From: Rutstroemia sp. NJR-2017a BVV2
Lineage: Eukaryota > Ascomycota > Leotiomycetes > Helotiales > Rutstroemiaceae
Length of the DNA stretch: 64,000 nucleotides
Direction: 5' to 3'
NCBI GenBank assembly: GCA_002946415.1
Contig: NJPS01000062.1
Coordinates: 248,001-312,000, forward strand
Below the pieces are notes generated by a model. It ran no database searches. It was not told where the DNA came from and was given only the letters and a program-made list of their open reading frames with translations. Of this stretch, positions 1-64,000 are shown piece by piece; positions within the stretch are counted from its first letter, which is position 1; each line of letters opens with the position of its first letter. Both the position numbers and the translations under genes were made by a program.

Positions 1-943
1 CAATCCAGACGTTTCGGTAAAAGTTGGACATCGCAAAGTATCTACAACCACGAGGAGGACTACTACACCACTACCAAAATAGAATGAATAGGAACGGCAC
101 AATGGTTTTCCTGTCAAGATGTGCGAGATGCGATTCACCGCCAGATGCTAGTTCTCGATTAATAGCATCTCCAAGTGGAAAGGGACTTTGCGGATTCCGT
201 GAGCAGATTCGCCCGCAAGGATCTACTTGCTTTACATCGTCTCCGCCGTCCACTTGGTAGTGATTTTACACTTTCTCTGCTGCACATCTCTGCGTCTATG
301 AGAGATGGATGGTCAGATTGGATCCTTTGTGGGTCTCAAATCCGCAAATCTGGCTGCATCTAGGTTCTTGGTTCTTGTTGCAGGAGATCCAATTCTGTAC
401 AGAGTACCATGGATCCCACCTCTTATATCTCGCGATGGACATGAACGCCTCATCTGGGTGTTCGCTGGTAAGTCCTCGCCTTGGATGGGGCCTATCACGG
501 AATAAGAACACATAATATGATTGTACTCTACGGTTGTATCTTGGCATAGCTCTCAAATGTTACGACTGGAAGGGCAGTCCTTCCCCTTCATTACGAGTAA
601 TACGACCATTTACGAGCATTGATTGAGGCTACTGTATCGAACCCCTTTGAACTCAAAGCTTCCATACAAAAAGTCTCTGCATGAACTTCATCTGAACATT
701 GACCACCAGCCACTTTTGAAGAAAAGAGACCCCGACAATCCATCAATCCATCAATCCATCGTGAACCTTCTCCTAGACCGAACCAGGACCCCGTTGAAAA
801 GAATTATATTGCGTTTGTAATTATCAAACGGGCCAGCCGGGGAATGGCTTTCTACAAACTCCACAGCTTCTTCTCTCTTCCTTAATTCTACCACTTCCTC
901 CCCAACAGACAGTCGAATCGACAATGATCTGAAATAATGGTCA
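1..943. other. Intergenic, no gene recognised
   Basis: No open frame here looks like a recognisable protein, and all frames are interrupted every few dozen codons. The stretch probably holds the distal end of a neighbouring gene or decayed DNA, followed by the promoter and 5' UTR of the gene starting at 944. Confidence 0.4.
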
Positions 944-2286
944 ATGTCGTCTTCTTGCGGTCTCCATCGTCCTTCCTCCAAATCGACACTCAAATCCACC
1001 CCACCCACCCCACCACCTCGTATACTCCGACGCCGAGATTCCTCAACCACCACACAATCCACCGGCAGTTCCAAAAGAGGAAAACGGCCGACCTTCGATG
1101 ACGTTAAAGCCGAGAACGCCAAACCGCGGAATCAGAACCACAACCCCTCCTCAAAATCTTCATCCAGCTTAAGAAAACAGAGCGATTCAGAGAAGAATAA
1201 TCAACTGCCATCAAATAACAATAATCCTCGACGAAGATCCGCCGACTTTCAATGGGCGAGAGAAGATCAATTATCCGTCATTCTCGAGATCCTAGAAAAC
1301 GAAAGTAGAAATACTCCGATTTGGGAACAACCAGACCCATTCGGACAACATACAAACCATCCCGCCTTACAAAAGCCTAGCACTTCTCCGATTGCTGAGG
1401 CTGTCGCTCAATCACCTCAACCAGAAACCCCTTTACGAATTCCCAAATATAATAAAATCGGTGCCAAAGAAAGGGAATACAGAATCCCCGCCTATTACCA
1501 CAGTAGACCAAGCACGAAACAATCGCAACAGTCTTTACGTGCACCAGACGAGATGTCGATCAATGAGAGCAAAAAAGGGGAGACACCCGAAACTCCTAGG
1601 CCGATTCCACATCCTCCAAGAGATGTAAGAGACTTTTCCCAGTGCTACGCACTTCTACCCACTTGTCTGTTTCATATTCTCGTCCCACGGAGAATGAAAT
1701 AATCTGATCTCGAAGTCGAGACGAGGCGATCAGGACCCCTCAGACACCACACTTACATCAGACTCCCTTCTACACCCACCCCAATCAATTCAAGCCGAGT
1801 CCCACTAACACCACCCCAAAGCTCGAATCCATCGCCCGCATCGACGCCTCCCTAGTATTCGAACACTTCACCACCCAAGACGCCTGGGTCCTCGGCTCCG
1901 CCCTACGCGAGCGTCTCCTCCCGATCCCCACCCCCGTCGTAATTGACATATCCCTCGCCAACGCCAACCAGATTCTCTTCCACTGCTGCACGCACTCGGG
2001 CACCATGCCCGACAACGACTCGTGGGTGAGTCGCAAGCGCAAAACGGTGCTGCGCTGGGGCGTCAGCACGTGGTACATGTCGTGCAAGTTCGACGGGGAT
2101 GAAGTCGCGTTTAGGGATAAGTACGGGTTGGGGAACTCGGCGGGCGAGTATGCGATTCATGGCGGTGGAGTCCCGATTAGGGTTACCGGGGTGGAGGGCG
2201 TGGTGGCGGTGGTGGTTGTGAGTGGGTTGAAGCAGAATGAGGATCACGGGGTTATTGTGGAGGTTATTAAGGATTTATATTATTGA
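944..2286 (+). CDS. UPF0303/DUF336-like (heme-degrading domain) protein with long disordered N-terminus
   Basis: The second part (about 1762-2286) encodes a domain I recognise as the UPF0303/GlcG-HbpS-like family, often labelled heme-degrading domain or DUF967. It has the typical core: an LGSALRERL helix, VVIDI strand, NQILFHC, then a charged SRKRKTVLRWG stretch, GNSAGEYAIHGGGVPI and a C-terminal VSGLKQNEDH. No ATG lies in frame just upstream: the frame opens only after a stop at 1705-1707. The simplest model joins it to the ATG ORF at 944-1624 through a GTAAGA donor at 1625 and an acceptor after 1743 or 1761, both of which keep frame. The first exon encodes 227 Ser/Pro/Asn-rich, probably disordered residues. 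UPF0303 proteins are usually near 160-190 residues, so the N-terminal extension is odd, and exon 1 might be a separate gene. The domain call is firm; the fusion is tentative. Confidence 0.6.
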
Positions 2287-2669
2287 GCGGAGAGCTGGGT
2301 AAGGAAATGAAGGTTGGTGAGGATGAGAAGATGGAAAAGAAGCTGTGGTGAAGAATTTGAAGGGCGTTGTTCATGACCGAATTTGCGTTGCATATATGGA
2401 TATCTCTGGACCATTAATGAAGAGAGATGAATACTGGTGTTTATACATGATATTACAAAATTTAGAAGGAAAAAACTGGTCTTGCGATCACAGTCCGGGC
2501 TGTTAGAAATAATATCAGAAACTCATAAAATTTGGGAGTTTTTTAAACCTCGTAATTTCTTACATACCTGCTTTTGAAACCTTGAATAGTAGATGCTTCT
2601 TATCCTCATTTATCTATCTATCGATCTACTGTATCTACCCAACCAATCAATACACACAAATCACCGCCC

Positions 2670-3540
2670 CTATTTCCCCTCCTTCAACCTCCTCTCCTCC
2701 TCCTCCCGCTCCTTCTCATCCCTCGCCGAATTCTCCACCACATCCACCATAAACGCCCCTCCCAACAATATCGCCGGCTCCTCAATCCTCTTATGCTCAT
2801 AACTCAACGTCCCCACTCCCCCCGCCTCCAGTAAAAACGTCGGCCCATCCCTCAACGTCTTCCCCACCCACCGCATCGCGAACGCCCGCAGAATATGTCC
2901 ATGCGCCACCAACAACACATCGCCCTTCCCCTTCCCCTCTTTCGTCCCCTCCTTCCCCATAAACGGCCCCTGCCACTTCGAGCGGATTTCTGCGATCAGC
3001 CGATCCAGGCGTACGGTTACGTCTTCGGGGCTTTCACCCTCGGGACAGCCGTCCCGCCAGATGTCCCACTCAGGGAGACCTTGTTTCTTGCGCAGCTCGC
3101 GGATCTCGGCGGAGGTGATCCCTTCGTAGGACCCGTAGTCCCATTCCCGGATATCGGCGGTGATTTCTACGTTCGCGGAGGTGCGGAGCGGGAGCGAGGG
3201 GGTGCGTTCCTGTTGCCAGGGGAGGGCGGAGGCGCAGCCGAGTTCGAGGAGCTCGAGGGTGCGTTGGGCGCGGGTGCGCGGGGAGACGTAGCTGGTGAGG
3301 GGGGGGTGTCAGAGTCTGGTGGCATGGATGAGAAAGATAAGAATTAGAAATCAGAACTCACATATGCGCGATATTCCGCGGGACAATCAATCGATCGTCA
3401 CCCACTAGAGCATGACCGGTAGCTCGAATACGCTTTTCTCCGTTTTCGGTCAGGGGGATGTCGGATACGCCGGTGTGACGCCCGTTGAGTGACCACTCTG
3501 TTTCGCCATGGCGGATGATGAAGACGCGCGGGGAGGTCAT
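2670..3540 (-). CDS. SHB17: Histidine phosphatase, SHB17-type sedoheptulose-1,7-bisphosphatase
   Basis: This is a 266-residue member of the phosphoglycerate-mutase/histidine-phosphatase superfamily. Exon 1 is 3540-3362 and exon 2 is 3291-2670, joined over a 70-nt intron (donor GTGAGT, acceptor CACCAG) that restores the [16 protein letters not shown] segment. The catalytic RHGETEW motif is near residue 9, the second phosphatase histidine lies in the VAHGHILR motif, and the [10 protein letters not shown] and [11 protein letters not shown] segments match yeast Shb17, which feeds the riboneogenesis branch of the pentose phosphate pathway. The start was chosen as the first ATG before the catalytic histidine; upstream in-frame codons are proline-rich UTR-like sequence. 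The C-terminus ends in a Lys/Glu-rich tail. It converges with the UPF0303-like gene and is divergent from the small coiled-coil gene at 4461. A broader sugar-phosphatase activity is possible. Confidence 0.85.
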
Positions 3541-4460
3541 GGTTGAGGTTTTCTGTTGTTTGCTGGTTTGTTTGGGGCGCGGTGAAGGGTTGGGAAGAGG
3601 GTGTGGTCGTTGAGGGGTACTGTTGGGTTGGATCGAATTGGGAACACACTCCGGGATTCCGAGGATGTGATCAATTGAGTCCAGAAATTGTGTAGATTTT
3701 GGAAGGAAGCTATTCCGAAATCCCAAGAATATGTAAAACTCAAGAAAAGTCAGTAAAATAATTCAATAAAACCCCATCGAACTACCCCTCCATCCCCGCC
3801 GTGAATCCTTTCTCCCTCGCCTCGGTGACTGACTGACCTCAAACCTACGTTTCGAAGGCTGTGCAACCAACCGATACCGTACTACCGTCTGTGGCTTGCT
3901 TGTTTTCCACTCTTGAACTTTTTTGGATCCTTCAAAAACAAAAGTTACAACAAACCAAATTTAAATTCCTCTCCAAAGCCAGATAGACAGATGTCTGTCC
4001 CAAATAACCCATCCCCCCAAACTCCGGAAAAATGAACAAAGCTGCAGCCCGCTTACTACACCTCTGCCCCTCCACCTCTATATTCAGTGACGTCGTTGCG
4101 TACGCACATCCTATTGGTAGCCGCACCCGCGGTATGGAGATGGAGTTGCAGAGTCTGGGTGGGTGTGGAGAGAAATATACAAGGGAAAATAAGAGGGGGA
4201 GAAAGAAAGAAAAGACGGAATCGAATACGATTAAGAAAGAAAACGTCGCGGAGGAGGTTTGGAAAAGTGTTTGGAATTGATGTTGGTGGGCGTCGGGGGA
4301 TTTAAGACTCGGGACCGATACTTTTTCTTCGTGCGCTGAGAGGAGACTGGGTGAATACGACTACGACAACGATATTGACGCCGCGATCGTCTGGCCTCTG
4401 TTGTCTGGAATCCGCGTATGAATAGGAAGGAGGATTGTCGTACAATTTAAAATACGGAAA
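3541..4460. other. Divergent intergenic region
   Basis: This 920-bp stretch separates two divergently transcribed genes (SHB17-like on the minus strand, small membrane protein on the plus strand) and presumably contains both promoters. No ORF in it is convincing. Confidence 0.5.
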
Positions 4461-4923
4461 ATGTCAGCGGCGCAACAAATCAAGATCCGGCGCATTGTCT
4501 GGACGGGCGCAATCACAGCTATTACGGTTGTGGGTGCCGTCACTGGTGCGCGATTGAAAGCCGATCGGGAAGAGAAACAGGTCAGTTGATAATTTCCGTC
4601 TCTCTGGTGTTTCTCCTTTGTTTTTCTCCTTCCTCTTTTTTCCTCCTCTCTCTCCTCCCCCGTCCTTCAATCTGTCGCCGTCAATTTAACTTTCTCCGTT
4701 CGTTTCCCCCGCAAGAATGATACCTGACATTTACATACGACAGCAAGTCGAAAAATCCCGAGAAGCGACCGTCGAGCAAAGAATAGCTGTATTAGAAGAA
4801 CAGAGAGGATCGCTCATCGCAAAGAAATTGGACCTGGAGAGGAAGATCAAGCAGGTAGAGATGAAAGCCCAAGGGGCAACGTGGGAGGAGAGTAGACAGG
4901 GAGTGGAGAGGAAGAGGGGCTGA
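4461..4923 (+). CDS. Small single-pass membrane protein with coiled coil
   Basis: This is a predicted 99-residue protein in two exons: 4461-4580 and 4744-4923. The intron has a GTCAGT donor and a textbook end (CTGAC branch point about 20 nt before ACGACAG), and both exons are in phase 0. Residues 1-11 are basic and amphipathic (MSAAQQIKIRR). Residues 13-29 form one hydrophobic helix rich in Ile, Thr, Val and Ala. From residue 33 onward the protein is highly charged and heptad-like, consistent with a coiled coil (TVEQRIAVLEEQRGS). I do not recognise a named family. The shape (short basic N-terminus, one helix, coiled coil) resembles small mitochondrial inner-membrane or assembly proteins, but that is an inference. 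Confidence 0.65.
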
Positions 4924-6231
4924 GGGGTGCGAATATGGAGGGTTTGGAGAAACGGATGCTCGTTAGGTCGAGGAGGGTTGCACGCACGCTGGATAGGCTG
5001 CAATACGGGAGTTGGGCGGCTGGGCGTTGAGATACACGTCGAGGATGATATAGGCTCGAGCGCTACTCCAGAAGGTGAAGTCAGGATGGAAAGCAGCGAA
5101 TGGTTGCTGTGAAGAACACTATAAGTGGCTATCCGAGGTTAACTCTTGGTGGACCACTAGCAGGGACGATGTATGGAATCATCTATGCGCGAGATTTTGA
5201 TAGAATGGTTACCAGCTCAGTATTGCGCACATCGGCGCCAGTGTCATCTCGAACAATCTGCACACCCTGCTCGAAGTTCGTCAGATATAGGTGCAAATTC
5301 TGGAGGCTAAGGCTCCCATTGGCCCGCTATCAAGTTTTGGCAGGAGGCAGATTTGATCTGGCTCTTCCTAGGGAAAGCAGTTGAATACTAAGATATGGAA
5401 GTAGCGGTCTTCACAAGCTTCTTTGATATGGTGCTCATCGAGATTTTTCATCATTTCTACTCTGGCCTGTCATGCCAAGAGCGGCGAATCGAATGTAAGT
5501 GTACCTTCGAAAATTCCTCTTTTATTTTCACTTACCTCGGTGAGTATTCCTCACAACTTTACCCCTCCACAAAATACCACCTGATTTCCAACCAGCACAA
5601 AATCACCTCAGCCTTACATCTCCCATCCAACCAATCACACAAGAATCCCCTCCCCCTTGCCTAAATCCAGATGCGGGGCAACCCCTCCCTACCTGTCCCG
5701 TCCCCGTGTAACCCCAAACACAGCACCCCCCTCCTCATCCGCGGACTTATATCAGCAGGCAAGTGCCACCACATCATCGCCATGACATAATCACCACAGG
5801 AACGCTCTTCCGGCAGCCTCATCTCGTAATCTGATGCCGGATGGGGAGCGTGGGAAGAGTTGTGGGTTACGATGGTGGCAAGATTTATGAGCTGTCGGAT
5901 GGGATGGGATGAGGAGTGAGATATCGGGCGGTTTTTCTTACGGCGTTCTGTCTCTTTTGTCGTATGATGGATTGGGAGGGGAGGGATGGGCAGGAATGAG
6001 GGGCAAGAAGGGGAGGAATATCCAGGAATGAGGTGTAGGAGGGGAGGAATATGAGGAGGATGAGGGGTATATAAGTTTGAGGATTTTCCCTCAAGCTGCT
6101 CTATTTCAGTAGTTCTATAGAGCTTCACATTCTTCCCTCCCAGTACAAGCCAAGTCAAGTGCAAAACCAAACTTACAACCACATCAACCTCTACTCAACT
6201 CATCCCCAAGCAAACCAAAACACTCCCAAAA
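4924..6231. other. Intergenic, no gene recognised
   Basis: No frame longer than about 90 codons here looks coding on either strand. The last 150 bases before 6232 are C/A-rich, like the 5' UTR of the secreted protein that follows, and a TATATAAG motif lies near 6066. Confidence 0.4.
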
Positions 6232-6821
6232 ATGCACGCCCATCTCTCCATTCTCCCAGCCCTCTCCTTCTTCCTCTTCTTCCTCATCCCCCAAATCCTC
6301 TCATCACCCCTCTCACCCCTCCTCACTCTCCAAGAACGCCAAACAGGTTCATGCGCCCTCGCTCCCTGTGCCAAAGGCCTCTGCTGCAGTGTCTTCAAGT
6401 ACTGCGGCACGGGACCGGATTACTGCCAGGCGGGCTCGTGTGTGGGTGGGGTGGGCGGGACGTGTGCTGCGGGGCAGTGCTGTAGTTCATGGGGTTATTG
6501 TGGGACGGGGGTGGATTTTTGTGGTGAGTGGTTTTGTTTTTCGGGAGGAAGAGGTAGTTTGATAAAGGCGAGGAAAGGGGATATGGGCGGATAAGGACTA
6601 CAAAGTAAGGAATGAAAGAGACAGAGAAGCTAATGCGAGGAATAGGTACACCGACCCCTACGCCAACCCCAAAACCTACTCTCACGCCTACTCCTTCACC
6701 CACTGGAGTGGTTGTTCAGCAATGGGGACAGTGCGGTGGGAGTGGATACACCGGGTCTACGATCTGCGCTCAGCCGTATAAATGCGTAGTGGAAAGCGTA
6801 TGGTGGGCTAGTTGTCAGTGA
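6232..6821 (+). CDS. Secreted chitin-binding (CBM18) and cellulose-binding (CBM1) protein without catalytic domain
   Basis: This is a predicted 155-residue secreted protein. Exon 1 is 6232-6523 and exon 2 is 6646-6821; the intron has a GTGAGT donor and ends in AATAG. Residues 1-24 are a signal peptide with a Leu/Phe-rich core. Two hevein-like segments follow: a first with [17 protein letters not shown] (about residues 40-65) and a second with [17 protein letters not shown] (about 77-97). A TP-repeat linker, probably O-glycosylated, joins them to a C-terminal fungal cellulose-binding module with the signature [17 protein letters not shown] and aromatic residues near the end. No hydrolase domain is present. 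By family knowledge, such proteins bind chitin or plant-wall glucan and may shield hyphae or act as effectors; that role is an inference. Confidence 0.85.
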
Positions 6822-7102
6822 GGTAAAAGATGATATCTGGAAGAAGAATGAGTGGAGGGGCAGAGCTAAGGTGGATATCGGTAGGCGAATATGTAACATG
6901 GATTTTAGTAGTGAGAAGTAACAACTAGCGAAGGAACGATCCAAAATTTATGGTACTCTTTAATATCTACGTTTATGGCAACTACATTCTCTGCGTTGTG
7001 TGAAGAAACTGAGGCTATTCGGAAGTAGTCCGTCTCTGTCGAAATTTATGATTCCATAGGACGATCGCAAACCGGTAAGGGGTTGAGGAAACTCAGTTAA
7101 AC

Positions 7103-7879
7103 TGCAAGTGCGAGAATGAGGCAACAGCCAAATATGTGAAGGCTGGAAATCATTCTAATGGAACTGAGTGCAAAGAGCAACTGGACTCTGGCAAAGATCA
7201 ATGCGAGGCTGTAATATTAGCTCATTCCACCCACTGCCTATGAGGTTGCAAAAGCAAAGCTAGAAGGACTAGAGAGAGACCTCGACAAAGCCAACAAAAA
7301 GTTGAAGAAAATGGAAACTAGCAAAGACGCAGGTAAGGACGCGCCTGAGTGACGGAACTTGCTGGACAACGAAGCTATTGTCTAGCAAGTCTTTCACGCA
7401 GATTTCGGGAACGTTTGCTCCAGATTCGGTACTGGCCTGACTTTCATCACTGTGGTTTCAAATGGCTACAAACATGAATGGAAGCTTTACTGTGATACAA
7501 ATATCGCGGGCTCAACTCATCAAGCTCCCAAATATTGCCATACACGGAATATGATCCAGTTTCTGAAAGAGTAACAAGAGAAGAGCTGCTTTGCGTACCC
7601 TTTGGATCAATACTGCTGGGATATGTAATCCATAAACAGGTAGGTGGTTATTGTTGCTGGAGGACCCATCGCCGTACATCATTTGATCTTGCCCACCACT
7701 CGCTCTCCATGGAAGAAAAGCAGACTACTACAAGATAGCGTGGTTTTACCTGGACTCTAGCAAGCTATCCGTGAGTGTCACGAGTGTTGGTACGCCTGGA
7801 TAGTGCAAAGTGTTATGTGAGCTTCGCACGCGGAGTCAACGTTTACACAGAGAACGGGGCCACGCAGTGGATTATCTGA
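7103..7879 (+). pseudogene. Decayed gene relic, coiled-coil secreted protein type
   Basis: Several coding-like blocks occur in the same order on the plus strand but are split by stops and frame changes. The first is a Cys-containing block (7103-7222, starting CKCENEATAKY). The second is an amphipathic block near 7240-7352 (EVAKAKLEGLERDLDKANKK). Next come a block near 7400-7560 with SNGYKHEWKLYCDTN and a CFAYPLDQYCW block near 7576-7620. The last is a tail ending QWII at 7879. The order (charged coiled coil, then a Cys-rich apple/PAN-like part) resembles secreted proteins common in Leotiomycetes, but that assignment is tentative. At least four breaks are visible, so no intact product is expected. 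Confidence 0.4.
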
Positions 7880-8946
7880 TTCTCGTTGTATAATTGTGAG
7901 ATTCCCAAAAAGCGACGCCACTTCTGAGAAGTGACAATTGTGGTCTATATGGCTGGCAGTTTCACGATAATACTTTCTTGGATATTTTTAGCTATATTGA
8001 TAGATGTCCTATTTATCCTTTGGAATTTATACGCCCGGGGTTACTGGTACTGTACGGACCCACCCCCTTTTCCATCCCGCCACAGAGCCGAGAAAACAAG
8101 TACAAAGACATACATATGCTAATCCAATAACGCAAACACCAGCACATCAAGAGAGCGGTTGCTTTGCTGTTCTCACAGATCGCTGATCATTATATGATAA
8201 GAATACGGAATATCATAGAAAATGGAGATAACGATATATTCATTCACTATGGATATCGTAAGTGGTGTTAAAACTCAAAAGAAGGATATCACACCATATT
8301 ATCGACAGATTCATATCACTGTCCAATCCACAGTCGAAAATCTCAACCCAGTCACTAAAGAACTTGCGCGCTGTCTCGAATTTCAAATATCTCCTATCAA
8401 TAGACGTAAGTTCGCTAGAACTGTGTGTATAAAACATAGCTAGACAACACAAACACAGGTAGTTCGACAGGAATCTAGCACAGACAAAAGTACAATAGCG
8501 ACGGCAATAACATTAGCAATAGTCCCAAGGACTCACATAATACAGATGTTCAAATCCACATCAAAGTTGAGCAATGCAATCTCAACAATCTTCCCATTCC
8601 CGTATCCACCTTACACTGACAATGGCAGCCTCGTCCTATTCACTCTTGCTGGAGTTTCCAGCCAGCCAATTAAAAGGAACCCACCTATGTATGCCTGTCT
8701 AAGTGAACAGTTCTGTTTCTGCATTATCTTGTAATAGACCGACCATCTTGCTACCTCCAAGCACAGTATCTGCATGCCATTTCCTTCTCCATTAGTCGTC
8801 GCCTTTGACAGACATCGAAATACTACTCCTGTGACGAATATCTCACCTGCATCTCAAACTTTCCTCCTATCCCTCATTCACCCTTATCTCCCAGCTCAAA
8901 GACACCCCTACTCCCCTCCAGCCTCCTCCCTCTCTACTTGTTCAAA
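7880..8946. other. Intergenic upstream of the RRM gene
   Basis: No convincing ORF is present. The final 200 bases are pyrimidine-rich, as is common for fungal promoters and 5' UTRs, and lead into the ATG at 8947. Confidence 0.4.
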
Positions 8947-11900
8947 ATGTCCCCGATCCCCAGCTCTCATCGTTCACCATCGTCATCGAGCAGCACTAGC
9001 AAAAAAGAGCAATCGCCTTCACATTCACTATTCATACACGGTCCATCTCCACAACGGCAAATCTCGCTTCTGAGAAACTCAAGAAATTTGCTCACACCAG
9101 AGCTGCTTAAGCCGATCAACTACTCTCGTAACAACAAAAACGCTGGCAATGCTTACAGCAGCGAGGGTTCGTCAAAGCTAGCTTCCACTTCAGCTTTGAG
9201 TGTGCAGTGGCCATTGCAAAATCTCAGACGACAAAAAAATCAACCTCAATCGATCTTGCAACCACACCATCACCACCACAACCACCGCCAACCTCTTTCT
9301 CCTCCTTCTCAATACCCACCACCACAATCCCAAACCATGGCCCCTCAATTTTCCCTCCCCACAGGCGGTCCCATCCCAAACTTCGTTCCTCAATTCAACA
9401 TATCTCAATTCCATAGCCAACTCGACTCGCACCAAAGCTTCACCAGCATCGAGAGCGGCGACTCACAAGAATCATTTCGCACCCAAGTCCCTCTCCCCTA
9501 CTACCTACCTACCGAGTACGAGACCCATTCTCACCCTCACCCTCACAACCTGCCCGTACCCATCGACCCACCACCCTACGCCACTCCCGATTCTCTCCTA
9601 CAGGACCAGCAGCGTGTGCAATTTCCCAAGTTCGAGAATCCTGCGGCGATGATGAACCCGAACGCGGCTGTTTGGCCGAGCAATAATCCACCTGTTGGAT
9701 ATATGCAGCAACAAGGAAGTCAGGGAATTGGTATGAACCGTATGTTCAACGGGATGAGTCCTGGTTATTCGCAACCACCTCACTACAGCCCAATGAGTGC
9801 TCCGTATCAAAACGGCAATCAGATCGGAGTTCCACCTACGAATTATCAGACTGTCCAACAACAACGCATGCCTCCCCAAATGACCATACCTCCGCCATTC
9901 CAAGAGCAATCGTACAACGGTAACGCGAATCCATACCCACCGTACCAAAGCCCGCCAGCAGGTCTTCAACCACATCAGTTTTACAACAGTGGGAATTACC
10001 GCGGTGGGGGTCCCCCAACTTCACCTTCAAATGCAAATTACCCTAATGGTGGGCAATTTGGCGCTATGAATGGACCTTCATCTTCAAACGGTGCATACAA
10101 CAATGGTAACATGATTTCGAACTCGCAAAACGGTACTTTTCGTCCAGTATCAAACAATCAAAATGCGGTAATGACTCGAAAATCCTCATATGCACCATCT
10201 CCAACCGAGTCCTCCAACCAGAACTACCAGCCGCAAAAGCAATACGCGCAATCCCAAGCTACTCCCCAGATCACCAGCAAATCCTACCCCGCTACCAACA
10301 CCAGCACAGCTTCCCAAGCCGGTGCCGATCAAAGCGGATATGCGCACAGTGATGCCGGCAGTATTGAAGTTGAGAACACCCCCGCTACCGATCGCCGGAT
10401 GTCTTTTAGCTCCGAGCCGCGTCCTAACTCCACTCCTCTACTGCGCTCCCGCCGCGGCCAATCGGTGACAGCAGTATCCGCCGATCGCCTGCAAAGTGTC
10501 GCAGACTGGGTGAACGACACACCAACACGCACCACACGCTCATCTACTAGCAGCAGTGTGATGGTCGACACGATGAGGACACCGGCGCCAATGTTGGAGC
10601 AGATTGCGGAGGCTGGAGGCGAGTCGAAAGAGAATACGCCTCGTGAGCGTAGCAAGCTTCCTGCAATTGAGACAAGTAACGGGAATGCTATGGTTCCGGC
10701 TCCACGTCCGCTGGCGGTTAATCCGTTCAATACGGTTAATACTCTTGCTCCATATACTGGGTCTCGGTTTGCTCCTGCTGCGGGAATGAGTCCTCTGCTT
10801 CGATCTCTGACCCGGAATGGGACTTGCGCACCAACTGCGGACGAGGCGCTTGATAGTCATTACTTGCCATTCGTCGAGTATTGCCGCCAAGCCAAGCCTG
10901 CGCAATGGGGTGTGATCAAGATCAAGAATGTAAATGCTTCCTGAACAATTCCAAAGACCATCGCTAACATTTCGCAGATTCCTTACGGTGTCACTCGCCA
11001 AGAGGTCCTTGCTTTCCTCGGTCGAAATGCCAAGATCGTCGCAGAAAACGACTATGAGCCCGTCCACATCATCATGGAGCGTGTAACGAGCAAGACCTTG
11101 GATGCGTATATTGAGTTTATCAGCTTCACCGAGGCTTCGAACGCTGTTCAACGCTTCGATATGAATCGTGTGGGTGGCAGAGGTGGTCGTCTTGGTCAGC
11201 GCCATGTTGAGGTGGAATTGTCTTCGCAGGAACAGTTGATGAAAGAACTTTTCCCCAAGGCCAAGAACGTGAAGTGGGTTGGCGCCAGACCAGAGATTAT
11301 CCCCCGAGATCCGGATGATAAGTATAATTCTGGATTCCAAGGCTTCGTTAGTCGAGAAGAGATGGTGATGTTGGTCAAGCATGTCGAATCTCCCCAACGT
11401 GTAAGTTTGCCGCCAAAGATTATGAATGCCGCAACTGACCACTCTCAGTCCCCGTTCTCCAAAGAATGTCCCCAGCGTCCCTTCGAATGCTTGGTCAGCA
11501 CATTGCTCAAGTTTCCTTGGTACAGGGTCGAGTACATTACATGTGCGGACCGTCAAATGCTGTACAAAGCCACCGTTCAGCTCCTCGAGTTGCTTGTTGA
11601 GCGTGTAGAAAATGCCGAAGATCCCATCAATCTCAACCCTCAGCTTCTGAAGCGAGTCTGGCGTATTGCTCTCCGATGCGAAGGGTTCAGTCCAACAATG
11701 AAAGACAATATTGTGTACAGGATGAACATCGACCCGCAACTTGCCCTTGAGCTTGGCGTTCCCCCAAAGGCGGACCTTTGGAGCTACGTATGGTGTATTG
11801 GTCCAAGAAAAGACGTTTCGTACGATCTTGTAGAAGCAAGTTTCTCGATCTCCACTGGGTGCTCCCAAAGCTAACCTTCGATAGTATTACATTAAACTCA

Positions 11901-12133
11901 TTCAAGATGCCACCGCCGAAAAGAAGCAGATGACCCTTGCTGAGAAGGCCGCTAGCCAGGCGAATGAAGTTCCTCGACTGCCAAACATCTTCGGCAACAT
12001 GGACAAGCTGATCGACTACAGCGACGCCATGAACCGAACTTTGGCTGAAATGGCTGCATTGGAATGGAACGCTCTCGAGCAGATTCTTCGTCAAGCACTC
12101 ACGCCAGCTTTGGAGGCTGGGCCATCTGCCTAG
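8947..12133 (+). CDS. Large RRM-domain RNA-binding protein
   Basis: This is a four-exon gene for a predicted 1013-residue protein. Exons are 8947-10929, 10978-11400, 11449-11835 and 11885-12133. The start is the ATG at 8947 (MSPIPSSH). Residues 1-640 are low-complexity and rich in Gln, Asn, Pro and Ser, with His and Gln tracts, and look disordered. An RNA-recognition motif spans about 656-745, beginning with the IKIKNIPYGVTRQEVLAFLG strand-helix and continuing through TLDAYIEFISFTEASNAVQRF. A conserved helical C-terminal region follows (FPKAKNVKWVGARPEI, then RPFECLVSTLLKFPWYRVEY). Intron 2 is 48 nt and divisible by three. Intron 3 (11836-11884) is a GC-AG intron: donor GAA|GCAAGT, branch GCTAAC, acceptor GATAG. 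The RRM most resembles the ESRP/hnRNP-F type. The target RNA is unknown. Confidence 0.85.
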
Positions 12134-13006
12134 AAGAGGAATTTGACATTGTTCGAAAACCTGCCGTTGGCAGACTGACCAAATCATGCACGTATTTCAC
12201 TTCTTGGCATTTCATTGTCGATACTTCCTGGCGGTCAAGACCTTCAGACTGGACGGAAACAACAGGCGATGAGTTGATCATCTAACCATTCCTCTACCTC
12301 TTAAAGCAGGACATGGATCTCTTGACCATCACCAGAATGTTTTTATTTTCTTTATTCAACAAGTGTCCACCGTCCTTGATGATTCATGAAGCGCGTCTCC
12401 ACATCGGAGTCATCATATAATTGAAGGAAAGCACTGTTCATTATGCTCTGGCGTCTTCCGAGTGTGGTCCGAGAGGGACTTCGAGTATCCATTCAAAAGG
12501 GTGTCGTGCATTACATTATTGCAATCATTTCGAGATCGGAACGAAAGGCACCTGGAACGTATGAAAAGGATGGAGTGTTCTGAGGGTATTGAGTTATTTG
12601 AAATCATGAGAGAAACCGGTAGAGTTCCTGGCATTGATCGTGACTTCATGATCGTTTGCAGGTTCGTAGGTAGTTTGCCTCTCCAGTACGAAGTACAGAA
12701 TGAAAAATATGATACGTAAAATGTGATGGCCCTAGAACGAAAAGATCCTCGTACAAACAAAATTATTGTTTCAAGAAGAACACACACATATGATAAAACA
12801 TCATCTAACGTTCTGATGAAGCTATTCCGATGTGCACTTCAGACGAGAACAAGACACAAAAGGGAAAGACGGCGTGCGAAATCTACTGTAATCTCGTATC
12901 CTCGGAATCTCCCGCCCCTCGCTTCCCCAACCAATGACCTCCCCCACCCCATCACCCCGCCAAAACTTTCCCCTCCATCACTCATCACAAAAAGCAAAAT
13001 ACAATC
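12134..13006. other. 3' UTR and intergenic region before TYW3
   Basis: Short ORFs on both strands here have no recognisable composition or homology. The region likely contains the 3' end of the RRM gene and the promoter of the tRNA-modification gene. Confidence 0.4.
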
Positions 13007-14104
13007 ATGTCACGACCAGCTCTCCCCCAATCCTTCCTCAATCAAAAGAAAGACATCTTAGCCAAACTCTCCGTGCCCCTATCTGAATACACCGACCGTT
13101 CCCCCAAAGGATCCGTCGACATCGGCATCCGAGAGCTGATCGACGAGATCAATGAATTTGAAGGCTGCGTCACAACCAGTAGTTGTGCGGGCCGAGTGAG
13201 CGTTTTCCTAGAGGGAAGAAAGGGTGGTTCTGCAAGTTTAGAAGATGATTTGCAAGAGTATGGGGAAGGAGAAGTACGAGAAAACACCACAGCTGCAAAA
13301 TCAGCGAGTATAGGCGGCAAGGGAGCCGGTGGGAAATGGCTCTATGTCTCTCATGATCCGCTCGGGGTGGATACTCTGGAGAGGGGAGAGAGCTCGAAGA
13401 CGTTACATGAGCTGCTTGGTATGAAGCGGGATTCTGGTTCTGCTTTTCAGATGCGGGCGGGTGATAAACCCGGGGATGTGAGATGGGTGCGGTTTAAATT
13501 CGAGCCGATGGTAAGTCATAACATAACGCATGATATAAAAGAGGATTTAGAATAATTAAACAATCCCTATCAGATCCTGCACATCCTCACCGCCTCTCTC
13601 CCGCAAGCCCAAAAAGTCCTAACCGCCGCCTCACAAGCCGGATTCCGGGAAAGCGGCGCTCTGAACTTGACACCCGCGGGTTCTGAAGGCGCAGCAACGC
13701 CAATGGTGGGGATACGCTCGATGGGGTTGGCGCTGCAGTCGTTTGTCGGGGTGTATGATGAGGATGCTGGGGAAGCGAGATGTATTGTGGATGAGACGCA
13801 GCTGAGTATTTTGCTGCGGATTGCGAATGAGAGGTTTGAGGAGAATGCGCGGAGGATTGAGCGGTTTAGGATGCTGTTGAGGGAGGGGGCGGGGGAGAAG
13901 AGGAGGGTGGGTGAGGGGGGTGCAGAGTGGGAGGATGCGGAAGTGAGGAGGGAGAGGAAAAGGGAGGAGGGGTTGAGGAGGGCGAGGGAGTTGAAGGAGG
14001 CGGGGAATGTGGTGGGGGAGAGACGGGATGGTGGTCTGGAGGAGGGTCCTTTGGATCTTGAGCTCGGTGCTGTGCTAGAAGATATTGATCAAATGAAACT
14101 TTGA
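13007..14104 (+). CDS. TYW3: tRNA wybutosine-synthesizing protein 3 (TYW3)
   Basis: This is a predicted 344-residue SAM-dependent N4-methyltransferase of the wybutosine pathway, which modifies G37 of tRNA-Phe. Exon 1 is 13007-13510 and exon 2 is 13574-14104; the intron has GTAAGT and TATCAG ends. The family's signature CVTTSSCAGRVSVF stands where other members have TSSCSGR. It is followed by GKWLYVSHDPLG, VRWVRFKFEPM, ILHILTASLPQAQKVL, GFRESG and MVGIRSMGLALQSFVG. The last 100 residues are Arg/Glu-rich and probably helical or disordered, and run longer than in minimal TYW3 proteins. It converges with MIC19. A separate tRNA methyltransferase gene (TRM44) lies 42 kb away. Confidence 0.93.
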
Positions 14105-14414
14105 TGTGTTGTCTTGATCTTAGCTCTGTCCTGTTGAACCCTCTGGAGAAAGTACATAAAGCGGACGGAAACGTACTTTCGGGCATGTCATTGTTATGGT
14201 ATGCAGGGCCCTCTATTACACATAATCTACAGACAACCTCGTATTCCGCTTTTCTCTATTCCTTTGCTAGCCGATACACAGTTTTATTAGTCGTCATATC
14301 ACAAGCCTCCACCCTCTAGGAGATATAACCATAGTTATACCACCAAAGAGCATGCACACTCCCCTCCATTTCTATTCTACAGATTTCCCCATCTCATCTC
14401 TCACATCCCTCCCC
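14105..14414. other. Convergent intergenic region
   Basis: This 310-bp stretch between the two convergent stop codons is AT-rich and contains no gene; it must hold both 3' ends. Confidence 0.5.
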
Positions 14415-15060
14415 CTATCTAACAACCTTCTCCACCCACGACCCCTCCAACCTCCTCACCTCCTTCCTAAACGCCTCCACCTCCCTCCAACAATCCAACG
14501 GCCTCCTATCATTCTCCCTCAAACACCTCACCACCTCACTCTTCGCCCGATCCACCCCCTCATCCACCTCCACCAGCTTTCTCCTCCTCTCCAACTTCGC
14601 TTTCAGCTCCTGCACATCCTTTTGCACCGCCTCACGGCCCACCTGTCGCAGCTGCTCGCCTGCGTTTTTCTCCGCTGACGCTGAGGGTTCGTCGTCGGAT
14701 GAGAGTTTCGCGGTGAGTTCTTCGAAGTCTTTCGATGCGCGTTCTTGTAGCTTTTTCAGCTCTTCGGCAACGCGGGCTTGGATGTGCAGTTCGAGGGTTT
14801 TGGCGCGGGTGGAATCGGTCTGTGTGTGTGTGTGTTTGGGTTAGTATGGCTTTCAATTGCGGAGTTTGCTGAGCTAGAGAAGGAGACGAACCTCGGTGCT
14901 GGATTGCAGAGAGTTGATGAGCTGTTCTGAGAATTGCACGGGTGTTTCACTGGAGGGGAGGATTAGAGTAATGGACTGGTAGAGCTTGGGTAGTGCTTGC
15001 TTACCTAGTCCAGACTTGTGCTTTGGGGAGCCCGTCGGGTTTGGAAGCGCCGGAGCCCAT
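14415..15060 (-). CDS. MIC19: MICOS complex subunit MIC19 (AIM13, DUF1690 family)
   Basis: This is a predicted 172-residue protein from three exons: 15060-15005, 14949-14892 and 14819-14415. The N-terminus MGSGASKPDGLP carries a classic N-myristoylation glycine followed by a family-typical VWT segment and SETPVQFSEQLINSLQ. The body is a long charged coiled coil (LELHIQARVAEELKKL and onward). The C-terminal part includes CLRENDRRPLDCWREVEAFRKEV, where two cysteines lie in the region corresponding to the CHCH fold of this family. MIC19 sits on the inner mitochondrial membrane facing the intermembrane space and links MIC60 into the cristae-junction complex. Intron 2 ends in a CA repeat directly before the acceptor. 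It converges with TYW3. Confidence 0.88.
14821..14836 (+). repeat. Short TG/CA dinucleotide repeat in MIC19 intron 2
   Basis: About seven TG repeats on the plus strand (CA on the coding strand) immediately precede the 3' splice site of MIC19 intron 2, acting as part of its acceptor tract. Confidence 0.8.
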
Positions 15061-15625
15061 GTTGAGGGGAAGAGGAGGGGTTGTGTGCGGCGTGGGTGGT
15101 TCAATTGCTGGTTGATAGCGAATTTACTGGGTTGTTCAGAGCTTTTGGAAATTCTGTTTTGGAGGTTCGGCAGATAACGTAATTGTTGGTGCCTCGTCAG
15201 AGGTTTTGGCCTGAGGTAATAATATAATTCAGCTGTGTTTGCCCTGAAACCCCCACCACCAACATCAAGTTGGGGGCTCATAAATGAATTTACTAAGTAC
15301 TCTTGTTTGACATGGCTGTAGAGGCTCAGAGCATGCTTGCCCCGATGTGAACCTACTGATGCCGGGCTACAGTAGAAGTTATCGCAGACTCAGTCCTAGA
15401 AGCTCAGTCCCATCAAGCTTCTGTATGCAGCAAACGCCCATCTCCACAAAGCGACGTCTTCTAAGTACATCAAACGAACTGACCAGAAGGTTAACGTTAA
15501 TATTAATTAACATGATCCGACCTGATCCTTCACTGATCCGATAAGCCAAAATCATGAGATACTGCATCTACGAAGTAAGATAGAAGTTTATTCTCTCGTC
15601 GGTAACTCGGATCCTGGAGTTCATC
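15061..15625. other. Intergenic region upstream of MIC19
   Basis: This contains the MIC19 promoter and 5' UTR. No convincing ORF is seen on either strand. Confidence 0.4.
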
Positions 15626-15921
15626 TTATTTCCACCTTGCTCCTTTGGGTGGTTTCAAAACGACTCGGCGTTTCTTGTAAACAGGCTTGGCGCCACGGCC
15701 TTCTTCTTACGGCCGTTCTCGGTCGCCGGCACACCCGGGAACTGGTCATTGTAGGGGTTTTGGTATGCATGCTTATCTGCTGTTTGTGTTGAGCGAGGCA
15801 AGTCGGCGCAGATACCAGAATCTATCAAGCTTCGGTTATGTAGGCTGGCCTCGTAGGACGTGTTGCTGTCCTGGATTGGTTGACCTTGAGCCCATGGGTT
15901 TGCTGCACCGTGATCCGTCCT
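15626..15921 (-). pseudogene. Decayed coding tail, unknown protein
   Basis: The minus strand from 15921 downwards is open for about 85 codons and has protein-like composition (AANPWAQGQPIQDSN; later YQNPYNDQFPGVPATENGRKKK). A one-base shift near 15690 would continue it into a basic tail (KPVYKKRRVVLKPPKGARWK) ending at 15626. Upstream there is a stop at 15922-15924 and no start codon or clear acceptor. It reads like the C-terminal end of a lost gene; I do not recognise the family. Confidence 0.3.
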
Positions 15922-16137
15922 TCACCAATTCGTGCGAAGGTCTCTTTTGTGCTTTTGATACAAAAGAGGGAGGGGGTTAACGCAGATAGATTATCGATAA
16001 GTTAAGTTAACCAGCCGCTTATTCCGCCATCGTCGTCTAGAAGCAGAACAACCACAGTACGGACGTACCCTGTACAGTAGAGGTCGGACGGAGGTTCCTC
16101 CTTCCTCCCATCCCGCTTGCAAATTGACATTTTCACA

Positions 16138-16173
16138 TGCTCCATGCTCCATGCTCCATGCTCCATGCTCCAT
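16138..16173 (+). repeat. 7-bp tandem repeat (ATGCTCC)
   Basis: A heptamer ATGCTCC is repeated about five times in tandem, with a further partial copy near 16192. It is in non-coding DNA and generates ORFs of repeating MEHGAWS-like residues that are not genes. Confidence 0.85.
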
Positions 16174-17361
16174 CCATCCTCCGCGAGTCCACGCTCCATG
16201 CTCCCTTCATGCGCTATCAAAGTCATCGCATCGCTACCAGGAAACCTCGTATGCGAAGTGGGTGGTGTGGGTGGTGTGGACGGTCAAATCTAGCCATATT
16301 TACCCCTGAGTGGATCATCTATCAAAGAACGTCAACGTTGTGCCGGAACACAGGTTTCAAACATGGAGCCAATAGAAGAGCGTGTTTCTTGCCTTGCCCA
16401 GGATTGCTGAGCGTCCTGGACACGGGATGACCCTAGCGTTTAATCAGCCCCCTCGAAGCGCCACTCTCCTGGACCTGGACCTGCAGATTCTTTCCCAAAC
16501 ATCAAAGCACCTTTCAACCAACCAAATTGCAACTTTACATTTCTTTCAGCGCAGAACAAATCAACCCCCTTATGCCAGATGCTTTATATCCATACGCTTC
16601 AATCAACTTCAATGTCTCCACTTGCCACGAGAAGTCGGCTTGCTTGTCTTTGTTAAACGACAGGCCTACATTCGGCCTCTTTTCCGAGCGCCCAAAGCTT
16701 GTCGTTTCTTGACAAAGTTGACATGTCTTGACGAATAAACAGTTGCGTGACACGATATGGGATGAGCGAGATGATATGATGTGCTGCGCCTATCTCATGT
16801 CATCTCATCTCCTCCATAATAAATGGCTGAAAATGTCATTCTGCTAGGATTCGGGCGGAGACCCTCCTTTGGCTGGAGCCATGAGATTGCCACTTCGCTC
16901 CAAATTCCCAAATTTCCATTCGGCATTCTGCTAAGTGAGTCAATCTGTGAGGCTTCACGCGTCCACCCACGATCCGAGATCTGTCTCTGGCTAGCTTGCC
17001 GTCGCTTGGTGTCCACTTTCCTCGACTCTATTTTGGTGTACTGTCCTCCTATGAATTGTTTCTGCTTCTATTGAGAGTAATACCCGTTCACTCACTTACT
17101 CATCTCATTCATTTGTTTCGTCGCATATTCTCTCGTGTTTCGTCGATCGAAACGTGGTAAACATTTCACTTACATTTCTAACCCCTCCCAACGTCGGCGA
17201 CGACAACTTGTGCGAATTGTGAAGCCATTCACACTACTTACTTAACCTCGCTTTGTGCCCAGACGCCAAACGGATCGAAATTTTGACTGTTGTCCCTGCA
17301 CCCAAGATATCAATTCAAGGCCCCATTTCCTATTTGGATCTCTCTTCATATGAGATCCAAT

Positions 17362-17370
17362 TTATCTGAT
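17362..17370 (-). promoter_or_regulatory. Candidate iron-responsive GATA site (ATCAGATAA)
   Basis: The minus strand reads ATCAGATAA, an exact match to the ATCWGATAA consensus known for fungal SreA/Sre1 iron-repressor GATA factors. It lies 661 bp upstream of the ferric reductase start. A second exact copy is just downstream of that gene. Function is an inference from the motif and gene context. Confidence 0.4.
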
Positions 17371-17807
17371 TCACACTTTCGCGCGCACCCAACACCAAAA
17401 TTGTCACTGCGGGTCCACAAACGACTTTGAGCACCGCCTCGACCGCCTGGCAATATACTTCTTGACATACACCCTGCGCGCGCGAGTACGAGCTGGTTCT
17501 CTTCTTCTTCCCTTTATCGAAGCCTCGCCGCCCTCAAAAATCGCTTCCAACAAGCAAAACATTCTTTGTTCTTTACATTCGTTCTTTTCGTTTTTTGCCT
17601 TCAAACGTCAGTCCTGGAGACTAATTTTCAATTGTCTTCAATTCCACTCATTGATTGTTCACAAAAATTACTCCATTGTTGAATCACTCGTTTAACCCAA
17701 GAACAACGAATTCACCAAAATCTATATACGACCAGAAAGAGATGTACTTTGTCGAAACCGCTATCGCTTTGTCCCATTGTTCCTGAACAATCAAGTCGAC
17801 CTACAAT

Positions 17808-17904
17808 GTAAGTATATACTTTCGTCAGTCCCCTCTCGAGGGGTCGCCCTCGAATCTTGAATCCTTTAGACCGACCTTAACAACTAATATTTACCAACCA
17901 ACAG
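17808..17904 (+). other. Likely 5' UTR intron of the ferric reductase gene
   Basis: A GTAAGTATA donor at 17808 and an ACCAACAG acceptor at 17904 enclose 97 nt in the leader, with several candidate branch points (CTAAT). It lies about 130 bases before the start codon. Confidence 0.5.
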
Positions 17905-18030
17905 CTCTTCAGCCACAGCTGCATTTTAGATTCTACATAGAATAAAACTTCTAGAAGTTCCTGGAGACTTATTACATTCGTTTCATATTCGTCAGCCAGA
18001 TATACACCAAAAAAAATAGAAACTTTCGAG

Positions 18031-19875
18031 ATGTCGACTCTCGATCTGTTGCGCCGGGCTGGGGCCCAGAGCGCAACCACGACAGCTTTAGAAACAGCAA
18101 CTACAACACAAGCTGCTGCTACACCACTTAACACGATAGGGATGTTCGCTACGGAACTAAACGGAGTCAATCAAGTCGTCAACAACCTCCTTCGAGATGT
18201 ATTATGGTGGAGTTTAGGGATTATGGCTATGATCATCCTGGTATTCAGGTTGATGCACAGGGCGAAGAACCATATGCGACACATGACAGGGATGAGTGGG
18301 GGTGTCAATCAGCAAAGATATTTCAAGGAAAACAGATCAAGTTGGTGGAAAGTCAAGAAGCATTTGCTTTATGCGCCATTATGGAACAAACGCCATAACC
18401 GAGAATTCAGGATCTCCTCAGCAGTCAACATGGGTACTCTTCCTTCCAGGTGGCATGCGCTCATCTTGATTGTCTATATGGCCATGAACGTTGCCTACAC
18501 CTTGGTCCTTGACTACAGCAGACAAAACAAGTACTCTGTCGCAGCTGAGTTGAGAGGAAGATCCGGAGTTCTCGCTGTTTGCAACATGATCGCACTCGTG
18601 ATTTTGGCTGGACGCAACAATCCGTTGATTGGCTGGCTTCAAATCAGTTTCGATACCTACAACTTGTTGCATCGATGGATGGGACGGATGGTGGTTCTGG
18701 AGGCGCTTGTACACACGTCTTGTTGGGCATATGTACAACATGCGGATACAGGTTTCTCCGGTGTCTTCCACAAGCTTGGCAACGATCCATTCTGTTCATA
18801 CGGCATGGTTGGGACCGTCGCATTCGTTCTCATCCTGCTTACCTCCCCATCACCTATTCGACACGCCTTCTACGAAACCTTCCTAAACCTTCACATCATT
18901 TTCGCGGCCGTCGCGATTGCCGGTGTCTGGGTTCATTGCGACATCCCAAATCTCCCACAAAAGCCTTACATCCGTGCAGTCGCTGCTCTATGGATCTGCG
19001 ACCGTATCATTAGATTGATCCGCCTGATCTATTGCAATTACTCAACACGGGGATGGACCACCGCCAGTATCGAGGCCATGCCAGGTGATGCCTGCCGGGT
19101 CACCATGCACCTTCCCACCGAACTCGCCGTCAAGCCAGGCAGCCACGCTTACCTCCGCTTCGCCAATCTCAACTTCTGGGAATCACACCCATTCTCCATT
19201 GCCTGGGTCGCCCACAGACCAGTCTTCTCACCTGAGCTCCCGCTCATGGAGAAAAAGCTCACTCTTGAAGGCCAGACGACCGACATCTCCTTTGTCATCC
19301 ACGCTCAAACCGGTCTCACACGCCGTCTTTTCAACGCCGCCAAAGTCTGTGCTCCTCGTACGCTTCGACTAAAAGCCGCTTTTGAAGGGCCGTACGGCGG
19401 TCACCACTCCCTCGACTCATATGGCCATGCCGTTCTGTTCGCCGGATCCAGCGGTATCACTCATCAAATTCCCTACGTTAAGCACCTCATCCAAGGTTTC
19501 TCGGATGGCACCATCGCCACCAAGAAAGTCCTTCTCGTTTGGATTATCCGTGACGTCGACCATCTCGAATGGGTCCGCCCATGGATGGACGAGATCTTGC
19601 GCATGCAAGGCCGTCGCGATATCCTCAACATCAAGCTTTTCGTCACGAAGCCAAAGAACCCGAGAGAGATCAGCAGTCCTAGCTCTACTGTGCAGATGCT
19701 TCCCGGTCGACCAAACATCAATCTGCTACTGCAGACGGAGGTCCGGGACCAAGTCGGCGCCATGTGCGTTACTGTCTGTGGACCAGGAGCGCTGCAGGAT
19801 AGTGTGCGAGAGGCGGTGAGAGAAGTGCAAGATGTGAGCGTGGTGGACTTCATTGAAGAGAGTTTCACATGGTGA
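18031..19875 (+). CDS. Ferric/cupric reductase transmembrane protein (FRE family)
   Basis: This is an intronless gene for a 614-residue plasma-membrane flavocytochrome that moves electrons from NADPH through FAD and heme to extracellular ferric chelates. An N-terminal hydrophobic helix lies at about 57-77 and the ferric-reductase membrane domain at about 140-307. Heme-ligand histidines are expected in LLHRWMGRMVVLEALVH and in NLHIIFAAVAIAGVWVH. The FAD-binding motif HPFSIAW is at 386-392 and the NADPH-binding FAGSSGITHQIPYV begins near 470. The protein ends with CGPGALQDSVREAV and a VDFIEESFTW tail typical of the family. Length is close to usual fungal FRE proteins. GATA-type sites flank the gene and suggest iron control. 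Substrate specificity cannot be read from sequence. Confidence 0.92.
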   Translation: MSTLDLLRRAGAQSATTTALETATTTQAAATPLNTIGMFATELNGVNQVVNNLLRDVLWWSLGIMAMIILVFRLMHRAKNHMRHMTGMSGGVNQQRYFKENRSSWWKVKKHLLYAPLWNKRHNREFRISSAVNMGTLPSRWHALILIVYMAMNVAYTLVLDYSRQNKYSVAAELRGRSGVLAVCNMIALVILAGRNNPLIGWLQISFDTYNLLHRWMGRMVVLEALVHTSCWAYVQHADTGFSGVFHKLGNDPFCSYGMVGTVAFVLILLTSPSPIRHAFYETFLNLHIIFAAVAIAGVWVHCDIPNLPQKPYIRAVAALWICDRIIRLIRLIYCNYSTRGWTTASIEAMPGDACRVTMHLPTELAVKPGSHAYLRFANLNFWESHPFSIAWVAHRPVFSPELPLMEKKLTLEGQTTDISFVIHAQTGLTRRLFNAAKVCAPRTLRLKAAFEGPYGGHHSLDSYGHAVLFAGSSGITHQIPYVKHLIQGFSDGTIATKKVLLVWIIRDVDHLEWVRPWMDEILRMQGRRDILNIKLFVTKPKNPREISSPSSTVQMLPGRPNINLLLQTEVRDQVGAMCVTVCGPGALQDSVREAVREVQDVSVVDFIEESFTW

Positions 19876-20838
19876 TCTGGATGGACTGCTATGCAGAATA
19901 TCAAGTTTTTGAACCATGGAAACTTTTGTCAAACAAGCCACGAATAATGTATATAGTGGTGCAGTGCCATGCGGACCTTCCTTCCCTTCGATTCTCGTCA
20001 CATAATTTTATCTGATGGAGACCTTTTTGTATTGTATTTATTGACACACACTTACTGGCCAAGCCACTAAGATGAAGGAAAGCTGGCATGCACATAAATA
20101 CACCATATCATGATCTGGCGAGCAGATCGGGGGACAGAAAGTCCACTGTACATATGGGAAAGGAAAGAGACACGCATCGCGTCGTTGTTTTTTAGCGGCG
20201 GAGTTGGTGGTAGAATGATGAAACTTGGGTATGATGTTGTCGCGCTTGATTTTATTTGCTATTTTGCCGTTTAGCTAAGCTTAATATTATATATTCGAAC
20301 TACTTATGATTTAGAACTGCCTATGAAATTCGATCCTTTCTCGTGCTCTTTATGCCGTCATGCTGTGATAATCACGATATAATCATGCGTTGTTCTTGCT
20401 TTGTCTGACATCCCATTGCGCGGAGCACCAATAAGTGCTACATACCAAAGGAGTAAACGCACTCGTCCTTCGCTGTACGAAAGCCTCGTGACAATGAATC
20501 GGTGGTTCCCTTCTGCATGCATAATGCTAGCTTTGCGTCTCACCTGCATTAATTCGGAGGGTTTCACAGTAATGATGCCCGATGTGGTTGAGCTTGGTTG
20601 GACTGATTGGTTACTCTGCACAAGGCCCCGGATTCTCTGGACGTGAAGGGTTTCTTGAACTTGCCTATGTTCTCTTGCTGTGCAGCAATGACGGGGCGCC
20701 GCGGGGCGTCGTATATTGTATCCGACGTAACACAGCACCCACGACGTACGTATCCCTATTGCTGGAGTCGATCTCATACGCGGGGCTTCGCAAGGCTGCG
20801 CGGCTAAAGTGCGGGTAAACACTGGTTGGTGGAATGCT
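19876..20838. other. Intergenic between ferric reductase and leuA
   Basis: No convincing gene. It carries the 3' end of the ferric reductase transcript and distal promoter sequence of the next gene. The ORFs between 20360 and 20860 on both strands are short and mutually overlapping with no recognisable product. Confidence 0.4.
20008..20016 (-). promoter_or_regulatory. Second ATCAGATAA GATA-type site
   Basis: An exact copy of the ATCWGATAA consensus on the minus strand, 133 bp after the ferric reductase stop codon. Being downstream, it could be a chance match. Confidence 0.2.
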
Positions 20839-20851
20839 AGCGGTACCGCTA
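20838..20851. promoter_or_regulatory. 14-bp perfect palindrome upstream of leuA
   Basis: TAGCGGTACCGCTA is its own reverse complement and lies about 290 bp before the 2-isopropylmalate synthase start codon. Its GGTACC centre with flanking CG pairs resembles sites bound by dimeric Zn2Cys6 regulators such as yeast Leu3 (CCGGTACCGG), though the outer bases differ. Confidence 0.4.
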
Positions 20852-21139
20852 ATGCCCCGCAAAAAGCACGTTCAAGGTGCTTATAAAATTTATTTCGGAT
20901 GGCCCGTCATTGTTAATCCTTATTGAGGGACTGTGACTCAGGGTCGATTTACTTTGACTTTTTGCTATTTATTGCACTTCTTGCTCGCTTCTTCTGGTTC
21001 TTTGCCAATTGGATTGTTGTCTTCTTAGAAAGTTCTTGCATTAGAACAAAGCAATAGTGTCACACAAAAGATATATACAACAAAAGCACAGAGGGTTTTT
21101 TTCTGAAAGTTGAGCCGATCTACCCCGCTGTCAGTCAAA

Positions 21140-23262
21140 ATGCCGATGTAAGTTATACCCCCATCCGAAAGTCTACGCAACATGACAAGAATTGAATAGT
21201 GTTCTAATAAGAGTTCCAATGTAGGCTAGCAGATCCCTCGAAGAAATACAAGAGATTTCCTCCCTTGCAATTGAACGACAGGCAATGGCCCTCGAAGACA
21301 ATCGACAAGCCGCCGCGCTGGCTCAGTACCGATTTGCGAGATGGCAACCAAAGTTTAGTCGATCCTATGGACGGTGAACAAAAGTGGAAGTACTTCAAGA
21401 TGTTGGTAGAGTTGGGATATAAGGAAATTGAAGTGTCGTTCCCATCGGCCTCGCAGACCGATTTCGACTTTACCAGACGTCTTGTTGAAACTCCTGGTGC
21501 TACTCCAGACGATGTTTGGCTCCAAGTTCTTTCGCCATGCCGTGAGGAACTCATCAAGCGAACTGTCGACTCACTCAAAGGTGCTAAGAAAGCTCTTTTG
21601 CATATCTATCTTGCTACTAGCGAGTGTTTCCAGAGAATTGTGTTCAACATGAGTGAGGAGGAAGGTTTGGCATTGGCGGTCAAGTGTACGAAATATGCTC
21701 GTTCGATTACAAAGGATGATCCTGAGAATGCTGGTACGGAATGGGGCTTCGAGTTCAGTCCTGAAACTTTCTCGGACAGCAGGCCGGAATACGTTATTAA
21801 GGTTTGCGATGCAGTCAAGGAGGCTTGGGGTCCTACGGAGGAGAATCCTATCATCTTCAACTTACCTGCAACGGTTGAGATGTCGACGCCGAATGTATAT
21901 GCGGACCAGATTGAATACTTCTGCAGAAATATCAGTGAGCGAGAGAAGGTGTGCGTTAGTTTACATCCACATAATGATCGGGGTTGTGCGGTTGCAGCTG
22001 CAGAGTTGGCCCAAATGGCTGGGGCAGACAGAGTTGAGGGTTGCTTATTCGGAAACGGAGAGCGAACGGGAAATGTCGATTTGGTTACATTGGCTTTGAA
22101 TTTATATACCCAGGGTATCCACCCCAAGATTGATTTCTCAGATTTGAAGCGAGTCATCGATGTTGTGGAGGTCAGCAACAAAATTCCTGTGCACCCAAGA
22201 GCACCATATGGAGGCTCTTTGGTCGTCTGCGCCTTCAGTGGTTCACATCAAGACGCCATTAAGAAGGGCTTCCAAACTCGCACGAAGGCGAATGCTACAG
22301 ACGAAGATCGATGGGAGGTACCATATCTTCCACTTGATCCTCAAGATATTGGTCGTACGTACGAAGCTATCATCCGTGTCAACTCGCAAAGTGGCAAAGG
22401 TGGAGCAGCTTGGATCATCCTTCGCAACCTTCAGCTTGACCTTCCTCGTGGCCTCCAGGTTGCGTTTAGCAAAATTGTTCAAAAGCAAGCTGACGCGGCT
22501 GGACGAGAACTTTTGTCGAATGAGATTCAAGATCTTTTCGAGCAGACCTACTTTCTTAAGCAGAACCCTCGATTCCACTTGGTTGACTATACCATCAGCA
22601 CTGACCGAAGCGCATCACCTGCTCCACCTGCTCCTGGCAAGACCCAGGATACAAAGGACTTGAAGCGACGATTCGAAGGTGTGGTGTTAATTGAGGGACA
22701 CGAACACAAACTAAGTGGGATCGGAAATGGTCCTATCTCCAGTTTGGCAAATGCTTTGACCTCATTAGGTATCGACCTTGAGGTTGCAGATTATAAGGAG
22801 CACGCTATTGGTGGTGGCAAAAATGTCAAGGCTGCTTCATACATTGAATGTACGGCAGCTGGGTCGAAGCACAAAGTTTGGGGTGTAGGTGTTCACGAGG
22901 ATGTTGTTCAAAGTTCTTTAATTGCTCTGTTAAGTGCTGCCAGCAATGTAAGTTTGCTGCTCTCCTCCCGTACTCGTGCATGATCTAACAGGATTGCAGT
23001 TCGTCGCTAGCAGGCCATCTACGCCACTACTCTTCAAGGGAAAGCATGGCCCAACCCTCAGCCGCGATCTCGACCTCGACGGATCACCCAGTCCGCGCAG
23101 TCCCAAAGAAAACGGCAGTTTAAATGTTCCCAAACCAAACTCAGCACCGAAGAGTGGTCCGGATGCAGTAAGTGTCTTGGAGGCAAAAGCTAATGGATTG
23201 TGATTTTTTCTCCTTTTTTTCATTAGGACGATCATGGGTTTGCAAGCGCCAAAATGGGGTAA
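21140..23262 (+). CDS. leuA: 2-isopropylmalate synthase
   Basis: This is a predicted 644-residue enzyme for the first committed step of leucine synthesis (acetyl-CoA plus 2-oxoisovalerate). Exons are 21140-21147, 21225-22947, 23000-23167 and 23227-23262. Exon 1 has only 8 coding bases (ATGCCGAT), joined by a 77-nt intron to give MPMLADPSKKYKRF. The catalytic barrel carries the substrate motif STDLRDGNQSL and the metal-binding histidines in SLHPHNDRGCA (about 250 and 252). The allosteric C-terminal domain is marked by KLSGIGNGPISSLANAL and VADYKEHAIGGGKN. The last intron (23168-23226: GTAAGT, GCTAAT, pyrimidine tract, CATTAG) gives a C-terminus DDHGFASAKMG. If it is retained, translation stops at 23203 with a different tail. 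A palindrome upstream may be a Leu3-type site. Confidence 0.92.
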
Positions 23263-24112
23263 TGAGGGGTAGCTATCTTTTTTTTTTTTTCGTAGTTCGT
23301 AGTTCTAGCCTCTGGGTGAAAAAGTGTTGGGTTCCGTATTCACAAAAGGATATCACCGGAAAAGTTGAACGTAAAATGGATGCAGTTAAGATACTTCTTA
23401 GTATATAGGCTCTAGGTAGTATGTGGATATTTTTTAAATAAAAATCAAATACTCTGAAATATTTTTGTAAATTTTCTCCCTCTCTTGGACAGAACCAGAA
23501 CGGGCCACACAGAGCCCACAGCCCTACCTTAACACTTGCTTAACAAAGAAGCCCTGGAGAATTCTATTCTCATCCACCGGCATGTGAGATTGGGGGTCGT
23601 CACGTGTGAGGCTAACCCAGCCCGCAACCGAACCAATTATCAACACAAGAGCGGGGACACCGCTCCATTTACGATCAAGCAAATTTACAACCTTTACTGT
23701 ACTGTTGACTCCGAGCATCTAAACAATCCAGAGCAATTTAAAAAAAATTCTCTTATACAATACAAGTTGATTCTTTACATTCATTTTAACAAAAGCATTC
23801 AAAGGGTCAAGGAAAGGATCTCAAGACCTTCTTAGAAAATTAATTCTCCTTAGAAAAGTTTCAGTAACTGCAAATCTTTGGAGCCTAGAAAGAGGGCCGT
23901 TTCGTCAACACACGCCAAAGTCAACATCGGTTTCTTCAACAACGACCTCAAAACCCCCTCGCAAATTCAAACAACCCGTCAACTTTTCTATCTATCAACA
24001 ACCACTTTGTTCGCCAAACAATACCGGTTATTGAGACGTGACAGGTGTCAAATCCTCTGCGATACTATACCAACTCATACGAAGTCTTTAGAATACCCGG
24101 GAATCTGTAAAG
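23263..24112. other. Intergenic between leuA and KAP95
   Basis: AT-rich, with an 11-12 base T run near 23281. It contains the leuA 3' UTR and the importin-beta promoter; no gene is apparent. Confidence 0.45.
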
Positions 24113-27100
24113 ATGGATGTGGGATCCGTCTTAGTTAATTCCTTGTCGGCAGGTCAGTACTTGCCCCTCCACCTTTAGCAAAAAGCAGCTCCCTGGGCGG
24201 ATGCAGAGATCGCAGACATCTATATGCTGACCATTTTTCAGACAATGCTGTTCGCAGTGCTGCTGAATTACAACTCACACAGGCAGCTGAAGCCAATTTT
24301 GTATGTGTTTCTTCCCCACGCAGCCTTGACCGCATCAATCCATGGGTGTCCATAACCTTCTTTTGCTAACATTTTTTTCTCACCTTCACATAGTCCGGAT
24401 ACTTAGTTACGCTCGTACAAGAATTAGCAAATGAGGATGCTCAAGGCTCTGTTCGAGCAGCTGCTGGTATCGCCTTGAAGAACGCATTCACAGCTCGCGA
24501 ATATGCTCGGCTTCGGGAATTACAAGAAAAATGGTTACAGCAGGATCCGGAGACCAGGAAGCGGGTCAAGGACCTTACGCTTCAAACTTTAGCTTCTAGT
24601 AATACACAGGCTGGCCAGACGGCGGCTCAGGTCGTGTCGTCGATAGCTACAATCGAACTTCCTCGAGACCACTGGCCGGAGCTTATGCCAGCTTTGGTGC
24701 GCAATGTGGGAGAGGGCGGAGATCACCTTAAGCAAGCTTCTTTGACTACTCTTGGATTTATTTGCGAAACTCAAGACGCTGAGTTGAGGCAGAGCTTGGT
24801 TCAACACTCCAACGCCATCTTAACAGCAGTTGTGCAGGGTGCCCGGAAAGAGGAAGCAAATCTCGAGGTCCGATTAGCTGCCATTTACGCTCTTGGCGAT
24901 TCGTTGGAGTTTGTGGATAGCAACTTCAAGAATGAGGGCGAGCGGAACTATATCATGCAGGTTATCTGCGAAGCCACACAAGCCGAAGATTCGCGGATAC
25001 AACAAGGTGCTTTTGGTTGTCTCAATAGGATTATGTCTTTGTACTATGACTTAATGCGCTTCTATATGGAGAAAGCTCTCTTCGGTCTCACGATCATGGG
25101 CATGAAGAGTGAGGAGGAAGATGTCGCTAAGCTTGCGGTTGAGTTCTGGAGCACGGTTTGTGAGGAGGAAATCGCTATCGAGGATGATAACGCACAGGTA
25201 AGGTTGGAAATAGCCAATTAGCATCCGGCATACTAATAAGTGCAACAACTAGGTCGATCAGGTCAGCCACATGCGACCATTCTACAACTTCTCCAAGGTG
25301 GCTACCAGTGAAGTCGTGCCAGTACTGTTGGGGCTTTTGACCAAGCAGGATGAGGATGCGGCTGATGACGAATATAACATCTCCCGTGCCGCCTACCAGT
25401 GTCTACAGCTCTACTCTCAGGCTGTTGGAGGAATGATTATCCAACCTGTCTTGACATTCGTTGAGGCCAATCTCCGATCAGAGGACTGGCATCAACGAGA
25501 TGCTGCTGTATCGGCGTTTGGAGCTATCATGGAAGGACCTGATGAGAAGACGCTCGAGCCAATTGTTAAGCAAGCACTCCCTGTTCTCATTGGCATGATG
25601 GATGACAGCGTTATCCATGTTAAGGACTCTACTGCCTATGCTCTAGGACGCATCACGGAAGCCTGCTCGGAAGCTATTGATCCAACTGTTCATTTACAAA
25701 AATTGATTGTTTCCTTGTTCGAGGGTCTCAACAGTAGTCCTAAGATGGCAGGTTCTTGCTGCTGGGCTCTGATGAACCTCGCTGAGCGATTCTCTGGAGA
25801 AATCGGTTGCGAAACGAACCCTATCTCACCCCACTTCAACGAGAGCATTTCCCGTCTTCTTCAAGTCACTGAGAGATCAGACGCTGACAACTCACTCCGC
25901 ACGGCTGCCTATGAAGTCCTCAATGCCTTCGTGCAAAACGCTGCAAACGACAGTCTGCCCTCCGTCGCGTCACTCTCCGATGTTATTCTCAAGCGATTGG
26001 AAGGCACGATCCCTCTCCAGGCACAAGTTGTCAGTGTTGAGGACAGGATCACTCTTGAGGAGATGCAAACTAGTTTGTGCTCTGTCTTGCTGGCCATCAT
26101 CCAACGTCTCGAGAAGGAAGTCGCACCACAATCTGACCGCATCATGACTGTTCTTCTTCAGATCCTGACCGCTTGTGGTCCTAAATCAAGCGTTCCTGAT
26201 GCAGTCTTTGCAACTGTTAGCAGTTTGGCTAACGCTCTTGAGGACGGCTTCGCCAACTATATGGAGGCTTTCGCTCCCTTCCTCTACAATGCTCTAGGCA
26301 ACCAGGAAGAACCAAGTTTGTGCTCAATGGCTATTGGTCTCGTCAGTGATATCACCCGTTCGATGGGTCCAACATGTCAACCATTTTGCGATACATTTAT
26401 GAATTATCTATTGAACAATTTGAGGGTATGTATTCTTGAGGATAATCTGCTGCGTTGTATTTTGTAATAGATTTGGAATAAGACTAACCATCCTTACAGA
26501 GTACGGCTCTTGCCAACCAGTTCAAACCCGCTATTCTCCAATGTTTCGGAGATATTGCCGGGGCTATTGGCGGTCATTTCGAGACTTATTTGTCGGTTGT
26601 CGCCCAAGTTCTTCAACAAGCCGCGGGTGTTCAAGCTAGTCCTGATGGATCTTATGAAATGTTCGACTATGTCATTTCATTGAGAGAAGGTATCATGGAT
26701 GCTTGGAGTGGTATCATCACTGCAATGATGAAGGATAACAAGAGTATGTTTTATTCCCATTGTGGCTAGGTGACTGGTGTTAACATGATGCAGCCGATCT
26801 TCTACGACCATATGTTGACTCTATTTTCAATCTTCTCAACACTATCTGGCTCGACCAGAACCGAAGTGATGCCCTCATGCGGTCATCCATGGGTGTCATT
26901 GGGTAGGTTCCATCCCACTTCTTACTTTCTTGATATATACTAATCAAGTCTAGTGATCTTGCTGATTGTTTCCCTACTGGCGAATACGCTCCATATTACC
27001 GCACTGAGTGGCTCATGGCCATGATCAAGGAAACTAAGTCAAGCCGAGAGTGGCAGCAGAGAACTATCGACACAGCACGCTGGGCTCGGGAACAGGTCAA

Positions 27101-27140
27101 GCGTCAAATCGGTGGTAGCCAAAGCGTCCAACAGACTTGA
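24113..27140 (+). CDS. KAP95: Importin subunit beta-1 (karyopherin 95)
   Basis: This is a predicted 871-residue HEAT-repeat nuclear import receptor, in length close to yeast Kap95 (861). The seven exons are 24113-24152, 24242-24300, 24394-25197, 25253-26425, 26500-26743, 26794-26902 and 26954-27140; all junctions keep frame. The N-terminus MDVGSVLVNSLSADNAVRSAAE begins the first HEAT repeat, followed by the family's conserved RAAAGIALKNAFTAR, LPRDHWPELMPALV and QASLTTLGFICE. Mid-protein segments DWHQRDAAVSAFGAIMEGP and VKDSTAYALGRITE match the RanGTP- and cargo-binding repeats. The acidic loop between the early and central repeats reads DEDAADDE. It carries importin-alpha or direct cargo through the pore and is released by RanGTP. 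Essential in yeast. Confidence 0.95.
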
Positions 27141-28899
27141 TCGGATTTACGTTTCACGATCAATACGCGTCCAAGATGAATACAACCCTTTAATGTTCGT
27201 TTCCCGGTCTGGCGCATCCCCTCCAGATAAACTCACAATGGGGGCTTGTCAATTTTATTCTTTCTTTCATGATTTCACCTTTTTCGCAGGTCATTCAAAA
27301 GAGGGGTCCTGTCCTCGACCTATTATCATCCCATTTGTTTGTTCCAATATCCTTCAATCTTCTATCTTCGATTCCCCGTAATGGAAAGTCCTTGTTTAAC
27401 ACAAACTCCATTTACATTTTCTATCCAACGGCGCCGACCTACCATATGGGTTCGAGAGGAAGTTTTTTGGTCATCTCCTGTTTCCCCTTTTTGCACAGCA
27501 CCCACAGCACCAAAGCACCTATAGCACCAGCACTTTGTACAAACAGCCCTTTATCCCCATCACTCGCACCAATACCCCTAGTTACACCATCACCACGGAT
27601 TTGTCTACTTTCCTCTTCTATCGGTTTTTATTGTTTTGCTGCTTTAGCGAAAGAGAGCACGCGCATGTTTCAGGTTGGCTTTCTCTGATGAAGGATGATG
27701 GGAAGAGCAGAGGGATCGAACGTGATGATTGAATGAATGAATGGATGGATCAATTGTTTTTCACCGAAAAGTCTTGTACTGGGAGGAAGGATGGATGGAA
27801 TGAATATTTAGGAGGACTCAATGAACGACACACGAAGGATGAATCTGGCGTGGGCGGATGACTTGGGGTATGGATTCGATGAGGCAGGAAAGGAATGAAA
27901 CTAGATGGAATGGATGGAAATTACATGTAATACTATGACAATGATCGACCGATTTGGGTCCTTTGTTCATGGTGGTGATTAAGAATTTGGGAAATTCATA
28001 CATGGGATTGGTATGGAAAGAAGATAGATAAGATGGATGGGGTCAGAGTCGAGGTGGGGGGGGATTGAATCAAGTGATTCTGAAGAAATGGTAAAGGAAG
28101 GAATGGGGATGCGGAATAAAGAAGATAACAAACACTCTACCTCTATATAACCATTTGATGGATGTCAAATGGTTCTTGTATCTAGCTAGGTCTAGGTATG
28201 GAATTACCCGGACATTTCGAAGTCGAGATGGAGGGTGATAGCGGAGAGTAGGAATCGAATCAATTATTTAATTCATCAGGCAAAACGTGGAGTGAAATTG
28301 AATACCATTGGATGCGAATAAATATGAAGTGAAAGGAAATTCAAGATGCCCTTCCCCAATCATCCCAATGCGCTCTTGCCTGGACTTCAGCTACTTAAAA
28401 TCAAAATTCCAACCTTGGGGAATTAAATATATGCGGAGTCGGTCATGTGATGGTCATATGGTCTCTTGTGTTACAATGGCATAGCTATCTATTGGATCGA
28501 TGCATTGCCCTGATTGAGTAATGGGATGATGGCTTGCAATGTCATGTATACTTGGTCGCAAGGATAAATACTTGAAGTCCCTGTCGTTCCACAACCAAAA
28601 ATGGATCCATTGCTGCTCTTATTCAGACTCTCATTGTTAAAAGGAGAGTTTCCGGACGATCTTTGGGGGTTTATCAATAACTCCAAGGCTTCTAGGACAC
28701 TGGTGCCCGACGTTTTCAGAAGAAATATTTTAATTTTCGCAAGAAAGGTCCGTAGTAACTTTATAAGCTTCTGTGTTCTTCTTGTACTACATCTCTATTC
28801 ATAGCCGACCACTCTTCCTGGTGTTTTGCAAGCACGTATACACAATTATATCTAAAATCATTCCATCCGATTCGGTTTTCAAATTTTGGGTGGAGTAGT
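27141..28899. other. Gene-poor intergenic region
   Basis: No convincing gene. Much of 27720-28060 consists of imperfect GGATGGA/GAATGAAT-type simple sequence. Short ORFs lack recognisable features. Confidence 0.4.
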
Positions 28900-29121
28900 C
28901 TCAGTTGCGGTACCAGTCCTTCAGTTGGATTTTCAACTATAGGCCCTGCTGCTAGCTCTGTAGCCGCAGCATGGCAATCTGGCACAGGTCTTGTAGAAGC
29001 TGGGAGTATTTTTGCGTGGTTTCAAAGTGCCGCCACGGAAGGGGCTGCTTTAAGTGGAATTTTAATGCTGGTATTTGGAATTGAAAGAAAGGTTTCTACT
29101 AGCTTGGAAAACGAGACATAG
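28900..29121 (+). pseudogene. IFI6/ISG12-like membrane protein remnant
   Basis: The plus-strand frame ending at the TAG at 29119-29121 encodes a block typical of the fungal IFI6/IFI27 (ISG12) family: VGFSTIGPAASSVAAAWQSG, then VEAGSIFAWFQSAATEGAA and a hydrophobic end. These are small Gly/Ala/Ser-rich membrane proteins of the mitochondrion or ER. The expected upstream hydrophobic half (ILGGVVSVAVPVLQ) is present at about 28882-28923 but in another frame, and no ATG or clean splice pair joins them. I read it as a frameshifted copy; a non-standard intron cannot be excluded. Confidence 0.45.
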
Positions 29122-30314
29122 AATGGAAGTAGAAAAGAAAGAAGTACGCCAGCGATAGTATGAAATAAATAAAAATAAGAGAGGCGAGGATTAACTTTAA
29201 CATGAGGATGTTTCTTTCTAGGTGGTATTATGTCGAGATATTGGTTAGAAGTTCATGTTTCCATATCATATATTCTGAAAAAACAGTATAGATTGTACTG
29301 TCTTCTCCTAAAATCTCCTCCTCAAAGTGATGTGACATTGATGTGACATTAATGATCAAATCCAGTCTATATGAGCAATCCCCTCCTCAACTCAATTCCG
29401 CACTATACCACAATCTCAACTAGGTTCTATATATCTACACCAATCTCTCAATAGCTATGATTCATACTTAAGAGATTGTACCCAATCTTGGCATCAAATT
29501 GTATATCCATCACTACGGATGTCCGCCGCCTTTACCATCTTGCTAGAATGATAAGGTAAAATTTTCCAAGTTAGTATATATAAAAAAATAATTAACGAAT
29601 TATGATATGATCCGATGGTGTGCAGTGAGGCTTGCATGAGGGTTCATATGGCATAAGTGATCTCCCGATCGAATGTGTAAAGAAGAAATGCACAGGCGAA
29701 TTATGCCTGTGATACCACCATTTATCCAACATTTGCAGGTGTTGAAACTTAATTTGAAAATCAGTTGAAGGTACTGTACCTAGCAGCGGTATGTTCCGCC
29801 CGCTCTGATCACTTTGGATTCTAATAAAATGAAAGTTATACTTATGACAAACGGTCTGGTAATGATTCGACAAGATTTAACTCACGTCCCGAGGTCTGAC
29901 ACTGAAGTTGACGCTAGAGCCGGTATTCTACATGTCGGATCTTATCAAAAAGTTTGGAAAGGCCGCATCGTCGCAATACTGATATATCACCTCGGAATCT
30001 ATAACCAGACATCGGCGATTGATCTCTTTCCCGCTACTGCTGACCTTGCCTTATGCTCAGTCCTTGCATTCCTCAATGGTACTTTATAATGCAATAGAGT
30101 ATTCATTCTCGAAATTATAACTCTTAATTGTATCTTACCATTTCGTGGTTCAGTAACTATTTTTCGCATCATCAAAATTTGCACTTCTGACCAGAGGAGT
30201 TTCTATCGCGTTAATTATTACAACTATATCCGGTCAGAAAATCTATCAATAGCTTCAAGTGCAGACATCACTATCTTAATGACTTAATTCCCAACGACAA
30301 TATCAAAAAGAAGC
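29122..30314. other. Intergenic upstream of the giant DUF6606 gene
   Basis: AT-rich with no recognisable gene. An ORF at 29841-30089 of about 80 codons has no known features. The end contains the promoter of the gene starting at 30315. Confidence 0.4.
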
Positions 30315-33300
30315 ATGGATCCCTCTCGTAGTTTGCGCTATATCATCAGTCATGTGTTCCTCCCACCAAAGCTGCCTCAGAAGGATGACAATGACGTTAA
30401 AATGGACATTGCCATAATGGAAGAGTGCAAAGAGGCATTAAGATCCTTTCAAGCTCATATTTCCCCTCCTATCCATTGGAGATGGGCTGTTTGTGGTAAG
30501 ATGCTGCACAAGATGCTTGAGATAAGGGACGGATCTGGAGATATGATGTCTGGAAAGGTTGAAGAATCTCTAGCATCAATGATCGATAGAGGTATTTTTC
30601 ATTTTAAATATAATAGAACTTACACTCACAAAATGATTTGATAGATGTTCTTGCCTTTCATATCCGCGGCCAGAATGCGGGCCTCATCGTCCGCAAAAAG
30701 CCGAAGCAATTCTCATTCGAGTCCTTCGAACTCTTACCCACTACTAAGTCTGTTATGCAGACGAAAGGTCGACTGCGGCGTTGCTTTCCCGGCTCAGCGG
30801 TTGCAATATGCCGGGACAGGATTGCGGATCGACATTTCCGCGAAGCGCTTGCACAGCTTCTCGTACGGTTGGACGTCGATACACCAAACGAGGCGTGGCC
30901 AGTTACCTCAAAAGCAGGGTCCAAGACCATCGAAGTCAGAGATTCGATCCATCCAAAATTCATCACCGAGATGCTTACCGGTATTCTGCGAGGTGTGGGT
31001 CAGCCGCTCGAGGTAGTTCGCATTCATAAGCGCACACGCGATGATGTTGTCTGGCGAGATGCATATAAGCCCTGGCGGCGATCACCGCTCTGGCTGTTGC
31101 TCCGAGTTGCACTGCAGACTACTCTTATGATAGATCCAGATGATCTTCATGAATGGTATAAATCTTTCATGATCTTCTTCATGGCTCACATATTGCAGCG
31201 TGCCAGGGAAGCTGCTCTACCTAGTGATCTTCTTTTCGTTATGGTCGCCAAGATTAGCCGGCGGTCGCTGAAACTCGCGATAGCAGACGAACCACGATGG
31301 ATGGAGCGTGTACGCAGCACGGTTGAAGCTACCCAACAGGAATTGGTGTGCAGGTGGAACAGATTAGAACGGAACCCGGACCCTTTCGCAACGCAAAAAG
31401 CCTGGGATTCAATAGAGATGTGTTTTCCTTACGATACTTCGTTGAGCCTTTTAACACTGCGTCCCTATTTGCAGACCATCGCAGCCCGTGGAACAGCACC
31501 ATCGGACCATCGGAATTTTACGCCTAACTGCCCTCGGCGTATTGAGCAGCGCGGCTCACTCTTTCCAGAGCAAAGACTTTTGAGCATGGGAGGTGATCCT
31601 GCTGCGCGTCTGTCCCTAGCGGATCTGGAACTCTGGGTACAAGATCAGCTCGATGCCTGGTTAGCCACAAAACTCGACTCTCAATCCTCTTGCACAGTGA
31701 TCGCAGATTTAATAGATCATTACACTATTACAGCGGCTTCTACATATAAGGACAATCCACAAGACATCTCATTAATGATTCTTACGTTGATGGATCTGTG
31801 GGCCGCCTTGGATAAGTGTTCTGTCTATCATTATCCATTATTGAGCAAATACTATCCAGGATTTCCTCTGTCACTTTTTGACCCGTTACTATTGCCTAAA
31901 CGACGCCAGATGGAACGACTCGCAGTAGTGGAGCAGTATCTTACGAAAAGGAAGAACCAGGCATCGTCAGGATTTCTTTCCATCTTTCAAAACATCAACG
32001 CTAGCAACAGTTTAGCTGTGCAATACTTCGAACAGTCTCTTGAACACCAGCAGTTACGATCAAGAATTGAGAGTGAGGCGCAAGCTGATCGCGATCGCAG
32101 GAAGAGCAAACTTACTAAGATGAAGCAACAATATTGCGATCTAATACGGGATTCAAATTCTAGGGAGTGCGAATTCGAAGTTCATTGGGAACGCAGTCGC
32201 AAGGTCTCTCGTCACAGCTATCGCTGCCGAAAATGTCAGTTGAAGGCGACTGCTAAGAAATTGAGTATTGCGGTTCATGAGTGGCCGCTCCCGCAATCAG
32301 ACTTGGAGGCAATGTCCACGGTGTTCGAACTCGACGTGCCAACCGCAATAGCTAGGTGGCGAGACACAACGTACAGTCTTCTTGTTGATACTCTCTCCCC
32401 GCATATTCCGTCCCATCCTCACAAAACGCGGAAAGTGTACCGTATGGATAAATTTAATGGCCTAGAAAAATACTTCCACTCCAGAGCTGCAAGACTTCAA
32501 CTCGCATCTACTACGAAATCATTCACTCAGGCTCATTACTGTAGCAAGCCTGTGTCTCAAGCCACTGAAACGAATATATGCGTCAATAACGGTCTGCAAT
32601 ATGCGATGTATGATTCAAGGCTCGGTCATTGGACAGAAGACTTGCTCGGTCGATGCAATGTACAGAGAATCTGTACGCTCCAGCTTCCGCTCGGGCCCTA
32701 TCGAAGATTCCAATTTGCATTGGATGGGACTACACATACGTCTAATGATGTTCTCGCAAAACAATCAGAGTGTCCAAAATCGCTCAGTCTGCACGAGTTC
32801 TACGCCTTTGCAACATTACGAGCAGGTGACCGACTTCAATGGCGCAATATAGCACGTGAGCTTGTCTCACGAGTTCTCAACTTCAGTCATGAGGAAACAT
32901 ATATGCTCGTAGTTCAAGCTGCCTGGCAGGTTGGCCGCTCTAGAGATGGAAGGTCTTGCCGAGAGTCTCACATTGATTTAGAGGAGCAAGAATTTGGGAT
33001 GTCTCTACTCTCGGTATTAGAAGACGCACTTGGGGCTATCGAAGGTAATTGGCAAGGTGCGGCCGCACTTCGCACGTTTGTTATTCTTGCAAGTCGGTTG
33101 CTTTCAATGTCCCACCATGAAATGGTTCAGAACCGGTGCGTGCTCTTCTTACGACGAGCACGGAAGGCTGCACTAGAGTGGGTCCGAGATGTGAGCCAAC
33201 TACTCGACGAGAGCCAAGGTGCAGAGGAATGGGAGACTCTGAATTTACGACTTCTCGAGATGGCCTTGACATGCCATGGCACATTCAACGCAGACGAATG

Positions 33301-36300
33301 TTACATTTTCCAGCTTTTGAAATCTCACGAGGATATAACAACAGTCACAGAATGCTCAATCACTGTCCACGATCGGTGCCCTGCCGTGATAAATCACTTA
33401 CCACAGCACATCAAGACTCTGATTGAAGGTTACAGGAGGTTGTGTCATCTTTTAGAACCATCGATTCGAAGAAACATTCTAGCAGATCGAAGTGGTATCG
33501 ATCACACATTGCGTCGGCTCTGGAAAGGATATCAGCCAGGAAGTCGTTGGGCTGCCCTAGAAAAACCTCATCAAAGGTGGCTAGTGACTCGAACATCTGA
33601 TAAAGATGGCTACTCCCCAGTGACTATTCATTATGATACTTTAGACGGAAGCCTCCTTGTTAACGGAACGCCTCTCACGAGACTTCCGCAATCTTATGAA
33701 CTGCACACTACTTATCGGCGAATATTTGGGCAGGTATTGTTATTTCAATTTCAAACGTGAGAGCTATAGCACTAATCTTTGTATCCAAATAGAAAGTTCT
33801 AGATGTCATTCCATCAACGATGGAGGGAATGGTTTTTGAGACGCGGAAGGAAATTTTCGGCCAACAGGTACGTCCTCAATCCCCTCCCCGAGGTGGTGCA
33901 TTAACAACAAATATTCACGTGCTGAGATCACTTTAAGGTGCATTTTGCAGAGTATGGCTCTGAACTAATTATTCGGACTCGAAGACAAAGGCAGGTCTGC
34001 GAGTTGCTTCCTATATGCGCTTTGAAAGATGACTTTCCGAGATCTCTTGTGGAAGATTACACACATTGGTTAGATATCAACACCAGGTCGGTTGAATGGC
34101 GCCCATTAAATCATCCATGGACTTCTTCTCCGGATAACTGGCAGATGCGGGTTGATTGCCAAGGGACGTTCGTTCTGAATCGCGACATGCAAGAACTGAT
34201 AGACGTTCGCAGCCGCACTGCTAAGGCTATTGCACGAGTCTTAAGTCCACTGGAATACGCTGCTCATATCCACATTATATCGAACTGCAAGACAAGAGTC
34301 TTAGAGATTCACTTACCGCGATTGAAGCTTGACTTCTTCTTCAATGATCGACAACGTGTACTGGAGTCAAAGCAATTTCGCAGCATGGTAGTGGACGAGC
34401 AGCAGTCGTTTGGCGCATTCACTGGGCTGGTAAATAAGCTCGTCTTACGCGACATTGAGGGAACGTCTCGCAGCGTTATTGTCCCATATGGTAGCGTGTC
34501 CTTTGCACAAGATGGCCACCACGTACGGGTCACTATTGATACAACCCCGGCCATTCGCGTCAAGTATCACCTATACAGTATAGATAGGCAGCTCGGACGG
34601 CTTGTCGATAATGGCAGTCTTCAGAGTAGGCTTTTCAGGCTATATCTCCACGGTACAACGTCACATTGTCTAATTGATCGGCTTACCGGGCGGACAGGGA
34701 CCGAGGAAGCGCTCTTTGGCCTTGCAGGTGCGGCTACGCGCTCTTTTGTCGAACTAGAGCCTATTGATATTGAGCTGCTAGAAATGCTTGCCCAACTAAC
34801 TCCACGGCGTCAATTTTACCCAAAGCATTTACGGGTGATGCAGCAAGTGGAGTGGGCGACACTCTCCCCTCTTTCGCAGCATTGCGCTTTTCAGAAGCAA
34901 GTGGCATCGATTTTTGGCCAGGCCAATGCATTCCAGGTCTTTCAAGAACGACCCGTGGAGCCTCTGATTCCAGAAACACGTGGCGAGCAGTTCTTACTTG
35001 AAAGGGCTGCTATCCGTGACTCGTCTTTTCAAGTACACGAATTCGGCGCAGAGGCTTTCACAGCAAATGATGATACCGTCTACACCTCGCGGGATCAAAC
35101 TATCGATAGTGCAAGAGAGCTCCAGACCTGCCGCATTGCGAAACTCGTTGACTACTGGTCCGCGAATCTGACCATATGTCCACGACTGCTCTTAGAGATT
35201 GAATCGTGGGGTGGGGTGATCAAGGGTCCTAGCCTCGAAGACAACCTAATGATTGGCTTTGACCTGAAGTGGTTAGATGCGCCTACGAAATTCATGCCAG
35301 ATTACTGGTATAGCCTCCACGCGTTTCTCTCCCAGAGCATAGTTGAAAGAGACAAGTATAAGATTATGGTTTTCCTTTCGACTTTGGCGTACTCACCTCA
35401 CGCGAAGCCGGAGTTTATTCAGACCCTTCTAGCCTTCGCGACCATTCCTAGGCTTCGAGTTATACAGCCGCCAAAATATCCAGTGTTTCAGCTAGCGGAA
35501 GGCTACCAGCCAATACCGCAGAAGCTGGTCAACCTGGTGGAACAATACACACGGCCGTTTACCGACTGCGATGAATCCAAGTTGCCAATCCTACCTGAGG
35601 AAGAGTGCCATATAGCTGACGAGCGCCGAAAGGGGCAACATCAGATCGCGAAGGAGAGACAAGTTGAAGAATTTGTGGAGGACCTCGTGGCGCAATGGCC
35701 TAAAGCCAAACCCTCCATGCCAAAAAATACCAATCACGACAAATATATTCTGGTAAATGGAGCAGTAAATATTGTGTGTGCTTGCTTTCAGAACTGGCAT
35801 CGCAATGCCCAATTCCAAAAGTTCATCAACCAGGCACAGTCTGTTCTAGACCAAGTGCGTCCTGTAAGCCTGAATCTCCATCGTTATTCCTTCTCGTTAC
35901 CGGCCAGTAGATACGTTCCAAGGAGGAGATATCTTAGCTTCAGCGATCTCATAAAAAATCCCGCTCCATGCCTTCCGACAGCCGATCAAGAGTTATTTGA
36001 TCAATGGATTATTCGAGAACGTACACAAAGCACGGATAAAAGTAAGCTCACAGAAATCCTGGATCATCTTAAGTCTAGCCATTCTAGTGAGCATGAGCTG
36101 CAGTATGCTGAGGATTTGGAGAAGAGTTTTCACGCGCTATGCAAAGAAACATCCATCAACCTAAAACTGCCATTGAACTTCAACGCGCTGTTGGAATCAA
36201 ATAGAACGCAAGCTCAGAAGCGTGTGGATACCGTGTATCAGATGATCTGTAGCCATTTGCAGATTAGCCTATGTCATCTCGCACGCACAGCACAGATGAC

Positions 36301-39300
36301 ACCTCGTTTATCTCCTATCTCTGTCCTCGCATGTTTGGCAAGCGAAAAATTGGATATGCTTCCCTGTGAATGGAAAAAGACTTTGATAGAATATGGGCTC
36401 TCCATTGCGGAGCTTCAACGAGCTGAGCGTCTCCTGACGTCGGCTCAAAACACGATTGAGCTCTCAAGCGAAGTTGCAAATCCTGGCCATCGAGACTGGG
36501 ACCCATTGCGTTATCCAGAGTGGCTGCTTGTCGAAGTCGAGAATCACATCTTAATCCGTCCGGATCAAGCCCAAATCTCTCGAGATATGATGTCTCCATC
36601 GTTGGAAAAAAACTCTGTTATGCAGCTAAACATGGGACTCGGCAAGTCTTCTGTTATCGTCCCTATAGTTGCCGCAGCTCTGGCAAATAGAACACAGCTT
36701 GTGAGGGTTATTGTCCTAAAGCCGTTAGTAATGCAAATGTTTCATTTACTGGTGAAAAAGCTTGGCGGTATGTTAAACCGACGCATCTTCTACATGCCAA
36801 TCTCGCGATCTCTCCGGTTGGATGTGCGCAAGGCACGTCAGATCCGCGACCTGTACGAAGAATGCATGCAAGTCGGTGGAATCCTCTTGCTCCAGCCTGA
36901 ACACATCCTCTCGTTTGAGCTAATGGGACTTGAGCGACTGCTGTCTGGTGACGCAGAGCTTGGCAGCATCATGGTTCAGACGCAAGACTGGTTACGCGCC
37001 AATACCCGGGATATCCTAGACGAGAGTGATGAAATCCTGAGTGTGCGGTTTGAACTGATCTATACCATTGGCGAGCAGCGATCTCTTCAATTTAGCCCAG
37101 ACCGTTGGGTGATCATTGAACAAGTTTTGGGGCTTTTGGGTGACGCTGCGTCCCAGTTTCAAGCACGATGGCCCCATGGCCTAGAAGTGGTACCTGCTCA
37201 ACCTGGAGGATTTCCTAGGATCAGAATTCTTCAGAGCCCAGCTGGTAAAGAACTGCTAGAGCATGTTGCAAGCGAGTTGTGTGAAGTTGGTTTACCTGGG
37301 GTTCCTGTCTGTTATTTTTCCGCAAAGGTTCGAAAGGCCTTGCTCGAATTTCTTACAAATCCAGAATTGACCATAGCCGAGATACAATCACTACGAGAAG
37401 CCATACATGGTTCTGAGCTAATGAGTAAAGGTGTCCTCCTTCTTAAGGGCCTATTCGCCGATCGGATTTTGGAGTTCGCGTTGGAGCAAAAGCGATGGCG
37501 TGTCAACTATGGGCTTGATCCTTCACGTACAATGCTAGCTGTCCCGTATCACGCAAAGGATAGTCCAACAGAGCGGTCTGAGTTCAGTCATCCTGATGCC
37601 GCCATAGTTCTGACTTGCCTTGCATACTACTATGGTGGTATCTCAGATCAACAATTGCGTGTGAGCTTTGAAGCACTATTTCGATCCGATCGTGCGGAGG
37701 AAGAGTATGCGAAATGGATAAAGGACGCTCCTGGATTGGCCCCTCCATTCAAGGAAATAAGTGGCATCAACTTAAGCAATACAGAACAGTGTTCCCGAGA
37801 AGTCTTCCCAGCATTGAAATTCGCGAGAAGTGTTATAAATTTCTACATGTCAACAGTCGTCTTCCCAGCAGAGATGAAAGAGTTTCCTCATAAGCTGTCG
37901 TCATCCGGCTGGGATATCGCTGGAGAGAAAGCGCATCCAACTACAGGATTCAGTGGAACTAATGACAGCAGGTACATCTTACCACTGTCCATCAGCCAAT
38001 GCGACCTGCCGGCACAGCTTTCCACAAATGCCGCAGTATTGGACTGCCTGCTGCGAACTGAAAACTTCTTTTTGGACGCAAGCCACCTCTCTCCTACAGG
38101 AATCCTCGATGCTGAAGTTCTATTGGAGTTGGCCTTGCATTTAAAACCACCGGTTCGCGTCATCCTTGATGTTGGGGCGCAGGTCTTGGAGCTTCAAAAC
38201 GAGGAGATGGCGCACAAGTGGCTCTCACGGGTTCCAAAATCCGAAGCCCAAGCAGCTATTTTCTTCGATCCTCGGAATGAGATTTGTGTTTTGAGCCGAG
38301 ATGGAACAAAAGAACCTTTTCAGATGTCACCTTTCGCAAAGCAGATGGATCAGTGCTTAGTGTACCTAGATGAATCCCATACGAGAGGAACGGACCTTAG
38401 GATGCCGAGTAATTACCGAGCTATCGTGACATTAGGGCCTGGCCTCACCAAAGACCGACTTGTGCAAGGTATTAGTCCCATCTAGTCCTTGATTTTTGCT
38501 AATCAGAAACAGCTTGTATGCGTATGCGAAAACTTGGGAACGGACAGTCGGTCGTATTTTGCAGCTCGATGGAGATTCAGCGCAAGATGCGTGAACGCAG
38601 CGGCGGGAATTGCGATGTTATTGAAGTAGCTGATGTAATAAAATGGTGCATCGCAGAAACCAACTCCAACACAAGGAAGAGTATCCCATTGTGGGCGACG
38701 CAGGGTGTGCGACACCAGCGTCGTCAAGCAGTGTACACCATTGCGGCACCGCAAGGCCTTTCCAGAGAGCTGGTAGAGTCACTGCTTGAACGAGAGGCGC
38801 AGAGCCTTGAACAAAGATATGGGGAAGAACGGGCACAGTATGAGGAACAGATTTTGTCGCAGAATATGACAGACGAGCTATTAATGGTACGTAATGGGCA
38901 GCTCAATGAAATCCGAACCAAGTGTCGAGAGTTTGATATTGCGTCATTCAATACAGCAACATTGCAAGAGCAACAGGAACGCGAGATCTCTCCAGAGAAT
39001 GAACGTGAACAACAGGTTGAGCTTCCGCCAGCTTCATCACCGTTTCAACATTATGTTCATTCGGATGTACGCCTATTTATTACTCGTGGCATTCTCAAAC
39101 GTTCCTCAAACGCTTTTCAGCCGGCCTTTGAGACATTCCGCCGGACTACTGCATTGACGTACTATGACTCAAAAGCGTGGCCAGATGAATTACTTGTTAC
39201 AGTCGACTTCGCCAACACCATTCAAGCTCCAGATAGTCAACTTTTGGACTCTTTTTTGCGACCGGTGCATTGGATCGCGAGTTGCAGGGGTCGAAGTGCA

Positions 39301-39792
39301 ATCGAGTGTGTGGTACTAAGCCCATACGAAGCTCAAGAACTTCTTCCATCTCTACGGCAGTCCAAGGTTGTAACTTTGCACACGTATTCTCCGCGTTCTA
39401 GCGTGTCTATGCGGACGTTGGAGGATCTTTCGTTCTGCGCCATACCTGCTGCTCATGGACCCTTACCAGATCCTAACATCATCAGGCATCTAAACTTGTT
39501 TGCTGGTCAGCTATACATACGGGATTTCGGGGAATATACGATTCTATGCCAGTTTTTAGGACTATGCTCTCAACCCCCCGACGACAGCATTCAAGTCGCA
39601 TGTGATGGGTTTATCTATCCTGCGAGCAGAGCAAATTCGGAAAGTATTATGCTCCGAGCGTGTTCGTTCACGGCTAGCCCTGTGCAGTTTCTGAGGATGG
39701 TCATTGCATTTAGAAGAAAAGGGCAGAGTTTTGCAAGTTCACATTTCGGTAAGATATTGAATGGGCAGTTGGTCGGGAAGAATGAATTTTAA
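30315..39792 (+). CDS. Giant DUF6606-DUF3638-DUF3645 P-loop protein
   Basis: This is a five-exon gene for a predicted 3083-residue protein. Exons are 30315-30591, 30645-33733, 33793-33867, 33938-38468 and 38513-39792. The N-terminal 300 residues are DUF6606 (YIISHVFLPPKLPQKDD; HIRGQNAGLIVRK; GRLRRCFPGSAVAI). A conserved Cys/His segment lies near 600-640 (YRCRKCQLKATAKK, HEWPLPQ). DUF3638 starts before 2040 and holds a P-loop, MNMGLGKSSVIVP (GLGKSS at 2047-2052), followed at about 2175 by ILDESDEIL, which fits a Walker B/DExD motif. DUF3645 follows with PTTGFSGTNDSRYILPLSI near 2481. After the last intron comes ACMRMRKLGNGQSVVFC. Family members are sometimes auto-named ubiquitinyl hydrolase, but no protease motif is evident to me. 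An ATPase or helicase-like role is inferred. All conserved motifs are intact. Confidence 0.88.
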
Positions 39793-40589
39793 GGTAAGTC
39801 TATGACGTAAGATTACAAAGGCACCAGTTAATAACGAGCAAAGCAATTGGTGATTAAGCAATTGATTTCTAGCTAACGAAACAATTTTGGTTGCATTAAG
39901 AGAGCCCATCTTTCGTCCTCATCAATACTTCTTGCATATCATATTGATTCAAAAATAGTTGTTTTGGAGATCAATCACCTACAACTAGTTGGTATATCTT
40001 GGAATTGTGACAGCTGACAAGAGATCGTACCTCAGGTATGCCTCCATTGAGTTCTAGGGATCGTGTGAGAATATGGACTACAGGAGAGATTCACTTTATG
40101 CGAATGCCCTCATTTCCACTTGTCCGGCTCGGTTCATATGTACAGAAGTTCATTTAATTACTTTTGCTGCGCCCATCAAAAGGACCGATAAATGGTCATA
40201 TTTTGGGTATAAATAAGGGACCTTAAGGCCCAGTTAGTCAATAGAGAATCGAGCGCATTTATACCCACAGATCGCAGCAAACGTTTTCGGTGAATGATTT
40301 TGCAGTGTGTCCTGCAATATCCTCCCTATAGCTAGACATGGCATGCGAATACCATACATTCTGAACTCGTGATCATTTGACTTCCAAAACAATAATTTTA
40401 TTTCTCTCTTTGAAAGATATTTCAAAATCTACTTATATAGTACTGCATATTCGCTTGGATAAAAGTGGGTCTAGATTTGAGTCAATTTTAGTGTATTTGA
40501 GAGTAACGTCAGTGCTATCATTCCTGCTAAATAATCACAGCAAGGAGCGAAATCTCATTTTATTTATTCTTAAGATATTCCTCATCATC
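39793..40589. other. Intergenic, AT-rich
   Basis: No gene is recognisable. This lies between the giant gene's stop and the 3' end of a minus-strand pseudogene. Confidence 0.4.
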
Positions 40590-41451
40590 TCACCAATGCG
40601 GCAGGAACGTAGTCCAGTTCACATATACAAATGCACTAGTCGGCAATCTCCTCAACCCTATAAACATCTCTATTATAGTAAAGTCACCAGCAATCAAATA
40701 AAGCACAAAAACCGTTCCGCTTGCCCCGCACTCCCATGGCTCTGGGAAGTCTTCAGGTGTCAATTGTGGCTCCTCTGATCGTTCGCTACGCTCTTCTAGC
40801 AGCGCCAGTAGCTTCTTGGGCGTAAAGAGCTTACAGTACCAGAGTTCTAGTAGCTGGTTGCGCTTGCACACGGCAATGAGCTCTGCGAACCAAAAGATGG
40901 CCGCTATTGCAAACATCACCATTGTTGCGACGCGCCAGGCGATCTGCTCGCCTGGTGTTGGAAAGTGATAGTTCCATCCGAATAGGTGGATGCCATCGGT
41001 GAAGAGTGTAACAACGATCAGGATGAGCTGCCGTGTGCCGCGTAAGTGTGGAAATCGGTCGTTGGTAAAACGCGCGAGTGGTCGCTCAGTAGGGCCAGCG
41101 GGGGTAATTCATAAATGCCATGACATTAACCGACCACTATGGACCCATGTTGTCGACGAAGTCGAGGGGCGTCATCACATAAGGCTCCTTGGCCAAATCA
41201 CCTGCTGCTATGAGGATCTCGGCTGTGGAGGCCTCGATGTGGATCGGGATTGAGGTCATCACGTCGGCGAGTCTGTGCATCCAGGCGAAGAGAATTGCGA
41301 GACTACAAGTCGCATTTAAGACGGCTCCCAGCTCCATGGTGGTGATAGCAAGATGTTGTACCCGGCGTGCTGCGACGCTGAGAAGCAACCACGCAATCTG
41401 GACAAAGTTGATTAATTTAATCAACATGTTCGCCTTGCTTCTGTCCCAATT
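40590..41451 (-). pseudogene. Broken integral membrane protein gene (fungal multi-TM family)
   Basis: Read on the minus strand, this matches the C-terminal half of a large fungal family of uncharacterised integral membrane proteins. In order it shows DRSKANMLIKLINFVQIAWLLL, ARRVQHLAITTMELGAV, a PYVMTPLDF block, WSVNVM, GPTERPLARFTNDRFPHLRG, a second hydrophobic core (IAWRVATMVMFAIAAIFWF) and a C-terminal IIEMFIGLRRLPTSAF. It is disrupted twice: an in-frame TAG at 41137-41139 in the place of an expected serine/glycine codon region, and a frameshift near 41091-41106 in a C-rich run. The N-terminal half is missing or decayed beyond 41451. Downstream of the frameshift the frame is intact to the natural stop, so inactivation may be recent. 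Confidence 0.7.
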
Positions 41452-42172
41452 AAAAAGCTAAAACGACGTGGGAGACAGTCATTGTATAGAGCGGTTTCAG
41501 CTGATGTAGAAAGTAGCGAATTTCAGTCTCCGAATAGTTGAAAAATCGCTCGTAAGAGTCTATCGAAGTCAGCCACGACCCACAGTTGCGGTCATGATCA
41601 CCAAGCCGCGCGCTTCGACAATGACCCATGAGATTAAGGGCGTCAATAATGCAGCTGTGCCTCTAACATACCTTCGTAAAAGTACTCTAATTGGTAAAAA
41701 TGAAAACAGGTGAAGAAGAAACGAAAATAAGCAAAGTACAGGCAACAGTGATGGTCGGAATTTTGTACGCATATGCCACCACTGCCGAAAACGAGGATAC
41801 CTTCAATATTCATATTTAATTCTATGAAAAATCGAAACTACCACTTGTGACCCCAAATAGGACCTCATTTTGGTCAGGCAAGCTTAGCATATCTTCTAGA
41901 TATATTATATATATACACCTGTATCTCCTTCAACATGATAAAATCATATTTCGAAGGTATTGTGAGTTAGGATTTTACCCGTGCGTGCAGAATTCTGACC
42001 ACCACTCTTGCGGGTATACACCCTTGACCAGGTATTCTTATAAAAGACGGTTTGTGCTTTTCTTCTTTTTTCCCTTTTCCCCAATCATCTCCTCTGTGCT
42101 TCTTCTTTCCCACATTCTCCAGCCGATTGCCCGAGGACAAAAGTCGGCTAGCAAGGCACGTTCCTGCTCAGT
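41452..42172. other. Intergenic, possible 5' remains of the membrane-protein pseudogene and PAQR promoter
   Basis: Minus-strand frames near 41466-41630 are open for about 55 codons and may be further decayed pieces of the neighbouring pseudogene. The last 200 bases are T/C-rich and lead into the PAQR gene. Confidence 0.35.
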
Positions 42173-43291
42173 ATGGAATCCAAGATGAGACGAAGAGGAT
42201 CACCCCTGATTGACAGCACGGAGCCTAATCCCGACATCTCTGATGGCTCGACCCTACTACAAAAAGCCAAGACGCAAGTTCTGCTACTCTTCGACGAATT
42301 ACCAGAATGGGCAAAGGACAACGAGTACATCCTTTCCGGCTGGAGACCAGAGACGAATTCCTACTTGGAATGTCTTAAGAGTATGGCATACATCCACAAC
42401 GAATCTGGCAACATATACACTCATTTCTTCGCAGCCCTATGGATGGTCGTGCTGGGGTCATGGTGGAGCGGATATGCAAATGAGTGGTATCCGGCCACCG
42501 GGGCTGATGATGCGGTTGTCTTTTCTCTGTTCTTTGCAGGCGGCACTGTTTGCTTCCTTCTTTCGACCGCTTACCATCTTTTCTCAAACCATTCCCATGC
42601 AGCTCATCTGTTTTGTCTGAAGCTGGATTTCCTGGGTATTCTCACCGTCATTGCGGGATGTTTCCCGCCGGGTCTGTGGTATACTTTTCCTTGCGCTTCG
42701 CGGCATGTGAAATTCACGTACATTGCTGTGAGTGTTATTTCCACAATATTTTCTCTCTCTCTCTCTCTCTAGACGACAAAGTAAATCGTTAAATTCATCA
42801 ACTAATCCCCCCATTCTAGATCGACCTCACCCTCCTATTCTGCGCCGCCCTCCTCGCTCTATTTTCCAAAACTTTCCAGGCCCCTAAGATGCGCCCCCTC
42901 CGCGGATTCATCTTCTCCGTCCTGGCATCATCAGCATTCTACCCGATCATTATCAAGATCTTCCAAATAGGCTGGTCGCGCGCGAACGCCGAGTACGGAG
43001 CTTCGTTGTACGGCTTGACTGTTCTCATATATCTATGCTCTGTGACGACGTACGCGGTAAGCTTTTTTCTTCTTCTTCCGAATTAGAAACAAACTAGAAT
43101 GCCGCTAATATGCTTCGCAGCTACGGGTGACGGAGGCTTGGAAACCGGGAGGCTTTGATATTTGGGGACAGTCGCATCAGATATTTCATGTGGGTATGGC
43201 GGTGGGGCTGACGGTGCACTTTGCGGCTTTCCGCAGGGGGGTTGATCAGTTTTATGCGGTGAAGCGGGGCCAGTGCCCAGATCAAATTTAG
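42173..43291 (+). CDS. PAQR / haemolysin-III family membrane receptor-like protein (Izh type)
   Basis: This is a predicted 320-residue seven-helix membrane protein. Exons are 42173-42727, 42820-43056 and 43121-43291, all in phase 0. A cytosolic N-terminus of about 60 residues leads into the family's signature ELPEWAKDNEYILSGWRPET, then SMAYIHNESGNIYTHFFAALW and a first helix. Metal-site residues are recognisable: the LSTAYHLFSNHS histidine, the LDFLGI aspartate, and the last-helix pair in SHQIFHVGMAV. Yeast homologues (Izh proteins) affect zinc and sterol homeostasis; mammalian ones are adiponectin receptors with ceramidase-like activity. Intron 1 contains a short TC repeat. It converges with the SDR gene. 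Ligand and enzymatic activity are unknown. Confidence 0.9.
42751..42772 (+). repeat. TC dinucleotide repeat in PAQR intron 1
   Basis: About ten CT units (to ...CTCTCTAG) lie within intron 1; the true acceptor is later, at 42819, since only that one keeps frame with the second exon. Confidence 0.7.
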
Positions 43292-43855
43292 AGGAATAGC
43301 TTGAAAGTATGGTTGTGTATCTCCTATTGTGCCTAGCACCTTATCCTTCGTTTGAGTTCTACTCATTCTAGTATATTCATACCTTGAGTGTGTGACTAGG
43401 TGTTACGAAGCCACCGCGAGACCCTGGGACCTTGGGTTCAATGACTGGGTAGTCATAATAGAACCCTGTAGGTGTTATGTGATAGATCCCAGGGATCTGG
43501 CGGGGATCCAAGGTAAGAACGAAGGTCTGTATAATCGGATGGATTTGCTAAGTATATCGAGCTTCATACTTAATTCAAATCTTCATTATATAAAAGGAAG
43601 TGCCGAACTAGATCTATAGGGAATGGAATAAAATTGAATAAAATTGAATAGATGTCCATAAACGCGAGCTCTACCACTAAATCGCTATTCACCACTCCAA
43701 AGTCCAAATAGCGGCCCATCCACCTACATACACACCGCGATCAACCCTCCCAAAGTATCAACACCGAACCTCTCCTCCCCTCTCTGGTCCCTACCAACAA
43801 CTTCCTCACACACCAATACATACCACAACTGCAGCAGACGAAAGCTATCTCAACT
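43292..43855. other. Convergent intergenic region
   Basis: Contains the 3' ends of the PAQR and SDR genes. A 12-bp AATAAAATTGAA unit occurs twice near 43627-43650. No gene. Confidence 0.5.
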
Positions 43856-46019
43856 TCACTTCGAGCTGGAGCCAACCTTGGGCAAAAACCCCAACTCCTG
43901 CGCTTCTTCCCAGACTCTCACCCAATCATCGTACGAATCAACTGTTGCATGGAAGCCGAATTTACGTAACTGTGACAGAAGTAAGTGTCAGCGATGCCAT
44001 TCCGTTTGTGCACTTTTGCTGTGAATTTCTTGCGATGAGAAAAGTGCAAGCGCAAGTATCTCCATCTACACTTCTTCCTCATCATCTTCTCCCACCCAGT
44101 AAAATATCCCCAAATCACCAGCCCATACACAACAACGCACTCCAAACACAAAAGACAGAAAAGAAACCCCAAAAAATCACAACATACCTTATTCCCCCCC
44201 AAAACCACACTCCACCCCAGCGCCAGCGCCGCGTCGGCAAATCCCCAACTCGCCTTGGCGAAAACCTCAACATCCAAGCCCTCTCGCTGCGCGATCCGCT
44301 CCCACGCCTGCATGACTTTTCGCTCCGCAGCCCATGCTTGCAGACTGTTGCGGAGCCGGAGCTCGGATTTCAGGTGCGAGGGATAGGGCGCGGGAGTGTC
44401 GAGGGAGAGGGTGAAGGGGCGCGGGGAGGGGTCGCTGAAGTGGGCGGAGGGAGGGGGGAGAGGGGCGGACCAATAGGAGGCGAGGTGCGGGTAGATGCGC
44501 GCCCAGGTTGTGGTGTCACCGTTGAGGGCGTTGAATGCCTGGGTATGAGTTAGGTTTGGGAAAGATGGAATGGGGTGGAGGAGGGAAGAGGGGGGGGATG
44601 AACTTACTTCACCGGCGCATTCTGGTGTTAGAGCGCAGAATTCAGCAAGATGGCTATTGAGAGCTGCGCCGGAAAAGGTCTCGAAAGAGTGGTATTTGTT
44701 TTCAGTTCCTGTTATGCAAGAGATGATTTAGTCATTCGTCTATCCATTTATCCATTCATCTAAACCGAGACAATCAAGTGAACCATTCATCAGTGAGGAG
44801 AAACTGACCAGGAAATATAGCCGGCTCCCCAAGTTCCTTCTGCACCACAAAATACAATCCCAGCGCGATTCTATAATATAAACAAGGTTAGTATTTGATC
44901 CACACGGAAATAGACGAGTGGATGGATGAGATCAGAGAGCACGGCATAACTCACGCTAGATTCATATAATTCCCCTTGGCTGCGCCCAGGATATGCGATG
45001 GTCGAGTGATGGAGTAGGTGAAGTTCTGTTTCGGCGCGAGTTCGCTGAGGATGTCTTCTTGTCTGCACCGGAGGAAAGTTGTCAGTCGTTCGTGCCGGGA
45101 AGTATACAATGCCCACCACATCAAAAGCTTCCGCCATAAGATTTAGAGCTTCATTTTTTGCAGGTGCAGATAAATAGATAGACTTACGCATAATAGAAAT
45201 TCGGGATGGTCAGAACACGTGGGTCGTCTTCTTGACAGGGGAGGAGGCCGGGTCCGAGATGAAGTCCGTAGTTCTATAGGTGGGTAGTTAGCTGGATGAC
45301 TGTCGTGGATAGATGGATGGATGGATAAGTGAATGGATATGATAATAAGATATACCTTTGCACCAGTCTGCAGGACAATCCTCTCAAACGGACGATCCTC
45401 CATCGCAAGAATGAAATCCTTAAGCATTTTGCCTGCGAAATCGGGAATTAGGATAGTCAGCACGTTGGTCTTTCTTTTCCTCTTCCTCCTCTCCGACCTC
45501 CCACTCCCGGTCTTGTTTTCAAAAACGAAACATAAAACGGGAAAATGACAAAACGACAAACCGACCACAACAGAAATCCCATCAAATCTCTCCCCAAATA
45601 AAGGAACCAAAAAACCTACCATTAACCTCCACCATCTTCCCCTGCGCCCCCCACATTCCCTCATCCTCCTCCCCCTCCCCCTTAACCTCCATATACGCAA
45701 AAAAGAACACCGTATCCGCAGTAACCTCTTTCTCCCTCAACACCTTCGCAATCTCCTCTCTCCCCGCCAAGAAATCCACAGCCACATGTTCGATGCTGAC
45801 TCTCCCTTCTCCCTTTCCCCCTTCTCCTTGTAAACTATCAAGCACCCCCGGCCGCCCCCTCGAAAGCGCCCACACTTTCTCCCAGCGCTGCGGATACCCC
45901 GCTAGATGCCGCAGCATGTACTGGCCTGAGATGCCCGAGGCACCGGTGACGATTGCGGTGCGGCGATGGGGGGTGGAGGGGTATGTGGGGAGGGCACGGT
46001 AGATATTTGGGGTTGGCAT
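43856..46019 (-). CDS. PRISE-type short-chain dehydrogenase/reductase (progesterone 5-beta-reductase/iridoid synthase-like)
   Basis: This is a predicted 432-residue NAD(P)H-dependent SDR from eight exons: 46019-45620, 45432-45356, 45273-45188, 45062-44955, 44870-44809, 44708-44608, 44538-44188 and 43969-43856. Every junction keeps frame. The nucleotide-binding motif AIVTGASGISGQYMLRHL lies near residue 21-38. The family's altered active site is present: lysine in QTGAKNYGLHLG and tyrosine in IPNFYYAQEDIL, rather than the classic YxxxK. Later landmarks are ITRPSHILG, HSFETFSGAALN, AFNALNGDTTTWARIYP and a C-terminal KLRKFGFHATVDSYDDWVRVW. Fungal members reduce enones, often in secondary metabolism, but no biosynthetic genes surround this one, so its substrate is unknown. 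Confidence 0.9.
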
Positions 46020-48307
46020 TTTAAACTTTTGGGCTTTGATTTTTCTCTTTGGTGAATTTGGAAGAGAATAGAATAGAATAGAATAGAATGGGAAGAGATG
46101 AATGTGTAGATAGCGGATGAGCTGGAGCAATGGTTCGATGTATATAAAGTATATAAGGAACTAGTTTGAGCAGTGTCGTACAAAGATGACGAAGAACGTA
46201 CTATCTATATATCCATCGCATCTCAAAGCGGGGTTCGTTCGCTCCCTCCAGCTTAGAAATCCAATAATCGATTCCTCCATAAAATTTAACGCTAGAACGT
46301 CATTTCATGCAGATATACGTCCCGAAAAGGAAATGAGTCGGATACGAGAGCGCCGTGTTGGAAAGATCCTTGAATTGTAACTCCACCCAGTAGACCTCCT
46401 AATATAAATATTACAGACCATCTTACGATGGAAAATTGAGTCTTTACTTTACTCCGGTAATGCATTTGTCCAATGGATGGTTGTAAAGAGGTCATATGAT
46501 CTGCACGTGACTGACTTTTGGCGCAGTTTGAATTTTCGGGGTTGGAAGTGGGATGTTTCCGCGGGGGAAGTCGATGTTGGAGTGTGTTGAGAAGATTGGG
46601 GCTAGATGCGACTGGTATATGGAGGGAAATGAAATCTTTCTTTTTCTCGCTGCAGAAGCAGAATGTCAAGATTCGGGAGTAGAGTAGAATTGGGTGGATC
46701 AAGTGATTTGGAGTTTTAGGGGGGGTTCAGTAAGTGAAAAGTGGGAAAGAGGAGAGTATCACCACCAAAGGGCTTAGGTTTAGCCAGGATGATTGACAGG
46801 ATGGAGAGAGGAGACAGAAAGTTGAGGTTAGGAAGGAGGTGGGGGGTTGAAAAGGGGTGCAAGCGAATGAGCGAGTCTATGCACTTCTGTGTCTCTGGAG
46901 CTCAAAAATATGTGAAGTATAGTACCTGGCAGATTGAAAGATGGACTAAATCATAGAATTCATGAATAACAAGAGTGTAAATGTCACGACAGCAGCAACC
47001 TATCCTTCATCCCCTCATCCAAACCAGTCCCTATGTAAGACATACATACTGAGCATATCTAAACTTTCACATTGATTCAATAATGACTTATTAGTCTGTA
47101 ACCCAAAAAGACACCACACCCCAACACTAGCCCAAGTAACCTCAAACAGAATTTTACATGAGTAGAAACCGTAACTCCAACATAAATTTTCAGGCCGAAT
47201 TACCAGCCATACCGCACGAGTCCAACTTTTATTTGCTCATAGACCATTTTTTGGTATCTAAAGGTCTGTATCCACTATCACTGCTCGTCATTCGCTCGTC
47301 TTTTTCTGTAGTTCCGCAGGGGTTAGGGTGACGGCTAACAACCGGCAGAAACCAACGGACTCTGGGATTTTTCGTCCCTAATAACAGAGTCTCCCATGCC
47401 TTGAAAGATATAAGTGCAACTTTTGAACTTGAATAATACAGATCTTCTATCTTCAGGTGTAACCGCTGTTTTCCTCATCCTTCATCCTGCCCGGAAAGTG
47501 ACATACGCATGGATAGTCGTCGTTTCTAGTACCATGCGCTATCTTAGGCAGCCACTTTGCCATCTTTGGTTGTTCAAGCAGTATGTAGAAGATTGCTTGT
47601 ATAAGGCAGGATCCCGTGGTGAATGAAATGGTAGGAGACTTCGGGGTTGGCTGTCTTCCTGTGACTAACCAAGGATACACCTGATATGTGGTTACCTTCA
47701 AGAATTTGACAACCACTCAGGAAACGATGAATGAGAGCCAGAAATATTCGACTATCTACTGTAACTAATGACACATAGAAGCTACTAATGATGATAAGTG
47801 TTCAGGAAATATGAAAATCACATCTGCTTCTCCAGCATATGCGGAGCACGAAGATCATGATCGCCAGCGATACTGACCAGGCTGAAAAACTCCTAACAAC
47901 TTGCATAGAAAGCTTTGAAACACCACAATGGCTTTACTGGTCTATCCACAAGCCATGAGCTTGGTACTTACACCTTCCTCATGTTAATCGTACTGAAAGA
48001 AGAGCATTGTGTAGGGCCGACAACCTGTCTTCAATACCTTAAAGAAGATCACATGTGGATGAACTAGGAAGCAAAATTTATGAAACGTTCTAGCAGTTAA
48101 TAAAATGATTGCCGTTATGAATATGACACTGAATATCCAAGCACCAGACCCGAATGCGCAAAAGCAGTAATACATGATTCAATCGGCTCAGACACAGTAG
48201 TCTTCGACACAACTGCTCAACCAACATATCCAACTGCGCTATACCATCCATCCATCATATCCCCTATGAACCTGTTTATCATCTCCTAATGTCTGCTTCC
48301 GGCCAGC
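46020..48307. other. Gene-poor intergenic region
   Basis: No convincing gene. Near the SDR start lies a GAATA pentamer repeat. Short ORFs at 46292-46702 and 47414-47774 on both strands overlap each other and have no recognisable product. Confidence 0.4.
46066..46089 (+). repeat. GAATA pentanucleotide repeat
   Basis: Nearly five tandem GAATA units in the 5' UTR or promoter of the minus-strand SDR gene, about 50 bp upstream of its ATG. Confidence 0.85.
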
Positions 48308-48523
48308 CTAAGGTTTCTTGCCTTGCGGTTTTTGCTTCGAGGCGTTATCACCGGCACTTTTACTGGGTCCCGACGCATGCCGAATAGCCTCGCCAGCATT
48401 CTTGGTTCCTTGAAACTTTGGATCATCAGGGTTACTCGCATTTGATAGATTAGACTCGAAAGACTCCTTCCTCTTCACGAATTGGACCTTCTTTTTCCCC
48501 TTCTTTTCCTGTCCGGTAGGCAT
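48308..48523 (-). CDS. Small basic hypothetical protein
   Basis: An ATG-initiated, intronless ORF of 71 residues (MPTGQEKKGKKKVQF...). It is Lys-, Ser- and Asn-rich, hydrophilic throughout and probably disordered. There is no signal peptide, membrane segment or cysteine. The composition is more protein-like than neighbouring ORFs, but nothing proves it is expressed and I recognise no family. Confidence 0.3.
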   Translation of the reverse strand: MPTGQEKKGKKKVQFVKRKESFESNLSNASNPDDPKFQGTKNAGEAIRHASGPSKSAGDNASKQKPQGKKP

Positions 48524-49829
48524 GGTGGATACTAGAAGTGTTGAAAGGACTTGGGGGTGTAATGTGTTCGAACGTGCACTGATTGAGATTGGCTTCAAGG
48601 CTGATGTCGAATATGAACTGATTGGTAGATGTGCAATGTTTTCTTGTATTGAAGTGATCAGTCTACTGTAACCCATCTTAAATAACCAGATCAGAGGAGA
48701 CACGTTGGTATAACAGAGTTCGGGAAAAGAGCGTAAACCTATTCTAGGCAGCTAGTGACAGTTACGCAGCATCTCTATCCCCTTGCAAGTGGCCGAGTTC
48801 TCGGTCTTACGATGTAGGAAATGGTATATTACGCAGACCATGAGGCCGACGACAAGGATACTCGGCGCCCCCACGGAGACACTGCTACCTACTGCTAGGC
48901 ATATGTAATGAAATGTATTCTGAGATGCAGTCACAGCCATTTCCAGTCCCCGGGTAAGGATTGATATACCATGCGGAGAAAAATAGGCAAACGCAGGCAT
49001 GGCCGCTAGGACTAAGCGCCATAATTATGCACAGCTTCACTATATCTAGCCACTAAATTGGAGGCAGGAAAGGGTGAGCGAGAAAGGAAGATAGTATGTG
49101 GAGTGTGATTTTTGATACTCTGGAAAAAGAATTTGGTCCAAAAAGCACATGATATGTAAAACTTGTGATGTCCCAACATCCAGGTTAGCATTGCTGCCAT
49201 GAAAATGAGCCTGAGCCCAGACAATTAGTAAAAGGGCACTTTCAGTACTCTGAGGTATTCCGATCCAAAACACAACAGCAATAGCTGGTTACTCAAAGAG
49301 CAAAGAGGCTTCATATGCCTTCTCAGGGCTGTGTAAGAGCCTCTGGATCAAGCAACAACGTCCCCAGCTCAAGTATCTTAACCAAGTCAAATGAAACTCT
49401 CGAGCGCTCCGTTGAAAATATAATCTCCTGTAGAGCCCCTACCTAACGGCAGTACATTGGCACCGTGGTGAGTCTTACCCTCCACCTTGTGACGGCTCCT
49501 GCGCTGTTCCTTGCGGATAACGAGGGGAAGTTTCGTATTGTACATACCACCTGGTGGACTGGCGACGACGGTCGGGACGTGCGAATAGTAGAACCAAGCA
49601 TCTCTATATACTCCGTACAGACTTCCTGGGCTGCTTGATCTTGCTGGTTGATGGGTTACCCCTCGTTCGTATGTCTGGTGTTCGCGGATTGTCGTTGGTG
49701 TTGTAAATTTCCCCACAAAAGTTTCTCGGTTAAAATTGGATTTCTTGGCGCCCACAAAGAGCGACGAGATCCTTCAATCACCCACCACGACGAGATTGAC
49801 TCCATAGGAACAAATTCAACTCTACATCG
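48524..49829. other. Intergenic upstream of NAC beta
   Basis: No supported gene. A minus-strand ORF at 48752-49000 encodes a hydrophobic stretch but lacks other support. The last few hundred bases must hold the promoter of the NAC beta gene. Confidence 0.35.
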
Positions 49830-49924
49830 GTACGTCTATTTCACGGTTTTATTGCGAAATTCTGCGAGAGTATATCGGAGAATATTGCGATGAGCTTCAA
49901 AGCTAACATTTGGCACTGATTTAG
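49830..49924 (+). other. Likely 5' UTR intron of the NAC beta gene
   Basis: A GTACGT donor at 49830 and a CACTGATTTAG acceptor ending at 49924 enclose 95 nt about 70 bases before the start codon. The donor sequence is the same as that of the two coding introns that follow. Confidence 0.5.
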
Positions 49925-49993
49925 GACCATTTCCAATTCCTCACCTTCCGTACCTCACCCCTCACTCTCCGACGAAGGTCTTACTACGCAAAC

Positions 49994-50809
49994 ATGGATA
50001 TGGAAAAGTTGAAGAGAATGCAGGCGCGAGGTGGTATGCGAACTGGTACGTTTGGCTCTATTTAAGGATATCTGGAAATGGAATTGTGGGAGGCCGTGGA
50101 TACAAATTGGGAGCTATGCCCTACTACTGCTCATCCAATTCTCGGTCTCTTGGACTATTTCTTCCCGCGTTGCACAGTTTCTAGCAGCTAACATTTTCTC
50201 AGGGTACGTTGACAATTTATCATTTACTTCTGAATCTGCGATTACGACTACAACGACTGGATTTCAAATAACGCAAACCGAATTGCGCGCATAGCGGGGT
50301 AGCATAGACGTGCTGACAAAATCAATAGTGGAAAGGGTACACCAAGAAGAAAGGTCAAGAATGTTCACAAGAGCACTGGAATGGACGACAAGAAGCTACA
50401 AACCGCCCTGAAGAAGCTGAACGTTCAACCTATCCAAGCTATTGAGGAAGTGAACATGTTCAAGTCTGACGGAAACGTCATCCACTTCGCTGCACCAAAA
50501 GGTAAAGCGATTCAACACACAGCACCATAGTCAGGATCATTCTTCTAACTTTCAACTACAGTTCACGCCGCCGTCCCATCCAACACTTTCGCCATCTACG
50601 GAAACGGTGAAGACAAGGAGCTCACGGAGCTCGTTCCCGGTATTCTTAACCAACTTGGCCCAGACTCCCTTGCCTCCCTCCGAAAACTTGCCGAGAGCTA
50701 CCAATCGATGCAAAAGGCAGAAGGTGGTGAAGATAAGAAGGACGACGAAGATGATGATGACATTCCCGATTTGGTCGAGGGAGAGAACTTTGAAGATAAA
50801 GTCGAATAA
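49994..50809 (+). CDS. EGD1: Nascent polypeptide-associated complex subunit beta
   Basis: This is a predicted 157-residue ribosome-associated chaperone subunit that pairs with NAC alpha at the exit tunnel. Coding segments are 49994-50045, 50203 (one base), 50329-50501 and 50562-50809. The start [18 protein letters not shown] is followed by [15 protein letters not shown], the ribosome-binding RRKxxKK-type motif of the family. The NAC domain follows: [31 protein letters not shown] and [24 protein letters not shown]. The acidic C-terminus is [20 protein letters not shown]. The Gly-Gly junction before KGT cannot be made by one canonical intron. It requires the one-base exon flanked by CTCAG and GTACGT. 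Skipping that base changes frame and gives an early stop. Confidence 0.93.
50203..50203 (+). other. EGD1: Single-nucleotide micro-exon of NAC beta
   Basis: The base G at 50203 sits between a complete acceptor (GCTAACATTTTCTCAG, ending 50202) and a complete donor (GTACGT, starting 50204). Joining ACTG (exon 1), G and TGGAAAG (exon 3) yields Thr-Gly-Gly-Lys, the conserved family sequence. It could equally be described as a recursive splice site, since removing intron 1 first rebuilds a GTACGT donor one base further on. Confidence 0.8.
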
Positions 50810-53222
50810 ATTTCTCATATAAAGAGATAATTCGGGCTGGGATGATTTACTTGAGGACCGGAACGGCATGGATTTGGGGGCTAACATGCTCTCCTTTCGA
50901 GCTATATTACGGCGTCTCGCTGCATGAGAGCAATATTTCAGGTAGTCGTAGGGTTACTCACCTGTACAAAAATCATTTCTACGTATCGAGATCTCCCTCA
51001 TGTGTTCCACTTCTCAAGCGGTGTCTCTTTTTCATCCCAACTCGAGCTTCAAGTACCAATTCTTGCTGTTCTGACAAACAAGATTCAAACCACGTAATTA
51101 TGCTCCAAAGATCAGGTGATGGGTGCGGAGGGTGCTTCCAACTTATCCTGATATGACGCTACACACAATCTACGTCGCATGATGCGCATGGTTCAGATCG
51201 TTCTGCTTTAGATTTCTACTCTATTTCAGTCTGAATAACATGATAGACCATATCAAACTCACGCGTGTTTCCCATCACTCTCCTTCACCGGCACAGTCAT
51301 GGAGCTCGTTAGAATGGAAACGGGGAAACAGCAGCTAAGTAGGCAACTTTAATCCATAAATTCAGTCGAAGATCAGCTGGCCTAACGAACGCAAAACATC
51401 GCCGTCATGGTAAGCTATTTTCTGGTGCAAATTAAATCCGCATTGGCCCAACTCCTTAATGCTTAGTATGATTCTACAGTCTCTTCACTTCCAGCAGTAC
51501 AACACCATTCCTCTTTCACAGACCACATCAAAGATACTTAATCCTGAAGCTACCTAAACCATTCAGCTAACCTGCGTGTATATCAAGGTCCCTTCCCGCC
51601 AGCATACGAACAAATACCACTCCACTCAGCATCAAATACCTAGCTCGTACCATACTTATCCTCCGACTCGGAATCAAAAAGGTGCCGTCGGCTCAAGGCC
51701 GTGCTAATCACGCCTAGATCACTGTGCTCTCAACCTAGTTCGGTTTAGAGCTCACGCTTAGGATGAGGCTCAAAATGAAGCTTGAAAAGCTTGACGGGAT
51801 GTGGAGATCGGGGTGTGTGGTTAGCTATAAAGCTATTCGTCTTGGGCTACATACTCTCCAATCAGAAGTGAGCTCAAAAGTATGCTGTGGTTGAAATAGC
51901 ATGCTGACTTGTCCTTGGCTGGCTTGTACTCGGGTATGTGTGTCGAAAGTTATCCGAATGGAACTACTTGTCCGATCATGAAGTATGTCATCTACTAAAT
52001 CCGCAGCCGGGATAGATTACTTGGAGTATTATGCGTATTTCTAGATGATTAAAGTTCTTTGCAGGTGCGTGGTTGTGCAGAGATGACCATACCTCCTTCT
52101 TCTGAGAGTAACGTACCTCACTAACAGGAAAGAACGATGGTTCACGAAGATAGGAAAGAAGGGACTTTTAGATGGCTCATCAGTTCAGAGGATGAAAAGC
52201 TGCTTTAGTTTCTAGTGCAAGGCACGAGAAGTGCTTATAGTCGATAGGCATAGCGCCTCCTGGTTTCAATCCGCAGAAACCCCAAAGTGGGCTGATTAAC
52301 ATGGTTCTGGGATAGTATCTCTCTCCTAGTATGGTAATGGAATAGGACTCATGTGTGGAGGTTCTAGAACAACCCTAGAATCAGGGCCAAGCTCGTGGTA
52401 TAGTATTGGATGTCTTTAACTTCAAGGAAGATGTGAAGCAGTGAGGGAATACGATCGATGATGTGCTGAATGAGGCTCATAAAACGGCTACTCGGTAGGC
52501 AGCTTCCCCAACAAGGTATTGACTACCGACAAAGGATGTCGAAGCTAGAGAACTATCTTACCGAGAACCAGGTGGTGAGCAAGACAAGCTAGAATACTAA
52601 GAACGGCCCTAAGTGAAAAGTTCGCGCTCAGAAGAAGGTTCCAGATTCGAAGGGATTCACCAAGTCGAGGTCGACGGTGAAAGGAAGAAAGATAACATGG
52701 ACGGATTTTGATGAGGAAAGTCAGGATTTACTCCCCTTCATAAAAGTATTCTCGTTCTGTTGTAGCAAAACATGAAAGAAACGCTCCTCTACTCTGCATA
52801 TACCTAGCATAAACTCAAACATCACTTAAAAAATCGCACAAATCCAACTGATCAGAATAAACCACGGCATTAAAAACAAGGTAAGCTATTCAAGAGCATT
52901 CTCAGCATGCTCTAGTTTAATTCTAACCAAACATGCTAAAAGTATGGGCCCGCGAAAAATTTGAGAATGTACCAAATTCGCGAGTCCAGTACGGAAGAGA
53001 ATAGAAATTCTATATATACATCCAAGTCCTCTCACCACAGTTCGTTTTTTCTCATCCCAAAAGGTTCAACCACCCATCCGTTAAAAGCATTACTGTTCTT
53101 TCCATTTTTTATATCACTTGATACCCATTGTCATTAAACAAACTTTCACTTAACGAATACTCTTTCCTTCATCTAGCAACGTTTTCCTTGTCCAATACAC
53201 TTTTCCAGCATTATCTCTCTCT
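50810..53222. other. Gene-poor intergenic region
   Basis: No gene is supported over 2.4 kb. Faintly coding-like text occurs near 52480-52745 (reported under findings). The final part is the leader of the coiled-coil gene at 53420. Confidence 0.4.
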
Positions 53223-53330
53223 CATCCAGCATCATATTCTCATCCAGCATCATATTCTCATCCAGCATCATATTCTCATCCAGCATCAGTTCCTCGTCCA
53301 GTATCAGTTCCTCATTCAGCATCATTTACC
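53223..53330 (+). repeat. 18-bp tandem repeat in the leader of the coiled-coil gene
   Basis: Six tandem 18-bp units: three identical CATCCAGCATCATATTCT copies from 53223, then three diverged ones. The array ends 90 bp before the start codon of the downstream gene, so it probably lies in its 5' UTR or core promoter. Confidence 0.9.
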
Positions 53331-53419
53331 TTACCAGCGGACCATTCGTTCCGAAATAAGCCGTCACCCACCAAATAAAGATTCTCTCTTCAAACAACCC
53401 ACCTACATCCTCTTCCAAC

Positions 53420-54670
53420 ATGTCAGCCAACGCCGAAGTTTCCATACCTGCAACTGCATCAGCTAGGACGTTAAACCTGAGCGCCAATACTTGGGCTTTC
53501 AGCCCGTCTTCAGCTATCGTCGGCGCATGGTCCGGTGAGGTCATAACATTGAAGACTGTTGGCCCAGCCCCAGACCCATTACTTGATACCATTTTGGACA
53601 ATGGTATCAATCAGGGCGCCAATCTTGATTCGAACAACAGGGTGATCAACGTTGCTGTACCTTTTTCGGGCAATGGCAGCACTCAAAGTGCTGATACTGT
53701 CCCGGAAAACGGTGGAGCCCAAAGTCCAGGTATCGTTTCGGACAACATCACCACCGAAAATAATGATATCACTCCGGAAAATGGTACAGGCCAACGTGCT
53801 AGGAGCAATTCGGACAAGAGCATCGACCAAAGTACTGGAAGTGGTTCAGACAATGGCACTACCCAAATTGTTGATTCGGGTTCGAACCATGGGAGCATTG
53901 CAGGTCCTGCTCCCGCGCAAAGTTCTGACCTGCTTTCGAACAATGGTACAAATGCCGAGGATGCCAAGTTGGACGCCATCGTCAAAGCACTTACCGATGC
54001 CGTCTATGCGGCTTATCCTTCTTTTGATCATAAGGCCAACGACTACTTCCAGGAGGGTCTTGAGAACCTGGGCAACACACAGCCCCCTGACTGGCTCGCT
54101 ACTAGGGTAGAGCAAGAATTGAGAGCCATTGCTCTATCCAACCCGGATCTCCACTACCACATCCGTATGCAGACGTCCTTAATACAGAAGATGTGGTTGA
54201 CGATTCGACACAACGGTCAGGCTTTCAAGGGGCTAGGAATGGAGACAACTCGCGTGTGCAAGGAGGTGCAGAAGAAACAGCAGGAAATTGAGCTGTTGAA
54301 AGCGGATATTATCGTTCTCAAGGGTGAACACGGAGACAAGGTCAAAGCTCATCAGAGCTTTGTTCAAGGACTGACGAGGAAGCATGACGAGCAGTACAAT
54401 GGTCACGAGCAAGCTATGGAGAAACTCAGACTTGAGATTTCACAATTGGCTAAGCAGGCCGAAGAAGCTGGCGAGCGCGCCAAAGAGGAGGTTCGAGACC
54501 GGCTGAACCGGGTTAAGATCCTGGAAGAAAAATGCCAGCGACGAGCAGATGATGCTGCGCAAGCAGCCGAGCAGCGCGAACAAGAGATGCAGCAGCTCAA
54601 GGAAAGGAACCGTCAGCTTGAGGAAGAGCTCAAGCTGTTGCGGGCAAGGGCTCAGCAGTCTGAGCCATAG
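53420..54670 (+). CDS. Repeat-containing coiled-coil protein, family not recognised
   Basis: An intronless 416-residue ORF from an ATG at 53420. Residues about 55-175 contain irregular 12-14-residue repeats built around S/P-D/E-NG followed by a Q (for example VPENGGAQSPG, SDNGTTQIVD, SNNGT), rich in Ser, Asn, Thr and Gly and likely disordered. Residues 185-260 form a compact region (KLDAIVKALTDAVYAAYPSFD; ATRVEQELRAIALSNPDLHYHI) suggestive of a helical fold. Residues 275-412 are a continuous coiled coil (ELLKADIIVLKGEH through LEEELKLLRARAQQ). There is no signal peptide or membrane helix. It lies in a gene-poor stretch and could be lineage-specific. Function unknown. Confidence 0.7.
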   Translation: MSANAEVSIPATASARTLNLSANTWAFSPSSAIVGAWSGEVITLKTVGPAPDPLLDTILDNGINQGANLDSNNRVINVAVPFSGNGSTQSADTVPENGGAQSPGIVSDNITTENNDITPENGTGQRARSNSDKSIDQSTGSGSDNGTTQIVDSGSNHGSIAGPAPAQSSDLLSNNGTNAEDAKLDAIVKALTDAVYAAYPSFDHKANDYFQEGLENLGNTQPPDWLATRVEQELRAIALSNPDLHYHIRMQTSLIQKMWLTIRHNGQAFKGLGMETTRVCKEVQKKQQEIELLKADIIVLKGEHGDKVKAHQSFVQGLTRKHDEQYNGHEQAMEKLRLEISQLAKQAEEAGERAKEEVRDRLNRVKILEEKCQRRADDAAQAAEQREQEMQQLKERNRQLEEELKLLRARAQQSEP

Positions 54671-56389
54671 GAGGGTAAGATGCCCACGCAACCCCGCCAT
54701 CAGCCGAAGCAGGAATGTCAAAGACCTCACTCCAGACGGTAATCATAATGAAAGAAGAGTCCTGAGATTAACTATCGACGGTCCGATTGCCACCTGTAGC
54801 ATACGCCGGCTAGGTGGTTGTACGAAGTGGTTGGACCGATACGAATCGGATTTCCTACTGAAATTAAATAATGACGACATGACGACTTATGACAATGAAT
54901 CTTTTCGGTATTGTGTATCACTATCATCCCATGTCCGGCCTCATCCTCTCGCTTTCCTATTTCACCGGGGGGTTTCTTTTCCCCCTTCTGGTGCTCCTGG
55001 ATGTGCTGCTGAGACTGCTTTTTTCTCCGATGATTGACCCACACTTGATCTCGCACAGCAAACTCATCTGTTCGTACAATTTACCGACCGGATAAACCTA
55101 GCTTCTCTGGATCACTCCTATTTCTTTTCAAACACTTTTCAAAATAGCTGCCTCTTACACCCAGCTTCCAACACTCTTACTGTCTCAGTACTTCTCAACC
55201 GTGGTTGCGTCGGAGAAGAACTTCATCACATTACCAGAACCAATCTGACGACGAAAATCTATGAGCACTATCTCCTAGCCTCCAAAGGAATCCTCTCTCT
55301 TCCCCTAGCTCTGGTGGATCCTGGGACCGACCCAGGCCACACACACCCGACACCTTCGAAAGAACAGGGGATGTACGACTATGGATCATGCAAATGGAGG
55401 ACTACCTCTGTCTAGAGCCTATTCGCATCTCCGAACAAGCCACAGTAACTCGAGACTATCTAAGCAGCAAACTCATATCAAGAGTCTTGCTGAGCCGACT
55501 ATAAGACGAGTCTATCTCCAACCGAGCACAACAAGTAAAAGTGCCCCAACAAACCGGTGCAGACCAGCTCTTCAAACAAAAACACCCAGAAAACGACAAG
55601 TTGCCAGCACACCTTCGCACCAGGCAACGCAGCAAAACGCACCCGTCTAGAACAAACCTCTTACTCTACTATGCGTAAACGATCAGACAATTCCAACATC
55701 AAAAACCATCAGCGAGGAGGCTGCTACAAACAACCGTTACAGAGAAACGACCTCCCCAACAGGGATGGAGGAACAGCGAAGGAAGAAGGACCCTTCGATC
55801 GCCAGCCAATAATCCCGTAGAAGCAAACAACCAATTCGACGAATGGCCAAGGTTTAAAGCATGGCTATACAATAAATAAGCATCAAACAACACAAGCCTT
55901 TTGTATGTGAAGATAAGACGGTAGATGGTTGAGGAGGAGGAGGATGGTAATAAGATACACTTTCTTGGGTAGTACGACAAATGTATACGCAGAGTCTCCA
56001 TATGATCTCTTCTGGAAATGTATCCATCTTAGAGATATCTAATGAAAACACAATTGCACAGAAACCTCATGCATGCTCTTCAAATTTCTGTAAGAACTGA
56101 TGTGACATGCTATGTCAAGATAGGAAGACTAAGTTCAGTATCGTAGGAAGTGCTACGGATGCAGCCTGCTCCTGGACTAAGAGTCTCAGATTTCTGGTTT
56201 TACTGCTCAGTATCTTCCTCCTCTGTGTTTGGCGCCAACATTACTATCACAGTGGCTCGTTGATATGGTGCAAGATGGAACTTTGGGCCCAGCCAAGTCA
56301 ACTCTCGGCGGATATTTGCATCTCAAATGTCACGGGCCGATGCGAGATTGCTTCAAATCTTCAAGAAGCCTGTGAACTTCTGGTCTCCC
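54671..56389. other. Gene-poor intergenic region
   Basis: Short ORFs at 54889-55095, 55381-55650 and 56107-56415 lack recognisable features or splice partners. The right edge holds the 3' end of TRM44. Confidence 0.4.
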
Positions 56390-57874
56390 TCAATGATTCT
56401 TTTCTTTTCCAGTGACCAACTTCATCGCATTCTCCTTCCAGCCCGCAGCGCCACCATTTACGTGAACAATCTGCTGTACATCAACCTCATCAAAGCCCTT
56501 GATTCTCCGCCTCCCAATCAGTGCTGCATTCCTTGTACTAGGTATTCGTAGCATCTCCTTCTCCACATCCCATCCAGATTGTTTGGCAAGCTCTGCTACC
56601 CATGAGACCAGTGATGCATAAGCGGAAGATGATGCGCCGACGTCTTTTGGCGGAGGAGCGCGGAATCTGGCTCCGCTGAGTGCGTGGCTGCAACATGGAA
56701 TCATGATGAAGGGGGACTTGGAAATGGTTGCAAGTATAGGCGTCCATGGAGTCAGCTCGTCTGCGTGGTTTGAGACAATGAATGTTCCTTCAGGAAACGT
56801 GCCATCGTGAATCCCCGGCGTCCCTCCTTGAGCATCATCATCATGCTCCTCCTGTTCTGAGTATAGAATAGATGGTATCAGAACAAGTTCTTTGAGCTTT
56901 TCTCTCGTCCTCGTTCCAAACGCATCCCATGACTTCCGTTTCCTAGCATCAAATCCCCAACCCTTGTAACCTTCTTCTGAAAGTATATGAACCAGAAGCC
57001 CATTTCCACAGCCAATATCAACGTATCCCGGGAACTCCTTGTCTTTGTATATCTCCACCCAGAGCTCGATGAGGAAAGCTGCGATATTCAGATCCTCGAA
57101 GATGTGCTTTTCGGGATCTGTTACCTCGACCCAATTTTCGATGAGTTCTCTTGCATACTTGGCTTTTAGACGTGCATATGTATTTTGTACGGTCGCTTGA
57201 GGTATAATTGTGTCATGATGCACTCTTTTGACATAGCCTGCGGCGGTGCCTTGGCCGTGTTTGTAAAGTGCGGCAAGTAAATGTTGAGCGGTTCTTTCGA
57301 GCTTCACGGTTCGAGGGGAGGCGTCAAAGAAGGAATATTGAATTGAGATGATTCCTGACTGTATGTCTGGATGAAAAGAGTGTTGGAAAGCAATTCCACG
57401 TACCGCAGGGTGATAGAAGGGGACCTCGTCGGGTGAAGAGACATGAGGAAGATATACTACCATCGTCTTGACCTCCCCAGAAAGCCCTGCGGAGTCGTAG
57501 AAAAGACATGTCTGATCGAGTGGTTTATCTTTCAACATATTCCTAGGAATCATAGTCCTTACCATAATCTTCTGTAAAATATAACCTTGAAACTGTATGA
57601 TTCTTGCGGGAATTGTGATATGATTTTGGAAGTCCTCGTCGTATGATTGCTCCAAAGATATATCAGCACGGAAGAGATGAGACGAATTGATGTTGGGGTT
57701 CCGAATCATGTTCATCATAGTCTGTGAGAATATCTCTGGGGGAAAAGTGCACTTATGATGGAGTAAAGGCGTCCACTCACTGCCCTTGGCAGGATCTGAA
57801 ATCTCTTCCAGTGTGCGCTCAGTATCCGCGGAGAATGCCACCGGCTCGAAAGCAGGACCTCTCCCAGAAGACAT
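56390..57874 (-). CDS. TRM44: tRNA (uracil-2'-O-)-methyltransferase TRM44
   Basis: This is an intronless gene for a 494-residue SAM-dependent methyltransferase that makes Um44 in tRNA-Ser. Family landmarks in order: YFHPAV-type segment PFYHPAVRGIAFQH; YARLKAKYARELIENWVEVTDPEKHIFEDLNIAAFL; the SAM-binding motif VDIGCGNGLLVHIL (about 285-298) followed by GWGFDARKRKSW; then VSNHADELTPWTPILA and MIPCCSHALSGARF; and a C-terminal LRIPSTRNAALIGRRR. These match fungal TRM44 well and length is typical. The start is the only upstream in-frame ATG before conserved sequence. It is head-to-head with the eL24 gene at 490 bp distance. Confidence 0.93.
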   Translation of the reverse strand: MSSGRGPAFEPVAFSADTERTLEEISDPAKGSEWTPLLHHKCTFPPEIFSQTMMNMIRNPNINSSHLFRADISLEQSYDEDFQNHITIPARIIQFQGYILQKIMVRTMIPRNMLKDKPLDQTCLFYDSAGLSGEVKTMVVYLPHVSSPDEVPFYHPAVRGIAFQHSFHPDIQSGIISIQYSFFDASPRTVKLERTAQHLLAALYKHGQGTAAGYVKRVHHDTIIPQATVQNTYARLKAKYARELIENWVEVTDPEKHIFEDLNIAAFLIELWVEIYKDKEFPGYVDIGCGNGLLVHILSEEGYKGWGFDARKRKSWDAFGTRTREKLKELVLIPSILYSEQEEHDDDAQGGTPGIHDGTFPEGTFIVSNHADELTPWTPILATISKSPFIMIPCCSHALSGARFRAPPPKDVGASSSAYASLVSWVAELAKQSGWDVEKEMLRIPSTRNAALIGRRRIKGFDEVDVQQIVHVNGGAAGWKENAMKLVTGKEKNH

Positions 57875-58364
57875 GACTTGTTTAAAGATTGTTCTTCTCT
57901 TCTTCTCTCAAATACTGCCGAAAATCTCCTCATCTGAGGTTTGTGCCAGAAGGGGAACGTCGCGGTCAATCACGTGACTCTGTGTGAATTTCCCTCCTGT
58001 TGTTTTCTGCGCAGCACAACATCCGTACGATATGATTCATCAGGGAAGATGCAATCCGCCCTCTGTATTCTCTGCTGACCCATCCATATCGGCGTATTAT
58101 CGACTTCATCGACTATGACGAATCCATTCCATACAGTTGACATCGAGATGAGGCTGAACTTCCAGCAGCAATCGCTTAGGGCCAAATTAGCGAGATTTTA
58201 GCACGCACCACAACGAAATTTCGCGACATCACGGAAATCCGCTACTACGCCTAATAATCGAACTTCAACGACAACCTCGACTTTCCTGCCCCACGACTTT
58301 TCGCAGGAAACAACCTATTTCGACCAACTAACCTCATCGGCGGATACCTACGCGATCAGTCAAA
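57875..58364. promoter_or_regulatory. Shared divergent promoter region of TRM44 and eL24
   Basis: A 490-bp region between the two divergent start codons. No ORF is convincing. It must contain both promoters and 5' UTRs. Confidence 0.6.
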
Positions 58365-59114
58365 ATGCGTACCTACGACGACACTTTCTCCGGTCAAAAG
58401 ATCTACCCTGGAAAGGTACGAATTGAATTCCAACTCTTGTCGGCGATGGTGTTGTGGTGGGAATCAAGGGCGCAGCAAATCGAATTGATGGGACATGATG
58501 AACTTCGAAGGATATATTTTGGGGCTTTGCTGGAGGGATTCTTTGAAAACCATATGCTGATTGTGTTGGGCAATTTATAGGGAAAGCTCTACGTCCGTGG
58601 TGACAGCAAGATCTTCCGTTTCCAAAACGGTAAATCCGAGTCCCTCTTCCTTCAACGCAAGAACCCCCGTCGCATCGCATGGACCGTTCTATTCAGAAGA
58701 CAACGCAAGAAGGGTATTACTGAGGTACGAATGAATTGAACCCCTGCTTGATAATCCCATTGCGGATATTATCCCTGAATGAGGGAAATGATGATATCAT
58801 TGGTATTGAGTTGAGGAAATGGAAGACTGATGAAATATCGCACCATATAGGAAGTTACCAAGAAGCGCACCCGTCGTGCCGTCAAGGCCCAAAGAGGTAT
58901 TGTCGGTGCATCCCTCGACGTGATCAAGGAGCGCCGAAGCCAGAGACCTGAAGTCCGAACCGCCGAGCGTCGGGCTGCCATCGATTCCGCAAAGAAGCTC
59001 CGCGCCGAGCAACAAAAGGCCAAGAAAGCCAAGACCAGCACTTCTGCTCAACCAAAGGTCAGCAAGCAAGGAGCGAAGGGTAAGGCACCAAAGCCAATGA
59101 ACACTAGCCGTTAA
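58365..59114 (+). CDS. RPL24: 60S ribosomal protein eL24
   Basis: This is a predicted 152-residue ribosomal protein. Exons are 58365-58415, 58581-58724 and 58851-59114, all in phase 0, with GTACGA donors and TATAG acceptors. The N-terminus reads [31 protein letters not shown], followed by [24 protein letters not shown] and the basic [21 protein letters not shown]. The C-terminal half is Lys/Ala/Arg-rich helix. The N-terminal zinc-finger cysteines seen in archaeal and some eukaryotic L24e are absent (TYDDTF replaces the CxxC region), as in many fungal copies. The intron-rich 5' half is usual for fungal ribosomal protein genes. Confidence 0.95.
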
Positions 59115-61092
59115 GTGTGAGGATCGGATTGGGGGGTTTGTGGTGCAATTGGAATTGGGATGTTATTGAATGGAATTAGATGGATGAGATTCATTCAAAG
59201 TGGTTTGGGTCAAGCATGGATGAGCAAATATGGGCTTTCTGCGTGATCTTGATCGAATAGCTTTTTCAATGACAAGACCGGTACAAATATTTGGATTTGG
59301 GGAATGCATATGGTGATGATTGTTATGAAACACATGGTGACGAGTGTATGATTTTTGCGGTTAATGTTAAGGGGTCTAAGTTGCTATGGGCTTCCTTACC
59401 ATGACAGACAGATACAACTGAAGACAAAATATACCCTCTATCTACGACAGGCAGCTCATTCCTCGTTGCCGGATTTTATGGTCTTGCTCTGTTTGCATTT
59501 GAGAATGCATATGGTGGTGAGTGTACGGAAGACACGGTGATGAGTGCATGATTTGTCCGATCAATGCAATGTCAAGGAGGGTCCATTCAGTGTTACAGTC
59601 CCGATGGGCTTACCCTGCCAGATACAAACGAAGACAAACCATAACTTACACTCCATCCATAAATAGCATCCTCTCTCCATGCTACTCAATCCTATGGTCT
59701 GGCCTGGTCTTACCTTCCAGCACCATCCAACCTGCCTCCACGCCGACTCTTAAATTGCGAGATCCCCACCCGCATTACAATTCCTATCACCTGCTCCGCT
59801 CCAGCGTATACCAACCCCCAGCTTTTCCAGCCCAGTCCACATCCGCTTTACCTACGAACAGGAGAGTTTTCGATATAATCTTTGATTCTAGGTACTTGGT
59901 GGATCGAGGGATATCCTATTTAGTGCTTGTAAGTAGGTGGCGCAAGTAAGTGTTAACTATCTAAGTACTGATGCAAATGAAGACGAGAATATGTACTTTA
60001 TCTATCATGCTCTTCCTCGGGGTTCGACTCTGTGGATGGATATACCGCACAGTATAGTATAGTATAGTACAGTATTATCCAAACCTACCTAGCTCCGGTT
60101 CAGGTCGGTCTGTCGGCTCTTAAGGAAGAGGAAGAGCTCCCCCCGGCGGGGGTTTAGTTGACGTTATCTGGGTTGATTTCTCCAACTCCAGCTCAATCGA
60201 CTCTTACTCCAGAGATCTCCCTCCGTCCGCGTTCTAGTAAACGTGATCTGACGCCTCTTCTCTCTCCATCCTCAGTCCGCATCGCCGGAGGGAAGACGAT
60301 GTGATGTGATGTGTTGGATCCAGTCCAGTGCCTCGACAAAACAAGTCCGGATATATGATCCCAGACGAGAAACAACATATTCATATTCAGTTCTACTCGT
60401 ATATCAGCGCACACACCGCATCCAACTTAGCTATTATTCGCTACCGTGAGTTTATACAATACAAGATCTGACTTGAACAAATAAAGGCGGCAAAGGTTGT
60501 GTAGGAATGGTTTACTTGATGAAGGGTGGTTAAGCTGATTCGTGGGCTGGGTAGTACTAGTAGGCTATTTGGGTATTTGAAAAGAAGGAGGGATTAGAGC
60601 TTGGGAGGAATACTGTGGAGACTTTTGTTTGATTGAAGGGACAGAGGTTTGGGTTGAGTGGAGGGGGAGGGAGGGGCTGATTAGAGGAGAAGAGTAGTTG
60701 AGTTCATTTATATTTTTGGGAGTTTATTTAGGAATGATTTAGTTATCTTTTCTTTTGTTGCAATGTTAGGTCGAGTCAAGTCATATCACATCACAGCACA
60801 GCAAGTCAAATCAAAGCAAAACCAAGACTGTGATTTATAAAAACAAAGAGAAAACTTAGGTAAATTACGTATTGTATAGGGGTATCTCATATCTCATCGT
60901 CATGCCGTCTCATCTCTCCATCCATCATCTCTCTACTCGTCATCATCTTCTATCCATCCATCCATCAATCCATCTTCTCTCTTTCCACACTCCCATCCCT
61001 TCTCTCCCCACCACCATACACCCACTCACCAACTCCTTAAAACCAAACAAAAAGAAATCCAATCTAAACAAACTACCCCCAACCCTCCCTCC
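59115..61092. other. Gene-poor intergenic region
   Basis: No supported gene. It contains an AGTAT repeat near 60051-60076 and CATC/CATCC-rich simple sequence near 60900-60970, and ends at the 3' end of the thaumatin-like gene. Confidence 0.4.
60051..60076 (+). repeat. AGTAT pentanucleotide repeat
   Basis: About five AGTAT/AGTAC units in tandem in non-coding DNA. Confidence 0.8.
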
Positions 61093-62433
61093 CTACCAAC
61101 CCAACCACAACCCCCCCACCACCGCCACCACCAATCCCGCCCAGCTCCCCCTACCCACCCGCACCTCTACCGCCGCACTCGTCTTCTTCGCCATCATCTC
61201 AATATAGCTTATATTCCCCGCCAGCTCCTCAATCTCCTTCGTAACTCCCTTACTCGCCAACTCCCTCATCTGATCTCCCAACACCTTAAGAATATTCGTA
61301 CTCCTGCCCTCGGGACAAAACACAATCTCCCATCCGCCTCCCGTCGGAACAATAAACGTGCTCGTCTGATCATCAAACGCATACCCATACGCATCGGGAC
61401 AGATCTTATCCGCGGCGAGCGCAAACGGTGTGCGCGGACACTTGGCCGGCTGATCGTACTCGCCGGTGCAGCAGTCCTTTGGAGCGTTAGTTTTGCTGCA
61501 GGAAGAGAGACAGGGGTCGAAGACGGGGCGTTGGATGTTGTCGTCTGGGTACGGGTAGACGCCGTCGCCGGGTTTGTCGGGAGGAGTTTTCTGCAGGTCC
61601 CAGGGGCACCACCGCGCGATGCTGTCGTTGTCGGCCGTGGCTTCGAGGGGGATGGGGTAGGCGTCCGTGGAGGCGTTGCCGTTGGTGCCGGTGCTGGCGG
61701 GCGGGGAGAGGTAGCCGGCCGTGGCGATGCAGGCGGCGTTGACGAGGTTGGGGGGGATGGCTTGCAGTTTAGGGTTATCGCCGGGGATGTAGATGACGCC
61801 CATGGGGAGGTTGTAGCCGTCAACGAGGGAGATGTCGTAGAAGGTTTGAGAACCGCCGTTTCCTGCGAGATCGAATTCCGCCAGGGTCACGGGTGTTTCG
61901 CCCTATTTCAGTTAGTTCCGGATTTTATTCCATCCAGCTTGGACGAATGGAAAGGAGAATCTTACAGTAACAGCACAATCCAAACGACCACCACAATCTC
62001 CCGTAATACAAGCAGCGCCTGCGCCATTATTTCCATTCGCATTACTAGCGCTATTTCCACCCGGAGCAAAAGAACAGTTTGTTCGTCCCCAGATTCTCCC
62101 TTGCCAATCCGGACTAACAGATAAATTCTTCGTCTCTCCCGTCTCGAGCATAAATCCTCCCACACCAGGCCCTGTCCCTGCTTGCGTGCCAATCCCAGGC
62201 CATAGCGGCTCCGGACACATATTGGTGACAACCAAAGGAACCGATCCATCTCTCTTCGTAGGAGGACCTTTCCTCACAGGTCTTTTAGGATCATAGTTTG
62301 GTTTCCAGCGATCTCTACTGTGGAGAGACGCATCTGCTACAGGGAGTAGCGCCAGTAGAAACCCCGCCACGAGCAACTTCCGTGAAGTCGAGGAAGCTGA
62401 TTTCCGTGCTCGGCTCGATTTCGTAGAGCTCAT
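61093..62433 (-). CDS. Secreted thaumatin-like protein, possibly GPI-anchored
   Basis: This is a predicted 425-residue protein from two exons (62433-61966 and 61902-61093); the intron has GTAAGA and CTAAC...ATAG signals. Alternative in-frame ATGs exist at 62448 and 62496; I chose 62433 because the signal peptide (LLVAGFLLALLPVADAS) then starts about 20 residues in. The thaumatin fold is marked by VPLVVTNMCPEPLWPGI, GGFMLETGETKNLSVSPDWQGRIWGRTNCSF, CITGDCGGRLDCA, TLAEFDL, FYDISLVDGYNLPMGV and CPDAYGYAFDDQTSTF. It has many cysteines in pairs, as expected. After a Ser/Thr-containing stretch it ends in a hydrophobic tail (WAGLVVAVVGGLWLGW), which suggests a GPI-anchor signal. The role is probably cell-wall glucan binding; unproven. 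Confidence 0.9.
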
Positions 62434-64000
62434 TGTCGCTGTATGCATCCTTTCTTTCTGACATATACTCTGCGCTACCATATCTCCGTGTATCATTCAA
62501 GATCGTGCGTGGTGTAAACAACCTTAACATAAAAAGTAAAGACGGGATAGGAAAAATAAGGTTAAAAGAAAACGGTCTCTTAGGGTCGGGTTGGTGGCCA
62601 CGTTCCTTGATATCGCAAACCAAGATTCGGTTCGCCAAGAAAGAGAGAGAGAGAGATCGATATGGACCAACGAGACAGCGATGGTGGGGCAAAGGCAAAG
62701 AAAGGGTCCTTGTAAGTTTAGATTCCCCCGAGCAAAGCGATATATTCAAAGAACTGCCCTACATCCAACATTCAGGAGACGACCTGCATCTCTGTGACGT
62801 GACGTAAGGTACTGTGCGAATGGAAATGGTGGGGTGTGAATGGATGTTGTTGTTAGGGACAAGGGTCCGCGATCCTGATTTTCGATACCAGACAATCCTG
62901 ATTTTGACGACAAGCCAGCCCTGTGCTGATCGTTGACCGAAAGAAGAGAAGAAAAGAGAAGAGAGAAAGAGAATCGACGCCGACTGATCTGAGGATGATA
63001 AGTCGACTAAAAAAGGAAAAGTAAACAAGCGCTCAATCGACGACTTTAAGGGAAAAAGCGAGTGGAAGGTGAGTTATCTAGCTAGCTATGAATGACTGGT
63101 AGTGTGAATATTATAGAAAGGAAGAGGTGGAGAGAACAAAAAGAGGTTGGAGTAAGAATGAAAGAATATCCTATCACGAAACAAGTACAGTATCCAGGTC
63201 GATAGGCAGCCAAACAAACAACTTACTATGGTAACTTACTACTTCCTATAAATAAAGTCGACTCTACTTGCTGCTCCATAAGTTAAAAGTAAGTTAAGTA
63301 TCTACAAGTCAGGTACGATGACGCAGAAAGGAAAGAGCTCGGCTAGTCCAACTCGCACGATTGGATATGCGCTCACGTTAACTTTACAGTGGAACTAAGG
63401 GCTTAACTTCGGGTGCTACCGCGAGCGTGCTACTGTACCGAATGGATGGGATGGGATGGAGCAACGAAGCGCTCCCGTCCGCAGGCGCCCGCTCTAAAGT
63501 AATTAAGGGACCTTGCTTTCGAACCCGTCCCGTCGAGACCCAATCGACGGCAATAGTAACGATGCTTGATTAGATCCGGCAAGTACAATAAATACAATTG
63601 AGAAATAAATATAGAACAGCTCCACACATCACATCAATATTCTTTCACCAGACAGAAGAACCACTCTCTCAGAAATCATATATCATTTTTCCACACTCAA
63701 CTGCCCGATACTTTAAGATACCCACTTTCTTTCCCTTTCCTTCTAAACTACGTACGTACGGTGTTGGTCCCCGATCCAATCATTAAAGTTGTTAAGAATC
63801 TTCCCTCGTTCCCATCTGGCATACACATTTATCCACCCATTGATTCCCTCACTCCTTCCCCATCACATCATCAACATCGTTATCATCCCCGGTAAATTTC
63901 GTAATGATCCTATCTGTCTGTCCATCACCCATCCTCCCATCCACTCATCAAATGTGTCTATACACACAACCAGATCCTCGTCGAGCACTCTAACCAACAT
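62434..64000. other. Intergenic, upstream of the thaumatin-like gene to window end
   Basis: No supported gene. It contains the promoter of the thaumatin-like gene and ends in a C/T-rich stretch after 63640 that may be the leader of a gene beyond the window. Confidence 0.4.

Follow-up and report, generated by a model that had tools for sequence, protein, structure and literature searches.

The stretch of DNA analysed here, referred to as the window, spans 64,000 nucleotides (C59:248001-312000) of the 43.4-Mb, 79-contig genome of Rutstroemia sp. NJR-2017a BVV2. Bp 49994-50809 of its forward strand hold a gene for NAC-beta, a core ribosome-associated chaperone, and a search of the 43.4-Mb assembly found the gene in this one place only. 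The encoded protein matches the Pfam NAC domain (PF01849, E=5e-24), and query residues 1-153 match the BTF3 chain 7qwq_u of the PDB (E=6.6e-44). A NAC domain together with near full-length similarity to BTF3 places the protein in the NAC-beta/BTF3 family. The closest public protein among the matches listed, P0001 from Rutstroemia sp. NJR-2017a WRK4, is 99% identical.

The gene is laid out as follows, with all features on the forward strand. Coding exon 1 (49994-50045) encodes 17 residues, an N-terminus conserved in homologues, and ends with one further G (phase 1). The next long coding exon, 50329-50501, starts T-GGA-AAG-GGT and encodes GKGTPRRK and the first part of the NAC domain. Intron 3 (50502-50561, 60 nt), whose junction served as an internal control, precedes the last coding exon and stop codon (50562-50809). 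The RRK is the ribosome-binding motif, and the troublesome junction between exon 1 and the next block lies just before it. Upstream of the coding sequence, splice motifs (GTACGT ... CTAACATTTGGCACTGATTTAG) mark a possible 5′-UTR intron of 95 nt at 49830-49924. This candidate has the same GTACGT donor as intron 1 and shares with it an 11-base match (AGCTAACATTT) near the branch point, a match equalled in 4 of 500 shuffles.

Exon 1 ends ...CGAACTG at bp 50045 and is one nucleotide out of frame with the block that begins at bp 50329. The 283 nt between the two are made up of a 157-nt intron, the base G50203, and a 125-nt intron. Intron 1 (50046-50202) opens with a GTACGT donor (50046-50051) and closes with CTAACATTTTCTCAG (50188-50202), with a CTAAC branch-point-like site at 50188 and a TCTCAG acceptor. 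The lone G follows, and a second GTACGT (50204-50209) is the donor of intron 2 (50204-50328), which has a CTGAC branch-point-like site and an AATAG acceptor; CTGACAAAATCAATAG ends at bp 50328, and TGGAAAGGG starts at bp 50329. That is, a single base separates an AG from a GT, preceded by one branch-point-like site and followed by another together with its acceptor, which is the arrangement of a one-nucleotide exon. Every coordinate that the earlier note gave around 50046..50328 is right to the base, and its claim that G50203 restores a Thr-Gly-Gly-Lys junction is borne out: with this G as the middle base of the first Gly codon, the NAC-beta frame is open for 157 aa to its normal stop. Retention of either intron 1 or intron 2 leads to early stops. 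Neither of the two introns is a copy of the other, the best match between them, GTACGTT, being equalled in 373 of 500 shuffles.

We propose that G50203 is a constitutive exon of the NAC-beta pre-mRNA, set between two ordinary introns, and give this reading of the sequence a probability of roughly nine in ten. Introns 1 and 2, each with its own donor, branch-point-like site and acceptor, would be removed by the spliceosome one after the other; the single base between acceptor 1 and donor 2 leaves no room for both removals at once, and since no splice site is split, the sequence imposes no order. Were intron 1 removed first, G50203 would become the last base before donor 2; were intron 2 removed first, it would become the first base after acceptor 1. 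Both orders would yield ACT-G-G-TGG, with the mRNA junction ACTGGTGGAAAG, and G50203 would keep the basic RRK region and the NAC domain in frame. As either order leads to the same mRNA, a one-nucleotide exon and a recursive splice site are inseparable from sequence.

The earlier note had supposed that removal of intron 1 rebuilds the same donor. This is mistaken: the second GTACGT is already complete before splicing, so that removal of intron 1 would only change the exon-side bases, from AG/G to TG/G. A stwintron-like nested unit, in which splicing is obligately recursive and one removal makes the splice site of the other, is improbable. Fungal stwintrons are in print, and the two introns here are one base apart; as in the available accounts of [D1,2] stwintrons, two adjacent fungal introns would be removed consecutively. 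According to those accounts, the inner intron of a [D1,2] stwintron interrupts the outer donor between its first and second bases. In contrast, the NAC-beta splice sites are all complete, and one base lies between the introns: after CAG50202 comes GGTACGT rather than TACGT, and no split donor is rebuilt. Both donors and acceptor 1 already exist in full in the unspliced transcript, so that either intron could be excised without prior removal of its neighbour.

Just as improbable is regulated skipping, in which the G is sometimes omitted, giving the junction ACTGTGGAAAG and a frameshifted, decay-prone mRNA that tunes the level of NAC-beta. When bp 50045 is joined directly to bp 50329, a stop arises at codon 45, which is 28 codons from the junction codon, as the earlier note had estimated; a protein made after skipping would lack both the basic RRK region and the NAC domain. 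Such a stop suits a switch. However, no skipped isoform was seen, although frameshifted products would hardly be listed as homologues, and RNA folding of the region is ordinary (z 0.52, with 70 of 100 shuffles folding as well). The expression switch put forward in that note finds no support; it is simpler to suppose that this conserved chaperone gene carries the exon constitutively.

Enumeration of splice models shows how strongly the conserved protein depends on G50203. Among 114 open two-intron GT-AG models, exactly one, that with the one-nucleotide exon, yields the exact conserved protein, and none of the single GT-AG introns tried does so. The frame is kept by 12 single GT/GC-AG introns, all of which alter the conserved N-terminal part, and their GT donors are GTTGAA or GTTTGG only. 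The least damaging uses GTTTGG (50050-50055), an in-frame alternative donor, and inserts a Thr. Single introns with boundaries other than GT/GC-AG were set aside, as they ignore the internal motifs. A GTRNGT at both donors is found in 6 of the 114 two-intron models, including the one-nucleotide model; two others keep GGKGTPRR but insert 5 or 6 residues by way of a 16- or 19-nt exon, and the remaining three take a second acceptor that lies earlier and add a larger number of residues. Donor usage over 264 kb was too noisy a statistic for weighing GTACGT against GTTTGG (3 seen, 3.0 expected; 7 seen, 7.0 expected).

Homologues were gathered with three protein queries as the best 120 of 3937, 2958 and 4128 matches, respectively, giving 268 distinct proteins. 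These listed proteins were split into 67 transcript-like records (a short contig and no named genome), 197 gene models from named genomes, and 4 set aside, namely a pair from contigs about 5 kb long, of which just one is clean at the junction, and a pair recorded under a host organism, of which P0208 is clean and P0089 is not. P0208 is a fungal-type NAC-beta filed under the firefly Photinus pyralis and is probably a fungal contaminant of an insect transcriptome. The uninterrupted full-length frames of the transcript-like records, and their contigs of 598-2501 bases where given, point to cDNA.

Among the matches listed, a clean (R/Q).GG(K/R)G junction is present in 67 of 67 transcript-like proteins and in 24 of 197 gene models (Fisher p 1e-42 with relatedness ignored). 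The other 173 gene models listed comprise 34 with a one-residue insertion, 22 with Gly-Tyr followed by V, I, A or M, and 117 otherwise aberrant. The later two queries were themselves Gly-Tyr-Val models and bias the set towards that class; for the first query, a clean protein, its best 120 matches gave 50 of 50 clean among transcript-like records versus 13 of 69 among gene models, with Gly-Tyr in 6 of 69. The transcript-like P0004, 91% identical and from a 740-nt contig, reads RTGGKGTPRR. The homologue junction and the splice models thus agree that the base G50203 is required for the conserved protein. At the intron-3 junction, a strict pattern failed in just 11 of the 197 gene models and 2 of the 67 transcript-like proteins listed, which argues that the trouble is local to the junction between exon 1 and the next block; those 11 failures are 4 plain substitutions, 5 models with inserted residues and 2 with no context printed. 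The 24 clean gene models may reflect intron loss or good RNA support. Of the Pezizomycetes listed, 3 of 4 are clean, and this class may lack the one-nucleotide exon or be better annotated; the Orbiliomycetes listed are aberrant in 4 of 4.

A single intron from the weak donor GTTTGG at 50050 to 50328, with Thr-Gly-Thr-Gly-Lys and the junction ACTGGTACTGGAAAG, keeps the frame, and its translation equals public P0001 letter for letter; a one-residue insertion at the same spot is found in 34 of the 197 gene models listed. The identity with P0001 means that the public annotation of strain WRK4 ran into this frame difficulty too and resorted to a weak donor to get around it. Against this model, the insertion occurs in 0 of the 67 transcript-like proteins listed, and it leaves the internal acceptor, the lone G and the second donor unexplained. 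Moreover, the residues added in the 34 models listed (14 T, 8 D, 5 I and seven others) are mostly those expected from a predictor that slides the donor four bases: T, I and D, 27 of the 34, correspond to the second GT of GTACGT, GTATGT and GTGAGT. The GTTTGG donor is judged an annotation artefact, and a genuine intron starting there is very unlikely.

A 16- or 19-nt exon is scarcely credible. It would use an acceptor 1 at 50187 (AGCAG) or 50184 (TCTAG), giving RT-ANIFS-GGK or RT-AANIFS-GGK, and both models are open with the two GTACGT donors unchanged; but the CTAAC branch-point-like site would become coding, no CTRAY stands shortly before either acceptor, and 5 or 6 residues would be inserted versus none in 67 of 67 transcript-like homologues listed. 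The segment TAGCAG at 50182-50187, just before the CTAAC of intron 1, thus holds two in-frame alternative acceptors. An assembly error of one base, gained or lost, or decay of the gene would fit a frame that hangs on one base but merits as little credence, given that P0001, whose assembly seems to be a different one (its longest contig has 422,921 bases, versus 1,122,397 here), needs the same exon ends, that like trouble affects 173 of the 197 gene models listed at the same junction, and that the rest of the gene is intact and was found in one place only.

The errors in the gene models can be decoded. The set used for this is made up of 73 aberrant models in which the N-terminus is intact and the change is longer; the 34 one-residue insertions were kept apart, and 66 more models lack the N-terminal pattern. 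Reading through donor 1 predicts Gly followed by Thr (GTACGT), Met (GTATGT), Lys (GTAAGT), Arg (GTAGGT) or Glu (GTGAGT). Using acceptor 1 and then reading through the lone G and donor 2 predicts GGG-TAY-GTN, that is, Gly-Tyr-Val, and only if donor 2 is GTAYGT, because GTAA, GTAG and GTGA give stops. In the 73 models listed, the residue after R.G is T, M, K, E or R in 41, as for donor 1 read-through, and Y in 22 (19 of them Y-V), as for a lone G plus GTAYGT; 10 fit neither class. One of the 22, P0243, reads Y-G and could have another cause. The models with Tyr come from Leotiomycetes (Sclerotinia borealis, Rhynchosporium, Halenospora), Eurotiomycetes (Emmonsiellopsis, Cladophialophora, Aspergillus, Penicillium), Sordariomycetes including Pyricularia (three records), Drechmeria and Trichoderma, the Dothideomycete Venturia, and Chaenotheca of a lichen lineage.

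This decoding of proteins is indirect evidence that AG-G-GTAYGT would stand at the same codon in the genomes concerned. Scans of genome_contigs and viral_contigs found no genomic DNA of fungal relatives, so the case for conservation is built on proteins. The occurrence of the 22 Gly-Tyr models across four classes and a lichen lineage suggests that the exon is probably old, the arrangement probably being inherited from an ancestor of most Pezizomycotina. The pattern also suggests that the sharing is wide in Pezizomycotina, beyond a local curiosity, and that gene-prediction software usually misreads this exon. The one-nucleotide exon put forward in the earlier note is supported by the junction anatomy, the splice-model enumeration, the transcript-like homologues and the decodable model errors, whereas the accompanying switch is not.

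The chance of such a motif was gauged with patterns picked after the site was seen, which cover CTAAC or CTGAC branch points and GTANGT donors only. The window contains CTAAC-N(3,25)-YAG-G-GTANGT a single time, and none of 100 shuffles contains it. CTAAC-N(3,25)-AGGGTANGT occurs 4 times in the 43.4-Mb genome on both strands, versus 48 for a backwards-pattern control, so that about 1e-5 is expected per 283 nt of one strand, or about 2e-4 by the control. The CTGAC form occurs 7 times genome-wide on both strands (control 28), and CTAAC-N(3,25)-YAG-any base-GTANGT 11 times on both strands (control 85). The genome patterns point to 19 loci, of which only L003, L006 and L017 are also preceded by a GTRNGT donor and followed by a branch point with an acceptor. 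L006 is NAC-beta itself; no need for a one-nucleotide exon was found at L003 or L017. L003 was rejected as a one-nucleotide exon, since an open frame runs through it and it looks like an ordinary exon end. At L017:478-499, CTAACACACATATAG-A-GTACGT stands 117 nt downstream of a GTATGT donor and is followed by a CTAAC...CAG acceptor; it lies near a contig end, outside any coding context, and is possibly a second one-nucleotide exon, or chance. Loci L009 (C25) and L013 (C74) lie in identical 3,025-base stretches with the same coordinates, 334705-337729, which may indicate duplicated contigs in the assembly.

Few one-nucleotide exons came up in the literature searched, although the phenomenon is not unprecedented, as the available parts of reports on plants and on Fusarium CYP621A show. 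The authors of PMC12940212 (2026), in the portion available, regard the CYP621A exon as the first of this size for a fungal gene; it was confirmed by SRA reads, reported in Fusarium only, and is seldom expressed. The likeness to NAC-beta, as far as that portion goes, is close: in both fungal nuclear genes, the lone G of AG-G-GT is the middle base of a Gly codon and lies between a phase-1 and a phase-2 boundary, and nearly all CYP621A gene models are wrong. They differ in the gene itself and in the evidence, the NAC-beta exon being known from sequence and the CYP621A exon from SRA reads. In plants, the available text describes one-nucleotide exons in APC11 (PMC4674806) and VPS55 (PMC8831610), proven by mutated constructs and cDNA sequencing. 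Like these, the NAC-beta exon would be one that a conserved gene has retained through deep lineages and that reference annotations lack; unlike them, it is fungal, and it is a G rather than the A of Arabidopsis APC11. The literature searched, with subscription journals and preprints mostly outside its scope, gave no paper joining NAC and microexon and none on this NAC-beta exon, and a word search of the accessible text of PMC5639578 and PMC9024468 gave no match to microexon or NAC. The NAC-beta exon would be new and is apparently ancient.

It is fairly likely that the one-nucleotide exon already existed when most or all Pezizomycotina last shared an ancestor, that it has persisted ever since, and that most public NAC-beta records of this group are wrong just before the ribosome-binding motif. 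The exon would explain why 173 of the 197 gene models listed are not clean at one junction, and it would give annotators a simple rule to fix NAC-beta models. If true, a very large fungal group would stably maintain the smallest possible constitutive exon in a core gene associated with translation. A conserved one-nucleotide exon in a core chaperone gene would be a test bed for the spliceosome where there is no room for exon definition, with Neurospora and Aspergillus as tractable hosts for its study.
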